A stretch of DNA of 64,000 nt from Papaver somniferum (Eukaryota > Streptophyta > Magnoliopsida > Ranunculales > Papaveraceae): assembly GCF_003573695.1 (NCBI RefSeq), contig NC_039358.1, forward strand, positions 17,112,637 to 17,176,636. The letters are read 5' to 3'. Made by a program: the position numbers and the translations under genes. Positions 1 to 64,000 of this stretch are shown here, piece by piece (within the stretch, counting starts at the first letter, position 1; each line of letters starts with the position of its first letter). The notes under the pieces were generated by a model that worked only from the letters and a program-made list of their open reading frames with translations, ran no database searches and was not told the origin of the DNA.

Positions 1-59
1 TACCGCGTGGAGAGACTTGTAAGTTGTAACTGACAAATAAAGTGGCAGATGCTATGAAT

Positions 60-1345
60 TTTTGACGGATCCCGTTACCAACCGTAACTAGTTTTAAAAA
101 CAAATTTTAACTGCCATTTGCACTTACGGTTGGTATCGATAATCCAGTTAGTAACCGTAACTGACCCTGACACCAAATACAAAGCAATTATAAATAATTT
201 AAAACCATTAAACCATGTATTACTAAACCAACACTACAACCATCAAACCATTACAAATATAAATGACATTACAACTCATTTATTCATGCGAACTAAAAGG
301 ATACTAATATCCGGGTCTGCGAGTGCGATTGAAGTCTTTAAGGATGTTGAAATGAGGTAAGTATTGAAAATTCGACCTTTTCCACCTTCTCCATTCTTGA
401 ATAGAGCTCTCTAAGACTTCAGCGTCAGTTTCACCCCTTAATCGTATTTCACCCATAATACGAACTAATGTCATAAATTCTTTAACGTTATCCCGAATAG
501 TTCCATATCGAACATACAACATAATTCCATCGCGATGATTTGGTTTACCTGTTTCGGAACAAAAGTTTTCAAAAAGAGTTCTCAAATAAATTGTACTCAC
601 AAAACCACATCGACGTCGTTCTTCCCCTCTTTTTGGATAACATAGAACAAAGTTGCGGCAAATACATAAATCTTCTTCCAAAGTGAATTCAGGGTTTAGA
701 GCCATAATCTAGTTTAAGGTAAGAGATGATGTGGAAGTGTAACTTCTAGCAAGGAGGATAAGTATATATTTATAACAAAAAAAAAAGTGAAGTTGTTAGT
801 GCAAGGACATTTCAATAACGGATCTATTTTTTTAAAATGAAGTTGTTGAAGGTCTCAACGGCTATATTTTTAAATTGCACAAGGACATGTCAGTGCAACT
901 GTAAGCACCAAACAATTATTTTTTTCTGCCAAAAGTTTAGTTACGGTTGGTGAATGTAAGCACATAACGAACCGTAACTCCGTAAAATTTTGAATTCGAA
1001 AGTTACGGTTCGTAATTATTTAGAGATGATAAACCGTAAATCTGGATTAAACTGAATCCCAGAGTTACGATTCCTTAGCCGGAAAGATTACCAACCGTAA
1101 ACCTGTCAAAATCAAAATATACAGAGTTACGGTTGGTAACTGTGACTCAAAATGAACCATAATCAAAGTTAAAGGTTACAGGATGTTTTACGGTTGGTTA
1201 GGGTGGAAGAGTTACCAATGGTAACTTTCTCTACGGTTCGTGTCGATAAATTTTTACGAACCGTAACTTAAGTTAGTAAAAAATGCTTGTTCCAGTCTGT
1301 GCAATGGTTCATAACAAAAAGTAGTTACCAACCGTAATTGACTCT
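60..1345. repeat. Array of ACGGTTGGTAA / TTACCAACCGT motifs (left)
   Basis: About 14 copies of a 10-14 bp motif occur in both orientations, for example near 76, 126, 949, 1001, 1088, 1125, 1190, 1231, 1255 and 1326. Variants read TACGGTTCGTAA or TACCAACCGTAA. Copies are separated by unrelated AT-rich sequence and often come as inverted pairs 15-40 bp apart. The same motif fills 4405-4900 on the other side of the PMD coding exons, so it brackets the gene. It is not a simple tandem repeat. Confidence 0.85.
304..705 (-). CDS. Myb/SANT-like protein, PIF/Harbinger ORF1 type (tentative)
   Basis: An open frame of 133 codons starting at 705. It begins with an acidic FTLEEDLCICRNF segment, followed by a basic patch (GEERRR), an F-x3-F helix, a central VRYGTIRDNV segment and a C-terminal FNILKDFNRTRR. 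This order resembles the trihelix-like SANT/Myb domain of the accessory protein of plant PIF/Harbinger transposons (often annotated Myb/NAM-associated). In that family the domain is thought to bind terminal DNA and help the transposase. No transposase is visible next to it in the window. It lies inside the left motif array of the 1-5400 element and on the same strand as the PMD gene. A TATA-like stretch (rc of tatatatttat) lies about 50 bp upstream. It could also be one exon of a larger gene running off the window. Function is inferred from pattern only. Confidence 0.4.
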   Translation of the reverse strand: MALNPEFTLEEDLCICRNFVLCYPKRGEERRRCGFVSTIYLRTLFENFCSETGKPNHRDGIMLYVRYGTIRDNVKEFMTLVRIMGEIRLRGETDAEVLESSIQEWRRWKRSNFQYLPHFNILKDFNRTRRPGY

Positions 1346-3867
1346 GTAACTCAAAATTTCAGATAAAAACTGTCACAAACAAACATACATAAGTTTAAAT
1401 CCATAACTAACACAAATAACTTCAAATTCATAATTAATATCCATATGCTAAATTTCATAAGCTAAAATCCATAATTAACACACAACTATTAGTTTGTCAT
1501 AATATCCATAAGTCGAAATTCATAACTAACCACACACAACTAACATAAATCCATAACTAAGCATGGCGGCCACCACGACCCCTTTTGTTGGTGCTACCAC
1601 CACCACGATTTTTAGGACCACCACCACGAGTTTTAGGACCATCACGACGACCACCGCGACTACCGCGACCACGACCACCTCTTTGGCTAGTGCCCACACC
1701 GTGCACCACCTCTTCATCATTTGTCTCTTCGCTGCTAGATGAAGGTTGATGACGGCTACTATCCTCACCTCCAAGAGAGTTTCTACTCCTCTTTAAGCCT
1801 CTTTCGTCTTTGACCAACCCCTCATACATTTCTGCCATGTTTGGATTATGCATGTTCCTTATTTGGTCTTGCAAGATCTTTTGTTCACGAGCTTTAAGCA
1901 CACCATTACGACGGATGCATGAAGTCATGCTATTTGCCAAAGCTTGTCCTCGCTCTTTCTATTCACATATCAAAAAGAGTGTTAAGAGATTATTTCATAA
2001 TAATCATTAATCTTAAAATCCCAAGTCATGAGGATAAAAAAATTACGTACCGACATGAAATATAGCTTCTTCCAAGTCAAACCAAATAGACCTTTTTTCT
2101 CTTTAGTCTCATCGACCGCCTTCCTTTGAGCCATAGCCTCTTGAATATATGGTTGGGCCTCCGGATCATTATTGATCACATATGGATGACCAAAATGGGA
2201 ATACCAACCCATGTGATCAGCAGTGGCTTCTTTCGTGTTGTTACAAGGAATTGCCTCTCCCGCTGCGAGTTGGTATCTTTCTTCATGGCGGTTGTTCCAA
2301 GCATCAACCGTTGGATTTGGCATGTAGTTGAGCACAATGGTGGGGCCTTTTGTCTCGGATCCTTGCTTGGATAATTTGAAGTTTTCCTCTACAACCCTTT
2401 GTTGAATATGAGCAATTTGGCGTAGAGTTCGACGAGGATTGGTCATAACGTAACCTGTGGGATGATACAATGGTCTACTGTAACCTGCGGTCTCTGTGAA
2501 CCTACGAACATCAACTCCATTTTCAATCCTCAAATAAGGGTCTAAGATAACATCTTCAACAGTGAAAGCATCTATTTTCTCCCTCATTTGAATGAGCTTC
2601 TCCTCTTTGTTCCTTAGTTGTCTGCCAGTGAACTTGAACTTCTTTCTCGTAGGGCCATAATCATGTTCTTCCCACTCAGTAGGAGGTCTCAGGCTCGGAA
2701 AGTGGTCATAAACCCATGCCTAAAAAATAAATTAAGTATAAACAATTGACACATGACTAAAAATATAACAAACAAAGAAAAATGTAACCAAACTTACCAT
2801 TAGAAACGCAACATTCCCGGCAATTTCAGTAGCTCCAACCCTAGAAGCCTTTCTTAGGCTGTCAAGTAAATATGCAAGGGTTGCAGTGGCCCACGAATAG
2901 TTTTTGATGTTGTCCAAATTCTTCAACAGTTGTAGGTAATGAACATTGACCCTATTTCCCGAGTAATCGGGAAAGAATACGGTCCCAAGATAATACAACA
3001 AATACGCTGTGGCTGTACGCCTAACTGTTGTTTCATCCATCACCTGACCTTCCCTTTCCTTTGCTGCTGTTCCTTCAAACTTGGTCCTCAGATTCTTCAA
3101 CAATAACTTTTTGATGATTTTTGGTTTATGTGGTTCAGCAGGGTCATAACCACCAGCCAACTGAAACTCCATCTCAGTTTCATCTTTCTCCCACCCAAGT
3201 GTTTCTTGAACAAGGATATAAAGGTCAGTCCAAGACATGTTGTTGTAGAAACCTTCAAACACAGATTGTCCTTCAACTTCAAGGTCAGTAATTTGCTTCA
3301 CATCGTCCGGTGTTATTTTCATCTCTCCAAATGGAAGATGAAACGTATCGGTTTCAAGCCAATATCGTTCCCTGAAGGCAGAGACCACAACACTATCATA
3401 CTCCGATTGAAGGTGAAGAATTCCAAGCCCTAGTCCTGTACTAGCCACTAGATTGCGAACCGAAGCACATTCTTGACTTAATGGCCAATGTTTACCCCTT
3501 TGACGCTTGAGAAATTTAATGCATCTTGCGTGGTCCTAAGAAAACGAATATACAAAAATATAAGCATATTATGGTGAACTAAAATAAACAAACAAAACGT
3601 ATCAAAATAATGAATGTTTTAAGAAAAGTAACAAAATACATACCCTTGTCTGACAGACTTTTGCGGACCAGGAACCGGTATAACTAAATAAGATTGAAGA
3701 CTTATATGGGGCCTCGCCCCAAGGTCTTTTATTCTTCTTCGCTGGCAACAACAAATCTTTGCCTTTAGGAATATGCATCCCTTTCGGTGCGGGCTCCTTT
3801 CTCGGCTTATTTTCTTTCTTTTGCCTTGGAGGTGCAGCTACAACTACCTCTTTTTCCTTGATATTTT

Positions 3868-4080
3868 CTACCTCTTCATCATTTTCTTCCTCTTCCTTTT
3901 CTTCATCATTTTCTTCATCATTTTCTTCATCATTTTCTTCATCATTTTCTTCATCGGCCTCCTCTTCATCATTTTCTTCATCTTCCTCCTCTTCATCATT
4001 TGCTTCCTCTTCCTCCCCTCCATCATCATCGGTTCCTTTAAATTCTTCTTCATCTTCATCATTATTAGTTTCTTCCTCCA
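3868..4080 (-). repeat. Acidic NDEE-coding microsatellite-like tract
   Basis: Within exon 2 of the PMD gene a 12 bp unit (rc of tcatcattttct) is repeated perfectly about five times at 3903-3955 and imperfectly around it. It encodes (E)ENDE repeats in an acidic low-complexity region. The opposite strand appears as long Ser/Phe-rich open frames, which are artefacts. Confidence 0.75.
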
Positions 4081-4404
4081 CAATTCATTTTCGTTGCCTT
4101 CACGGTTAGTTTCGACTTCGTCCTATTCTTGATCATTATGTTCCACTCCTTCTAGCTCAACTCCAGATTCAGCCACAGGTTGTTCCCTCAACTTAATTTC
4201 AAACTTATTCTTCATCTTCTTCTCATTCTTGTGGATACCTCTATTATTAACCCCTAAATGCTTGTCACCGCGAGGGATGGGCGTATGATCAATCGGGGTT
4301 AAGTCATTTCCTCTCTTTCTCTTCCTACACAAGCATTACAATTGATTGATTTACTAAGGGTAAAACAAATAATATAAACAACAAAAAAACAAAACAAAAT
4401 GGTG

Positions 4405-4900
4405 AGCCTACATAGTTACGGTTTGTAACCAATGAACAGAGACCAACCGTACCACTCACACGGTTGGTAAATAGTGAATCGAGACATCAACGATACGGTT
4501 GGTAACTGATGTATCGAGATCAACCGTAACTAAACTACGGTTGGTTTGTTATCTTAGTTTTCAACCGTAAGTTTTCTTTGGCCAAATACTAACATACATG
4601 ATGTTCTACGGTTGGTAATGGATGTTGAGTTACAAGTCGTAACTCAAATACGGGTGATAACATTGATGGAATTACAAGCCGTAGAAACCAAATGAAAGTT
4701 ACAGAACAATGTACGGTTCGTAACTCAACACACGAGACCAACCGTAAGCTACTTACGGTTGCAAAAAAAAAAAAAACGTAATTGAACAATTTCTCATAAA
4801 TTCAAGAACTTACGGTTGGTATTTCAGTTATTACGAACCGTATCATCAACAAAAACCATTGTTACGGTTGAAATTGGAGTAATTATCAACCGTAACTCAC
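4405..4900. repeat. Array of ACGGTTGGTAA / TTACCAACCGT motifs (right, in PMD intron 1)
   Basis: About 15 copies of the same motif as at 60-1345, in both orientations (for example near 4414, 4460, 4493, 4538, 4608, 4712, 4738, 4809, 4861, 4888). The array lies wholly inside the first intron of the PMD gene, between exon 1 (5134-5013) and exon 2 (starting 4324). The equivalent position in the 51186-56222 element also holds an array, with a different motif. Confidence 0.85.
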
Positions 4901-5419
4901 ATGCAACACACAAATTTTAGTTTCAATTTCGATCCAAAACCCTAATTGTTTATACAAAACTAACTTAAATCATACAATAGACTAAACCCTAACTGGGTTT
5001 TTCGAAACATATCTCAAATAAGTCATTGTGCTTGATTTTGACGGTTGAGGAGTTTCAAATTGATGTTCTTGACCTAATGGAGGATTTGGTTCATTAGAAC
5101 GGCTACAATCTTCGTCAACCTTCTTCTTCGGCATCGCTAATATAGTTTCCAATCAACGATTATCAATTTTTCAAACCGCCGATTAATCGAAGAGGACGAT
5201 GAAAAATCAGTTTTAATGGTGGAGAGGAGGAGGAGAAGAGAAGAAGTAAAGTTGAAAAAAAAAATTGTTTTGATTTTCAGATTCAATTGGGTTAATAATG
5301 GGGAAGGATAATTCAGTCTTTTCAACCAAAAAAGTAAGGATAAATTAGTTCATTTGAGGTGAAAAGGGTAATCTAGTCAATTAACAACCCCTATAGGACA
5401 TCCCCTAACCAATAAAGGG

Positions 5420-6437
5420 ATATTGCTATCACTCTTGCCGCCCCTCCAATGGAACCACCCGCCCCTTTTAACAGGATTGAAGTTAAAGGTAAATGGGGAC
5501 ATGGGGTTGGCTTTTCAATATTCTGAAAGATGAAAGAGCTCTATTCTGTGCTCCATGTGAATGATTTTTGTCGTATCTTTGGTCCCATTCAATCTAACCT
5601 GTGGTTGGGTGTTCATCTCACCACATTCACTTAGTTGACCGCCCTCTTTTAGAAAATGATGACTTCCCGTTCACTCTGATCACTGGCTGGGTTATGATCT
5701 CACCGGACATTTACTTAGCTGACCACCCTCTTTTTAGAAAATTACCCAAAAAATCGAACCATACGTGCTCACTTGTCTAAACTCAAATACTTGGCTCCTC
5801 ATGAGGCTCAATGATAAGGTAACGCTGGCAATCTGTTCCACTAGTGTAATAATACGCTGTTGGAGTTTAGCTTATTAGGCTTCCAACTAGTTTCTTATAA
5901 TAATATTCTTTATCAAAATGAAAAAAAAATAAAAGAAAAATACATATCTTTGAATATCTAAATACTCAAAATAAACTAAAAGTATAGGAGTCTGTGTGTG
6001 AAAAAATTTTAGACTGTTGTTGAACAAAAAAAAAACAAGTCTTCAGACCTCTGCGTGAAATATTAACATATATACACACTTCCACATCTACATGATATTC
6101 CAATGTAGTGTATAGCATAGTTAATAAATATTTGTTTTTTGTTTCTTTTATATATTGGTTACTAATTCTCGAAAAAGAAAAGAGAAGTTGGGTCAATTGT
6201 CCAAATATTTTTAAAACATGGTTCTAATGGAGGAGTAAAAATTAGTATGGGTGAAATGGACACCAAAAAAATAGCAAGAATGAATCTGGATTCATCCGGG
6301 CTTAAACTTAAAAAATAGCGAGGATGAAACTGGATACATCCTGATGTAAATTAAAAATAAGAAAAAGTATTTGAAAATGGGTAGGATGAAACTGTTTACA
6401 TCCTGGCTACTTTTACATTCTCATCCATTTAAACAGT
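5420..6437. other. Non-coding stretch with small local duplications
   Basis: No gene is recognisable. Two related segments about 105 bp apart (near 5607 and 5692) share CATCTCACC..CATT.ACTTAG.TGACC.CCCTCTTT.TAGAAAAT, a local tandem duplication. At 6265-6420 three imperfect inverted motifs of the form GGATGAAACTG..ACATCC occur, another small motif cluster, cut on its right by the LTR element at 6438. Confidence 0.6.
6433..6437 (+). repeat. Target site duplication ACAGT (left)
   Basis: ACAGT directly before the 5' LTR is repeated at 15593-15597 directly after the 3' LTR: a perfect 5 bp duplication, as made by LTR-retrotransposon integrase. Confidence 0.85.
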
Positions 6438-8950
6438 TGTTGATGGTGGTTTTTAGTTCATGGTTAAAATTGTAAAACCTCACATTTAATCTGTCGTCAC
6501 TCTGCAGAGAACGAAGCCATGTAAAGTGATGAGTGTTCAACCTCTCCACTGGCGTATTTATTGAGAAACTCAATATGTTCACATGAAATTTATCCAGACT
6601 GATGCATGTAAGCAACACTCCGTCATGGATTAGTAAGTGCAAAGTCCTACCCAAAATCAGAAAGCAAAGAATAAAGGAGACGCAGAGAAGAAGCAACAAT
6701 GAGAGGAAGCGTGGCCATGCCATAGGCCAGCCGGCGCCACTTGGCCAATCCCCATGCTACCCAACCGGCCCTTACTCCTTTGTCGACCAATCAGGTCGCT
6801 TTAAACCTGCCACACTCCCATGAGTTGTGGATGGGCCCATACTTGTCGGCCTTATTCCCCATCGACCAATCAGGTCGCATTAAACCTACCACGCGCACCA
6901 AAAGTGTAGCCACACTCGTGCTTGGCCGGCCCCCTCTTTTTATTGACCAATCGGGTTGCTCTAAACCTGCCACAATATTAAAAGAGGTGGAATTGCGTCA
7001 AGTGGTCACCATGCCAAATTGGCTTCCCAAAGATTTTACAAACAACTGGGAACGTTTGGTAAACAATTTTAGTATGATCTACATGCCAAAAGTTCTGTAT
7101 GGTTGTCTAGCATAACATACTAAAAATTCAAATCAATCGGAGTAACGAGCTAAAAGATACAACATAAAAGGAGAGCTAGGTCATGGCTGAAAACTGACAG
7201 AATCCCTCCTGAATTCTTCCTGAGTTTCACTGTCGGGCTGTTTTCACCTCCTAAACGAGCTCAAAACCTAAATATTCCCGCGTAGTGAGATAGGAAATTC
7301 TTTTCTGATCGGAATGGAGGGGCGGACCGTCAAAATAAAAGTTCGTACGAGAATTCTACAACGATTTTAGTGAGGGTACCACATCTGAATTTTCTGATTA
7401 CGAAATTTCATGAGTTAACACAAATTTATGTGAATCATCTCAGCCATCCAACTTGGCTAGCTAACTTAAATGGTTTATATTTAATTTGATCCAATCATCT
7501 AGGATATCCATGGCCTCATGCCTTATGCGCTAATTAGGGTTTCGGCATGCCAAACCCTAATTTAGGCAAAGTTGTTACGCCAACCGAACCAAAAAAATGT
7601 TCCACGGGGCACTGGGATTGATGTGGTCACTGAAATTGATGTTTCCACACCACATTTGAGTCTAACACCAATGTGCCAAAATTTAGTGGCCATGGCTACG
7701 CCAGGCACTACTTGCACCATCGTGCCGCTGGCATGCACAAACTATGCCAGTCATTCCACCGTGCCACTGGCATGCACGAACTATGCCATCCATGTCGCAG
7801 TACCACTGGCATGCGCTAAAGGCGCCACTGTACCATTATCAGGAGCCAACAGAAGGTAGCCATAATCAACGGTTACTCTTCCTCTTGAGATGCAATCTCA
7901 GCCATCCAAGTTCACCACCGAACTGACAGACTTGTGGCAAGTTTTAGGTGACCAGCCGCTTAAATCTAGTGGCCATGGCTACGCCAGGTGCCACTTACAC
8001 CACCGTTCCACTGGCATGCACGAGTTATGCCAGTCATGCCGCAGTGCCACTGGCATACACCAAAAACACCACTGTGCCATTACCAGGCGCCAACAGAAGG
8101 TAGCCATAATCAACGACTACCCTTCCTCATGAGATGCAATCTCAGCCATCCAAGTTCGCCACCGAACTGACGGACTTGTGGCAAGTTTTAGGCGACCAGA
8201 CAAGACGAGCTTAATATTATCATATGTTATTTTCCTGCGGCAAGACTCTTGATTTTGGCTTGCCATACGTAGCCAAGTGCTACATGTTTTTCACGAAAAT
8301 AAGACATCAAACATGTCACAAATTGGGGGATACTCATCAGGGTATTGGTCTGGCGGTTTACAGTGTGCGGCGTGCAATACGCCCGTTACAGGAAAGTGTC
8401 ATGAAGCGGGACGGTTAGTGATGGCAAGAAATAATGGTGTAAACGGATCCACTTCCTTCATCATGGAAGCATAATTTCTGACGGTTACACGTTACTCCAC
8501 TCTTCCATCACTCAATCGTTTCCACTTCCTACGACACCAGGGTACGTTTTATTACGACTTGTATAAATAGGTTCACCTATTTCTACCAAAGAACGGTTTT
8601 TTGGTCGGCAACAATATAGTATCCAGAAATCACCAAGAACTGATAGCTTTTCACTTTGCAAGCCAATTCCACTTTCTGATACAAGTCATGAAACAAGCCA
8701 CATCTTCAGAATTAACCATTCTGGTCTCAACACTCTCTTCGCTTCCCTCCCTAAGACCAACCCTTCTGCTTCACTTTGTGACCAAAGCAAGCCTGGAACG
8801 GCCATTTCTTGGTTTAGGCCAGGATTGTACATATTGATCTCTCGAATCAAAAGTACTCCCCTGCAGTGCATTGTTTAGGGTTTAGATTCTTTTCTCATCC
8901 ACACACCCAAATTTACCAAAACCAGCAGAAACAGTTTTCACCCACAAAAA
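6438..8950 (+). repeat. 5' LTR
   Basis: Aligns along its length with 13070-15592. It starts TGTTGATGG; the end is mutated (AAAAA where the 3' LTR has AAACA). A TATA-like TATAAATA lies at 8562-8569 and probably marks the LTR promoter. The LTR contains an internal 283 bp tandem duplication (starting about 7688 and 7971), also present in the 3' LTR and so older than this insertion. Confidence 0.9.
8562..8569 (+). promoter_or_regulatory. LTR TATA box
   Basis: TATAAATA is found at the matching place in both LTRs of this element (8562 and 15205) and, on the other strand, in the related solo LTR at about 17659. The conservation supports a promoter role for the LTR. Confidence 0.55.
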
Positions 8951-8952
8951 AT

Positions 8953-8970
8953 TGGCGACCACAGTGGGAG
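8953..8970 (+). promoter_or_regulatory. Primer binding site
   Basis: TGGCGACCACAGTGGGAG begins two bases after the 5' LTR. The same sequence follows the 5' LTR of the element at 33225. The TGGCGAC start fits the 3' end of a tRNA such as tRNA-Arg, used by large Tat/Ogre-type Gypsy elements. The exact tRNA cannot be fixed by eye. Confidence 0.7.
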
Positions 8971-9036
8971 AATTAATCTCTCGGTTGCAATATCAATTTC
9001 CAATTTACGATTTCATTTTTCAATCCAGATCTCAAG

Positions 9037-9530
9037 ATGGTGGAACTCAGGTACGGATCAGCAACAAACCCTGAAAATACTAGCGTTGAAATTATCCTCG
9101 GTTTTAACGTTCCTTCCAGTGGTATTAACACGCCAACTGTCAACACCAGCTGCTCGGAAAATGTTCCTTCAGGTGTTACACCTCCGATCACCAGAGCCAG
9201 AGCCGCTGCCGCCACCCCCAGCGTTTCTTCAAGTGTGACACCTCCAACCGTCGCCAGAGCCGCTACTACTCTACCATTAGGATTAGAGACTGGAGGATCC
9301 ATAGGAAGCTGATCCCTATTACCATTGCTGATTTGGTGGAAATATAAGAAGTTTTTTCTAAGTCTCAGACGGATATGGCCACAACTCAAAAGGAGCGAAA
9401 CAATGAACATTCGAATGATTAGTCAAGGGATTCAGAATTCAGGCGTTAGATTTTCATACACCAAATGTGACCGAACATCAATTGGTGGAGTTGTGTATTA
9501 ATGCTTTCTGGGGACTCTGTTCACAAAACC
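9037..9530 (+). pseudogene. Shortened gag remnant
   Basis: The first ORF (9037-9312, 91 codons) starts MVELRYGSATNPEN, closely matching MVDLRSGSVTNPN at the start of gag in the 33225 element. After it, 9320-9400 still aligns with that gag (ATTGCTGATTTGGTG, GACGGATATGGCCACAACTC). Then 9440-9510 aligns with a later part (ACCAAATGTGACCGAACATC, then LVELCIN). The capsid-like middle (GRAYTWYNNI region) is missing, so this gag is an internal-deletion derivative. Frameshifts and stops prevent a continuous protein. It may only supply packaging sequence in RNA. Confidence 0.7.
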
Positions 9531-9629
9531 ATGTAATCTATGATGGACCATGTGAGATTTTTTTATTTCTCCAAGGTGCAGCGCCAAGATATATTTTCAA
9601 GCTCTCATCCGTGTTGCGTTGGCGCTTCG

Positions 9630-10195
9630 AACTTTGATCCAGGAACCGCTTCAACTTTTCTCTTCCAGAACCGCTCCGCTTCAAAGTTTCGCTCCAGAAA
9701 CCGCTCCGCTTCCACGTTTCACTCCAGGAGCCACTTCAACGTTCTCCCCAGAAGCCTCTCCGCTTTCACGTTTCGCTCTAAGAGCCGCTTCAAAGTCTCA
9801 CTTCCAGAAGCCGCTCCTCTTCAACGTTTCGCTCCAGAAGCCGCTCCACTTCCACGTTTCACTCCAGGAGCCGCTTCAACGTTCTTCCCAGAAGCCGCAC
9901 CGCTTCAACGTTTCGCTCCAGGAGCCGCTTCAACGTCTCACCTCCAGAAGCCGCTCCTCTTCAACGTTTCGCTCCAGAAGCCGCCCTGCTTTCACGTTTC
10001 ACTCCAAGAGACGCTTCAACGTTCTCCCCAGAAGCCGCTCCGCTTCAACGTTTCTCTCCAGGAGCCGCTTCAATGTCTCACCTCCAGAAGTCGCTCCTCT
10101 TCAAAGTTTCCCTCCAGAATCCTCTTCAACGTTCTCTCCAGAAGCCGGCACTCCTTCCTACCAAGGTTCGTTCCCGTAGCCGCAACTCCTCCCTG
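9630..10195 (+). repeat. Tandem array of ~24-30 bp units (GCCGCTTCAACGTTTCGCTCCAGAA type)
   Basis: About 20 units of 24, 26 or 30 bp start GCCGCT and end CCAGAA/CCAGGA. The unit-length pattern 30-30-24-30-26 recurs, suggesting a higher-order repeat of about 140 bp. Overlapping Ser/Phe/Arg-rich open frames are by-products of the repeat. Confidence 0.85.
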
Positions 10196-10675
10196 TTAAG
10201 GATTGTGATCGCAGCCAGCCAAATCTCTTCTGATCACAGCTGCTGCCAAAAACCGATGTTGCTCGTTTGAGCTTCACCATAGCAGCAACCATTACAAAGA
10301 ATATTTCGTCCATGTGATGTTCCAAGCATCCCATCCAAGAGAGTAAGATAAACTTGTATCAAAACACAGAGGCGTGGATTCAAGGTGGTACAATAAAAGT
10401 AAGCTACTCTAGGGGACTGAAGCCTCCTTCAGGTTTAGAAGTTTAAACGCAGTCACTGCCTTACCAGCGAATGCAATGGAAGCACATCTTCCATGAGGAA
10501 ATAAGCTCAGGATAATTACACATGGGGAATTTTGTCACGCTGCTTACTAACGGGAGAGCTTGATACATCTAAAGCCCAGTCATGCGCGAAGGACATGCCT
10601 AGCGGAGACAGATCTAAGTAACTATCCTTAAACTAATGTTTTATATCTATTAGGAATATCAAATAAGTTTTAAAT
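10196..10675 (+). other. Spacer between the two tandem arrays
   Basis: Non-repetitive sequence inside the LTR element, with no recognisable coding or RNA signature. Confidence 0.5.
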
Positions 10676-12840
10676 ATCTTAGTGTTGAGACGTGTAAATT
10701 CCTCAACACTCACTACTGTGTTGCTAGGAATGCTTTCTCAACACATCCTTTCCTCTTAGTGTTGAGACGTGTAAATTCCTAAACACTCACTACTGTGTTG
10801 CTAGGCATGCTTCCTCAACACATCCTTTCCTATTAGTGTTGAGACGTGTAAATTCCTCAATACTCACTACTGTGTTGCTAGGCATGCTTCCTCAACACAT
10901 CCTTCCTCTTAGTGTTGAGACGTGTAAATTCCTCAACACTCACTACCGTGTTGCTAGGCATGCTGCCTCAACACACCTTTCCTCTTCGTGTTGAGACGTA
11001 AAAATTCCTCAACACTCACTATTGTGTTGTCAGGCAAGCTGCCTCAACACACTCTCCTTTTGGTGTTTAGACGTGCAAATTCCTCAACACCACTATTGTG
11101 TTGTCCGGCATACTGCCTCAACACATTTTTCCTCTTAGTGTTAAGACGTGTAAATTCCTCAACACTCACTACTGTGTTGCTAGGCATGCTTCCTCAACAC
11201 ATACTTTCTCTTAGTGTTGAGACGTGTAAATTCCTTAACACTCGCTACTGTGTTGCTAGGCATGCTTCCTCAATACATCCTTCCTCTTAGTGTTGAGACG
11301 TGTAAATTCCTCAACATTCACTATTGTGTTGCTAGGCATGCTTCCTCAACACATCCTTTCTCTTAGTGTTGAGACGTGTAAATTCCTCAACACTCACTAC
11401 TGTGTTGCTAGGCATGCTTCCTCAACACACCTTTCCTCTTAGTGTTGAGACGTGTAAATTCCTAAACACTCACTACTGTGTTGCTAGGAATGTTTCCTCA
11501 ACACATCCTTCCTCTTAGTGTTGAGACGTGTAAATTCCTCAAAACTCACTACTGTGTTGCTAGGCATGCTTCCTCAACACATCCTTTCTCTTAGTGTTGA
11601 GACGTGCAAATTCCTCAACACTCACTACTGTATTGCCAGGCATGCTGCCTCAACATACCCTCCTCTTGGTGTTGAGACGTGCAAATTCCTCAACACCACT
11701 ATTGTGTTGTCAGGCATACTGCCTCGACACATTTTCCTCTTAGTGCTGAGACGTGCAAATTCCTCAACACTTACCACTGTGTTGCCAGGCATGCTGCCTC
11801 AACACATCCTTTCTCTTAGTGTTGATATGTGAAGATTCCTCAACACTCACCACTGTGTTGCCAGGCATGCTGCCCCAACACATCCTTTCTCTTAGTGTTG
11901 AGACGTGCAAATTCCTCAACTCTCACTACTGTGTTTCCAGGCATGCTGCCTCAACACACCCTCCTCTTGGTGTTGAGACGTCCAAATTCCTCAACACTAC
12001 TATTGTGTTGCCAGGAATACTGCCTCAACACGTTTTCCTCTTAGTGTTGAGACGTGTAAATTTCTCAACACTCACCACTGTGTTGCCAGGCATGCTGCCT
12101 CAACACATCCTTTCTCTTAGTGTTGAGACGTGCAAATTCCTCAACACTCACTACTGTGTTGCCAGGCATACTACCTCAACACATATTTTCCCTTAGTGTT
12201 GAGACGTGGAAATTTCCTCAACACTCACCACTGTGTTGCCAGTCAAACTTCCTCAACACATATTTTCCCTTAGTGTTGAGACGTGGAAATTTCCTCAACA
12301 CTCACCACTGTGTGGCCAGGCAAACTGCCTCAACACATCCATGTTTCCAGGTGAACTGCCTCAACACATATTTTCCCTTAGTGTTGAGACGTGGAAATTT
12401 CCTCAACACTCACCACTATGTTGCCAGACAAACTGCCTCAACACATATTTTCTCTTAGTGTTGAGACGTAGAAATTTCCTCAACACTGACCACTGTGTTG
12501 ACAGGAAAACTGCCTCAACACATATTTTCCCTTAGTGTTGAGACGTGGAAATTTCCTCAACACTCACCACATCCATGTTGCCAGGAAAACCGCCTCAACA
12601 CATATTATTACTTAATGTTGAGACGTGGAAATTTTCTCAACACTCACCACTGTGTTGCCAGGCAAACTGCCACAACACATATTTTTCTTAGTGTTAAGAT
12701 TGCAAAATCCTCAACACTCACCACTGTGTTTTTAGGAATACTGCCTCGACACATCTTTCCTCTTAATGTTGAGACGTTCAAACTCCTCAACACTCACTAT
12801 TGTAGTCATAGTGCTGACGGCTTCACCACCTCAACACTCA
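10676..12840 (+). repeat. Tandem array of ~77 bp units inside the LTR element
   Basis: About 28 head-to-tail units begin AGTGTTGAGACGTG and carry TTCCTCAACACTCACTACTG then TGTTGC.AGGCATGCT..CTCAACACA. Early spacing is 77, 77 and 76 bp. Units diverge from left to right (GTGTAAATT, then GTGCAAATT, then GTGGAAATTT), so local expansions occurred. Within a unit AGTGTTGAG and CTCAACACT are inverted, giving each unit hairpin potential. Open frames of 100-147 codons across it are repeat artefacts. Confidence 0.9.
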
Positions 12841-13054
12841 TCTTTGTATTAAGGATCACTGCGCCAACATTCCATGGCATTAGCATCCTGTGGCAAAGCC
12901 AGAAGTATGCCAACACAAGGTCATAGAATACTCATGCCTCCTGCCAAATGTTAGTCTAATTTTCCTGGCAATCTCTTAATGTCTTCCCTTTCGATTTTTA
13001 TCCTCATCTGTCACCATCTCATGCTTACCCCGCACCAATGCCACTGTTACGTGC

Positions 13055-13069
13055 TAAGCAGGGACTTAA
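13055..13069 (+). promoter_or_regulatory. Polypurine tract region
   Basis: TAAGCAGGGACTTAA lies just before the 3' LTR. The same AAGCAGG(G)GACTTAA precedes the 3' LTR at 44921. It is the expected priming site for plus-strand DNA synthesis, though its core is short. Confidence 0.6.
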
Positions 13070-15592
13070 TGTTGATGGTGGTTTTTAGTTCAGGGTTAAA
13101 ATTGTAAAACCACACATTTAATGTGTCGTCACTCTGCAAAGAAACAGAGCCATGTAAAGTGATGAGTGTTGAACCTCTCCACTGGCGTATTTATTGAGAA
13201 ACTCAATAAGTTCACATGAAATTTATCCAGACTGATGCATGTAAGCAACAATCCGACATGGATTAGTAGGTGCAAAGTCCTACCCAAAATCAGAAAGCAG
13301 AGAATAAAGGAGCCGCGGAGAAGGAGCAACAATGAGAGGAAGTGTGGCCATGCCATAAGCCAGCCGACGCTACTTGGCCACGCCCCATGCTACCCAACCG
13401 GCACTCACTCCTTTGTCGACCAATCAGGTCGCTTTAAACCTGCCACACTCCCATGAGTTGTGGATGGGCCCATACTTGCCGTCCCTATTCCCCATCGACC
13501 AAACAGGTCGCATTAAACCTACCACGCGCACCAGAAATGTATCCACACTCGTGCTTGGCCGGACCCCTCTTTTTATTGACCAATCAGATTGCTCTAAACC
13601 TGCCACAATATTAAAAGAGGTGGAATTGCGTCAAGTGGTCACCATGCCAAATTGGCTTCCCAAAGATTGTACAAACAACTGGGAAGGTTTGGTAAACAAT
13701 TTTAGTATGAGCTACATGCCAAAAGTTCCATATGGATGTCTAGAATAACATACTAAAAATTCAAATCAATCGGAGTAACAAGCTAAAAGATACAACATAA
13801 AAGGAGAGCTAGATCATGGCTGAAAATTGACAGAATCCCTCCTGAATTCTTCCTGAGTTTCACTGTCGGGGTGTTTTCACCTCCTACACGAGCTCAAAAC
13901 CTAAATATTTTCTCGAAGTGAGATCGGAAATTCTTTTCTGATCAAAATGGAGGGGCGGACCGTCAAAATCCGAGTTCGTACGAGAATTCTACAACGATTT
14001 TAGTGAGGGTCCCACATCTGAATTTTTTGATTACGAAATTTCATGAGTTAACACAAATTTATGTGAATCATCTCAGCCATCCAACTTGGCTAGCCAACTT
14101 AAATGGTTTATATTTAATTTGATCCAATCATCTCGGCCATCCACGATCACATGCCGCATGCCTTATGCGCTAATTAGGGTTTCGGCATGCCAAACCCTAA
14201 TTTATGCAAAGTTTCTACGCCAACCGAGCCAAAACAATGTTCCACAGGGAATTGGGATTGATGTGACCACTGAAACTGATGTTGCCACACCACATTTGAA
14301 TCTAACACCAATGTGCCAAAATTTAGTGGCCATGGCTACGTCAGGCGCTACTTGCACCATCGTGCCGTTGGCATGCACAAACTATGCCAGCCATTCCACC
14401 GTGCCACTGGCATGCACGAACTATGCCAGCCATGCCGCAGTACCACTGGCATGCGCTAAAAGCGCCACTGTACCATTATCAGGCGCCAACATAAGGTAGC
14501 CATAATCAACGACTACCCTTCCTCAAGAGATGCAATCTCAGTCATCCAAGTTCTCCACCGAACTGACAGACTTGTGGGAAGTTTTAAGCGACAACCACTT
14601 AAATCTAGTATCCAAGGCTACGCCAGGCGCCACTTACACCACCATGCCACTGGCATGCACGAGCCATGCCAGTCATGCCGCAGTGCCACTGGCATACACC
14701 AAAAACGCCATTGTGCTATTACCAGACGCCAACAGAAGGTAGCCATAATCAACGGCTACCCTTCCTCGTGAGATGCAATCTAGGCCATCCAAGTTCGCCA
14801 CCGAACTGACAGACTTGTGGCAAGTTTTAGGCGACCAGCCAAGACGAGCCTAATAACATCACATGCTATTTTCCTACGGCAAGACTCTTGATTTTTGCTT
14901 GCCACACGTAGCAAAGTGCTACATGTTTTCCACGAAAACACTCGAGACATCAAACATGTCACAAACTGGGGGATACTCATCAGGGTATTGGTCTGGCGGT
15001 TTACAGCGTGCGGCGTGCAATACCCCCGTTACAGGAAAGTGTCATGAAGCGGGACGGTTAGTGATGGCAAGAAATAATGGTGTAAACGGATCCACTTCCT
15101 TCATCATGGAAGCATAATTTCTGACGGTTACACGTTACTCCACTCTTCCATCACACAATCGTTTCCACTTTCTACAAGACCAGGGTACATTTTATTATGA
15201 CTTGTATAAATAGGTTCACCTATTTCCACCAAAGAACGGTTTTTTGGTCGGCAACAACATAGTATCCAAAAATCACCAAGAACTGATAGCTTTTCACTTT
15301 GCAAGCCAATTCCACTTTCTGATACAAGTCATAAAACAAGCCACATCTTCAGAATTAACCATTCTGGTCTCAACACTCTCTTCGCTTCCCTCCCTAAGAC
15401 CAACCCTTCTCCTTCACTTTATGAATGAAGAAAACTTGGGACGACCATTTCTTGGTTTAGGCCAGGATTGTACAGATTGATCTCTCGAATCAAAAGTAAT
15501 CCCGTGAAGTGCATTGTTTAGGGTTTAGATTCGTTTCTCATCCACACACCCAAGTTTACCGAAACCAGCAGAAAAGTTTTCACCAACAAACA
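13070..15592 (+). repeat. 3' LTR
   Basis: Partner of 6438-8950, starting TGTTGATGGTGG and ending AACAAACA, with TATAAATA at 15205-15212. Several small differences from the 5' LTR show that the insertion is not very recent. Confidence 0.9.
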
Positions 15593-15597
15593 ACAGT
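15593..15597 (+). repeat. Target site duplication ACAGT (right)
   Basis: Perfect copy of 6433-6437. Confidence 0.85.
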
Positions 15598-15729
15598 ATC
15601 AAATTTTACATGTCTTTTTCACCCAGGAGTTGTCGTTATTGGGTTAATTGACCAATTTTGTGAAAAGAAAAAACCTAGTTTTCCCAAGTTGTTGGTACCA
15701 TCTCAGATGGTGAATGCACAATACATTTT

Positions 15730-16593
15730 AAGTATATCTGTTAGACTAGGCTTAGTTTTGCCATGACTTTAAACCCACTCAGCGTTGGTGCCAGTGATAA
15801 TGCTCTTAACTCCGATTTTTAATTAAAGAAAAAAACCCTTTCTCCTCTTTCTTATTGCCTTTTCTTCTTCAACAAAATCATAACCAACCCTTTTCTGCTC
15901 AGATATGGTCCATTAGACCGGATCTGAACGGGTTTTCTCAATATTCCTTTCTTTCTAGGTTAGTTAGTAGTTTTAACTTAGTTATTATCATGTTTTCTAC
16001 TTATACACACCATTATGGTGGTTTTATCTACTCTTTTGAGGTTTATCTTCGCTTTACTAGCGATTCTTGGTTACTGGGTTGGGTTTTAAGATCAATAGTG
16101 ATGCTCTCCAATGACGGAATCTTCATCTTTGTTGTCTTTGGCGACGAAATCTTCATATATGTTAGGCTGGGCTTAGTTCAACCATGACTTTAAACCACTC
16201 GGTGCTAGTGCCCGTGCTCTTAACTCCGATTAATTAAATAAAAAACAAGTGCAAGGCTAAAGGGTTAACAAATTCCATAAAAATGATAAAAAAACCTTTC
16301 TCCTTTTTCTCATTGCCTCTTCTTCTTCAACAAAACCATAACCAACAACCCTTCTCTGCTCAGATCTGGGACATTTTGGACCGGATCTGAGGGGATTTGT
16401 TCACTATTTGTTGCTTTCAAGGTTAGTTAGTAGTTTTATCTTAGATATTATCATGTCTTCTACTTATCTACATCATTGTCGTGGTTTTGTCTACTCTTTT
16501 GAGGTTTATCTTCGCTTTAATAGTGATTCTTAGTTATTGGGTTGGGTTTTCAGATCAATAGATTCAATACTGATGCTTTCCGGCATCGAAATC
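15730..16593 (+). repeat. Direct duplication of ~420-460 bp, second copy cut by Copia element
   Basis: Two head-to-tail copies start near 15737 and 16160 (TTAGGCT.GGCTTAGTT...CCATGACTTTAAACC). They share TGCTCTTAACTCCGATT, CTTCTTCAACAAAA, GCTCAGAT.TGG, GGTTAGTTAGTAGTTTTA and TCTTTTGAGGTTTATCTTCG. The second copy is cut at 16593 by the Copia element and resumes at 26134 (ATTCATCTTTGTTGTCTCCGG). No coding function is recognised; the ORFs of 85-110 codons here have no family features. Confidence 0.75.
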
Positions 16594-16817
16594 TGAGAAT
16601 TATTAAGCTTTCATGATAATCAAGAAACTAAGAATGAAACAAAGATGAAAGAAGGAAGAAGAAGAAGAAGATATTATTTTATAAAAGTAACGTACACAGA
16701 CAAACAGTATTCAGACACACTAAATATTGTCTGTTACAGAATTATGTCAAGGACCTTTGGATAAAAAGACTAATTGACTTTGTCAATACAATTAGACTTT
16801 GACTAATATTCCTATTA
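16594..16817 (-). repeat. Copia 3' LTR
   Basis: 224 bp copy matching 25915-26133 (shared TGAGAATTATTAAGCT, GTCAAGGACCTTT, GACTTTGTCAATACAATTAG). On the minus strand the LTR reads TAATAGG...TTCTCA, a non-canonical TA start. Confidence 0.85.
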
Positions 16818-17278
16818 GCCCCCCTCAAGCTGATAAATGGTACATGAATCAGTTTGAAAAGAACCAATAATCAGAAGAAAATTACTCAACTCACAAAGAG
16901 AATAAAAAAAAACTATAACAAAAGATCGTAAGAAACAAAAAAAGTAACATGTCTAGTAGGACATGAACCAGCATCAGAAACTGAAGAAGAAGATAGCTAA
17001 GAAGTATCAGATGAAAAATTCTCAGACACGACAAGCTGATATTTTTCTTTTGAAGTAGAAGCATCACTGGAAATCTGATCATAAAGTTGTGGAAGCAGTT
17101 GTTGAAACAGTTGTAGAAGAACCAAGTAATTGTTGTAAACGAGAAGTAAAAACATGAGCACTTAATCCTTTATTAACATATCTGATAATTGATTTTCTGA
17201 GGCTATATGTTGAAAATTCAGAAATCCACTAGTCAACAATTCTCTGACCACATGATGGTGTATTTTTATATGTTTTGC

Positions 17279-17283
17279 CTTGG
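17279..17283. repeat. Target site duplication CCTGG
   Basis: CCTGG before the solo LTR is repeated exactly at 19770-19774 after it. Confidence 0.85.
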
Positions 17284-19769
17284 TGTTTATAGGTGAAAAC
17301 TATTTCTGCCGGTTTTGGTAATTTGGGGTGTGTGGATGAGAAATGAATCTAAACCCTAAACAAATGGACTGCACGGAAGTGCTTGTGATTCGAGAAATAA
17401 ATCTGTACAACTATGGCCTAAACCAAGAAATGGTCGTTCCAGACTTGCTTCGGTCACAAAGTGAAGGAGATGGGGTTGATCTTAGGGAGGGAAGAGAATA
17501 AGGTGTTGAGATTGTGTAGGTGTTGGCTGTGTATGACTTGTATCAGAAAGCTGAACTGGCTTGCAGAATGAAATCTATCAGTTCTGGTGTTGGAATACGA
17601 TTGTATCAACACTTGGCTTCTGTCTCGTTGTCTTGTTCAGAAATAGGGAAGAGAACCTATTTATACAAGTCATTGTGCCTAACCCACGTTTCTCATGGGA
17701 ACTGGAGGAAGTGGAGTAATGGAGTAGTGGAGTCGTGGTAATTGTCACACGATCAGGTTAAGCCCACTTCTCCCATCTTCACTAACCGTCCATGACTTCC
17801 TGACACGTTCTTATGATGGCGCGTTGCGCGCTGCACGCTGTAAACCGCCAGACCAATACCCCAGTAAGTATCCCCCAGTTTGTTACATGATTAATGTCTC
17901 AAGTGTGTGGATCGTGGGACCCACAAAAGGTAGCATGTGATGCTAGATTAAATAACTAAGTTATTTAGGAAGTCGATATTTATGAATATCGTGTGTATTC
18001 TATGCATGTAATGCATCGAATATATCCAGCACGTATGAAGCATCGTTATTTTAAGGCTTAACGGAGTAAGTCACGATTAAGCGTCTTAAAATAGCATCAC
18101 GTCCGACCATCTTCGAGTGATCGTTTGGAGGATGTACAGGTAAGCCCTGACTTGGCCTATCACTATTTGTGGAAGAGTGGTGGACGGTGATCGTGGTGAT
18201 GCCTCACTGGTCGCCTAACTCTTGTCTTAGGTTGTCCGTCCAAGCTGGCGAAGTTGGAAGGAAGAGATGACTTGCGACCCACATCTGCGACCGTTGGATT
18301 AGGGTTTAGGAGGTTCTCAAACACCAACCTTTAGCTAGGTCGAATCCAAGCATGGGACGCGTTTTTGGCAAGACCGATTGGTCATGCGTGTAGACGGCAT
18401 GCCGATGTACACGTCCGTACCTCGTTGTCCCATGGATATGCGATCTAAGCCACTCAATTTTTCCGGTAAAGTTGAGTGGTCGAGATCAGTTTGCAATATA
18501 AAACCGCGAGACCATGCCTAGTTTGGGCGCACGAATCGAGACACCTAGCCATGGTTTGTCTTGGTCGGTCGGACATGGAAATATCCACATTGATCATGTT
18601 GATACTCTCCGGACCTGCTTAGTCTATTCCTGGACCCTTCATCCAAACTGGCGAAAACGGACGCTCGCGATCAGTTTGCGACATATGCATGTCACAAACC
18701 CTAATTAGGGTTTCCGGCTGGTTACGTGCATGCTAGTTTGGCCGACTGAAATTGCACTCTACACTCCTCATCTGGAGAGGTCGATCGTTTGGGACCCACA
18801 TTGGGCCAGTGGTGAACACGCCAATACCTTCCTGGCGGTTATAGGTCTGATCTAAGCCATCCAATCATGCTGGTGAAGTTGGATGGTCGTGATAAATTTA
18901 AGACCTTTAGTGGAATTTCCTGCGACCCTTTGAACCTCACGCCGGCCGAACTTCGGGCAAATGTACGTGATTATGTGGCTAGGTCAGGGGAGGATTGATT
19001 ACGCAGGCGTGAAGGGGGCCCGCCGGTGTGCAGGATAACGCTTGTCCAACCGTCCATGGGACGATCTACGTCGTCCAACTATGCCGGTGAAGTTGGACGG
19101 ACGTGATGAATTTGAAACTGTCGTAGGCGGCCTTTGTTCGTACGACTCCTCCAAGCCGCTCCATACTAGCCTGGACATCCAACTTCAGGCTGGTGTTCGG
19201 TGGTAGTTTGGGAGGCATGGTAGGTATTCGACCAACCAGGGCATAAGCGTCCCCACTGGTGGTCATTAAGGTGGTAGCCTGCTCCTGCTGAGGATCGTCT
19301 AGGAAGGTTAAATCATGCGGCCAACTTGCGTGGTCGTGATTATTTCTGACACTGAGATGGACAGTCCGGATGCTCGATCGGGCTAGTATAACACATCGAG
19401 AGATGTATGCTCAATCGGGCTAGTATAACACACCGAGAGTTGTAGCCTGTACGGGTATTTCGTGCATGACTCATTAGTGACACTTGGAGTTTCGTGTTAC
19501 TCTGCTGAGAGAAGCACTCAGTCGTCATGCCGCACCAATAATGAGAGTTCAGCAGGAACAACACAGGAAATACAAGGCTGGTCATGCATTAATTGATAAC
19601 GTTATAAATTCACAGAATACTGGGATTGTTTCCATATGCTCCATTCTAGGTGAATTAGTAAAGTGGAGAAGTATTCATCACTTATCAGTGGTTTTATCCT
19701 TTGCAGGATGTCAGCGCATAATTTTTGGCTTTTACAATTTTAGCCTTAAGTGAAAATCCACTATCAACA
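17284..19769 (-). repeat. Solo LTR of the 6438-type family, nested in Copia
   Basis: On the minus strand it begins TGTTGATAGTGG (ending at 19769) and ends near 17284 with GTTTTCACC...AAACA, matching both ends of the 6438/13070 LTRs. The middle is more diverged. It contains the TATAAATA promoter motif on the minus strand (about 17659) and the GAGAGATCAAT-like tail region. It is flanked by perfect CCTGG duplications at 17279-17283 and 19770-19774 and has no interior, so it is a solo LTR left by recombination between two LTRs. Removing it restores Copia coding sequence (AKHIKIHHHVVREL). Confidence 0.88.
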
Positions 19770-19924
19770 CCTGGAATGAGAAGCAAGATTATCAGACAAA
19801 TAGATTGCACTTGTATTATCACAATAAAGTATAATAGGTTACTTTAAGCTAATATGTAATTTAGACAATAAAGAAGAAATCTACTCTAATTCAGATGTAG
19901 CCACACACAAACATTTATACTTTA

Positions 19925-20365
19925 CTTATGTTGTAGATTTTAAACAGTTGGCTGCCTTTTGCTAGATCCAAATTAATGAATTACTAAGAAAAATTGCACA
20001 TCCACAAGTTGATTTAGTTGTTTTAGGACAATTTCCCCAATCTGAATCAGTATAAGTTGTTAACTCTTGAATATCACCTTTTCTTAATGTAATGCCATAC
20101 TGAATAGTACCTTTTAAGTATCTAAGTATCCTTTTGACCAACGACAAATGAACATATGTTGGATCATGCATGAAATGACTTACATAGTTGACTCCAAAAC
20201 AAATGTCAGTCTGGTTAAGCACAAATACTATAACATACCAACTATAGCCATGTAAGCCGACGCATCTTGTAATAAAGTACCATCATTAATAGAAACTCTA
20301 GGTCCTTTAGCTACTGGAGTACTACAAGGATTACATTCTGCCACTTTTGCCTTATTTAGCAGCTC
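19925..20365 (-). pseudogene. Copia RNase H region
   Basis: Minus-strand translation gives KYALELLNKAKVAECNP, a stop, then RPDICFGVNYVSHFM, HLSLVKRILRYLKGTIQYGI and YTDSDWGNCPKTTKSTCGCA. This is the standard end of Copia reverse transcriptase and its RNase H (RYLKGT and DSDWAG motifs; the usual DSDWAG reads DSDWGN here). A stop after the VGML segment and frame changes show decay. The downstream end continues past the solo LTR at about 17100-17280. Confidence 0.88.
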
Positions 20366-20384
20366 TAGTGCATACTTTTTAATA

Positions 20385-23085
20385 AAATAAAATATAAAAA
20401 TCCAAAAAAATAAATAAAAAAATAAACTCTAGAGCCTAGAAATTTGTGCAAATTCAGGATGACACTAACCAATCTAAGTGGATGGAAATATCTTGGTTGT
20501 AGGAGTTGAGGAACCCAATAACAGAGTCTATTCATATGAAGACAGAGCTCATGTGTTAAAATGGAATCATCACACGGTGTTCTATTTTTTTTTTATTTGA
20601 AAACTTATATATTTCTCAAAGTGATTTGATGGGGCCCACACATCGAATTGTTACCACTGCCGGGATGGAATAGAGTGATTGAGTTACTAAAAATAATAAT
20701 AAAGAGACCATACCAATCAGACCAAACGGAATTAAAAAAAAAATTAACACTTGGATAGCAATATGTGTGTGTTCTCCCTGTCTCTGTCGCCTAAACAAGC
20801 GTGGAACGCAGGAAACGTGAAAACTATCATGTAACCTGCTGACAAGAAGCATTCGCTTGGATCCAAAAGATCAAATCATGCAGTTATAAAAAAATGAAAA
20901 GTTTATTATTGTTCAATAAAATCGATCGATGGTTCCCTTTTATATGCCAGTTGAGTTGATCTAGAATTAAGATTGTCGACCGTTGGTTCCCTTATATACG
21001 CCAAGCTGTGCTGATATTAGTCCAGACCAGTATCTCAATCAATTAGGATTCATATGTTCATCTTGGCGGAGGCCTTCAGACAGATATCAGACACACCGTT
21101 CATCTTAGTCAACATTATTTTAAGCTATCTATCTCTATATCCATCTTCTTAATCTATTCATTTGTGTGATTCTGATTATTGTTGTCTATAGTGCGACTAT
21201 CTGAGTAGAACTCTGTCACTTATGTATATGAATATGATTCACATCAGGGTACTTTCTCTTGTGATCAATGAGAGTATGCCAACCAAGGAGATTCTTTGGT
21301 GTTGCTCCTTAATTTTGTACATGTAGCTATGGTCTGGAGTAAAGGTTTTGTGGGCACATCTCTTGTAAGCCCTCCCGAGACTATAACTCGTCCACCTAGG
21401 GGTTTAAAGGCTTGTTGCACACGCTAAGTGCAACCGCGATGCCTGCGACAATGAGTTAGGATATTATTTTGATTTGCTCGAGGACTAGCAAATAATAAGT
21501 TTGGGGGTATTTGATAGTCGCATTTGTGTGTCTAATTTATCTCAATTATATATATTGATAGTGCTCAATTTTGTACTTATTACGGTGTTTTATGTATGTG
21601 TAGGTATTTTTGGAGATATCGGGTCGAAAAATCGCTAAAGGCACTCAGAAAAGTGTTAAAGGCACCCCAACTTTGGATAAGGTCACCCTCAGGATTGCGT
21701 TGAAAGCACCCAAGGGTTTTCACTATTTACATCCCCAAATTGCTATTTGTACCCCAGAATTGCTAAAGGACACCCTGTTACTATTGGCACCCCAACATTC
21801 GATTAAGGGGCACTCGTCTTCTACATTTGTAAAATCAAATTTGGCGGGAAAAGTTTTTACAGAGCAATTTTTGAATCGATTTGTTTGGACATGTTAGGGA
21901 GACTCAATAGCTTAAACTAATTGGGATTTCTTGATTAATTATAATAAGCTTAGAATGAGCTTCAAAATCAGTTAACTTGGGCTACAATTGTCGGGTTTGA
22001 ATCACACAGGGAGCTCGTGTTTGCATGAGTTTATCACGGGAATTACATAGAGTTTGAGCGTGTTTAGAATACTTGTTTGACCATTTGGAACGTGTAGGGG
22101 TTAAATAAGGAGAGTATGGAGTGTGTTGCATGAAGAAAACAGCGTGAAAGAATTAAAACAGGAAATAATTCTTGTATCATGAAAAGAAAATAAAAAATTT
22201 ATTGCGAGACGATTGTGGAGTTATGAGGGAGATATTGTGATTCCTATGAGTATATAAAGGTTGTTGGGTATGACGAGAGGAGGACGGAGAGTATAGAGAA
22301 GAAAGATAGGCTCAGAATCGAGAAAAGAGAAGTTACAAAAATTCCTCATGTTGTTGCTCAACCAAGAACATGAAGAACAAACGCCTGCAAGAGACAGTCG
22401 CAGAAAGTGTCGTTAATCAACTACAAAACAGTTTCATGGCATACAGTTTGGCTGCATAAGGTCTTTCGCAACTGAACTATTGTAACAGCTTGGTGGCTAA
22501 ACATCTTTAGCGACTGGAAATCATTGTAAGCTATTTTAATTACTTTTTGAATATAATGAAAAATCAATATTTCTCCATTTTTCGATTCATGAGTAGCTAA
22601 GTTCTTTTATAGGGTTGGGAGGAAGCTGTTTTCTGATGTGTTTATTTAAATAATTATTTTTTTATCATATTTACTTCTCTTTTGTGCTAATAATTCCTTA
22701 AAAATTCTCTCTTCTTTGCATGCCTCATTTAAATTGTTTTGAATAGTTTTAAACTATTGATTTTTTATAGGCAAAAAAGAATTAGGCCTAAGATTAATGA
22801 CAGTGTCATAAAAATAGAGCTTGTAACGTTGTATCCTCTAAGGCATGCGATTGATTTCGAATCTGCCTTGAGTAATTTGGAGTATTGTGTAGAAATTGTA
22901 ATTAGTGAATTTGAAACATCAAAATAGTGGAATCCTAACCCTAGTTCTCCATCTCTTTTACCAACAAAAAATTAATTAGTTTATTTTTGTTTAGTATTTT
23001 TCTTTATTATTCTTAAAGCCAAATATTAGAAAATAGTCCGCCAATCGAATCTTTCTTAGGACTTGTAAAACGGCATCATTTGTTA
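20385..23085. mobile_element. Insertion inside Copia RT, including a Gypsy-like LTR
   Basis: Copia RT homology stops near 23090 (YGFARTVSDF on the minus strand) and resumes near 20365, so the 2.7 kb between is inserted. It contains AAGTTTGGGGGTATT at 21500-21514, the usual polypurine tract of Tat/Athila-like Gypsy elements. A likely LTR start TGATAGTCGCATTTG follows at 21512, and after it a non-coding stretch of about 1.4 kb with GGTATTTTTGGAGATATCGGG, typical of such LTRs. The far LTR end and any target duplication are unresolved. 20590-20870 and 20930-21480 hold no clear gene. Confidence 0.55.
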
Positions 23086-23089
23086 ACCA

Positions 23090-23560
23090 GCAACATCAAC
23101 AAACATAGAAAAAAATCTGAAACTGTTCTAGCAAACCCATAAGAAATCAAAGAAGAAATAAATTTTTGAAACATGCCCTTGGTGCCTGTTTTAAACTATA
23201 TATACTCTTTTTCAAATGACATACTTTATTAGGAAATTCTGTACTAACAAACCCTAGTGGTTGTTTCATGTAAACATTCTCTATTAAATCCCCATGTAAA
23301 AATGCATTTGAAATATCCAATTGTCTTATTGACTATCCTCTTGTAACAATAATACATAAAACTATTCTGACTGTTGTTGATTTGACCACAGGACTAAAAG
23401 TTTCTCCGTAGTCAATACTATTTTGTTGATTAAATCCTTGGGTTACTAATCTGGACTTGAACCTGTCCACTGTCACATCTGATTTTAATTTAACCTTGTA
23501 TACCACACTTACAGCCTAATATATTCAGGTACAGGATCAACTAACTCCCATGTAACATTT
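23090..23560 (-). pseudogene. Copia reverse transcriptase fragment
   Basis: Translated on the minus strand in several frames: VYKVKLKSDVTVDRFKSRLV, then TQGFNQQNSIDYGETFSPVV, then [20 protein letters not shown] and LKQAPRACF. These are RT domain motifs (K-x-R-LV-x-QGF, ETFSPV, QLDVxNAFLHGxL). The YVDD catalytic box is missing because the insertion at 20385-23085 begins just before it. Stops occur after VTRG and near the start. Confidence 0.88.
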
Positions 23561-23860
23561 CTTTTTAATGCATCATTTTCATCTCTCATTAAAACTTGCC
23601 ATTTTGGATTTTGTATTTCTTCTTTAAAACATTTTGGTTCAAATGGAGTATTTAACAAAGAAGCAAGAGTAGATGGAAGGGGATATTTTACAGAATGATA
23701 TGAAATATGATCAGGAAAAGTTTTGGTTTTAAAATACCACTTTGAGATATTTTAATTATTTTGGAAGAAGGAATTGTAACTGATGAAACTGTTGATATAT
23801 CCTCTATAACATGAGAGTCAGAAGAGGGAATTTGAACTGAAGAGTGTGGTTGAGTATCTT

Positions 23861-24600
23861 CTAAATCATCAGAAAAATAAGTAGAATATGTAGAAAAATA
23901 AAACTCATTTTCATAGAAAACAACATGTCTAAATATATATATGTTCTTTTTGAAAAAGGATTATAACACTTATAACCTTTATGTAAAATATTGTATCCAA
24001 TAAAAACACACTTTACATATTTTGGAGATAATTTGTCAACTCTGGAATGACCCAAGAAAGGATAACAGACACAACCAAAGACTCTTAGTAAAAAGTAATA
24101 TGGAAGATCATTATACAAAATTTGAAAAGGAGATTTATTGTGAACAATAGGTGTATGAGTTTTGTTTATAAGATAAGTAGCTGCCAGAAAAGCATCATAC
24201 CAGTATTCTTTTAGACAAGATGCATTAAAAAGTAATATATTATTTCCCATTTCAGTAATGTGTCTATGCTTTCTTTCAGCAAGACCATTCTGTTCTGGTG
24301 TTTTAGGACAAAAAATTCTCAGTTGAATACCAGAAAAGTCTAAATTAGTGTGTTAGGACAATAAATTCTCAGTTGAATACCATAGGAGTCTAAAAAACCT
24401 TTAAAAGGACCTTTGACTAACTCACTTGCACCATCAGTTTGAAAAGCTAATTTTTTTGTTTTAAACAGATTTTCAGTTAAACTCTTAAAATGTCGAAAAT
24501 ATTGTAAAACTTCATTTTTAAGTTGGATTGGATAAACCCAATGAAACCTACTAACATCATCAATAAAGAGGATATAATACTTATGTCCTGCCAATGATGC
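23861..24600 (-). pseudogene. Copia integrase core and C-terminal region
   Basis: 24594-24340 encodes YYILFIDDVSRFHWVYP, EVLQYFRHFKSLTEN and LAFQTDGASELV, the first part of the integrase core with two of its catalytic acidic residues (FIDD and QTDG). At about 24300-24360 the sequence is partly duplicated (GTTAGGACA.TAAATTCTCAGTTG twice). 24250-23861 continues with SCLKEYWYDAFLAATYLINK and GCVCYPFLGHSRVDKLSPKY, the conserved end of Copia integrase. The block is in at least two frames and cannot give an active enzyme. Confidence 0.88.
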
Positions 24601-24794
24601 AACAGGAGCAGGATCGCACTCATCACAGTGAATTAGTACGAGTACAGATAAAGTATGAGAAGAAGATAATGTAAAAGGAAGTCTTTTACTTTTTGCTAAT
24701 TGACAGAGATGACATATAGTTTAAGAATTTGTAGACTTAACAATGATGTTTTTATGATTATAAAATTGTTGAATAATTTTTGAAGAAGGATGTC

Positions 24795-25262
24795 CTAACC
24801 TGCTATACCAAATATTAGAAGAAGCAACAAGAGATTAAAAAAAACATATTGCATCATAGTAGAAGTTATAGGATGCAAGTTATTAACCATTTTACACTTT
24901 GCTAATAGATCATGACTATGCAAATCCCTTATTTCATATCCTAAAGGATCAAAAGTAATATAACATGCATTGTCTTTTGTGAATTTAGCTACTGAGAGTA
25001 AATTATGTTTCATATCTAGCACATGTAAAACATTATCTAGTCTTAAAATTATTTTTGGTGTATGAACTTGAGCACTACCAGTAAGAGAAATAGTCAGAGT
25101 CTTACAATTTCCAATCATAAAGCTGTCCTTGCCCTTGTAGTTAGAAATATTGTGCAGCAAAGTCCTGTCTCCAGTCATATGAGTTGAAGCACCTCTATCG
25201 GAGATCCATATTATATTTAAAAATGATGGATCATCATTGACTGTTGCATTGTTGACATTCAA
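24795..25262 (-). pseudogene. Copia protease and pre-integrase region
   Basis: An open frame of 155 codons contains WISDRGASTHMTGD, the position of the retropepsin-type active site, then VLHVLDMKHNLLSVAKF and DPLGYEIRDL...LLAKC, the usual spacer and pre-integrase zone. The Copia active site is normally D-S-G-A; here it is D-R-G-A, so the protease would be inactive even though the frame is open. A zinc knuckle lies upstream (about 25405-25460). Confidence 0.85.
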
Positions 25263-25404
25263 ACTTGTGTAGGCATATTGAGTTGTACCAGAAGAAAAAG
25301 TTGTGTCATTTGAGCAATTAACTTGACCATCAGAATTGGCATAATTTACTTGATATCTATATCCAGATGAATTACCACCATTTTATTTTCCAGTTGGAGG
25401 TGGA

Positions 25405-25460
25405 TGATACCTGAAAAAACATCTTGTTGCAGTATGACCATTCTTTTTACATACCTGACG
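25405..25460 (-). pseudogene. Gag zinc knuckle remnant
   Basis: The minus strand reads RQVCKKNGHTATRC. A Copia gag knuckle is C-x2-C-x4-H-x4-C; the first Cys is Arg here, so zinc binding would be lost. The rest of gag toward 25900 is too degraded to model. Confidence 0.75.
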
Positions 25461-25914
25461 GAACACCTTTGAATAATCCAAGGTCTTCTATCTCCATTTG
25501 AGCTTAACCCATTTGAGGAATTTGAACTAGACCCTCAAACTGATCACGCCATAACAAATAATTTCAGCCATCCAATTTCATAAAAACAAAATTCGTTATA
25601 TTACTAAAGGGAAGAGAACATGAATTACCATTGCCAGCGGAAGTCGACAAATTGTTGCTAAATGAATTATTTTGTAGATGTACTTGAAATTGATTGAAAC
25701 TGTTGTTGTTGTTTTTATTGTTGATTATGTTGTGTAATTGTTGTTCATGTAAGTACTAGTTATGGTAGTTACCATAAAAAAAAATCAGATGAACCCTAAA
25801 ATTGAATTGGGGAAAAATTATTGAATCTGTATTTACCCAAATTGTTAGAAAAGCTGAAAATTATTGAAAAAGATTGTTAAGCTTTGAAGAAGGATCGTTA
25901 CTAGTCTGATACCA

Positions 25915-26133
25915 TGAGAATTATTAAGCTCTCATGATAATCAAGAAACTAAGATTGAAACAAAGATGAAAGAAGGAAAAAAGAAGATATTATTATATCA
26001 AAGTAACGTACATAGACAAACAGTATCCGGACACATTAAATAATGTCTGTTACAAAACTATGTCAAGGACCTTTCACTAAAAGGAATAATTGACTTTGTC
26101 AATACAATTAGACTTTGAATAACATTCCTATTA
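25915..26133 (-). repeat. Copia 5' LTR
   Basis: 219 bp copy matching 16594-16817. The tRNA-Met primer site TGGTATCAGA follows it on the minus strand. Confidence 0.85.
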
Positions 26134-26690
26134 AAATATTCATCTTTGTTGTCTCCGGCGTCAAAATATTCATCATCACTTATCTGACGACGGAATCTTC
26201 ATCGGTGATTTCTTTGACGACGGAAGCTTCGTCACTAGTTACAAAAGATTTGAGCAAATCACTCCTATTTTGGGAACACATATTTTCAAAGAAGAAAATC
26301 AAACTAAATGGTTGGATTTTAATTCTGAATTTCACTAGTTATTCATACTTGTATTTGTCTCACTACGATAATCCTTATCTTTCTTTTGTCGGATTTCTCG
26401 GTATTGTACTTTTACGATATATTCTTGTTACTTTATATTCTTTTATTTCCGATCATAAACTCATTGTAACCTCGAATTTCTACTAATGAAAAGGTTCTTT
26501 GTTTATCAAAAAAAGAAAAGAAAAAAAATCCATAAAAGCTACCATTTCCATACTAAACAAAACGTTCCTTGCAATTGGATCTTTTGGACTGGGAACCCTT
26601 GTAACAACCTTAAAAAAAAAATATGCCTTGTCTTACAAAAAAAAAAGAAAAAGAATAACCTAAAGAATATCCCACCCTTTGCAAAAAAAA
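26134..26690. other. Tail of the 15.7-16.6 kb duplication, then A-rich sequence
   Basis: 26134-26260 continues the duplicated unit seen at 16090-16160 (TTCATCTTTGTTGTCTCCGG, GACGACGGAATCTTCATC). 26480-26690 is A-rich low-complexity sequence. No gene is recognised. Confidence 0.6.
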
Positions 26691-27660
26691 AATCCTATTA
26701 TAAGGGCTCCAAATGTTTGGCTTTGAGGGTTCATCAGAAGAAAAAATCGATTTATGAAATAGCAATCAACAAAACCCCCTTATCTTATTTTTTTTATTAG
26801 GACTAGAATGCCCTCGATTAATTAGTGTTAAAAGATAAGCTAAACTAAATAATGTTAGTGATTAGATTAGACTAATAATTTGATTTACAATTAATTAGTG
26901 TTCGGAAATCAAAAATAAAAATACTTTTTTTTTTGAAAATTGAACTTACGGTTAAGAAATAAAATACACGGTTGGAAGTTTATATTTGTTTTTTATTTAT
27001 TATTTTTTTTTGAAAATTAAACTTACTGTTAGGAAATACAATACACGGTTGGAAGTTTATATTTTTCCAACATTAGCTAAAGTCAGAATAACTTACAGTT
27101 GGGAAAATTTTAAAAAGTAACCATTTACAGTTGGGATAATTTTGATTTTTGTTGTTGAAAACTTCATATACGGTTAGGAGTTCATATTTTCCACCCGTAA
27201 ACTAATTCTATGGTTGGGATTTCATATTTTCCAACCGTGTTCAGCTCTGAAACTAATTTTTAAATCCCTAGTTTAATCAAATTTAACATATTGATGCAAT
27301 AAAAAAAATGGATGGGTTTTTTAATTCTTGCCCGGTTGATGTCATTATTGGCTGAAATAATAGTTGTTGAAGAAGAAAAAATGGAAGAAGAGGAAGAAGA
27401 AGCGATGAAGGAGAAAAAGAGAGGAATAGTTGTTTTTTTTTTCTTTTCTTTTTTTGGTTTACAGTCGTGTTCTTTTTTTTTTCGCTAGGTTTAATTTTTT
27501 ATTTTAATTTTAATTAGATTAAGGTCAAGTAATTAAATTAGTTATCAAAGGGTATTTTTATAATTCTTATTACAGATTAGGTCCCCCTTCATCTATATTT
27601 AGGATTTTTAAATCCATAGGAGCCTCAAAATCAAATATTTGGATCCCATATAACAGGATT
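26691..27660. mobile_element. Non-autonomous TIR element with ACGGTTGGAA motif array
   Basis: Ungapped terminal inverted repeats of about 40 bp (26691-26730 and 27621-27660, roughly 80% identical by eye, beginning AATCCT.TTATA.GGG) enclose about 970 bp without coding capacity. The interior (26940-27250) holds about nine copies of a motif in both orientations (TTACGGTTGGAA / TTCCAACCGTAA). No target duplication could be fixed because the left flank is poly-A. The right half (AAAGGGTATTTTTATAATTC...ACAGATTAGG) is shared with the element split at 33224/48544. Confidence 0.65.
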
Positions 27661-28469
27661 CTTACAAAATAAACTCGGATGGAATTAGCGAACATAAATT
27701 TCATTAGAAAGATTCATTAGCTTTTTTTGATTGTTTTTCAAAAAAGTTTAAATCACTACTCATAGTTGAGGTAAGGGTTCGGATTCCATAATGTGAAAAC
27801 TACAGACAAACCCATTTTCCAGATTTTTTCCACTGTGAAACCCACGCCCAGAAAAACTCAGGCGCGCACCCATTTTCCGTGAGAAAATTTCTCACAAACC
27901 CAGAATTTGCAAAATTATGTTCCGGTCTATTTTTCTCTTCTCTTCTTTCTCTCATTTTCTACTGTTCTTCTCGTCTCTCTGTCGATCTCAATTCAAAGGA
28001 ATTGAGCTTGATTTTGTGTGAATAATCTCTAGGAAATTTAGTAGCTTGATGAATCGAGGGAGAAGGTGATGGTGGTGAAGTCGATTGAGCTCTGGAAGAA
28101 GAAGAAAAGGGTAAGCTAAAAGGGTAAGGAAATTGAAGTTAGGTCATGAAATTAGGGCTTCGTCTTGCAGTGGATATTTGATCTCATGACATGGAATTAC
28201 AAAGAAGAATAGGGAGAAAGAAGGGTTTCGGTGAGTTAATCTGAGACAGAAAAGTGGGAATCGTTGTTGAATCGAGAAGAAACTTTGGTGGTGATTTGAA
28301 TCAGGTTAGAACAAGTAGCTGCTGCCATGGTACAATTGGGATTGATGGTTGACCAACTTGTGCTATTGACTCTGTTTACGACTTGTTACGTTTAATCATC
28401 CTCTGTTAAAAGTGAAATACTCATAATTTTTGTTGAATTCTAACACATATCGACTTGAATTAATCGATT

Positions 28470-28935
28470 AGGGGGACCAAGCTTCAATCATAGGAGGTGC
28501 CATAGATTTTGTGAAAGAACTGGAGCAATTGTTACACTCTCTCGAGGCTAAGAAGAGAACGAGAACGTCTTCAGATGATGAGGATGACAATGAGAAGGTT
28601 GGTGCCGAAGAGAGGAGAAACAAAAACTGCGGTATTCATTCCTCATTGGCTTCATTTCTTGGGTTCTTCTCATCTCCCAAGTACACCTCTTACTCATCAT
28701 CCTTGTTTCTTAAAAATGATGATGGGGAGAAGATGAGGAGGAAGAGGAGGAGGTGATTAATGAGGATGAATTGAGGATGATGATCTCTAATAACATCAAG
28801 CACAGTATTAGTAATAAGCACGATTACTACTCTTTGTCATTGTTATCGCCATCTTCTTGATTGGGCGTGGACATTGAAGTTGTAGTGGTTCAAACACATG
28901 TGAACCTGAAAATTCACATTATGTGGTCCAAATTT
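28470..28935 (+). pseudogene. bHLH transcription factor fragment (subgroup Ia, bHLH94/96-like)
   Basis: Following an AG acceptor at about 28469, the translation reads [20 protein letters not shown] then [11 protein letters not shown]. This is the loop and second helix of plant bHLH subgroup Ia, in which the second exon begins at this residue. Next comes a Ser-rich segment, an acidic run and, in another frame near 28868-28912, DIEVVVVQTHVNLKIH, which matches the family's conserved C-terminal domain. The first exon with the basic region and helix 1 is absent upstream, and at least one frameshift lies near 28740-28760. DNA binding would be impossible. It is a truncated copy, probably moved by a transposon. 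Confidence 0.8.
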
Positions 28936-29570
28936 TCAGCAGTACCAACAACCAGTTACATCTGATTATCTAATTGACTATATGTTATTATTATTACTGG
29001 TTAACTCACTGCAAAGATATGACTTGTTGCCAGGCTTTAAGGAAAAATGGAGCACATTAACAACCACTGCTTACCAATCTTCTCGTAGGACTGCTGCTAA
29101 CCAGGTGAAAGAGTAGGGGAGAAGATGGTGGAAGCTGAGCACTGCTGATACCTATGTAAGGGATGATAGGACGATTTTTTTTATTTTTCATTTCTGAGTG
29201 TAGAAAAACAGCCTTTAATTCCAGGAAAAAAGTTGTGATGCTGCTTCTGCAGGAAAGGCAATGTGGAGCTGTAGCCTGTAGGTTGCAGGCAGCAGGACCA
29301 CCACCAGCACTGACCCTGAAAGTCTTGTGACCTGAGATTCTACTTCGACAACACAAGTCACAAAAAAGATGCCCACTCTGTTAGAGTAGTCAGTGTTATT
29401 GACCTTATTTTCTTAAAGGTCGACACTCATCTGTAAATCATGATTTTTATCTCTTTTTCTTAACAATCTTGTTTGTTTTCTTCGTTGTCTTAACCTTCCT
29501 TTCATTGGTTTTAAAAGACTTCGGGAAAATAGAAAAAATAATGAGTAAAGTAAGAAAATGGAGGTGTGAA
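28936..29570. other. Unassigned sequence between bHLH fragment and motif array
   Basis: No family features. The minus-strand ORF at 29057-29356 (99 codons) shows no recognisable domain. Confidence 0.4.
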
Positions 29571-29574
29571 TAGT

Positions 29575-30365
29575 GATGCATAACAGGTTATGCATCTACA
29601 AAATTTGTTGCATAAGTTGTTATGAATTCTCAAAATTTGTTGCATAACATGTTCTGCAACTTTTTTATTTTTGCATAACTTGTTATGCAGTCCAAAAAAC
29701 GGTTGCATAACACGTTATGCAACTACTTTTTTCTCAGTATTGAAACTAACAAAAAATAAGGTTGCATAACTTGTCATGCACCTACAATAATACTACATAA
29801 CATGTTATGCAGTCGTGAAAAATGGATGCATAACCTGTTATGCATCCGAAAATATGACTGCATAATGCATTATGCATCGAGAAAATTGTTGCACAATCTT
29901 TTATGCATCGAGAAAATAGATACATAACCTGATATGCATCCGTAAATATGGATGCATACTGCATTATGCATTAAATTTTATGTACGCACTAAAATCAACC
30001 AAAACAATGGTTATATAACTTGTTTTAGATGCATAATTTGTTATGCAGTCGAGAAAATGGTTGCATAATTCGTTATGCATCTGCATAATGTGTTATGCAT
30101 CGTTTTTGGTGGCTGCATAATGGTTATGTAGTCAGTTTTCGAAATTTTGCCTAAAACGAAGATCACTTCCGATATTTTCGTGAAAAAAAAAATTTGATGT
30201 TGTTGTTTGTACTCGTTGCGTAGCTCTCTTAAAAAGATTTCCAACAATATAAAATTTGTAAAATTTCAAGGCGCGGATTTTTAGATATGTTATATCCAAG
30301 TTGCGTTGTCAATTATACCCCTGATGCATAACCCGTCATGCGGATGCATAATCCGTCATGCAGAC
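29575..30365. repeat. Array of palindromic TGCATAAC-NN-GTTATGCA motifs
   Basis: About 17 copies of an 18 bp near-palindrome, roughly TGCATAACNNGTTATGCA, are spaced 20-50 bp apart (for example near 29578, 29670, 29703, 29762, 29825, 29858, 30057, 30082, 30326). Central dinucleotides and single positions vary and the spacers are unrelated AT-rich sequence. The palindrome is conserved more than the spacers, which suggests a protein-binding site or hairpin. Confidence 0.85.
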
Positions 30366-31002
30366 ATTTTTAATAGTTTCATATAATTATGGGTGTCACA
30401 GAAATAATTATGGGTGTCACGGAAATAATTATGGGTGTCACGGTACCTAAAATTAATTGTGAGCCTGACAATGAAAATATTTTTTTTTGGACCTGCGCCT
30501 AATTTTCCCCTGTAATTACCAAATTAATTCCCGTTTCCAAGAAATTTGGATGTAGCCCAAGCACCGCTACTCTACCCATCAAAAAAAAAAAAAAGAAGTC
30601 TTGGGCCTAGGTGGTTGACACTGTGACTCCAATTAGGCACACTTGGAGCAAATATTTCTTGGACTTGTGTATAAACGACAGGTCTACGCCATAAATTAAT
30701 GGCTTTGCTGGATACACCGTGATTTAACATTAGTCACTAACACACTGTAGGTTGCAATACACACAGAAATATATATAATATACACGCATAACATACAGAT
30801 TTGATCAATAATTTGCTTTAAAAACACCCCTCTTTTATAAAAAGAGGACTTCTGCCTACAAACCCAGGTAGGTATAAGTATAAAACTGTAAGTTGATAAC
30901 CAACTCAACTGTTTGGATGCTTACTTTTTATTCAAACAAACCACAAACATAGATACGCCCTTGAATACTTTTTTTGCTGCATCATATATGCATACCGATA
31001 GT
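30366..31002. other. Flank: GGGTGTCAC triplet repeat and MLP downstream region
   Basis: 30385-30445 has three copies of AATAATTATGGGTGTCAC. 30850-30960 aligns with the region downstream of the second MLP gene (AACCAACTCA.CTGTTTGG, TTTATTCAAACAAA.CACAAACATA), so it belongs to the duplicated MLP unit (3' UTR or flank). Confidence 0.55.
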
Positions 31003-31735
31003 TTATTCAGAAGAGCAAAGATAAGAATTCATGCCTTCAATGATCTTTTGGCACAGATCTAGATAAGCAATTGGAGCTGGAGAATACTCATTAACCTTCT
31101 CATATTCAATACTGAGACTCAGAATACCCCCGCATTCGTTAGCCTTTGGACTAACTGTAAGTATTAAATGGAACTTCTTGTAGTCATTCATCATATCACC
31201 TCCAACGGCACAGTGACAGATGGTCATTGTTTCGTCTGTGTACGTCGTCTTCTCTTGAACAGTAGTTAATGATTTACCCTCTGCAGATAGAATAGACATG
31301 TAAAAATGCGTCAAGATTAAGGAGCTGCATGTGTACTTGTTAAGTTTCATAACACATAACTACTAGGTGATGATATCAGTGTGATCTGTGTTCGTAACTC
31401 GCTAGTACCAAATTCTTTATTGATAAAAAAGAAAAAAAGGTTGCATAACACATGATTACAGTTATGTATAAAGGGAAAGCGATACGATCGAATAAGAAGA
31501 AAATGTCATCTAATAGTGATAGATATGATATTGATGTGCACATACCACAAGCATAGCCCCACTCCTTGACGCAGCCAGACTGAGCTCCATCTCCTTCGAT
31601 GACTTTGACGCTGGAGTAAATTTGAGGCAATACTTTTGGAAGGTCTTGGTAGTGCTTATACAATTTGTAATGCCCGTCAAGATTCGTCTTGATTTCCACT
31701 TCAGTCACCAGCTTCCCAACTAGACAAGGAGCCAT
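31003..31735 (-). CDS. Major latex protein-like (MLP/PR10, Bet v 1 fold) gene 1
   Basis: Two exons: 31735-31546 and 31280-31003, joined across a 265 bp GT..AG intron (donor GTATGTG, acceptor CTGCAG). The intron splits a codon after its first base, as usual for MLP genes. The product is 155 residues, normal for the family, with no signal peptide. It begins MAPCLVGKLVTEVEI. The glycine-rich loop is at about 50-57 (EGDGAQSG), followed by CVKEW, a YKKF segment near 101, the family-typical SIEYEKVNE, then SPAPIAYLDLC and a C-terminal helix ending LCSSE. MLPs have a hydrophobic ligand cavity. In poppy the wider family includes latex proteins and alkaloid-pathway enzymes (norcoclaurine synthase, thebaine synthase, neopinone isomerase). 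This one resembles plain latex MLPs most. Catalysis is not claimed. Confidence 0.9.
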
Positions 31736-31812
31736 TGATAGAAGAAGATCGTTTGTTGCTCTAGATAGAAATGTTTGAGAGATAAGATGTTTGTGAAGTG
31801 ATATTTGAAGAG

Positions 31813-31820
31813 TTTATATA
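31813..31820 (-). promoter_or_regulatory. TATA box of MLP gene 1
   Basis: TATATAAA on the minus strand, about 78 bp before the ATG. The second MLP gene has the same TATATAAA 80 bp upstream, with conserved sequence between (TCAAATATCACTTCACAAAC). The leader is short and both genes probably keep the same promoter. Confidence 0.75.
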
Positions 31821-31829
31821 GGAAATGGT

Positions 31830-32449
31830 AACAACTAAAGGTCATCAAAACTTGATTAGTGATAAAATTTTGATTACGTTATTTATTAATATTTTCCTTT
31901 GGTTTAAGGAAAATATGATCCGGCGATTACTTTTCCATCCCTCTAACGTTAGATGTAAAGAGTAACATGAAATGTCATACTCATACTTACTTATAATGCC
32001 TCTGGACCCCACTTTTCATTCACCCCTAGTATGACATCGGTGGGTGTTCTTGGAAATATTAGTGCATTATCAGGTCAAATTTAACGGTATGATGCTACTT
32101 TTTGGATGCCATTACTGGAGCTGCATGAGAGTGGGTTTTGTGGCTAACTAGAAGACAGAAAAGTGCCAAGAAGTAGTAATCTTAATAACCCTTTATCAAA
32201 TTATTTTTGATGATGGCAAATATACCCTTGATTTGATTACCGTTAGTTATGGTGATTAGTTAAACTATTACGATCGGTGAAAATCATAGCTGTTTTATCT
32301 TTTGATTTAGGAGGATCTTGATAATTATTTTCGAATTTTTTTTTTTGAGAATTTTGGAAGAATATTAAAAAACTCATATAACTTAACTCCTATTAATCTT
32401 TTGTTGTTTCTAATCCATTAAAGTACGTAAAAGATTTAAATATTTTTTG
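31830..32449. other. Upstream flank of MLP gene 1
   Basis: 31845-31920 aligns with sequence upstream of MLP gene 2 (AAAATATTAATAAATAA on the minus strand), marking the duplicated unit's promoter side. Beyond about 31930 nothing is recognised. 32160-32290 may hold the left end of the motif-array repeat that follows. Confidence 0.5.
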
Positions 32450-33224
32450 GTATTTACAGGTGGGAAAAGGTTATATCCCAGCTGAAACAGACACTTTACG
32501 ACTGAAAAATAAAGAACTTCCGACCGATAGTTTTTTTTTTATTCTTTTTTTTTCAGAACTACTTTCGGTTAGATTTTCCCAGTCGAAAGTACTAGTTATG
32601 GCGGGGAAATCCTAGCTGAAAGTAGTTCTTGAAAATCACACACACAAAAAAAAAATCGGCTGGGAAAACCTAGCCGGAAGTGGACCTCTGTTTTTTTTTG
32701 TTGGGATTATCAAAATGACTCACTGTTGGGAAATTCTAACCATTATGATTCACTACTACTTATGATTATTACAATGACTCACTATTGGGAATTCTTAGTT
32801 TCCCAACCATGTTTAATTTTACGGCTAAAAGTTTATATTTTCCAATCCGTAATATATGATTTACGGTTTGGAATGTAAGAACTCACAACCATAAAAAAGT
32901 TTCAGAAACTGGTATTTTTAACCTCAACTTGATCGAATCGAATTTTTATCCGGTTAAAAACAAAAATAAATGGTGGCTTTTCACAGTTTCTTTTTTCTGA
33001 TCATCATCCTCATCACGATGCGGTGGAGAAAGAAGATATGAAAAACAATAATGGATTTAGTTTTTTTTTATGATCATCATCTTTATCATGATGTATCAAG
33101 AAGAAGAGAAGGAGACGATAATAGTTTTGGGTTTTGTTATGATCATCATCTTTATCGTGAGAAGAGAATGAAAAGAAGAAGATAATAATTTTATGTTTTT
33201 TAAATTATTTATGGGTAAGGGTAT
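32450..33224. mobile_element. Motif-array repeat, left part (split by the 15.3 kb element)
   Basis: 32460-32900 contains inverted short motifs (CGGCTGGGAAAACCTAGCCG-type, GGTTAGATTTTCCCAGTCG, TACGGTTTGGAA). 32990-33180 has three imperfect copies of ATGATCATCATC.TTATC.TGA separated by about 60 bp. The repeat is interrupted at 33224 and continues at 48549. Joined, the flanks match the right half of the element at 26691-27660 (AAGGGTATTTTTA..TT...ACAGATTAGG). The left terminus was not resolved. Confidence 0.55.
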
Positions 33225-33689
33225 TGTAGATGGTGGATTTTCGACAAAGGCTAAAATCGTAAACTCATAATTATACGAAGCTCTGATTCAGCAATCAGAC
33301 ATGAGTATCGAGACATGGCTCTCTCATCGAATTCTCAACGGAGAGTACTTTCTCTCAGAGTACATGTAGATATATAGTCTCACAACTGGAAAACGGCATA
33401 TCTCATGAATACTGAATACTTTCAGTGATTATTTCTATATAGTATCACGAGATGGACGGCTCCTAAACAGTTTTCTCTGCTAGTATAGAGCGATAACGTC
33501 TTCAGGAACAAACAACAAGTTTACCCTGACTATATAAAGGATATGACTTACCGACAAGCTCATATCGGGATAATTAATGCTCCTAGACAGCTTGCTCTGC
33601 TAGTATAGAGCCACAAAGTTAATTATTCCTAATTAAGATTAATTCTGCCGTGACATTCACTACTGAATTTCCAGAATAATCTATTATTG

Positions 33690-34040
33690 CTCCTATTCCA
33701 TGGTCGAATCCACGACTGGTCCCATGGAATGGCAATAACAATTGCTCCTATTCCATGGTCGAATCCACGACTGGTCCCATGGAATGGCAATAAAAAATTG
33801 TTCTGATTCTATGATCGAATCCACAACTTGATCTCATAGAATAGCAATAACTATATTATCTCATTACTCCGATTTCATGATCGAATCCTCAACTGGTCTC
33901 ATAAATGGTAATAGATAAATCTTAATTACTCTGATTCTATGGTCGAATCTACGATCCCGTGGAATGGTAATGCTCACTTTATTATTCTGAATTCGTAGTC
34001 GAATCCTCAGCTATCCTGTGAATTAATAATAAACATCTTA
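33690..34040 (+). repeat. LTR hairpin repeats (ATTCCATGG..CCATGGAAT)
   Basis: About six to seven units of 50-65 bp, each with TATTCCATGGTCGAATCCAC then GACTGGTCCCATGGAATGG. The outer ATTCCATGG/CCATGGAAT arms are inverted with about 20 bp between them. Later units drift (ATTCTATGATCGAATCCAC.. CTCATAGAAT) but keep the pairing by compensating changes. The matching block in the 3' LTR is at 45380-45790. Confidence 0.8.
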
Positions 34041-34249
34041 TTACTCAGTTTTGTGAATTATTCTCCACTGAATTCCATAATTAGTAATAAATAATCAACA
34101 ACCGGGCGTCTGAGCTACCTCTAAGTAAGCCCCGATTCAAATGATGAAGGTGTATTCAACGACGATACACTAACAGTCATCGCACAAACGAGTATTTCAA
34201 AAATACGACAAAACGATGAACCTATGCAAAATAGAGAAGAAAATAATAA

Positions 34250-35120
34250 ATAATTAAAAATATTGACCAGGGTGCTGGGAGCACGGACACACGACCGACC
34301 AACCGTGTCGTGGTCAATCCCACGCCAATTTTACATTTTTAATGCATTTTTATTATTTTCCATGATTTGATGAAGATTCTCTCATTTTATCAAATCTCCT
34401 TCGTCTCGAGGAAACTCCTCGGTTTCATGGTACTTCCATAAATCCATAAAAAATAATATAAAATTAAGGAAAGGAGTGTGGGGCGTGACCATTGGCCAAC
34501 CGGCCATGCCTTGGTCCCAACCGGTCCCACACCCCACGGTTCCTTATTATTTTATTATTATTATTATTATTTCTCTAATTTCATGAAAAACTCCTTGATT
34601 TCATGGTATTTTTGCATAAATCATCATATAATAATAAATAAAATAAAATTATGAAAAACTTATGGGACCGGGCAACTAGCCGGCCGGCCATGCCCTAGCC
34701 GATCCCACACGTCCTTTGCTTTATTATTTTATTATTATTTATCCTATTTTTCCTTAAATTCATCAAATTCCTTGTTTTTATGGTATTTCTCTCAAATTAG
34801 GAAAAATCCCCTCAAATCATTAAAAATACCTAAAAATATAAAAAAAATTATGAAAACTCGTGGGACCGGTCCATAACCGGCCGGCCATGCCTCCATGGTC
34901 CCATACGCCCATGTTTTTTTTATTTTAATATTTTGCTTCCATGAACTCATGAAAACTCCTTCAATTCATGGAAACTCCCTAAATCCATCAAATTTCTCAA
35001 AATTCATGAATTTTTCATAAAATCATCAAAATATTATAAAATTAAGGAAAAGCCACCACGGGACCTTGGTCACGATCGGCCGACCATGCCTTGACCACGG
35101 AGGTCCCACGCCTCTCATTC
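34250..35120 (+). repeat. Five ~190-215 bp units with GGGACCGG..CCGGCCGGCCATGCC
   Basis: GC-rich blocks (near 34300, 34490, 34670, 34865, 35065) alternate with AT-rich ATTATTTTATTATTA..TTCATGG..CTCC stretches, giving about five diverged tandem units in the U3-like part of the LTR. The same series is at 45990-46820 in the 3' LTR. Confidence 0.75.
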
Positions 35121-36394
35121 CTTATTTTATAATTATTTTTCATCATCTCATGGTGTTTTCCTCAGATTCGTCGAAACCCTAATTTTGGCATATTTTCTCG
35201 AATGGATGCTCAATTGCACGCCAGAAAATATCAAAATTCTCAGGACTGAGACGCGGACGCCTTGGGGACACGAGGACGCTATCTTGACCGACCAAGATTG
35301 TCTCTTTGGCTCACGGAAGCCGGTCCCATTAATTTTCACAGTTTTGACCTAATTTGCACAATTGCTCGTATTAGGTACAAAACTCTTCCAAACACTTTGG
35401 ATTTTCATGAAGTGATCATCAGGCGGTCACGTGACAACCCAGGGCCGGTTTCATGACCCCATGGTCGGTCCCTCCTCGTCATAATTAATTAGGTTTTCTC
35501 ACCTAAGGCTCAGACGAGCATTTTGAATAAATGATTAACCAGCATTTAATCATTCTTCACCAACAAATCGTCAACTCTTCAGGAGTTCTTGTATTTGCTC
35601 ACGTGAGCATATGGACACTACATGGTTGATCCACGGTCCCATGTAGTCGCTCCCTCCTTCGCCATGGTTAAACTTCTGACGAACCATGAATTGATCATCA
35701 ATTGATCAAATTAGGGTTTCTGAATCCAAGGATCATCATTCCAGATTCCAACCTTAATAATTTTACGACGACCTCATGGTCATTAATTTTATTAATTATG
35801 CTCGGTTCAACGACCAGTATTCTAATTAATTTTTTGGTACGCTGCCAATAATCCATCAGATGAGCAACACATGCTCAGACGATCAAATATTCAACAATTC
35901 ATCACATGAGCAACACTTGCTCAGATGATAAATATTTGCTCAAACCAAGGAATATTGGTTCAACAATCAATATTCAACGATCCATCGAATGAGCAATACT
36001 TGCTCACTTCATCGTAAGAACTATACCTCTGTCTCATGACATGTTCAATTCATGAGTTTCAGAACATCATGTTCAACTCAGCAACTACATGGACTCATCG
36101 TCCCATCAAACCACGAAGTCATCAATTGACTAACAACCACGAGACGTCAATCGTGTCACTTGGGGGGATATCACTTAGGGTTTTGGTCTGGGTCTACGGC
36201 ACGTGTGTTCAAACACACGATGGAATGTGAGCAAGTCGTGCAATCAGTTGAAGGAATTCACGAGGTAGTGGGTGGAAAATCGACCAAGTCTCCACACGTT
36301 GAGCAACTGGTTTCAAACACGATCTCCACTTCCCCACTCCTTGATTCCATCAACTGTCACACTTCATGGATCATGGTGTCTAAAATTCCAGCAA

Positions 36395-36402
36395 TATAAA
36401 TA
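36395..36402 (+). promoter_or_regulatory. LTR TATA box
   Basis: TATAAATA, also at 48112-48119 in the 3' LTR. Its distance from the LTR end (about 420 bp) resembles that in the 6438 family (about 390 bp). Confidence 0.55.
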
Positions 36403-36824
36403 AGTCTCTGAATCATGATTGAATCAGCATCAACAGTATCATCAATCTCACGTCTCATCGACAACACGAGATCATCAACTCATCAATTGAGCAACTACTC
36501 TCAATTGAGCAATTTCAATCATTCAGAGCTTATCATATTCAGAATTCACACACCCACAATCTTTGATTACCATTGATTCCACACATTTCCAGCTTCCCTC
36601 CTACAGATCAACCCATCCTCTCTTGTGACCGAATTTACTCTGGAACGGTCATTGTCTTGATTTAGGCCGGAGTACTAGATTGATCTCTCGAATCTAAAGC
36701 ACCCCCTTTGCAGCGGTGCATCTGTGTGAGGTTTAACATTTCGCTCGGTTCGAGGAGTCTCCTCCGTACGGTCGTCTCCTCAATTCCTTAAAAACCAGCA
36801 AATCGTTTTTCCCCATCTACAGAT

Positions 36825-36842
36825 TGGCGACCACAGTGGGAG
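36825..36842 (+). promoter_or_regulatory. Primer binding site
   Basis: TGGCGACCACAGTGGGAG begins three bases after the 5' LTR and is identical to 8953-8970. Confidence 0.72.
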
Positions 36843-36878
36843 ATCATTCTCTCGGTTGCAATCTCACAATTTCACAAG

Positions 36879-38370
36879 ATGGTTGATCTCAGGTCAGGTT
36901 CAGTTACGAATCCTAACACAAACCGTGCTAGCACTAGCAACAACAACAATCAGAATATCCCGGAGACAATTCCGACCTCCAACACTGATGGTGGTGACAT
37001 TACTCCTCCTCACGTCGAAGGTCATCCACTGTCCGGACGACACCCTGAAGAAGTCAGAGGAGATCCACCACCTACCATTGCTGATCTTATCAAAGCGCAG
37101 GAGACTCTTGCAAAGAATCAGACTGACATGGCTGCTACACAGAAGGAGCTGTGTAATTATCTCAAAACTCTTACTGACAAGATGTCAGAGAAACTCAAGA
37201 GAAGGGAAAGGAGAAGGAGAAATCCTCAGACGACGATCCTGAAGTAATTCCAATCCATACAGTAGAAGACGACGAAGTCCACAAAACTGCTGCAGACAAC
37301 TCATCAGCGAAGGGATCATCGAATTTCATCACTCGCGAGGATCTGGAGCACCTTTGGAGAACCGTGGAAAAGACAAAACATCGCATGTCCATCGTCATCA
37401 ACCTCCTTATCCTGCCGCTACGCAGAGGATTCCACTCCCCAAAGGTTACGTTTCTCCAACCTTCACCTTATATGATGGAACTGGCAATGCTCGGGAACAT
37501 GTCTCTCGTTTTCTCGAAGCCCTGGGAGAACATGAACATAATCATGTCGTTCGTCTCAAGGAATTCTCAAAATCTCTGAAAGGCAGAGCATACACCTGGT
37601 ATAACAACATCGCACCAGGGACTATCAACAATTGGGGAGAAATGGTTAACGCATTCTACAGGAAATACTTCTTCGTGTCAGAACAAGTCACCCTCTCCGA
37701 CCTTGGAAGATGTTTCAGAGGGTCAGTGAAAATCCCAATGATTATGTGAAAAGGTTCAGAGTCCAAGCCCTGGATTGTCATGACCCAAACGTCACGGAGC
37801 AACAACTGGTGGACTTGTGCATCAATGGCATGCTCCCGGTCTACAGGGCCTTGCTGGAAACCTTCGATTCCAGACTTTCTCAGAGCTTCACGAAGCTGCG
37901 AAGAGGTCGGCAACCACTGCACCCGCTCTTTTGGAAAGAGCAAAGTCTACAAAGACTGAGGATTCAAAAGACACTCGAGGAAGCAGGCGTTTGATCAACA
38001 AGCAGTACAACCTGCAACCTTCAACAAATGCTGTCGCAGAAGGGAGTAAGCGAAAAGCAGAACCACAGCACAAGCAGACTTCCTCCACCCCTTCAAAGGC
38101 ACACAAGAAGGAGAATTCGAAATCCCTCCTCAGCATACGGAAGATCCAGAAGCACCTGATTTTCCCTGTTCAATGGAAGAAGTTAATGAACTACTCGATG
38201 CCTGGATCCAAGATGGTGCAATCAAATTGCCTTATGTCAAGAAGGAACCAACTGAAGAGCCATGGAAAATCCTCGGTATTGCCGCTTCCATAGATACGTC
38301 AGCCATCCCACAAGTGATTGCAAAATTTTGAAGCGCATATTCAAAGAAAAGGTCGAATCAGGAGAGCTCA
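36879..38370 (+). pseudogene. Gypsy gag (capsid and zinc knuckle), frameshifted
   Basis: The gag starts MVDLRSGSVTNPN at 36879 and runs to about 37195, then shifts frame (KGKEKEKSSDDDPEVIPIHT). It shifts again near 37354, into the retrotransposon gag domain: FTLYDGTGNAREHVSRFLEA, RLKEFSKSLKGRAYTWYNNI, NNWGEMVNAFYRKYF. It continues in a third frame at 37710 (ENPNDYVKRFRVQALDC, LVDLCINGMLPVYR). Basic and Ser-rich sequence follows, and near 38270-38330 YCRFHRYVSHPTSDCKILKR, a C-x3-H-x5-H-x4-C arrangement typical of Tat-lineage Gypsy elements. At least four frameshifts rule out a full product. Confidence 0.88.
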
Positions 38371-38920
38371 ACCTGGGGACTGAGGGAGTACAAAAAACCC
38401 CTCCCAGTCAGAACTTTTACCATCTCTGAACCTCCTGTCAAGGAAGCGGTCCAATCTCTGATCGAACATGTCTGCGAGTTGTTGTATCTTTCGAAAGCTC
38501 AAAGGAAAGACATGTTTGCTGCACTGAACCACATCGTGTCCGGAAAACGTCTGCTGATCCAAGAGACCAACCGAACCTTCAGCCACCGACAAAGAAATGT
38601 ATGACTGGGGACTGCTCACCACAGTGCACATTAAAGGAAATGAGTTCAAGGGCGTTCGTCGATGTTGGTACCGCTGTCAACATCATCCCTTTGAAAACTC
38701 TCAGAGCTGCGGTATTACTCGACAGGAAGCCACCCACGCTCCCATAGCAATCAGGGACCACGAAGGAATCTCCAGAGACGCATACGGCTTCATCACTCTC
38801 AAAGTTACGGAAAGATTGATCTGCACTGAGGCCAAGTTTTTCATAATCCGGGAAGACCCTGGATACGACATGGTCCTTGGAAGAACTTGGATTCATGCGG
38901 AAGGATAACGATGCCTTCAA
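38371..38920 (+). pseudogene. Gypsy protease remnant
   Basis: 38440-38600 encodes a helical segment (KEAVQSLIEHVCELLYLSKA), then HIKGNEFK, then in the next frame AFVDVGTAVNIIPLKTLRAA, the retropepsin-like flap and active-site area (D-x-G-[TS/A]-A is usual; here DVGTA), and finally FFIIREDPGYDMVLGRTWIH, the conserved ILGRxWL-type end. Two frameshifts fall between these pieces. Confidence 0.8.
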
Positions 38921-38999
38921 CACATCCTGTCATCGACAAGGATTCCGAGTCGGAAGACGAAGCAGAGGACGCACCACCGTTTGAGCATCTGGAAGAAGT

Positions 39000-39420
39000 A
39001 AAAACTCTGATGGGACTTACGCAGGAACTTGGAGAAAATCCGCACACCTTTGTCAGAAGGTTTCGAGCTCAGGAAAGTCTTATTCCTCCTCATGCTCCAA
39101 TATTACCAATGTTCAATACGCTACTATGGTCCAGGGACTTCTCCCCATGAACAATTTAGCAGTCATCAAAAGCTACGAGTGGGTAACTTCACCTCAGCAA
39201 TATTACACTCAATGGTTGGGTTCAGAACTTCTTCAAATCGGTCACTCCATCGAGAGGTTTATTGTTGAAGACCTGGCTAAGCATGATCAACACTATGCTG
39301 GATACTCTCTTCCGCGCGAGTGTCCATATGTGCCACAATCGTGGAATTCCGTCAAACAGGGAATTCCGAATCAGCGGAAGATATTCAAGGCACGATCGAC
39401 CAAGCCTAACAAGTTTCATG
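39000..39420 (+). other. Unassigned remnant between protease and integrase tail
   Basis: An open frame at 39126-39533 covers this interval but shows no RT, RNase H or integrase-core motif before about 39430. The deletion that removed those domains probably joins here. Confidence 0.45.
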
Positions 39421-39429
39421 AAGGGACCT

Positions 39430-39590
39430 GGTTCTCAAAGCAGTTCAGCGCGGTCTTCATTCTACAAGGAACTCCAATTGGGAAGGACCATTCATGGTCG
39501 CTAAGTCCGTGGCCGGAGGATACTACAAATTGATCAACACAGATGCAGAACCCTACCAGTAATTCACGAAAATTGGCTCAAGGCGTTTAT
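39430..39590 (+). pseudogene. Integrase C-terminal tail
   Basis: One frame reads EGPFMVAKSVAGGYYKLINT then, after a stop and shift, HENWLKAF. This is the end of Gypsy integrase (GPF..GGYYKL...ENWLKxY). Only this tail of pol remains. Confidence 0.65.
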
Positions 39591-39859
39591 CTGAAATTAT
39601 TGGACATTTAAGGTATTGGGCGTTCGAAGCATTCATGGCGTTTGGATTTAACATTTAGGATTTTCTTTCATTTGTATTTCAATTCCTCCAAAACATTTGC
39701 AATACTTGCAATCAGTATTTGAATTCAGCAATTTATCAAAATTCAGTTCATATTTCGTAAAAGAAAATCTCTATCAAATCTACAAGAAAATCCTTAACCA
39801 TCAGTCAATCCAAAACCATCTAAATATCAAAACCCAAGTATAAACCTCACATCTCTCAG

Positions 39860-42800
39860 AAGTTCAGAAGTTCAAGAGATCAGCAAGAAAAGGCTTTCGC
39901 TCATCAGCATCCTTCAAGATTTGCAAAGCCGCCCTCTCCTTGTTCAACTCCTCGGTCAGCTTGGAAATCTTGTCCTCCTTCTCCTTCACACATCATTGGG
40001 AAAGGGTATGTTCTTCTCACATGAATCCTTGATAACGTTTATTTGCTTACGAAGCCATTTCACGTTGAGGCCAAGTCTTTCTGAATTCTCCAAGTTAAAC
40101 TCCCAATCAAAGAGTATATCTGGAGTCAGTATTCCTGGTCTATGCATATCACTCACGACACGCAAGATAACCTACTTGCATGGTTAAAGCATAAGCACGC
40201 CCAGGTTCCTGTCAACGATCATGTGGCCAAACTTCTTCCATATCGTCTCGTACAAGCGTGCATATCCAATGGGAACGCTGAATCCACCGACCAGTTCATG
40301 ATACGGGAGTGAAGTGTTAAAGGAGGATCGAAAGCAACCCTGCAGTTGGATATTCATACACTATTATACGGTTCTCAGTCACTGGAGCGGCTTCCACACC
40401 AAAGCAACAGTTCCTTCGGTATTCTCCGCTGCTATCTCGGTTTCTTCTATCACTGAGGCAACAACCATCTGGTTTCCATAACATCAGCAGCGACCTTCTC
40501 ATGGCCTCGAAGTGCAGGGATGGTTGTCTCTTCATCAATAACTTCGGAAGGGTTAGAGTTATCATCATTGGCTCCAGTATCCTCAACTTCGGTATTTAGC
40601 ACCTAATACGAAGATTACATGAGGTTAGAGTCACGAAGCCAAAGGAGATTATGAAACACAGTATACCGCAAGGAAATATCAAAGTTCATCATACTACATT
40701 CAAGGCACGAGCAAATAACATGAAAGTCATGAAAACACATTTTACGATGAGTCCGTCTGAAGAAACTGAACTCTGCCCTGTACTAAGAGACGAACTGGGA
40801 GCAATCTACAAGGAATGAGGATGGGTCATATTCATTTCGTATGGATGTCCTCTATGACATGTCAAAATTTCATGACAATCCGATGAACGAGCGAGTAGAT
40901 GTGGCCAAAATATCAAGTGATGCGCAATCTGAAAAAGTTCTGGAAGTCTCCTGGAAGTTTACTATTTCGCCTTTTTCAGGCTCTGAACGTGCTCAAAACT
41001 TAAAAAGCTTCTTGAAAGCTTGGAAATTTTCCGGGCTTGAATTTGCACATGCAGATCATCAAAATCGACTCCGGCGAAGATTTACAGTGTTTCTACTAAA
41101 AGCTGGGTTCTGAATTTTCTGACGACGAAATTCGACTAAGTTTTCATATATTCACATGGGTTCTCATTCATTCGTTCACAGTCAGCACTTTTATACTTCT
41201 ATGAAGAATATACAGGGATATATACTTACTTGAGGAGTCTCCAAAGTGTCCAAGGGGTTGGAATTGTCCACATCAACGACAAGAGGAACATCACTTCCAT
41301 CCGGCTCCGAATCTTGGGAATTACCTCCATTCCCATTCCCAGAGGATGATTGAGTTCCAGAATTCTCCATCTCCATGACGACATCCTCCTGTACACGTCC
41401 TTTACAATCAATATTTTCATCTATGAAGCACCACATTTGAACATGTGAAGAAATACTTACAGTTTCTTCGTCACTCAAATCAGCGATTGCTTGTTCAGTA
41501 GCAGAAAATTGAAGACCTTCAAGACTTGATGGAGTAAAATTCTGCAACAAAATTAACAACATTGGCTTCATGATTCTAATGTTAATAGCAATGAAAGTCA
41601 CGGTGAGAAATATTGGGAACTCACCAAAGAACGAACTGGGGACTTCACGGTATTAGGTAACAACTTATAACTTTTGTTCCTTCCTTCTCCGCCGTGAACA
41701 ACTTCTCCAATATCTGAAAAATCTGCATGGATTCGAGGTCTTACGCTACGACCGTCCTGTAAAGAATTCAATAACATGATCAGAATACAGTTACCATGGT
41801 TTCATAAAAGACATGTGGAGAATCTTACTTGAGAACATCCTGGAGATAATTTTCGTTTATCACCAGAAAGGTACTTCAGTCTTGGTCGACCAGAGATCAT
41901 CTCAGCAGACGGAGGAATCTTCACTGGAGGCTGACTAACTGTCACGAATTCATGCAACCTCTCAAATTGTTGATGCCAGAATTCTATATAACCTGGGGTT
42001 ACATATGCAAATCTATCAGAACCAGGAAACCAGTAACTACTCCCTTCCACGTGAGTGTGATCTAAACGAGACGCAAGCTGATCAACTGATGGTTTCCTTC
42101 TCCGGGTAGTTGGAACACATTGATCCATACCCATTTGTCGAGCCGCCCTATCAATGTTGTATTCTTCTACGGCCCTCTCCATGCATAACGGATAACAAGT
42201 GACCAGGAGTACAGCTCAACATGAAGGATCTCTCACCATCATTCGGGTTAGCACCAGATTTCAGAGTCGTGCTCTCTCCAGTATTGAAAGTCGTTGGTTG
42301 AGAAACATAATCAGGAACCGACACCCACGGACGAAAGTCGAACTCCGATTCTTCATCCAACACATCAATGAGGCGTGCTTTAGACCGAGGCTGCTTTGTA
42401 GACCAACGCATGATTCGGGCATTATCTTTCTCGGCGAAGATGTGACGGGCATCAGTATTTGGTCCTTGCAGGATATTACGTGGGATAGGCGCATAATTCT
42501 TGAAGTGTTCCCACATCAAAGCTTGAAGAAACATCGTGTTAACATAACACTCAATCTTCATGAAGCCATTCGACACGCTGGAATCTAACACCAAGGAGTC
42601 TAAGTTAGAATACAAGGAACCCAGGAATAAGCTACCTATTGGGAGTTTCACCTTGAGCCATCTTAATAGCAAAAGGGATTACGAAAGGCTTCAACAAATG
42701 TCCACTGTCTTCGAATATGTCTCTGGATAACCATAAGCATAAGAAAGCGGCAATAGGTAACATACCGGTGATGGGACTATCAGAAACTTCATCTCTTGGC

Positions 42801-43505
42801 CACCAACGTGTCAACCAATGGGCATAACAACCTTTACTACCAGACGCCTTGTTCACTTCTTCCATCGCAGCTGTCAGAGTGTCAAAACCACTTTTTCCTC
42901 ATCCGAAAGACCTCCAGAGAAATTACCTGTAATCGGGAGATGCATCAAAGCAGCCACATCTTCTAAGGTAACAGTAAATTCTCCCCATCTACATATGAAG
43001 GTGAGTGGGAACACACCAACGAGCCAGCAAAGCCACGATACTTTTCACATCATGATTAATAGACAAGTCTCCAGAAGCTTGAATAGCTCTCGTCACTTGC
43101 GCCTGGTTGAGCATAGCCCTGACATGAGGGAAACCCAACATATGCCTCGCCCATCCAGAATTTTTTCCAAAGGGCGTCGAGAAAGCTTAAACTCTATGGT
43201 CGATGCAAGGAAAAGCCCTCGTTCGAGACAAAGCCGTATTACCATCTTCGGGGTCACCAATTTCTTCTGAGTCACAGTCCTAGGGTTGATCAGAAGACGA
43301 TATACTGGGGATTGAGATATGCTTCAGCTCCTTTTGGATCCTCCTCAAAGAATGCGTCGTCTATATTCGGAATGTTCTTCACGCCAGTGGCATCCTCCTC
43401 TTCTTCACCAATGGAGGTCTCGTCCATGCATGCATCATCCCTGGAGATGTCATCATCAGTATGCGATTCGTCCCTTGAAGTATCGTTGGCTGAGGAATTG
43501 GTCAT
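39860..43505 (-). pseudogene. Antisense plant mobile domain (PMD) gene inside the Gypsy element
   Basis: Read on the minus strand: an acidic start (43505-43290, MTNSSANDTSRDESHTDDD), a frameshifted segment (43275-43093, PLEKILDGRGICWV), EFTVTLEDVAALMHLPITG and NFSGGLSDEEKVV (about 43000-42890), CYAHWLTRWWPRD, PIAAFLCLWLSRDIFE and LLKPFVIPFAIKMA (42865-42640), then after a shift KLPIGSLFLGSLYSNLDSL and CYVNTMFLQALMWEHFKNYA (42672-42400). These are PMD core motifs (TVTLEDV, FLxxWLSRxxF, LYxxL). 42182-41802 continues. 41600-41230 and a coiled-coil piece near 40000-39875 (DKISKLTEELNKERAALQIL) are the likely C-terminal exons. Stops and several frameshifts break it. The three-residue motifs differ from the PMD genes at 1557 and 51497, so it is a separate PMD lineage. 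Confidence 0.8.
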
Positions 43506-44905
43506 TTTGCTAAAACAACTGCAAAGTCCACATTACATTCTACTTCAGTATGCTTCCAGACATGAATCAAGGAAATACGGCAAAAATGGTAACTCTTAAC
43601 TCTTACCTTTTGTACTTCCACTAACAATAGTGATAGTAACGGTAGAGTTAACACCTCAAAATCGTTCGTCTCTTCGAAAACTGCAAAAACGAACGAAACT
43701 TTATTAATTTCGAAACTGATTTTTCATAAAATCACGGACACAATTTTCATAATGTGAACATTCACACAACTGACCTATGAAGTTCATAACAATAAATATT
43801 CATCATAAATATATTGTCTATCTTCGAAGGTTCCTCAAAACCCACGTTTTGATTTTTCGAAAAAACAGCAATTAATGCAACTTGCTACATAAATTCTCAA
43901 GATTTTATCTAATGAAAACAAATTCATGCAAATAAAATACCATCATATTTTGCACAATATATGTCACGGCTGCATATATATAAAAAAAAATATTTTTCCT
44001 TCGTATCGTCGTTATTTGTCTTTAAAACGAAGGTTTATTTCAAAAATATTGTGAAAGCTCACATCTCATACATATGATAAAGTTTTGTATTTACATGAAA
44101 GCTCATAAGCAAAATTTTATCACTGGACACAAGTTCATCATATATTTTCCTTCGGTCGTCGTATTTGTCTTTAAAACGAAGGATTATTCGATTTCATGAA
44201 AATTCACTCTTTTATGATAAACCTTGGTACACATGAAAGCTCATACACTAAGTTTTATCACTGGACCTAGGTTCATATTTAAAAAAAAATCTCTCTAAAT
44301 CAGGGATTATAGTTAGTTTTCAAAACTAACGATCGAACGAACATACGTTTTCAAAAACGAGGGTTTTTTCATAAAACTCACACTAATATACACATGTATA
44401 TAATTCATCTGATCAAGGCATGAACAATTCATGAAGGTCTAGAATCAAAACAAAAAAAAAAAAAACGTACCTGGGAGCGCCGGCCGGAAATTGGCCGACG
44501 GCAACGACGGCGACGGCGGCGCAGGTGGATCGCGGCGGCGGAAACTCCTTCTCCTGCTCGCGAAGATGGAGAGTGATGAAGAGTGGTCGTGAAAAAAAAA
44601 GAGGATTAATCCCTTTTATATCAATTTTATTTCCAAAACCTAATTTTCTAAGGATTTCCTTATTGGGCCCGACCCGCGAATCCTAACCGACCACGGACTC
44701 GTCGTCCAAACCAGCGGTTCAACACCAATTTATGCTCATCAAACGACGCTCCAATCATGACATTGAAGCCTTCATCAAGTCGTGGTTTCTCATGCTCTCT
44801 AAATCCGGTAACGTCTCAACTTACGACTAAGTTCAATTACTGGTATTATTTTATGGCCGGAAAATCACCATTTAATGCTGACTGAGGAACACAGCTTTCC
44901 TCAGT

Positions 44906-44920
44906 AAGCAGGGGACTTAA
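44906..44920 (+). promoter_or_regulatory. Polypurine tract region
   Basis: AAGCAGGGGACTTAA directly precedes the 3' LTR, matching 13055-13069 with one extra G. Confidence 0.65.
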
Positions 44921-47900
44921 TGTAGATGGTGGATTTTCGACAAAGGCTAAAATCGTAAACTCATAATTATACGAAGCTCTGATTCAGCAATCAGACGTGA
45001 GTATCGAGACACGGGTCTCTCATCGAATTCTCAACGGAGAGTACTTTCTCTCAGAGTACATGTAGATATGTAGTCTCACGACTGGACAACGGCATATCTC
45101 ATGAATACTGAATACTTTCAGTGATTATTTCTATATAGTATCACGAGATGGACGGCTCCTAGACAGCTTGCTCTGCTAGTATAGAGCGATAACGTCTTCA
45201 GGAACAAACAACGAGTTTACCCTGACTATATAAAGGATATGACTTACCGACAAGCTCATATCGGGATAATTAATGCTCCTAGACAGCTTGCTCTGCTAGT
45301 ATAGAGCCACAAAGTTAATTATTCCTAATTAAGATTAATTCGCGTGACATTCACTACTGAATTCCCAGAATAATCTATTATCCTATTCCATGGTCGAATC
45401 CACGACTGGTCCCATGGAATGGCAATAACAATGCTCCTATTCCATGGTCGAATCCACGACTGGTCCCATGGAATGGCAATAACAATTGCTCTATTCCATG
45501 GTCGAATCCACGACTGTCCCATGAATGGCAATAAAAATTGTTCTGATTCTATGATCGAATCCACGCTTGATCTCATAGAATAGCAATAACTATATTATCT
45601 CATTACTCCGATTTCATGATCGAATCCACAACTGGTCTCATAAATGGTAATAGATAAATCTTAATTACTCTGATTCTATGGTCGAATCTACGATCCCATG
45701 GAATGGTAATGCTCACTTTATTATTCTGAATTCGTAGTGAATCCTCAGCTGATCCTATGAATTAATAATAAACATCTTATTACTCAGTTTGTGAATTATT
45801 CTCCACTGAATTCCACAATTAGTAATAAATAATCAACAACCGGGCGTCTGAGCTACCTCTAAGTCCCCGATTCAAATGGTGAAAGTGTATTCAACGACGA
45901 CACTAACAGTCACACGAACGAGTATTTCAAAATACACGAAACGATGAACCTATGAAAATAGGAGAAGAAATAATAAATAATTAAAATATTGACCAAGGTG
46001 CTGGGACACGGACACACGACCGACCGACCAGTCATGGTCAATCCCAGGCCAATTTTATATTTTTAATGCATTTTTATTATTTTCCATGATTTGATGAAAA
46101 TTCTCTCATTTTATCAAATCTCCTTCGTCTCGAGGAAACTCATCGGTTTCATGGTACTTCCATAAATCCATAAAAAATAATATAAAATTAAGGAAAGGAG
46201 TGTGGGGCGTGATCATTGGCCAACCGGCCCCACACCCCATGGTTCCTTATTATTTTATTATTATTATTATTATTTCTCTAATTTCATGAAAAACTCCTTG
46301 ATTTCATGGTATTTTTGCACAAATCATCAAATAATAAAATATAAAATAAAATTATGAAAAACTTGTGGGACCGGGCCACTAGCCGGCCGGCCATGCCCTA
46401 GCCGGTCCCACACGTCCTTTGCTTTATTATTTTATTATTATTTATCCTATTTTTCCTTAAATTCATCAAATTCCTTGTTTTTATGGTATTTCTCTCAAAT
46501 TAGGAAAAATCCCCTCAAATCATTAAAAATACCTAAAAATATTAAAAATAATTATGAAAACTCGTGGGACCGGTCCATAACCGGCCGGCCATGCCTCCAT
46601 GGTCCCATACGCCCATGTTTTTATTATTTTAATATATTGCTTCCATGAACTCATGGAAACTCCTTCAATTCATGGAAACTCCCTAAATCCATCAAATTTC
46701 TCAAAATTCATGAATTTTTCATAAAATCATCAAAATATTATAAAATTAACAAAAAGCCACCACGGGACCGTGGTCACGACCGGCCGACCATGCCTTGACC
46801 ACGGAGGTCCCACTCCTCTCATTCCTTATTTTATAATTATTTTCATCATCTCATGGTGTTTTCCTCAGTTTCGTCGAAACCCTAATTTTGGCATATTTTC
46901 TCGAATGGATGCTCAATTGCACGCCAGAAAATATCAAAATTCTCAGGACTGAGACGCGGAAGCCTTGGGGACACGAGCACGCTATCTTGACCGACCAAGA
47001 TTGTCTCTTTGGCTCACGGAAGCCGGTCCCATTAATTTTCACAGTTTTGACCTAATTTGCACAATTGCTCGTATTAGGTACAAAACTCTTCCAAACACTT
47101 TGGATTTTCATGAAGTGATCATTAGGCGGTCACGTAACAACCCAGGGCCGGTTTCATAACTCCATGGTCAGTCCCTCGCCTCGTCATAATTAATTAGGTT
47201 TTCTCACCTAAGGCCCAGACGAGTATTTTTGAATAAATGATTAAGCCAACATTTAATCATTCTCCCACCAACAAATCATCAACTCTTCAGGTATTCTTCA
47301 TATTTGCTCAGGTGATCATATGGACACTACATGGTTGATCCACGGTCCCATATAGTCGCTCCCTCCGTCGTCCTATGGTTAAACTTCTGACGAACCATGA
47401 ATTGATCATCAATTAATCAAATTAGGGTTTCTGAATCCAAGGATCATCATTCCAGATTCCAACCTTAATAATTTTACGACGACCTCATGTCATTAGTTTT
47501 ATTAATTATGCTCGGTTCAACGACCAGTATTCTAATTAATGTTTTTGGTACGTTGCCAATAATCCATCAGATGAGCAACACATGCTCAGACGATCAAATA
47601 TTCAACAATTCATCACATGAGCAACACTTTCTCAGATGATGAATATTTGCTCAAGCCAAAGAATATTGGTTCAACAACCAATATTCAACGATCCGTCGAA
47701 TGAGCAATACTTGCTCGCTTCATCGTAAGAACTATACCTCTGTCTCATGACATGTTCAACTCATGAGTTTTAGAACATCATGTTCAACTCAGCAACTACA
47801 TGCAATCATCGTCACATCAAACCACGAAGTCATCAATTGACTAACATACCACGAGACGTCAATCGTGTCACTTGGGGGGGGATATCACTTAGGGTTTTGG

Positions 47901-48543
47901 TCTGGCAGTCTATGGCACGTGTTTTCAAACACACGATGGAATGTAATCAAGTCGTGCAATCAGTTGAAGGAATTCACGAGGTAGTGGGTGGAAAATCGAC
48001 CAAGTCTCCACATGTTGAGCAACTGGTTTCAAACACGATCTCCACTTCCCCACTCCTTGATTCCATCAACTGTCACACTTCATGGAATCATGGTATCTAA
48101 AATTCCAGCAATATAAATAAGTCTCTGAATCATGATTGAATCATCAGCATCAACAGTATCATCAATCTCACGTCTCAACGACAACACGAGATCATCAACT
48201 CATCAATTGAGCAACTACTCTCAATTGAGCAATTTCAATCATTCAGAGCTTATCATATTCAGAATTCACACACCCACAATCTTTGATTACCATTGATTCC
48301 ACACATTTCCCAGCTTCCCTCCTACAGATCAACCCATCCTCTCTTGTAACCGAATTTACTATGGAACGGTCATTGTGTTGATTTAGGCCGGAGTACTACT
48401 GATTGATCTCTCGAATCTAAAGCACCCCCTTTGCAGCGGTGCATCTGTGTGAGGTTTAACATTTCGCTCGTTCGAGGAGTCTCCTCCGTACGGTCGTCTC
48501 CTCAATTCCTTAAAAACCAGCAAATCGTTTTTCCTCATCTACA
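44921..48543 (+). repeat. 3' LTR (3623 bp)
   Basis: Partner of 33225-36821. It carries a dense cluster of one- to few-base losses relative to the 5' LTR at about 45340-46050, but few elsewhere. TATAAATA is at 48112-48119. Confidence 0.92.
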
Positions 48544-48660
48544 AGTATTTTTAACTTTTCCTATACAGATTAGGCATCCCTTATCCGCTTTTTGGATATT
48601 AGAATCTTATGAAGCCCCCAAAACCCCAAGGGTTGAATCCCTAATAATAGAATTCTACTT
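48544..48660. mobile_element. Motif-array repeat, right part
   Basis: Continues the repeat cut at 33224: TATTTTTAACTTTTCCTATA, then CAGATTAGGCATCCC and GGATATTAGAATC..AGCCCCCAAAA. It parallels the right end of the 26691-27660 element (TATTTTTATAATTC, CAGATTAGGTCCCCC, GGATTTTTAAATCC). Confidence 0.6.
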
Positions 48661-49144
48661 TTATCCTTTTTGAAAAATAAAAAATAACTTGGCACCATCC
48701 AATTTTGTTTGGCTCCATCAGTGAGTCATTGAGTGTCCATATTATTAGACTCCTCATCATATAATACATGCAATTTTTTTCCATCCATTATTTTCTACCA
48801 CTAATTCATCATCGATCAACCATGTCAATATCGAATAATCAATGTTTCCCTACAAAAAACAATAAAATCAAGTAAACGGAAGACGCCCACCAAATATTGC
48901 TCAGCCTAAACATAATGGTTATCATGTGAATAGTCGTAATATAGCTAGATGACAACTGCAGCAGTATGTGAGGACCCATATCCTAAGAAATTTGATTCTG
49001 AAACAAAATTTTAAAAGTATTTTATTTTTCGCGACGGAAAATAAATTAACGACGTATATTTTTGTTGCTAACGGCTTCTATTTTATACATGGTTTTGTTT
49101 TACGCCATACAGTTTCAAGTTTTGTTTTAATTTGAAGAATTTGA
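48661..49144. other. Non-coding stretch
   Basis: Nothing recognisable: AT-rich, without long open frames or clear repeats. Confidence 0.4.
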
Positions 49145-50210
49145 ACCCAAAACCTTGGATTATCAAATCAATTTTATGAAAAGATGATCAATTTCGTTCT
49201 ACTCAAATTTGTTTGAGGGTTGACTATTTCATATCTATTTGATGCAAGATATTGAGATAGGACTAGTGATCATCCAACGTTAACAGACTCTTTTTTGTGT
49301 TTGAACGAACATTAGTATGAATCAAGTTGTTTATCCAGGTGATACTTTGAAGATTCAAGACTAGAAGACCTTTTTTTTAGGTATTTTGATCTCTGTGATA
49401 CTTCTTGCACACTTGATTTTCTAGAATCTAACAAGCAGTTTATTTATATACATTAGACTTTTGGAAAAGATCAGGCAAACTAGTTAGTGGATTTTCCTCG
49501 TATAATTACTTGACCAGAGCTCGCTGACTGAGATAAGTTATTTCTATGATCTTTGTCTTGGTATTGATCTTTTGACCATATGAGTTTATATTGATTAAAC
49601 GGGAGATCCTTTGTGTTCAAGTATATCTTTGATTTACCCAGACGATAGAAAGTGATGTGGTTACCGAAACAGGTTAGTACTTTTATTTTTTTGAGTTACG
49701 GTCCAAAGGAATTGAGATAATATAAGTCTTCACAGCTGGTGAAGCAACTTGAGATAGTGGTCTCAATCTTGAGATTCACGTGCGTAATCCGGATTGGTTG
49801 TAGCGAAGGGATACTGAAAGAATTTAGTAACTAGGAGTAGTTTACTTGGTCACAATTATACGAAGTTGCGGTAGTCAACTTATATAACGGCTTAATTATG
49901 AGAGTATTCAAAACTGGACTAGGTCCCGGGTATCTCTGCCTTGCAGTTTTTCTCGATAACAAAATCTTTTGTGTTGTGCGATTTACTTTACTTCCGCATT
50001 ATATTACTTATCTTTATAATTAAATTAAATACACTTGTATGTAATCAAACTTGGTACGATCACATAGATTGGTTCGGTCACGAACTTACACTATATACCA
50101 CGTTACATCTTGTTGAAGTAATATTTTGATAGTTAGATTACACAAGGTGTATCTATAGTAGATTGATACGAGAAGATTGTGGTGTACTTGGTACGTTCAT
50201 CATCACCGCT
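49145..50210 (+). repeat. LTR fragment related (inverted) to 56691-59175
   Basis: In the plus direction 49830-50205 aligns with the reverse complement of 56715-57090: TACTTGGT..CAA.TATAC.AAGTTG, GGCTTAAT, GAGAGTATTCAAAA, AGGTCCC.GGG, AACAAAATCTT, CTTGTATGT and GTGTACTTGG. The 3' boundary is near 50205. The 5' boundary is vague and no target duplication was found, so it may be a truncated LTR. Confidence 0.6.
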
Positions 50211-51176
50211 CTTGTCATCGGATCTATGCATATAAAACTCGCACCTGCAATTATAGGCAATACTTAGTTCATGGAAACCGAGTATCTGGCCAGATCGGCA
50301 ACTCAACGATAGCTTTTTAACTTCCTATTCTGATTTTATGGTTTGGCGGGTACTTTATATAAGCTAAAATTAGAAATAAGAAAAATGATCTCGCGCTGAT
50401 CTCGCAACTTCAGTATCATTGGGTTTTATAGATATGATCTTAGCAAACTCAGGATTTAACCAGAGATATTTTAACGATTTTCTAGCGGCAAAATATTTCA
50501 GCCGTAATTTGAAAAAACTCTATGTATCAAGTGCGTATTTGCTTACTCGCAGCCAAGAAAAATGTGACAATTATGTAAGTATGTGAAAAGCCTACAATCG
50601 ATCAAATTATTGCAAGTGTGCGCTCAAATGTTCATCTGTAATTTAGGAAAGATATCGATCATTTGGAGCAGACCAGGGAATATATTTATCCATGAAGGGA
50701 ATATACGATTAAAAATGAGATGTTTGATGACCTTATGTGCCTTAGTTAACTACTCGGATCCAATGGAGTTAAATTCTATGGTGGTGGGTTTGAGAAGTAC
50801 ATAAAAGGATGCCGATTCCATATTATCCCCACTTCCTATTCTCAGTTTCGTCTTCATTAGTATCATCCGCTATTGAATATTAATCCCTCCTTTTAAATCA
50901 GTTTTTGTATCTTGCTCTATGGATTCCATTTTTTACAGATTTATTTCCCCATACTTTCGGTTTTCAACTCTTAAACATAGTCTATCAGATTTAATATTGG
51001 TCAAAGAGTTTTTATCATATTATTGCGCCGAAGGAATCATTCATGTTTCTCTTCCTCACCATCTAAGAGATTTACCTTTTGTCATTACAAATAAAGGAGA
51101 TTCTGTTGCTAATGCGCGGAAATATGATGACAATAGAATTTTGATTATTTTCAGAAAAATGGTAAATAACAATGTC
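50211..51176. other. Non-coding stretch left of the Mutator-like element
   Basis: The open frame at 50919-51218 (99 codons) has no recognisable domain and runs into the transposon's inverted repeat. No gene is called. Confidence 0.4.
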
Positions 51177-51185
51177 CTTTATTTA
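51177..51185 (+). repeat. 9 bp target site duplication CTTTATTTA (left)
   Basis: CTTTATTTA is repeated exactly at 56223-56231. Nine bases is the length typical of Mutator-superfamily insertion. Confidence 0.8.
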
Positions 51186-51225
51186 GAACAATTAATTGGG
51201 GATAAAAAAAAGAATTAGGGGATAT
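51186..51225 (+). repeat. Left terminal inverted repeat
   Basis: Pairs with 56183-56222 with few mismatches and one length difference. The cores are TTAATTGGGG-ATAAAAAAA and GAATT.GGGGATAT. Confidence 0.85.
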
Positions 51226-51496
51226 TGATTACTTCCAGCAACCCATGGTGTGTGCCAAGGGGTGATTTTTGGGTATGAAAATACTAAAATACCCTTTAAT
51301 TAATTTAAAAACATTATGAAAAGACCATTATATCCTTTCTCCTAAAACATTAAAATCAAAAACCAAATTCATATATCCCCCATTTCAGTACCGGCACTGA
51401 CCTAGGGTTAGGTTTTGAAAAAAAATCATCGTTCTTCATCCGTTCTTCGTCGATTCAAGAATTTCTTCGTCGATTAAACTACCTGAATCATAAACA

Positions 51497-53622
51497 ATGC
51501 CTCCACGAAGGAAAACGACTGCCCAATCGAACTCAAAATCGATTGCTCAACAAAAACAGGAACAAAAAATTGCTAAGATTGCTCAAGAGCAAGAAGAAGA
51601 ACAAGCAGCGGATTCGGACAATCAACCTCTCGCAACCATGACTTTTGTGAGAAGGTTAGTGATTTTAAACTAATTTGTGAGTGTTTTAATCGATTTATAG
51701 CAATGGGTTTAGGTTAGAATCGCGAACCCTAACTAAAACAGTTGAGTTTCAGTGATTATCGGCACTAAAATATGTATGAATATGGTGCCGGTTTTACCTT
51801 CCGGCATTCAATCTAGGATGAATGCAATGTCGGTTTCACTCCGCAGATTCACCAGAAACTGAATTTTAGATACCGGCATAGAAATTGGGTCGAATTCACT
51901 GACGGTTCTTGGTACCGGCGGTCATTTATAACTATTCGTGTATGCCGGTAGTGGTCTAAAAACATTCAAGAGAGTTTATGAATTTGTCACCAGTACCGGT
52001 ATAGACTTTTGGTTGCAATGTATGCCGGTTTAAAGTACCGGCATTCTTTTGTAAAATTCGAGCATGCCGGTAGTGGACTTAAACCATACAGGAGAGTTTA
52101 TGAATTTTTTACCAGTACCGGCATAGATATTTAGGTTGATTCGAATGCCGGCACCAGGTTACGACATGGAATTGATTTATTTCGAGCATGCCGGTACTTA
52201 AAACATACAGGAGAATTACATATGATTACCGGCATTGTCGACAATCATTGTTTAATGCCGGAACAGACAACCGGCTTGCTTTGTTTCAGTAAGTCAATGC
52301 CGGTGGAAAAACTGAAAGTGAGTTGTCTCGCATTCATTTCGTGTGATTTTATGATATATGTCAAAAGCCAAGGAGGCTAACAAAAGAAAAACTAAAGATG
52401 CTGTCACTAAGAGAAGAAGGAATTACGGTCTTGATACTCCTCAATCTCTCCCTCCTCGAGGGAAAGATGGAGGTCGTAAAAAGCGTTTGGGGGCTGAGAC
52501 AATAGGGATAATTTGGGAGAGTGGTGGTGACCGTAGTCGAGCTGTAATCCGTGAGCAAGATGAGCAAGATGAAGAGGAAAGTGAGGATGAAGATAATGTG
52601 GTTCCTCCAAGTCAATTAGCAAGCCAAAGCGAAGTTGGTGGGTCAAGTCAACAACCAACACAAGGCAATGGCAATAAGGGCAAAGACAAAGTGAAAGTTA
52701 AAGGTTCCCACCTTCCTCATATTAATGACATGATACCTGACCTTGAACGTGGTAGAATTTGGGGTGAAGCTCCGGAACCGAAAACGCTATTTGGATACAA
52801 GCACTCGTGGGCTCGTACTAGCTATCAAACCTATGTAAGTATTTTTTTATCTTGTGCATATGTATTGTTGTGTATTTATGTAAAATATCTTAATTGTATT
52901 GTCTCCTAATTGTAGGATCATACGAAGGATGTGCGTGTTTGCCGAAACCAAGCCGCGAATTGTTGGAAATTGTCCGATGAATGTGAAGAGGTCCAACAAA
53001 TAGTAATGGAATCTGGTCTATATGCTTTGGTTGAAAATTATGTGAAGCCTGATTCCGTGACTGTCAATTGCTTCGTCGAAAGGTATCATGGTGAAACCAA
53101 TACCATGCACTTCCTTTTTGGGAGATGACCTTCATCCCTGATGATGCTCAGAACATTCTAGGCTTGAATGTTACCGGCAAATCAATTGCAGAAGGAGTTT
53201 AGTCTCTGGACCTAGAATGGTCGAAGTTGCATGCTTTGACTAAGAAGCTGTTGGGTTGGGACTACAAAACTTCTGTGGAGAGATTTTATGAATCCAAGTC
53301 TGGTAGGACAAAGACAATCAAGTTGACGCTGCTTAAGAAGAAGTTTGAAAACACAAAGCAAATAAGTTTGGAGGATGGATGGGACCCTGAAGAAATTCGT
53401 TATACTGCCGCTGCATACCTGTTATACATCTTGGGCACTAGGGTATTCCCTGACACTAATGGCAATAGGGTTAGTGCGAACTACCTTCAGTACTTGGATC
53501 CATTGGAAGATGTCTATGGTTATTTTCGGGGCACCGCGGTAATGGCACATTTAATGATGGAGATGAGAAGGGCCTCTAAGGCTAAAACCAACCAATTTGT
53601 CGGGAGTTTCACACTACTGCAG
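51497..53622 (+). pseudogene. Plant mobile domain (PMD) gene, broken and 3'-truncated
   Basis: Exon 1 is 51497-51654 (MPPRRKTTAQ...ATMTFVRR, donor GTTAGTG). After a repeat-filled intron, a second exon ends at 52834 (donor GTAAGT) and a third runs 52916-53622. The second starts around 52360 (KEANKRKTKDAVTKRRRN) but its acceptor is unclear. Exon 3 has the PMD core: FVERYHGETNTMHFLFG, then after a lost base MTFIPDDAQNILGLNVTG, a TAG stop, KKLLGWDYKTSVERFYESK, YTAAAYLLYILGTRVFPD and NGNRVSANYLQYLD. It ends at a GTAATT donor with later exons missing. Exon structure and motif order match the gene at 1557-5134 (ITPDDV, AYLLYYLG, GNRVNVHYLQ), so they are homologous cargo. One frameshift and one stop make it non-functional. 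Confidence 0.85.
51780..52315. repeat. Array of TACCGGCAT / ATGCCGGTA motifs (left)
   Basis: About 16 copies of a 9-10 bp motif in both orientations within the PMD gene's first intron, often as inverted pairs separated by 5-30 bp (for example near 51790, 51872, 51942, 51992, 52011, 52030, 52070, 52120, 52145, 52190, 52228, 52255, 52300). Confidence 0.88.
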
Positions 53623-53689
53623 GTAATTTTGTTTTTAAACTTATGTTATTATGTATATTGTTCACATGTACCCTTATCGTGAACTTAGA

Positions 53690-55951
53690 AACAAAACTTA
53701 TTCCCAATCTCTTAGAAATTCCAACCACTTTTTATGATTTTCCGCATGTTCTTTGTCCACTCACTCCTTCATCTTGCCTCTCTCATCTTCTTCTTCGGAG
53801 GAGGATAGTTTGTTCTTTAGAACATCTTCCTCTAGTTGCAATCATTCTCTTCTTAATATCCGCCTTAGTGGGTTCAAACAAGGCATGGCAAGTTTTTATG
53901 ATATTTTGACGTATATGATATGTACATAGGAAATTTTCTGCGTCCGGGAAGACGTCGGATATTGCTTTCATTAATGCATCATCTTGATCGGTTACGATCA
54001 CCCTCGGAAGTTGATTTTCCCGAAAGAATAATTTCAATTGTCGTAATGCCCAATGATAATTATTGTCCCTCTCGTTTTTTATTAAACACCAAGCCAATGT
54101 GAATGTTACCTTGTCCGAGGTTTGTCCCACGATGTTGAACAACGGCATATTGTATTTGTTTGTCTTGTAGGTACAATCCATCATAAGAACACCAAAACAT
54201 GTATTTGCCAATTATAAAATCAAAGGATGCGAAATGAATATTTGAAGGGGGTTCTCGTCCGGCCCTCTTTTAATGATACGCGTGTAGTTGTAATCCAAAG
54301 CCATCTTCTCAAATTCTTGCATAACGGACCTCCCTTCCCATTCCACCCTTCTAATAGTTGCTTGTGCGCTATAAATTGTACGTAGACAAGACACGTTGGA
54401 CTCATCCTTTTCCTTGAAGCCTCTGAGAATTTGTCTCGGTTTGATAAGTGCTTTGATCAATCTCTTTACATCCTCGAACTCATGAGGTTTCAGCTTTGCA
54501 ACTAGGGAGTGACCAACAAAATCTTTTGGATCCCGGCGGTTATGACATCCACACAAAACCTCACAATCCCAATTGTTCATGTCATTTAAACGGAAAACAA
54601 GCTTAAACGGGCAATCATTCTTCCTCGTACGAGTCTTATGTACCTTATTAGTCTTCTTTGGATATACATAATCCTTTCCCTTGTGGCTATTCTTCTCCTT
54701 GTATTTCCCACTTCTCTCGCAAGCCATCTCAAAACGCCTCTTTGAACGTTCGGTATTCCTCACCAACACACACATGTTCTTAAGAGCCGTCTCTTTAGCC
54801 CAAGCGATTGCTTCATTTCGATCTATTATTCCCTACATAAGATCAATTTCACATTCATTAGAAGGTTCATTACTAGCAATCCATTAGTAAATTATTCTTT
54901 GGTCACATACCGGAGGTATTTTATAGTATTCCGACGTATCCCGATAAAACGGCTTTGCATTTGTTGGATCAATATATGTCACCACCTAAAGATCGAACGA
55001 AAATTAGTTCCAAACGAAATTAAAACACTATGCCGGAAACAAGTACCGGCATGCTCGACCAATGTTCCGGCATTGTCAAACTTAGCCAAAACTGAAGACC
55101 AAATTTGAAACATATTTCGGCATACATTATTCATTAGACATCAACGCCGGAAAACAAGGTATCGGCACTGTCGTAAATTATTGTCCCAACCCGTTACACG
55201 CTACCGGTATTCCAATTAATTGATATGTAATGCCGATATTTAGCTCTGGAAAACATTTATTCCTGTATGTTTTTTTGTAGGTGTCGACATTGTAAATTTG
55301 AAACTCAACAATGCCGGTTCCACTGCCGGCATTCTCGAAATTGATGGTACTACGCCGGTAACTGGTTCCGGCGTTGATGGTTATTAATTTTCCATGCCGG
55401 TTTTTGGCTTTACATGGAAAGGTTTCCTATATGTTTTTCATGCAGTTCCGCCATGGTAACCTATCAATGAACCCATGTCGGTTTAATATTCCGTAGTATA
55501 TTCCTTGGTAGGTAAAAAAGTTAACTGCGTACCGGCATAGTTTTTTGGTAGAATACTATGCCGGATCAATATTCAAATTGGGAGATATCGCTTTACCGGC
55601 ATGGTCGTAGTATGAATACCATGCCGGTAACGCGTCTGCCGGCATGGTATTCATACTACGACCATGTCAGCACCGAGGTTTTACAGTTGAAAAAATGGCG
55701 GGTTTAAAGAAAAAAAAATCGACTTTTCAACCTCCTAGCAGCTTTACATGTGTATTGGGGATGCTTGCATGTTGTGCAAGTTTACTTTCTTGTGTAGATT
55801 CTTCGAAAAACTCTCCATACTCGTCAAAATCATCATTCAAGGGTGTTGGCTTAACAAAGAGTTGCAATTGAGAGTTGTTGACGTTAGCTCCTTGTTGTAG
55901 TAGAGCTAAAGATTCAACAGCTGCAATTCTCTCCTCACAATCATCTTCCAT
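53690..55951 (-). pseudogene. FAR1/MULE transposase gene, nonsense-mutated and truncated
   Basis: Exons on the minus strand: 55951-55748 (MEDDCEERIAAVESL...), 54985-54911 (VVTYIDPTNAKPFYRDTSEY), 54832 to about 53783, all in phase 0 with GT..AG introns. Exon 3 carries a FAR1-type zinc-binding domain (NDCPFKLVFRL, WDCEVLCGCHN) and then the MULE transposase core (LMMDCTYKTNKYNMPLFNIV, PRVIVTDQDDALMKAI, NFLCTYHIRQN). The first two catalytic acidic residues are present (MDCTYKT and VTDQDD). The third and the SWIM zinc finger are missing because the gene stops near 53690, where decayed codons (DKEHAENHKKWLEFLRDWE) meet the PMD gene. A TAA at 54214-54212 interrupts the core between SHPLIL and LANTCFG. 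In FAR1/MULE enzymes these parts bind terminal DNA and cut it. Confidence 0.88.
55020..55670. repeat. Array of TACCGGCAT / ATGCCGGTA motifs (right)
   Basis: About 16 copies in both orientations within the first intron of the transposase gene (for example near 55031, 55045, 55068, 55315, 55328, 55355, 55396, 55532, 55558, 55596, 55620, 55638). The last pair is part of a larger inverted repeat (ACCATGCCGG..CCGGCATGGT) near 55610-55650. Confidence 0.88.
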
Positions 55952-56182
55952 TTTCACAAAAAAAAATCCACTCAAAAATATTTTTCCCTCCTTCTACTCT
56001 CACCTCACTCACCCAAATTCAAATAAAACACACACTAATCATTTATCAAAAATCTTAAGATTTTACTAATTATTAGTAATCACTAATCCTTATTAGTGAA
56101 GGGTAGATTAGGTAATACGTAAAATACTTAGATAAGGGGTGACCCCGAATTGATATCTGGAACCAGTTTTTGTCCTTTTCTT

Positions 56183-56222
56183 ATATCCCCCAATTCCTTT
56201 TTTTATCCCCCAATTAATGGTT
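56183..56222 (-). repeat. Right terminal inverted repeat
   Basis: Reverse complement reads AACCATTAATTGGGGGATAA and continues AAAAAGGAATTGGGGGATAT, matching 51186-51225. The target duplication CTTTATTTA follows at 56223-56231. Confidence 0.85.
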
Positions 56223-56231
56223 CTTTATTTA

Positions 56232-56690
56232 CATCTTTATCTTGAATCCTTGATCAACACCTCAAAAACAAGTTCTTATTTTCTATTTTATCCCTGCAGG
56301 GCATAATAATACTGGATGATTCAGGTTTGTTGAAGCTCTTGATTTGATTCTTAAAAATCTTTTGAAGTTCACCACCATACATTGGTAAAAAACTTTTTTT
56401 TTCCTTCTCATCCTTCTGACACTTCTAGAAAATGGTCTGATATCATTAAGAGCTTTTCTTGACCTTCCCATTCGTCAACCTCTTGTATGATTTTTTTGTG
56501 TGATTTTATGGATCCTATGGTGGTTTCAAACTTGGTGAACCAAATCTCCGATTGATTATTAATGTTTACCATATGAATCCTTTGAATACTTCAGGTTGTG
56601 GGAAATAGATTTGATAGATATAATTTGGGATTTCAATTAAATATGGGTAAGATAATTGTGGTTAAACCTAGAGTTTGATGGGGTCATATC
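56232..56690. other. Non-coding stretch
   Basis: No gene or repeat recognised between the Mutator-like element and the solo LTR. Confidence 0.4.
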
Positions 56691-59175
56691 TGAAATCACG
56701 AGGGTATCCAAGTACACTACAATCTTTTCATATCAACCTATAAGTCTGATACCTTGAGTAATCGTCTATGAACAAAGTCGAGACAATACGACAACAAGGT
56801 ATACACTTGATAATAGTTACAGTATAAAACTGATATACTATATGATCACTATCAAGTGTCTTGGATTAACATACAAGTGTATTTACTTTTAATTATAATA
56901 AAATAATTATAATTGCGGAAAATAAAAGTAAATGACATAACAAGATTTTGTTAACGAGGAAACCGCAAATGCTGAAAAACCCTGGGACCTTATACAATTT
57001 TGAATACTCTTCGTATTAAGCCGATATATACAAAGATTAAAGCCAACTTTGTATAGTTGAATACCAAGTAATCTACCTCTACTTAATTACTTTGTTCCCT
57101 TAATATCCATGCGCCTGCAACCGTCTGGCCAACACATGTGAATCCCAAGATAGAAATCAATATCTTGAGTTTTTTACATATGTAAAGTCTTAATCACTCA
57201 ACTCCTTTTGATCGTATTCCAAACATAAAGAAACAAAATTGTTTGGTAACCTCTCTACCAATTTTTAAGAATAAAGATATGTTGAGTTTTGACAAAGGCT
57301 CTTCCATTTAACAAGTAAACTCATTTGTCGGTTAAGATCAATCAATATCAAAGATAGTTGCGATCTATACTACTGCTTGATAAAATAAACTAGATATAAA
57401 TAAGATCTTTATCGGATCCCAGGCGATCAAGTTGAATGCACTAGTATCACAAGATGCGAAACCAATCAGAAAATATCTTTTTGTCTTCAAATCTTCAATT
57501 ACCTTCAATTGTACCTGCACACACTTATGATCGATCATGCACAGAATGACGTCTGTTAACAATGGATTCACAAGTTGTCTTTAGATCTAACAAAATAGTT
57601 CTGAAGATCCTCTCGATAATTTGATCTAGTTTGAGGGAACTTATGTCAGAAGAGAAGGCTCTCAAGAATAATCAAACTAGTTGCAGTCAAAGTTTCAACA
57701 ACCGTTAGTCGATCAAATCAATAATCGAAAACTAAATAATAATGCTCTTGTCTAGTTTCCTACCAACGGTACTTGCTAGAGCTTCTTGATCCCACAAGAG
57801 TCTTTAAATGAGCGGACGTAAGAGATTTCACCTACTTAGAGTATTTTCATTCCGGTATAGTATTACAAGTAATACTAGTAGTCGGCTCCACCTGAAATAA
57901 TGAAGTTTTTCTGGCTAAAGATAGTTTGTAAGAATTACAAACTTAACTATTTATGGACCAAGGTTGTTTGGAAAATAAGGAAATTCCAAAACCGAATGAT
58001 TCTCAAGATATGCAACAAACTACTAATTTTGGTTTTCATATTTCCAACTAATATCCAACCTGTAATTCCAAAATCTCTCTTTTAAAAAAAACCTAATATT
58101 AGTTTAGTGCTTAACTAATATAGTTTTTCTAGAGATATGTTTTGATTGCTGGAAAATGAAAAACATATAATTCAAAAATCTAAATTAAAATATTTACCAA
58201 TATTTCGGTTTGGGATCATCTTGTATCAAGGAATATCTTTGAACAGTTAAAGGTAATAATTGTGTACATGTTCAATTTATGTCGACATCTAGAACTTTCT
58301 TATTCAGCAAACCCTAATTTAAAACTTCACAAAAAACCCTAAAGTAGTGTGTGAATATTTAAAATCGGTTTTGCTTTTGAGAGCGGTTCTATCATGACTC
58401 CCAACATAGGTAGGGATCAGTTCTACCAAGTCTCCAATATAGGTAGGTATCGGTTCTACCATGATTCCGAACAAAAGCTAGGATCAAATCTACCAAGTAT
58501 CCCAAGATAGGTTGGGAACAGTTCTATCTTGACTCTCAACATAAGTTAAGATCGGTTCTACCTGATTTCCTTCCTTAGGTTCGAATTGGTCATCCAATAG
58601 ATATTCATATAAAACCGGACCAAAACACCTATTGATTTCCTTTTTTATTACAAAACAAGTTTGTATATCTACTTCCTTAAACCAATGTAATAAAACATAG
58701 TTTCCTAGGATGAAATCACACATATATCCTATATGCAATCAAGTAACAAGTTACATAGATTAAGTCGATGTCGCATTTACGAAGTTCAAAAGATAAATGG
58801 TGTACTTCGTAATTAATATACTTCCTTACACTTTGATCATAATAATATGACCAAGTCTAATACTAGAGTATCAGATATAACTTCGCATGTTATGTCTTCA
58901 ATCTTAAACGACTTGAAAAAAATGATAGGAATGGAAATAAGTAAAGTCAGTATTACTAACCTCAAGTGATTGATGATGTCTTTGTTGTAGTCGTTACGTC
59001 TTCATGTTCTTCAGGTCTATGGAGTAATACTTGTATGTCTCAACATTTCTAAACTTTCTAGTCCAACCTAAACGAAGTTGTCTCTAGTAATCTTAATCAA
59101 GCGACTCTAACTGAGTTTTGATACTAAAATATGACAATCAACGCTTGGTGGGTTCAACCGAGCAATGTTCTAACA
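56691..59175 (-). repeat. Probable solo LTR, Copia-type
   Basis: On the minus strand it begins TGTTAGAACATTGCTCGG (at 59175) and ends GGATACCCTCGTGATTTCA (at 56691). Flanks read ATATC (56686-56690) and ACATC (59176-59180), a 5 bp duplication with one change. Inside, CGAGGAAACCGCAAATGC and AACCCTGGGACC on the plus strand, typical of large plant Copia LTRs, lie near 56957-57000. No coding domain is present, so a single LTR is likely. The fragment at 49145-50210 is a relative in the opposite orientation. Confidence 0.65.
58382..58575 (+). repeat. ~46 bp minisatellite in the solo LTR
   Basis: About four to five diverged units of GGTTCTACCATGACTCC.AACATAGGTAGGGATC type (near 58384, 58429, 58450, 58520 and 58553). 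Confidence 0.65.
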
Positions 59176-59329
59176 ACATCTATAAGATCCAATGATATTA
59201 AAGCTGCCTGTTTAAAGATGATCTAGCAGCGTGAGATCAAATATTTTTCTGTTGAAATTTCTGCCAGGTACTTAGAATCCACGTACACCTAACGCCCACA
59301 TTAGTTACATTTTTGGTGGCTAAATGTCA

Positions 59330-59812
59330 GCCACATTTGGAATGTTGTAGCTAAGCCTAAACTTGCAAGAAGGGTTTTAGTGCTCATATAGTTGTATATG
59401 GGAGCAGTTTCGGATTGTTTGTTGGATGCTCGTTCATCCTCTTTTATGAATATAATCCTCAAGTGGTTGAATCAAAAGCATTTTTGCACGATTCTTAATT
59501 TGCGCTATGGGTTTTCACAGTGGGTTATTGAAGGTGATGCGTAGTCAGTAGTCCAATACATTAAAGACCCAAAAAAGTTTCCAAGCTGGCAAGTTGGACT
59601 CATTCTAGATAACATTATTAGGCTTTCCAGTAAGTTCTCTAGAGTTGAATTCAAATTTATATTATCAAGCGTGGGGGAATGACGTTGCTCACTTCCTAGC
59701 TCAGTTCGCTATTGCCAACAAAGTTTCTAACATTTGGTTATCTTCTCTCCCCCTTTGTATGTGGCCGTGTAGTTTGTTGTTTGTATTTTTGTTCTTTTTT
59801 AAAAAAAAAAAA
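59330..59812 (+). mobile_element. LINE 3' end with RNase H-like domain remnant
   Basis: Translation in broken frames gives NLRYGFSQWVIEGDA, VVQYIKDPKKFPSWQVGLIL, DNIIRLSSKFSRVEFKFI and GNDVAHFLAQFAIANKVSN. This is the RNase H type I domain found at the end of plant L1-like retrotransposons (annotated putative non-LTR reverse transcriptase). It is followed within about 100 bp by a short poly-A run (59801-59812), as expected for a 5'-truncated LINE copy. Several stops (after EGDA, before GNDVAH) show it is dead. Confidence 0.75.
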
Positions 59813-60778
59813 ACATAATATTCTGAATATTGTGATTATTAAATGTTATTGTGTGTCTTTAAAGGCATTTTGAGTTTGCTCCTAGTTGCAAAAGTGATTC
59901 GGGAAATATATGCATTTCTTACCTCCTTTACATGTAGATTTTTGTACTCTGACTATAATTTCAAGGGAATTTCTCCATTACTTATATGACATAGCTTTAG
60001 AAATTAAAAAGAACATGATAATAATAATTAAAAATAAATAAAGTTATTGTATTACAAATTGTACACCAAACGAAATCAGCATCAAAGCTGGATTGGAATT
60101 GTTCAACATAAGCTCGAATTAGTAATGGTGGTCTTCCGGAATAACCTCGCGCGTTGGGCATATGGTTATGTAACTCCAAGTACGGGAATGATGAATATGA
60201 GACAATAATCAGTTAGAGCTTTTCGAATGGTATGCGTGTGAGGATAAATATCTAAGTCCACGTAGGATTCATATCTTTTTTTTTCTGAAATCCTTCTACA
60301 GCTCTAACTTCTCTAATCAATGTATAGATGATGTGGTTTAATTTGGGTTGACATCGTCAAGACGATGTCAACTTATCCTAATCAGCTTTTATTTAATTAA
60401 ATTGACATTAATATATAAAATAAACATTTTATCTATACTAATCAAAAGAATAGGTCAAATACAATGCCGCGGAAAATAGATTTTTTTCACCCTAATTAAT
60501 TTGAAGGAAAAATAAGAGGAGGATGTCTTGTTTGTGGAGCCAAATTAATAACCATTGAAGAAGCTCTAATCTAGTGACTGACAGAAATCCACTCCATACT
60601 GATAGATACACTTAAAACATGCAAATCTATTCGTACAATATTTTTATGAAAAGGGGCCTTTTTAGGTATACAATCCTGGGTAGGCATGATCATAAGTATG
60701 CAACCAACTCAGCTGTTTGGCCACTTATGTTTTATTCAAACAAAACACAAACATATATATTGATATGTTTGCGGGGTT
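59813..60778. other. Non-coding stretch; downstream flank of MLP gene 2 at its end
   Basis: No gene is recognised. 60690-60770 aligns with the downstream flank of MLP gene 1 (CAACTCAGCTGTTTGG, TTTATTCAAACAAAACACAA). The ORF at 59997-60179 has no domain. Confidence 0.5.
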
Positions 60779-61432
60779 TTACTTAGAAGAGCAAAAGTAA
60801 GAATTCAGGCCTTCGATGATCTTTTGGCACAAAGCTATATAAGCAACTGGAGCTGGAGAATCCTCGTTATTCTTCTCATATTCAATAGAAAACCTCACAA
60901 TACCCCCACATCTGTCATCCTTGGAGTCTGGACTAACTGCCAGTATTAAATTAAACTTCTTGTAGTCCTTCTTCAAAGCTCCTCCAACCATGTTGTGACA
61001 GACGGTCATTGTTTCGTCCATGTATGTTGTTTGCTCTTCCACAATTAATGGACTACCCGCTGCCCATTCGTAAAAAGATGCATGTAAAATTAAGCAGCTG
61101 CAGATAATTTTTAAGTTTTTTTCTCCGTTTCTGAAAGAATGTTATTTTCACTTTTTCAATTTGATATATTTTTAGGCTAAAATGAAAATAACAATTTTCC
61201 AGAAACGGAAATAGTAACAAAAAAAAAATAATGCGCACATACCAGAAACATAGTCCCACTCCTTGACACAGCCTGAATAATCTCCGTCTCCTTGGATAAC
61301 TTTGACGCTCTTGTAAATTTGAGGTAATGCTTTTGGAACTTCTACGTAATGCCTAAACATTTCGTAATGCTTGGCAGCATACCTCTTGACCTCCACTTCG
61401 GTCACCATTTTCCCGACTAGACAAGGATCCAT
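60779..61432 (-). CDS. Major latex protein-like (MLP/PR10, Bet v 1 fold) gene 2
   Basis: Exons 61432-61243 and 61059-60779, with a 183 bp GT..AG intron (donor GTATGTG, acceptor GGGCAG) at exactly the same codon phase as gene 1. The product is 156 residues. The first ATG after the TATA box is at 61432 (MDPCLVGKMVTEVEV). An open frame continues further upstream but includes the promoter, so it is not used. The glycine-rich loop is QGDGDYSG, followed by CVKEW, YKKF, SIEYEKNNE, SPAPVAYIALC and a C-terminal LNSYFCSSK. It shares most of its residues with gene 1 across the whole length; exon 1 is 190 nt in both, exon 2 281 against 278. No signal peptide: probably a cytosolic or latex-vessel protein binding a small hydrophobic ligand. 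Exact substrate unknown. Confidence 0.9.
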
Positions 61433-61511
61433 TAACAGTAGAGAAGATTGTTGCTTAATTTGGATAGAAATGTCGAGAGATGGGCATGTTTGTGAAGTGA
61501 TATTTGAGTAC

Positions 61512-61519
61512 TTTATATA
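61512..61519 (-). promoter_or_regulatory. TATA box of MLP gene 2
   Basis: TATATAAA on the minus strand, 80 bp before the ATG, at the same place as in gene 1 and followed by the same CAAATATCACTTCACAAAC leader. Confidence 0.75.
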
Positions 61520-61559
61520 GAAAATGATTATAATACAAAAGTCATCAATCACCATAACT

Positions 61560-61876
61560 TGATTGCAAATGATTAACTTTTGATTGATTTATTTATTAAT
61601 ATTTTTTCTGTCTTTTGGTTTACATCTGATTAAATAATGCGTATTATGCTTTTCTAGCTACCAGCAACGACACTTGGTCAGAGATATAATCCCACAGTCG
61701 CAAGCCCCTGCCGTTACTTTTTCCATGATGCTCTTTTATGGCAAGTATTTTTTTTGTCCTCTGGACCATATTCATAGGGGGTTATCATCAAAACCAGCCC
61801 ACTATGTGTGGTTGGGGTATTTAAAGTCCCTATCTCGTACAAGTGAGACAATATCTGCCTTCAAACTGAGAAAGTA
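61560..61876. other. Upstream flank of MLP gene 2
   Basis: 61570-61610 shares the AATATTAATAAATAA upstream block with gene 1. The rest has no recognised feature; CCCACTATGTGTGGTTGGGG at 61798 recurs at 62604. Confidence 0.5.
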
Positions 61877-61884
61877 GTCAAGAT

Positions 61885-62567
61885 CCTAGTTAGTAAGTTG
61901 GCGAATGATTCGCGAATTTTTCCGTATCACGAATTTTACCGTCTTATTCGCGTACGTTTGCAACTCCGAACCCAAGTCGCGTATTATGTGGCATTCCCGG
62001 ATTATTCGCGAATCGTTCACGAATTTTACGTATCCCGAATGATACGTTCGCTTAATTCGCCATAAATTCTTTAGCTTTTACTTTTCAAAGATCCCATTTT
62101 TTGGGCTTTACTGCCTCCCGAGCATACACGACCGAATATTAGACGTGTTGTAATTTTTATGAAACAAAAACGACTGAAGAGATTTGAAGGTGAAGGTGAG
62201 AGAGATCTCAAACTCACTAACCAAGCATCTAAACCACCATACGACGTCCTCTTGGATAACTAATGTTGTATATATTATTAATATCATCATATTAAGTTTA
62301 TTTTTTCTTTAAATAACTCACACATATGCATAAAAATTGGTTTATGATCTTATAAATACAAATTATTTGTTATATATAGATACCGAATTTTCAGAGCCGA
62401 ACTCACATTTATAAATCGAATTATACACGTACGTATGCCGTTCCGAATTACTAACAAACCACGTCCCGTTAACCGAATTTTGGACCGAATCTGGATTTTA
62501 CAAAATCGTATAATACTCGTACGTTTGACGTTCCGTACGTTTGCCGAATCCCGAATTGCTAACTAGG
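61885..62567. mobile_element. hAT-like non-autonomous TIR element, 683 bp
   Basis: The ends read CCTAGTTAGTAAGTTGG and, inverted, CCTAGTTAGCAATTCGG. Flanks are GTCAAGAT (61877-61884) and GTCAAGAC (62568-62575), an 8 bp duplication with one change, the length made by hAT transposases. The subterminal regions are packed with CGAATT, TTCGCGAA and TACGT-type motifs in both orientations (for example 61895-62050 and 62390-62555). No coding capacity is seen. Confidence 0.78.
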
Positions 62568-62575
62568 GTCAAGAC

Positions 62576-64000
62576 CATCCGCTTACCAAACAGTTTCTCT
62601 TACCCACTATGTGTGGTTGGGGTAAATTGATAATTAACACCATCCATTGAATGTTAACCGGATGGATTGAGAAATGGAGATCCATCTTTCGCGGTTTGCA
62701 ATTTAGATATATATTTCTGAATTGCAAAATAATGTTGTGACATATATATCCATACAAATCTTTGACCGAGTATTAAGGCCGGTTTCTATGATTATGGCAA
62801 ATTAATAGATTTGCCAATTGTGCACGCACTACGAAAATGGTATAGTAGCTCATTTAACTGGCAAAATGGCGAATTTGCTACTTAGCCTTTGAGATGGAGT
62901 CTCTAACGAGTGGTAAAGACTTGACCACTAGGTAAAGAATTGGTTGTTCGATCGAATCTCCTTTGCTGACAACCGGATGTTCCTCTATGCGTAATAAGGC
63001 GGACTTATAAACGCTCCTTATACTTTTTGTTTTAAAAACTATGTTGTGAGGCGGACTTATAACCACCGCTTACTTTCTATTTGAACTAAAATGTCGATTT
63101 TACACAATGTGCACATTTTCATTTATTATAATATATTTTATTATGTATCAAATCAGTATTAAGATTATTAAATCATATTTATGAAATAGAAAAAATTTGG
63201 AGTCGTGGAGTTTTGACCGTTTCAAACGAGACTCTATCGCTCGATACGTACTCCATCTCTTAAGTCTTTTCTTATAGCGGCTCACACCACTTACTAGTCC
63301 ACTTGGTCAGGTAAATTGAATTTTTTACCAGGTTTTATATATAGGAACCAGCCTAACCACGTATTCAAACATCATATATCGTAGAGTATAATTGATTTAT
63401 ATACTGATGCAGAAGTCAAGGTTTAATTTATTTACTTTGATGCAAAGTTGAGATTCACTGAACAATGACTGGTTGTTTGCATTGTAACGCGTTTTTTTTT
63501 TCTTTACAAGCAACATCATTCGTATAGCTTATTAGTATAAAATTAATGATCACAAAAGTTAATAAATCACTAGCAAAGACGCACACGCGATATGAGTTTC
63601 GTTTCCATTCAAACCAAATCATCTTTTTATTTAAATTTTTCGATTGAAAATATTCATTCACACATTTATTTGTATGACTTACCTTACATGATATATGATA
63701 TACTGTAAAAAATTTTAAGGCAAAAAGACTTATTAATATACAACTTTTTTCTTGAAGTTTCCTCTTGACAGTAATGCAAATAAGTTTTCTTGAGCGTTCC
63801 TTCTTGAGAGAAATGACCTACCAAAGTATCTTTAAGGGTAAACTTACTTGTTGCACTTTGTACACCCAACAAATCTTAACTTTGATATTGCTATGTGGAT
63901 TATGAGCTTCTATGAAGCTTCAAATTATCAGTCTGATTGCTCTCTGCTATTCTAGAAATTTGTGTGATGACTTTCAGATATTCTTTCCATCATGTATCGT
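62576..64000. other. Non-coding stretch
   Basis: No gene, TIR pair or LTR is recognised. GGCGGACTTATAA occurs twice (about 63000 and 63054) with a 54 bp period, a small local duplication. Open frames of 60-68 codons lack any domain. Confidence 0.45.

Follow-up and report, generated by a model that had tools for sequence, protein, structure and literature searches.

Clade-specific arrays of short words in PMD-carrying Mutator-like elements of Papaver somniferum

In Papaver somniferum, a family of Mutator-like elements (MULEs) with a PMD gene carries a short word that is repeated in arrays across its noncoding DNA. The word differs between the clades of the family, its copies are helically phased in two of three word types (A and B), and the arrays are retained in two gene-less derivatives. 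With moderate confidence we propose that these arrays belong to a self-recognition system built on PMD that would counteract silencing in a VANC-like manner, and in which the word changes by half-site with its geometry kept. Both the binding of the words by PMD and the anti-silencing activity are inferred.

Structure of the element copy

The analyzed window comprises 64,000 nt of Papaver somniferum (GCF_003573695.1, NC_039358.1:17,112,637-17,176,636, forward strand). At its left side it contains a truncated and broken copy of a PMD-carrying MULE. Between 75 and 4893 this copy carries 28 noncoding ACGGTT copies in both orientations with the consensus TTACGGTTGGTAA, in good agreement with the about 30 motif copies reported in the initial annotation of this DNA. 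Matches to ACGGTTGGTAA with at most one mismatch were found 19 times in the window and 17 of these fall at 75-4893; the expectation for the whole window was 0.84 and the maximum over 100 shuffles was 4. The core ACGGTT/AACCGT was present 31 times in the region 1-5480, with 28 copies outside and 3 inside the estimated exons.

The array at 4413-4893 comprises 15 cores (4418-4888) in both orientations and occupies intron 1 of the PMD gene, as had been annotated. A middle array of 10 cores (943-1330) is located at 939-1340 between a small ORF and the PMD gene. The remaining 3 cores (80-153) were found on the far side of the small ORF at 75-165, and in the relative F16 the homologous array continues further. 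The core is almost unchanging: positions 1-7 hold 4 of 92 single changes, and CpG transitions were not found among them. The word array as such is replaced faster than the flanking sequence.

The PMD gene (1557-5134, minus strand) was delimited by ORFs, the Pfam PMD domain, exon matches in relatives and donor letters. Its estimated exons are 5134-5013, 4324-3650, 3535-2798, 2719-2051 and 1958-1557. The gene is broken by a stop at 4123-4125 and a frame change between 4084 and 4125, and the intron-1 donor is non-canonical according to its letters. Exon 3 passes PF10536 with 93.5 bits compared to the curated Pfam cut-off of 34.9; a sequence search with this exon against solved structures gave no match. 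The predicted structure of the protein P0003 (432 aa, 7 rows) had a mean pLDDT of 33.9. The small ORF (304-705, minus strand, ~133 aa) belongs to no known family and has relatives in the clades A1, A2 and B.

The PMD-side terminus is a terminal inverted repeat at 5430-5479 with its outer end near 5474-5479. It was recognized by comparison with F16, whose opposite end, on the side of the transposase, is matched in inverse orientation by 5435-5479 (88.9%). At the break point (73-75) the homology to the full-length relative stops (~74), and the transposase half and the left end are missing. The MULE transposase domain PF10551 is absent from the copy. Extension to the left, recommended in the initial annotation as a way to the other terminus and its transposase, yielded neither: the adjacent 10 kb contained no ACGGTTGGTA, no match to the transposase of the related locus L010 and just 3 scattered ACGGTT cores. 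Because the copy is truncated, there were no convincing terminal repeats between its right end and the left flank. The test proposed in the initial annotation was therefore made on other copies.

Related elements

The relatives of the window copy supported a family of PMD-carrying transposons with a shared architecture. Full-length relatives encode a transposase (FAR1 and MULE), a PMD protein and often the small protein, and their arrays lie in noncoding stretches, chiefly in intron 1 of both genes. The full-length relative at C7:30.61 Mb is 9.2 kb in size and is bounded by inverted ends. Its FAR1/MULE transposase faces the PMD gene, which is without exon 1. PF10536 was above its curated score in the PMD proteins of all 9 relatives analyzed, and 5 of 7 poppy relatives were named MAIN-LIKE or MAINTENANCE OF MERISTEMS-like. 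The element ends carry other repeated words (GGGGCGKCA).

A second element of the window (51186-56222), here referred to as the C element, has inverted ends, a PMD gene on the plus strand with a frame break near 53115 and a MULE transposase on the minus strand. Its PMD is indeed a homologue of that of the first copy (37% identity). A different motif at a matching array position was recovered as well, with ACCGGCAT in the same place (arrays at about 51786-52298 and 55045-55622). In both L010 and the C element, PMD and transposase are separate genes on opposite strands, and PF10551 (cut-off 27.6) scored 94.4 and 97.2 bits, respectively. The FAR1-type domain of the transposase reached 27.4 bits, slightly below the cut-off of 28.1. 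The arrays of L010 lie close to the two ends, at distances of up to about 0.5-1.1 kb, and are mutually inverted. Two gene-less derivatives (L013 and L014) matched none of the genes and retained the arrays. The small ORF is better conserved than PMD between the clades A and B (74%); it had no match in L010 and is not present in the C element.

MULEs generate target-site duplications of 8-11 bp. By eye, an 8-bp duplication was found in 2 of 6 copies, namely L011 and the C element (TTTATTTA), and was not seen in L010, L013, L014 and F16. Membership of the CACTA (Spm/En) group was ruled out, as the ends differ from CACTA termini and the transposase is of the MULE type.

Word types and PMD clades

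According to the PMD clade three word types can be distinguished: A (TTACGGTTGGTAA), B (TTACGYCTAGG) and C (ACCGGCAT). The 44 rows of the PMD tree comprise 38 with word A, 3 with word B forming one clade (97/88), 1 with word C and 2 with none. The word changes 4 times on this tree, the minimum possible being 3, and none of 200 shuffles gave a number that low. Of 8 additional loci from clade C, 6 had word C. The loci L015-L044 are close copies and not independent, since the arrays of the 8 checked align fully with that of the window. Among the 52 loci scored for word type, 1 was mosaic and 4 (L050, L056, L062 and L068) had a PMD match yet no array within the stretch read. In the mosaic locus L045, which adjoins clade B, B words in sense are paired with A words in antisense. 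Part of the transposase intron of L055 contains mosaic pairs as well.

The initial annotation had suggested that the motif and its binding protein co-evolve, and that this be checked by comparing motif and transposase. Clustering of the word on the PMD tree partly supports this idea. The transposase does diverge along with the word, but PMD diverges likewise, so that both are candidates for the binder. As judged from sequence, the proposed co-evolution is based on an association between clade and word, with three words and few independent changes among them, and on one clear transitional array.

Spacing of the words

The listed places were taken from pattern searches covering the first ones on C1 (for word B, C1-C3). 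They were not sampled at random and some are repeated copies, for example a set of six B pairs at C1:39.12-39.27 Mb that are nearly identical. Same-orientation A sites were 41-43 or 51-53 bp apart in 96 of the 100 places listed. Inverted pairs predominate in the arrays. In the first 50 listed places of each word the convergent gap was 17-21 bp in 48 cases for A, 17-21 bp in 41 cases for B and 19-23 bp in 49 cases for C. The same-orientation spacing and the convergent gaps of ~20 bp in three different words are new here. The counts of the reversed-word control (31947 and 33133) were higher than those observed (8179 and 8138). The reversed word includes TTGGCAT, which is repeated upstream of the L049 element, and we therefore relied on the distribution of spacings and not on this count. 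Since this repeat lies outside the element, a separate word for L049 was rejected.

In 8 less redundant, though still mutually related, A loci the spacings followed a period of 10.4 (R 0.67 versus a jitter maximum of 0.215). The phasing persisted in A pairs with a spacer identity below 35% (R 0.665, n=102). For word B an R of 0.63 was found at 10.7, with a null maximum of 0.46. The C spacings apart from 27/15/42 fit poorly to 10.5 bp, and the C element of the window by itself was not significantly phased. In the pooled C loci the raw R was 0.64 at 10.2 and nearly the same, 0.63, at 13.9.

Putative binder and function of the arrays

The main rival to PMD binding is binding by the transposase. 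The words would then be subterminal sites recognized by the transposase, alone or in complex with PMD, serving synapsis and cutting with no role in silencing, comparable to the TNPA sites of Spm/En. The near-terminal inverted arrays of L010, the retention of ends and array in the gene-less derivatives and a FAR1-type domain that diverges with the word all fit such a role. We nevertheless consider it rather unlikely, as the middle arrays around the small ORF are far from the ends, the GGGGCGKCA repeats are the likelier transposase site and the location of the arrays in noncoding DNA resembles that in VANDALs. It is less probable still that the words form an enhancer array bound by the small protein or by a MYB transcription factor of the host, even though the small ORF is conserved better than PMD and TTACCAACCGT resembles plant MYB sites. 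L010 and the C element have arrays without the small ORF, a host factor would not need a different word for each element clade and the C word is presumably unlike a MYB site.

Two further readings appear highly improbable to us. Convergent words are able to pair in a transcript and might form intronic RNA hairpins, either structural or as a small-RNA source. However, the arms lacked significant concordance at the variable positions 7-11 (82 pairs, p 0.27-1.0), with slight concordance at positions -1 and 12 (p 0.0035 and 0.04); the mosaic pairs of L045 and L055 cannot pair across the whole word, and same-orientation sites are phased too. Neutral tandem repeats, expanded with the transposon and functionless, would agree with the quick turnover of the arrays. 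The phasing contradicts this reading, as it persists where the spacers are unrelated, and the near-invariant core with its CpG kept, the position of 28 of 31 cores outside exons and the similar convergent gaps across three different words likewise speak against it.

We favour PMD as the binder because of repeated weak matches to DUF1985, the VANC domain. Sub-threshold similarity was found in 8 of 9 PMD proteins (best 4.5e-5; window exon 0.045), and none was above the curated cut-off, the best PMD match having 23.9 bits versus 35.1. An oligomer of the PMD protein would bind the words on one face of the DNA and locate its own family through word density. It would remove or block silencing there and thereby allow expression of the element genes, in the way VANC acts on VANDAL elements. 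By a joint change of word and protein a family may escape small-RNA silencing, with the host being spared. The mosaic locus L045 suggests that one half-site orientation changes ahead of the other with the spacing kept.

More tentatively, we regard it as possible rather than probable that PMD reads its family by a fixed lattice of inverted pairs at 4, 5 or 6 helical turns, and that specificities shift one half-site orientation at a time via heterotypic arrays such as that of L045 and a portion of the transposase intron in L055, with the new word in sense and the old word in antisense. Such arrays would preserve a transitional state of protein-DNA co-evolution, and the family would represent a second, PMD-based line of anti-silencing with sequence specificity beside VANC, probably related to it via the PMD-DUF1985 similarity. 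From the arrays a target word can be predicted for each clade, as can the geometry, and they include at least one natural intermediate. Should PMD bind the arrays, the poppy MAIN-LIKE genes in such elements would be transposon self-recognition factors, and the family a natural series for a DNA-binding specificity that changes together with many target sites.

Comparison with known systems

In the PMD-MULEs described from Amborella and grasses (Ikeda 2017, PMC5418596), the transposase and PMD form a fusion, whereas the poppy PMD has a gene of its own that is convergent with the transposase gene. The available part of that paper makes no mention of motif arrays such as those carried by the poppy elements. 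As far as that text goes, PMD in MULEs had no known use, and its role in anti-silencing of transposable elements was speculation by the authors. The host PMD proteins MAIN and MAIL1, as far as available accounts describe them, act in transposon silencing, whereas the poppy PMDs sit in array-bearing transposons.

In Arabidopsis, VANC proteins, of which DUF1985 is the domain, bind arrays of short words (PMC5735166). VANDAL21/VANC21 and VANDAL6/VANC6 (Hosaka 2017, PMC5735166; Sasaki 2023, PMC10398659) share with the poppy elements a MULE transposase and, next to it, another protein encoded by the element. VANDALs also have short words in their introns and elsewhere in noncoding DNA, which differ between related families and whose arrays turn over rapidly; this VANDAL/VANC feature is present in poppy in a clade-specific form. 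The systems differ in that VANC has DUF1985 and the poppy elements PMD with sub-threshold DUF1985 similarity, and in the inverted ends of the poppy elements. Binding and demethylation were demonstrated for VANC, whereas for poppy PMD both are inferred. The VANC21 motifs have one orientation, in contrast to the inverted pairs on a helical lattice in poppy; the words "helical" and "spacing" do not occur in the texts of PMC5735166 and PMC10398659. If PMD binds the arrays, the VANC principle would extend past the VANDALs of Arabidopsis.

Word array and structure of the window copy

The gene on the minus strand of the element remnant at the left edge of the window (~74–5479), here referred to as the window copy, is a plant mobile domain (PMD) gene (PF10536, 1.9e-26). 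The array of short words proposed for it in the initial annotation is real and far above chance: of the 19 matches to the A word (core ACGGTT, at most one mismatch) in the 64-kb window, 17 are located at 75–4893, against 0.84 expected in the whole window. The array was also correctly assigned to PMD intron 1, which corresponds to 4413–4893. In total, 31 cores (ACGGTT/AACCGT) were found in 1–5480, 28 of them outside the estimated exons. Genome-wide, the exact A 11-mer occurs 3543 + 3465 times and the reversed word 1138 + 1143 times. The upstream part (~1–550) of locus L049, outside the element, contains a tandem repeat with TTGGCATG, the core of which is the A word read backwards; this repeat may inflate the reversed-word control counts.

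The PMD gene of the window copy is damaged: it contains a stop (4123–4125), its frame changes somewhere within 4084–4125, and the donor of intron 1 is non-canonical. A close, full-length relative on C7, here named F16 (assembled from L071, L016 and L070), is 9.2 kb in length with inverted ends at its own positions 791 and 9953. It carries a transposase on the strand opposite to the PMD and resembles the window copy in PMD exon 3 (96%) and in a small ORF (93%). F16 is full-length yet not intact, with PMD exon 1 unmatched and the DNA of window 4726–5133 missing. The homology between both copies spans from 5479 to 74 and ends at 74, which means that the left end and the transposase of the window copy are lost. 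Extension by 10 kb to the left, as proposed in the initial annotation, yielded no ACGGTTGGTA, no transposase match and three scattered cores.

In the related locus L010 a FAR1/MULE transposase (FAR1 just below the cut-off, MULE far above) faces the PMD, and arrays are present in intron 1 of both genes. PMD exon 3 is disrupted here by a frame change and the small ORF was not matched. L011 and L012 carry the transposase and the small ORF, with the PMD reduced to short remnants. L013 and L014 contain ~1.2-kb derivatives which retained both ends and the array, without a PMD or small-ORF match.

The small ORF (~132 aa; window 304–705, L012:5311–5706, and about 5136–5516 in L055 and L059 joined) sits between two arrays and was matched in elements of the PMD clades A1, A2 and B. 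No known family could be assigned, and one similar protein (P0008, ENA, 90%) was present among three database candidates. For the PMD protein all seven database relatives were from poppy (7994 candidates scored). Five poppy proteins named MAIN-LIKE or MAINTENANCE OF MERISTEMS-like (among P0001–P0005 and P0007) share 75–92% with the transposon PMD, so these names may often mark transposon genes.

Array geometry

Distances between A words of the same orientation peak at 41–42, 52 and 61–63 bp (41 loci with 651 sites; a less redundant set of 8 loci with 230 spacings), with a phasing period of 10.4 bp (R 0.67; maximum 0.215 in 1000 jitter controls). The phasing was equally strong where spacers share less than 35% identity. 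In the genome list of same-orientation places, 96 of 100 distances were 41–43 or 51–53 within a permitted range of 27–57.

The words B (TTACGYCTAGG) and C, the latter from element 2, a related PMD-carrying element at 51186–56222, were scored by short degenerate words, so their figures are rougher than those for A. Phasing of B had a period of 10.7 (R 0.63; n=58, 3 loci). The convergent (27) and divergent (15) distances of C add up to 42, the same sum as in A and B; its remaining spacings match 10.5 poorly, element 2 alone had no significant period, and pooled C loci had a competing peak near 13.9. Convergent words are mainly separated by 18 or 21 bp in A, 18–21 in B and 20–22 in C (50 listed places each), and convergent pairs exceeded the reversed-pattern control genome-wide (A 11087 vs 2119, B 197 vs 58, C 2262 vs 90).

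Constraint and turnover of the words

In 12 A loci, 117 words differed from TTACGGTTGGTAA at no more than one position: 25 were perfect and 92 carried one change, which fell within positions 1–7 in four cases; none of the 92 was a transition at the CpG of the word. Methylated transposon DNA would lose CpG first, and the core is therefore either selected or kept unmethylated. In convergent A pairs of the 12 loci, positions 7 and 11 were less alike than expected, with G frequent in one arm and C in the other, a hint that the pair may be asymmetric by design.

The arrays turn over faster than the surrounding DNA: when the window is compared with L010 or L051, only 17% of the intron-1 array is alignable, versus ~84–85% identity in exon 3 and intron flanks. 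The other nine copies compared aligned with the window over the full array.

Word type and PMD clade

A tree of PMD exon-3 proteins was built from 44 rows (window, L010, L016–L056 and element 2; L015, the window itself, was excluded), each labelled by the exact words upstream (A 38, B 3, C 1, none 2). The B rows form a single clade (97/88; bootstrap not fully settled). The labels need four changes, the minimum being three, and none of 200 shuffles was as low. Among A rows the word is unchanged even where the PMD shares as little as 67% identity with that of the window; in B rows the identity is 59–61%. Six of eight clade C loci (picked from 150 matches; one 1-kb stretch each) contained 5–12 ACCGGCA and two contained none within these stretches; A cores numbered at most one and B words were absent.

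No array was found in the stretches read at L050, L056, L062 and L068; in those of L050 and L056, matches to PMD exon 1 and to the beginning of exon 2 were missing as well. On C9 (183.41–183.58 Mb) three PMD copies (78–80% to the window) lie inside 180 kb. L050, the copy read among these, lacks both array and exon 1 match, and the three may be gene duplicates which have escaped from the transposon.

L045 adjoins the B clade and was labelled A by its exact words (5 A, 3 B), though it is mosaic. Allowing two mismatches, seven B and no A words were found in sense, and one B and five A in antisense (Fisher p 0.005). In L053 and L055 B words predominate in the middle array as well as in the PMD intron. 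In L055 the intron of the transposase gene contains A and B intermixed: three A/A pairs, two mixed pairs, in each of which B is sense and A antisense relative to the transposase gene, and a lone antisense B word beside them. Weaker mosaic traces, with one or two mismatches, were present at the array starts of L053 and L049. This suggests, with L045 as the one clear locus, that the word changed first in one orientation and the spacing was retained.

Putative binding protein and known systems

A DNA-binding protein encoded by the element is suggested by the phasing of the arrays, their differing words on similar geometry, their noncoding place and their persistence in copies without genes. The arms of 82 convergent A pairs speak against RNA pairing between convergent words, having no significant concordance at positions 7–11 and a slight one at positions -1 and 12. 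As to which protein would bind, PMD identity to the window drops from 72.6% (A2) to 39–49% (B) in exon 4 and from 66% to 58–60% in exon 3, and there are hints that the C-terminal half of the PMD may follow the word. Against this counts that the transposase diverges too (FAR1 part compared to L010, 73.5% in A2 and 62% in B; 35% in the first 50 residues), and that the arrays are subterminal.

Sub-threshold DUF1985 matches were found in eight of nine PMD proteins (4.5e-5 to 0.093) and in the window exon (0.045); PMD matches to this profile terminate at 138–140 of its 141 positions. An anti-silencing use of MULE-borne PMD was proposed speculatively (Ikeda 2017, PMC5418596). Searches of open-access literature listed no paper whose title or opening abstract lines deal with motif arrays in PMD-carrying elements, although this argues only weakly that none exists. 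Neither "helical" nor "spacing" appears in the text of two papers on VANC, the anti-silencing protein of Arabidopsis VANDAL elements (PMC5735166, PMC10398659). VANC binds short motifs in VANDAL introns and removes methylation there, and its motif varies by family; it is the nearest precedent for the arrays of the poppy PMD elements (Hosaka 2017, PMC5735166; Sasaki 2023, PMC10398659).
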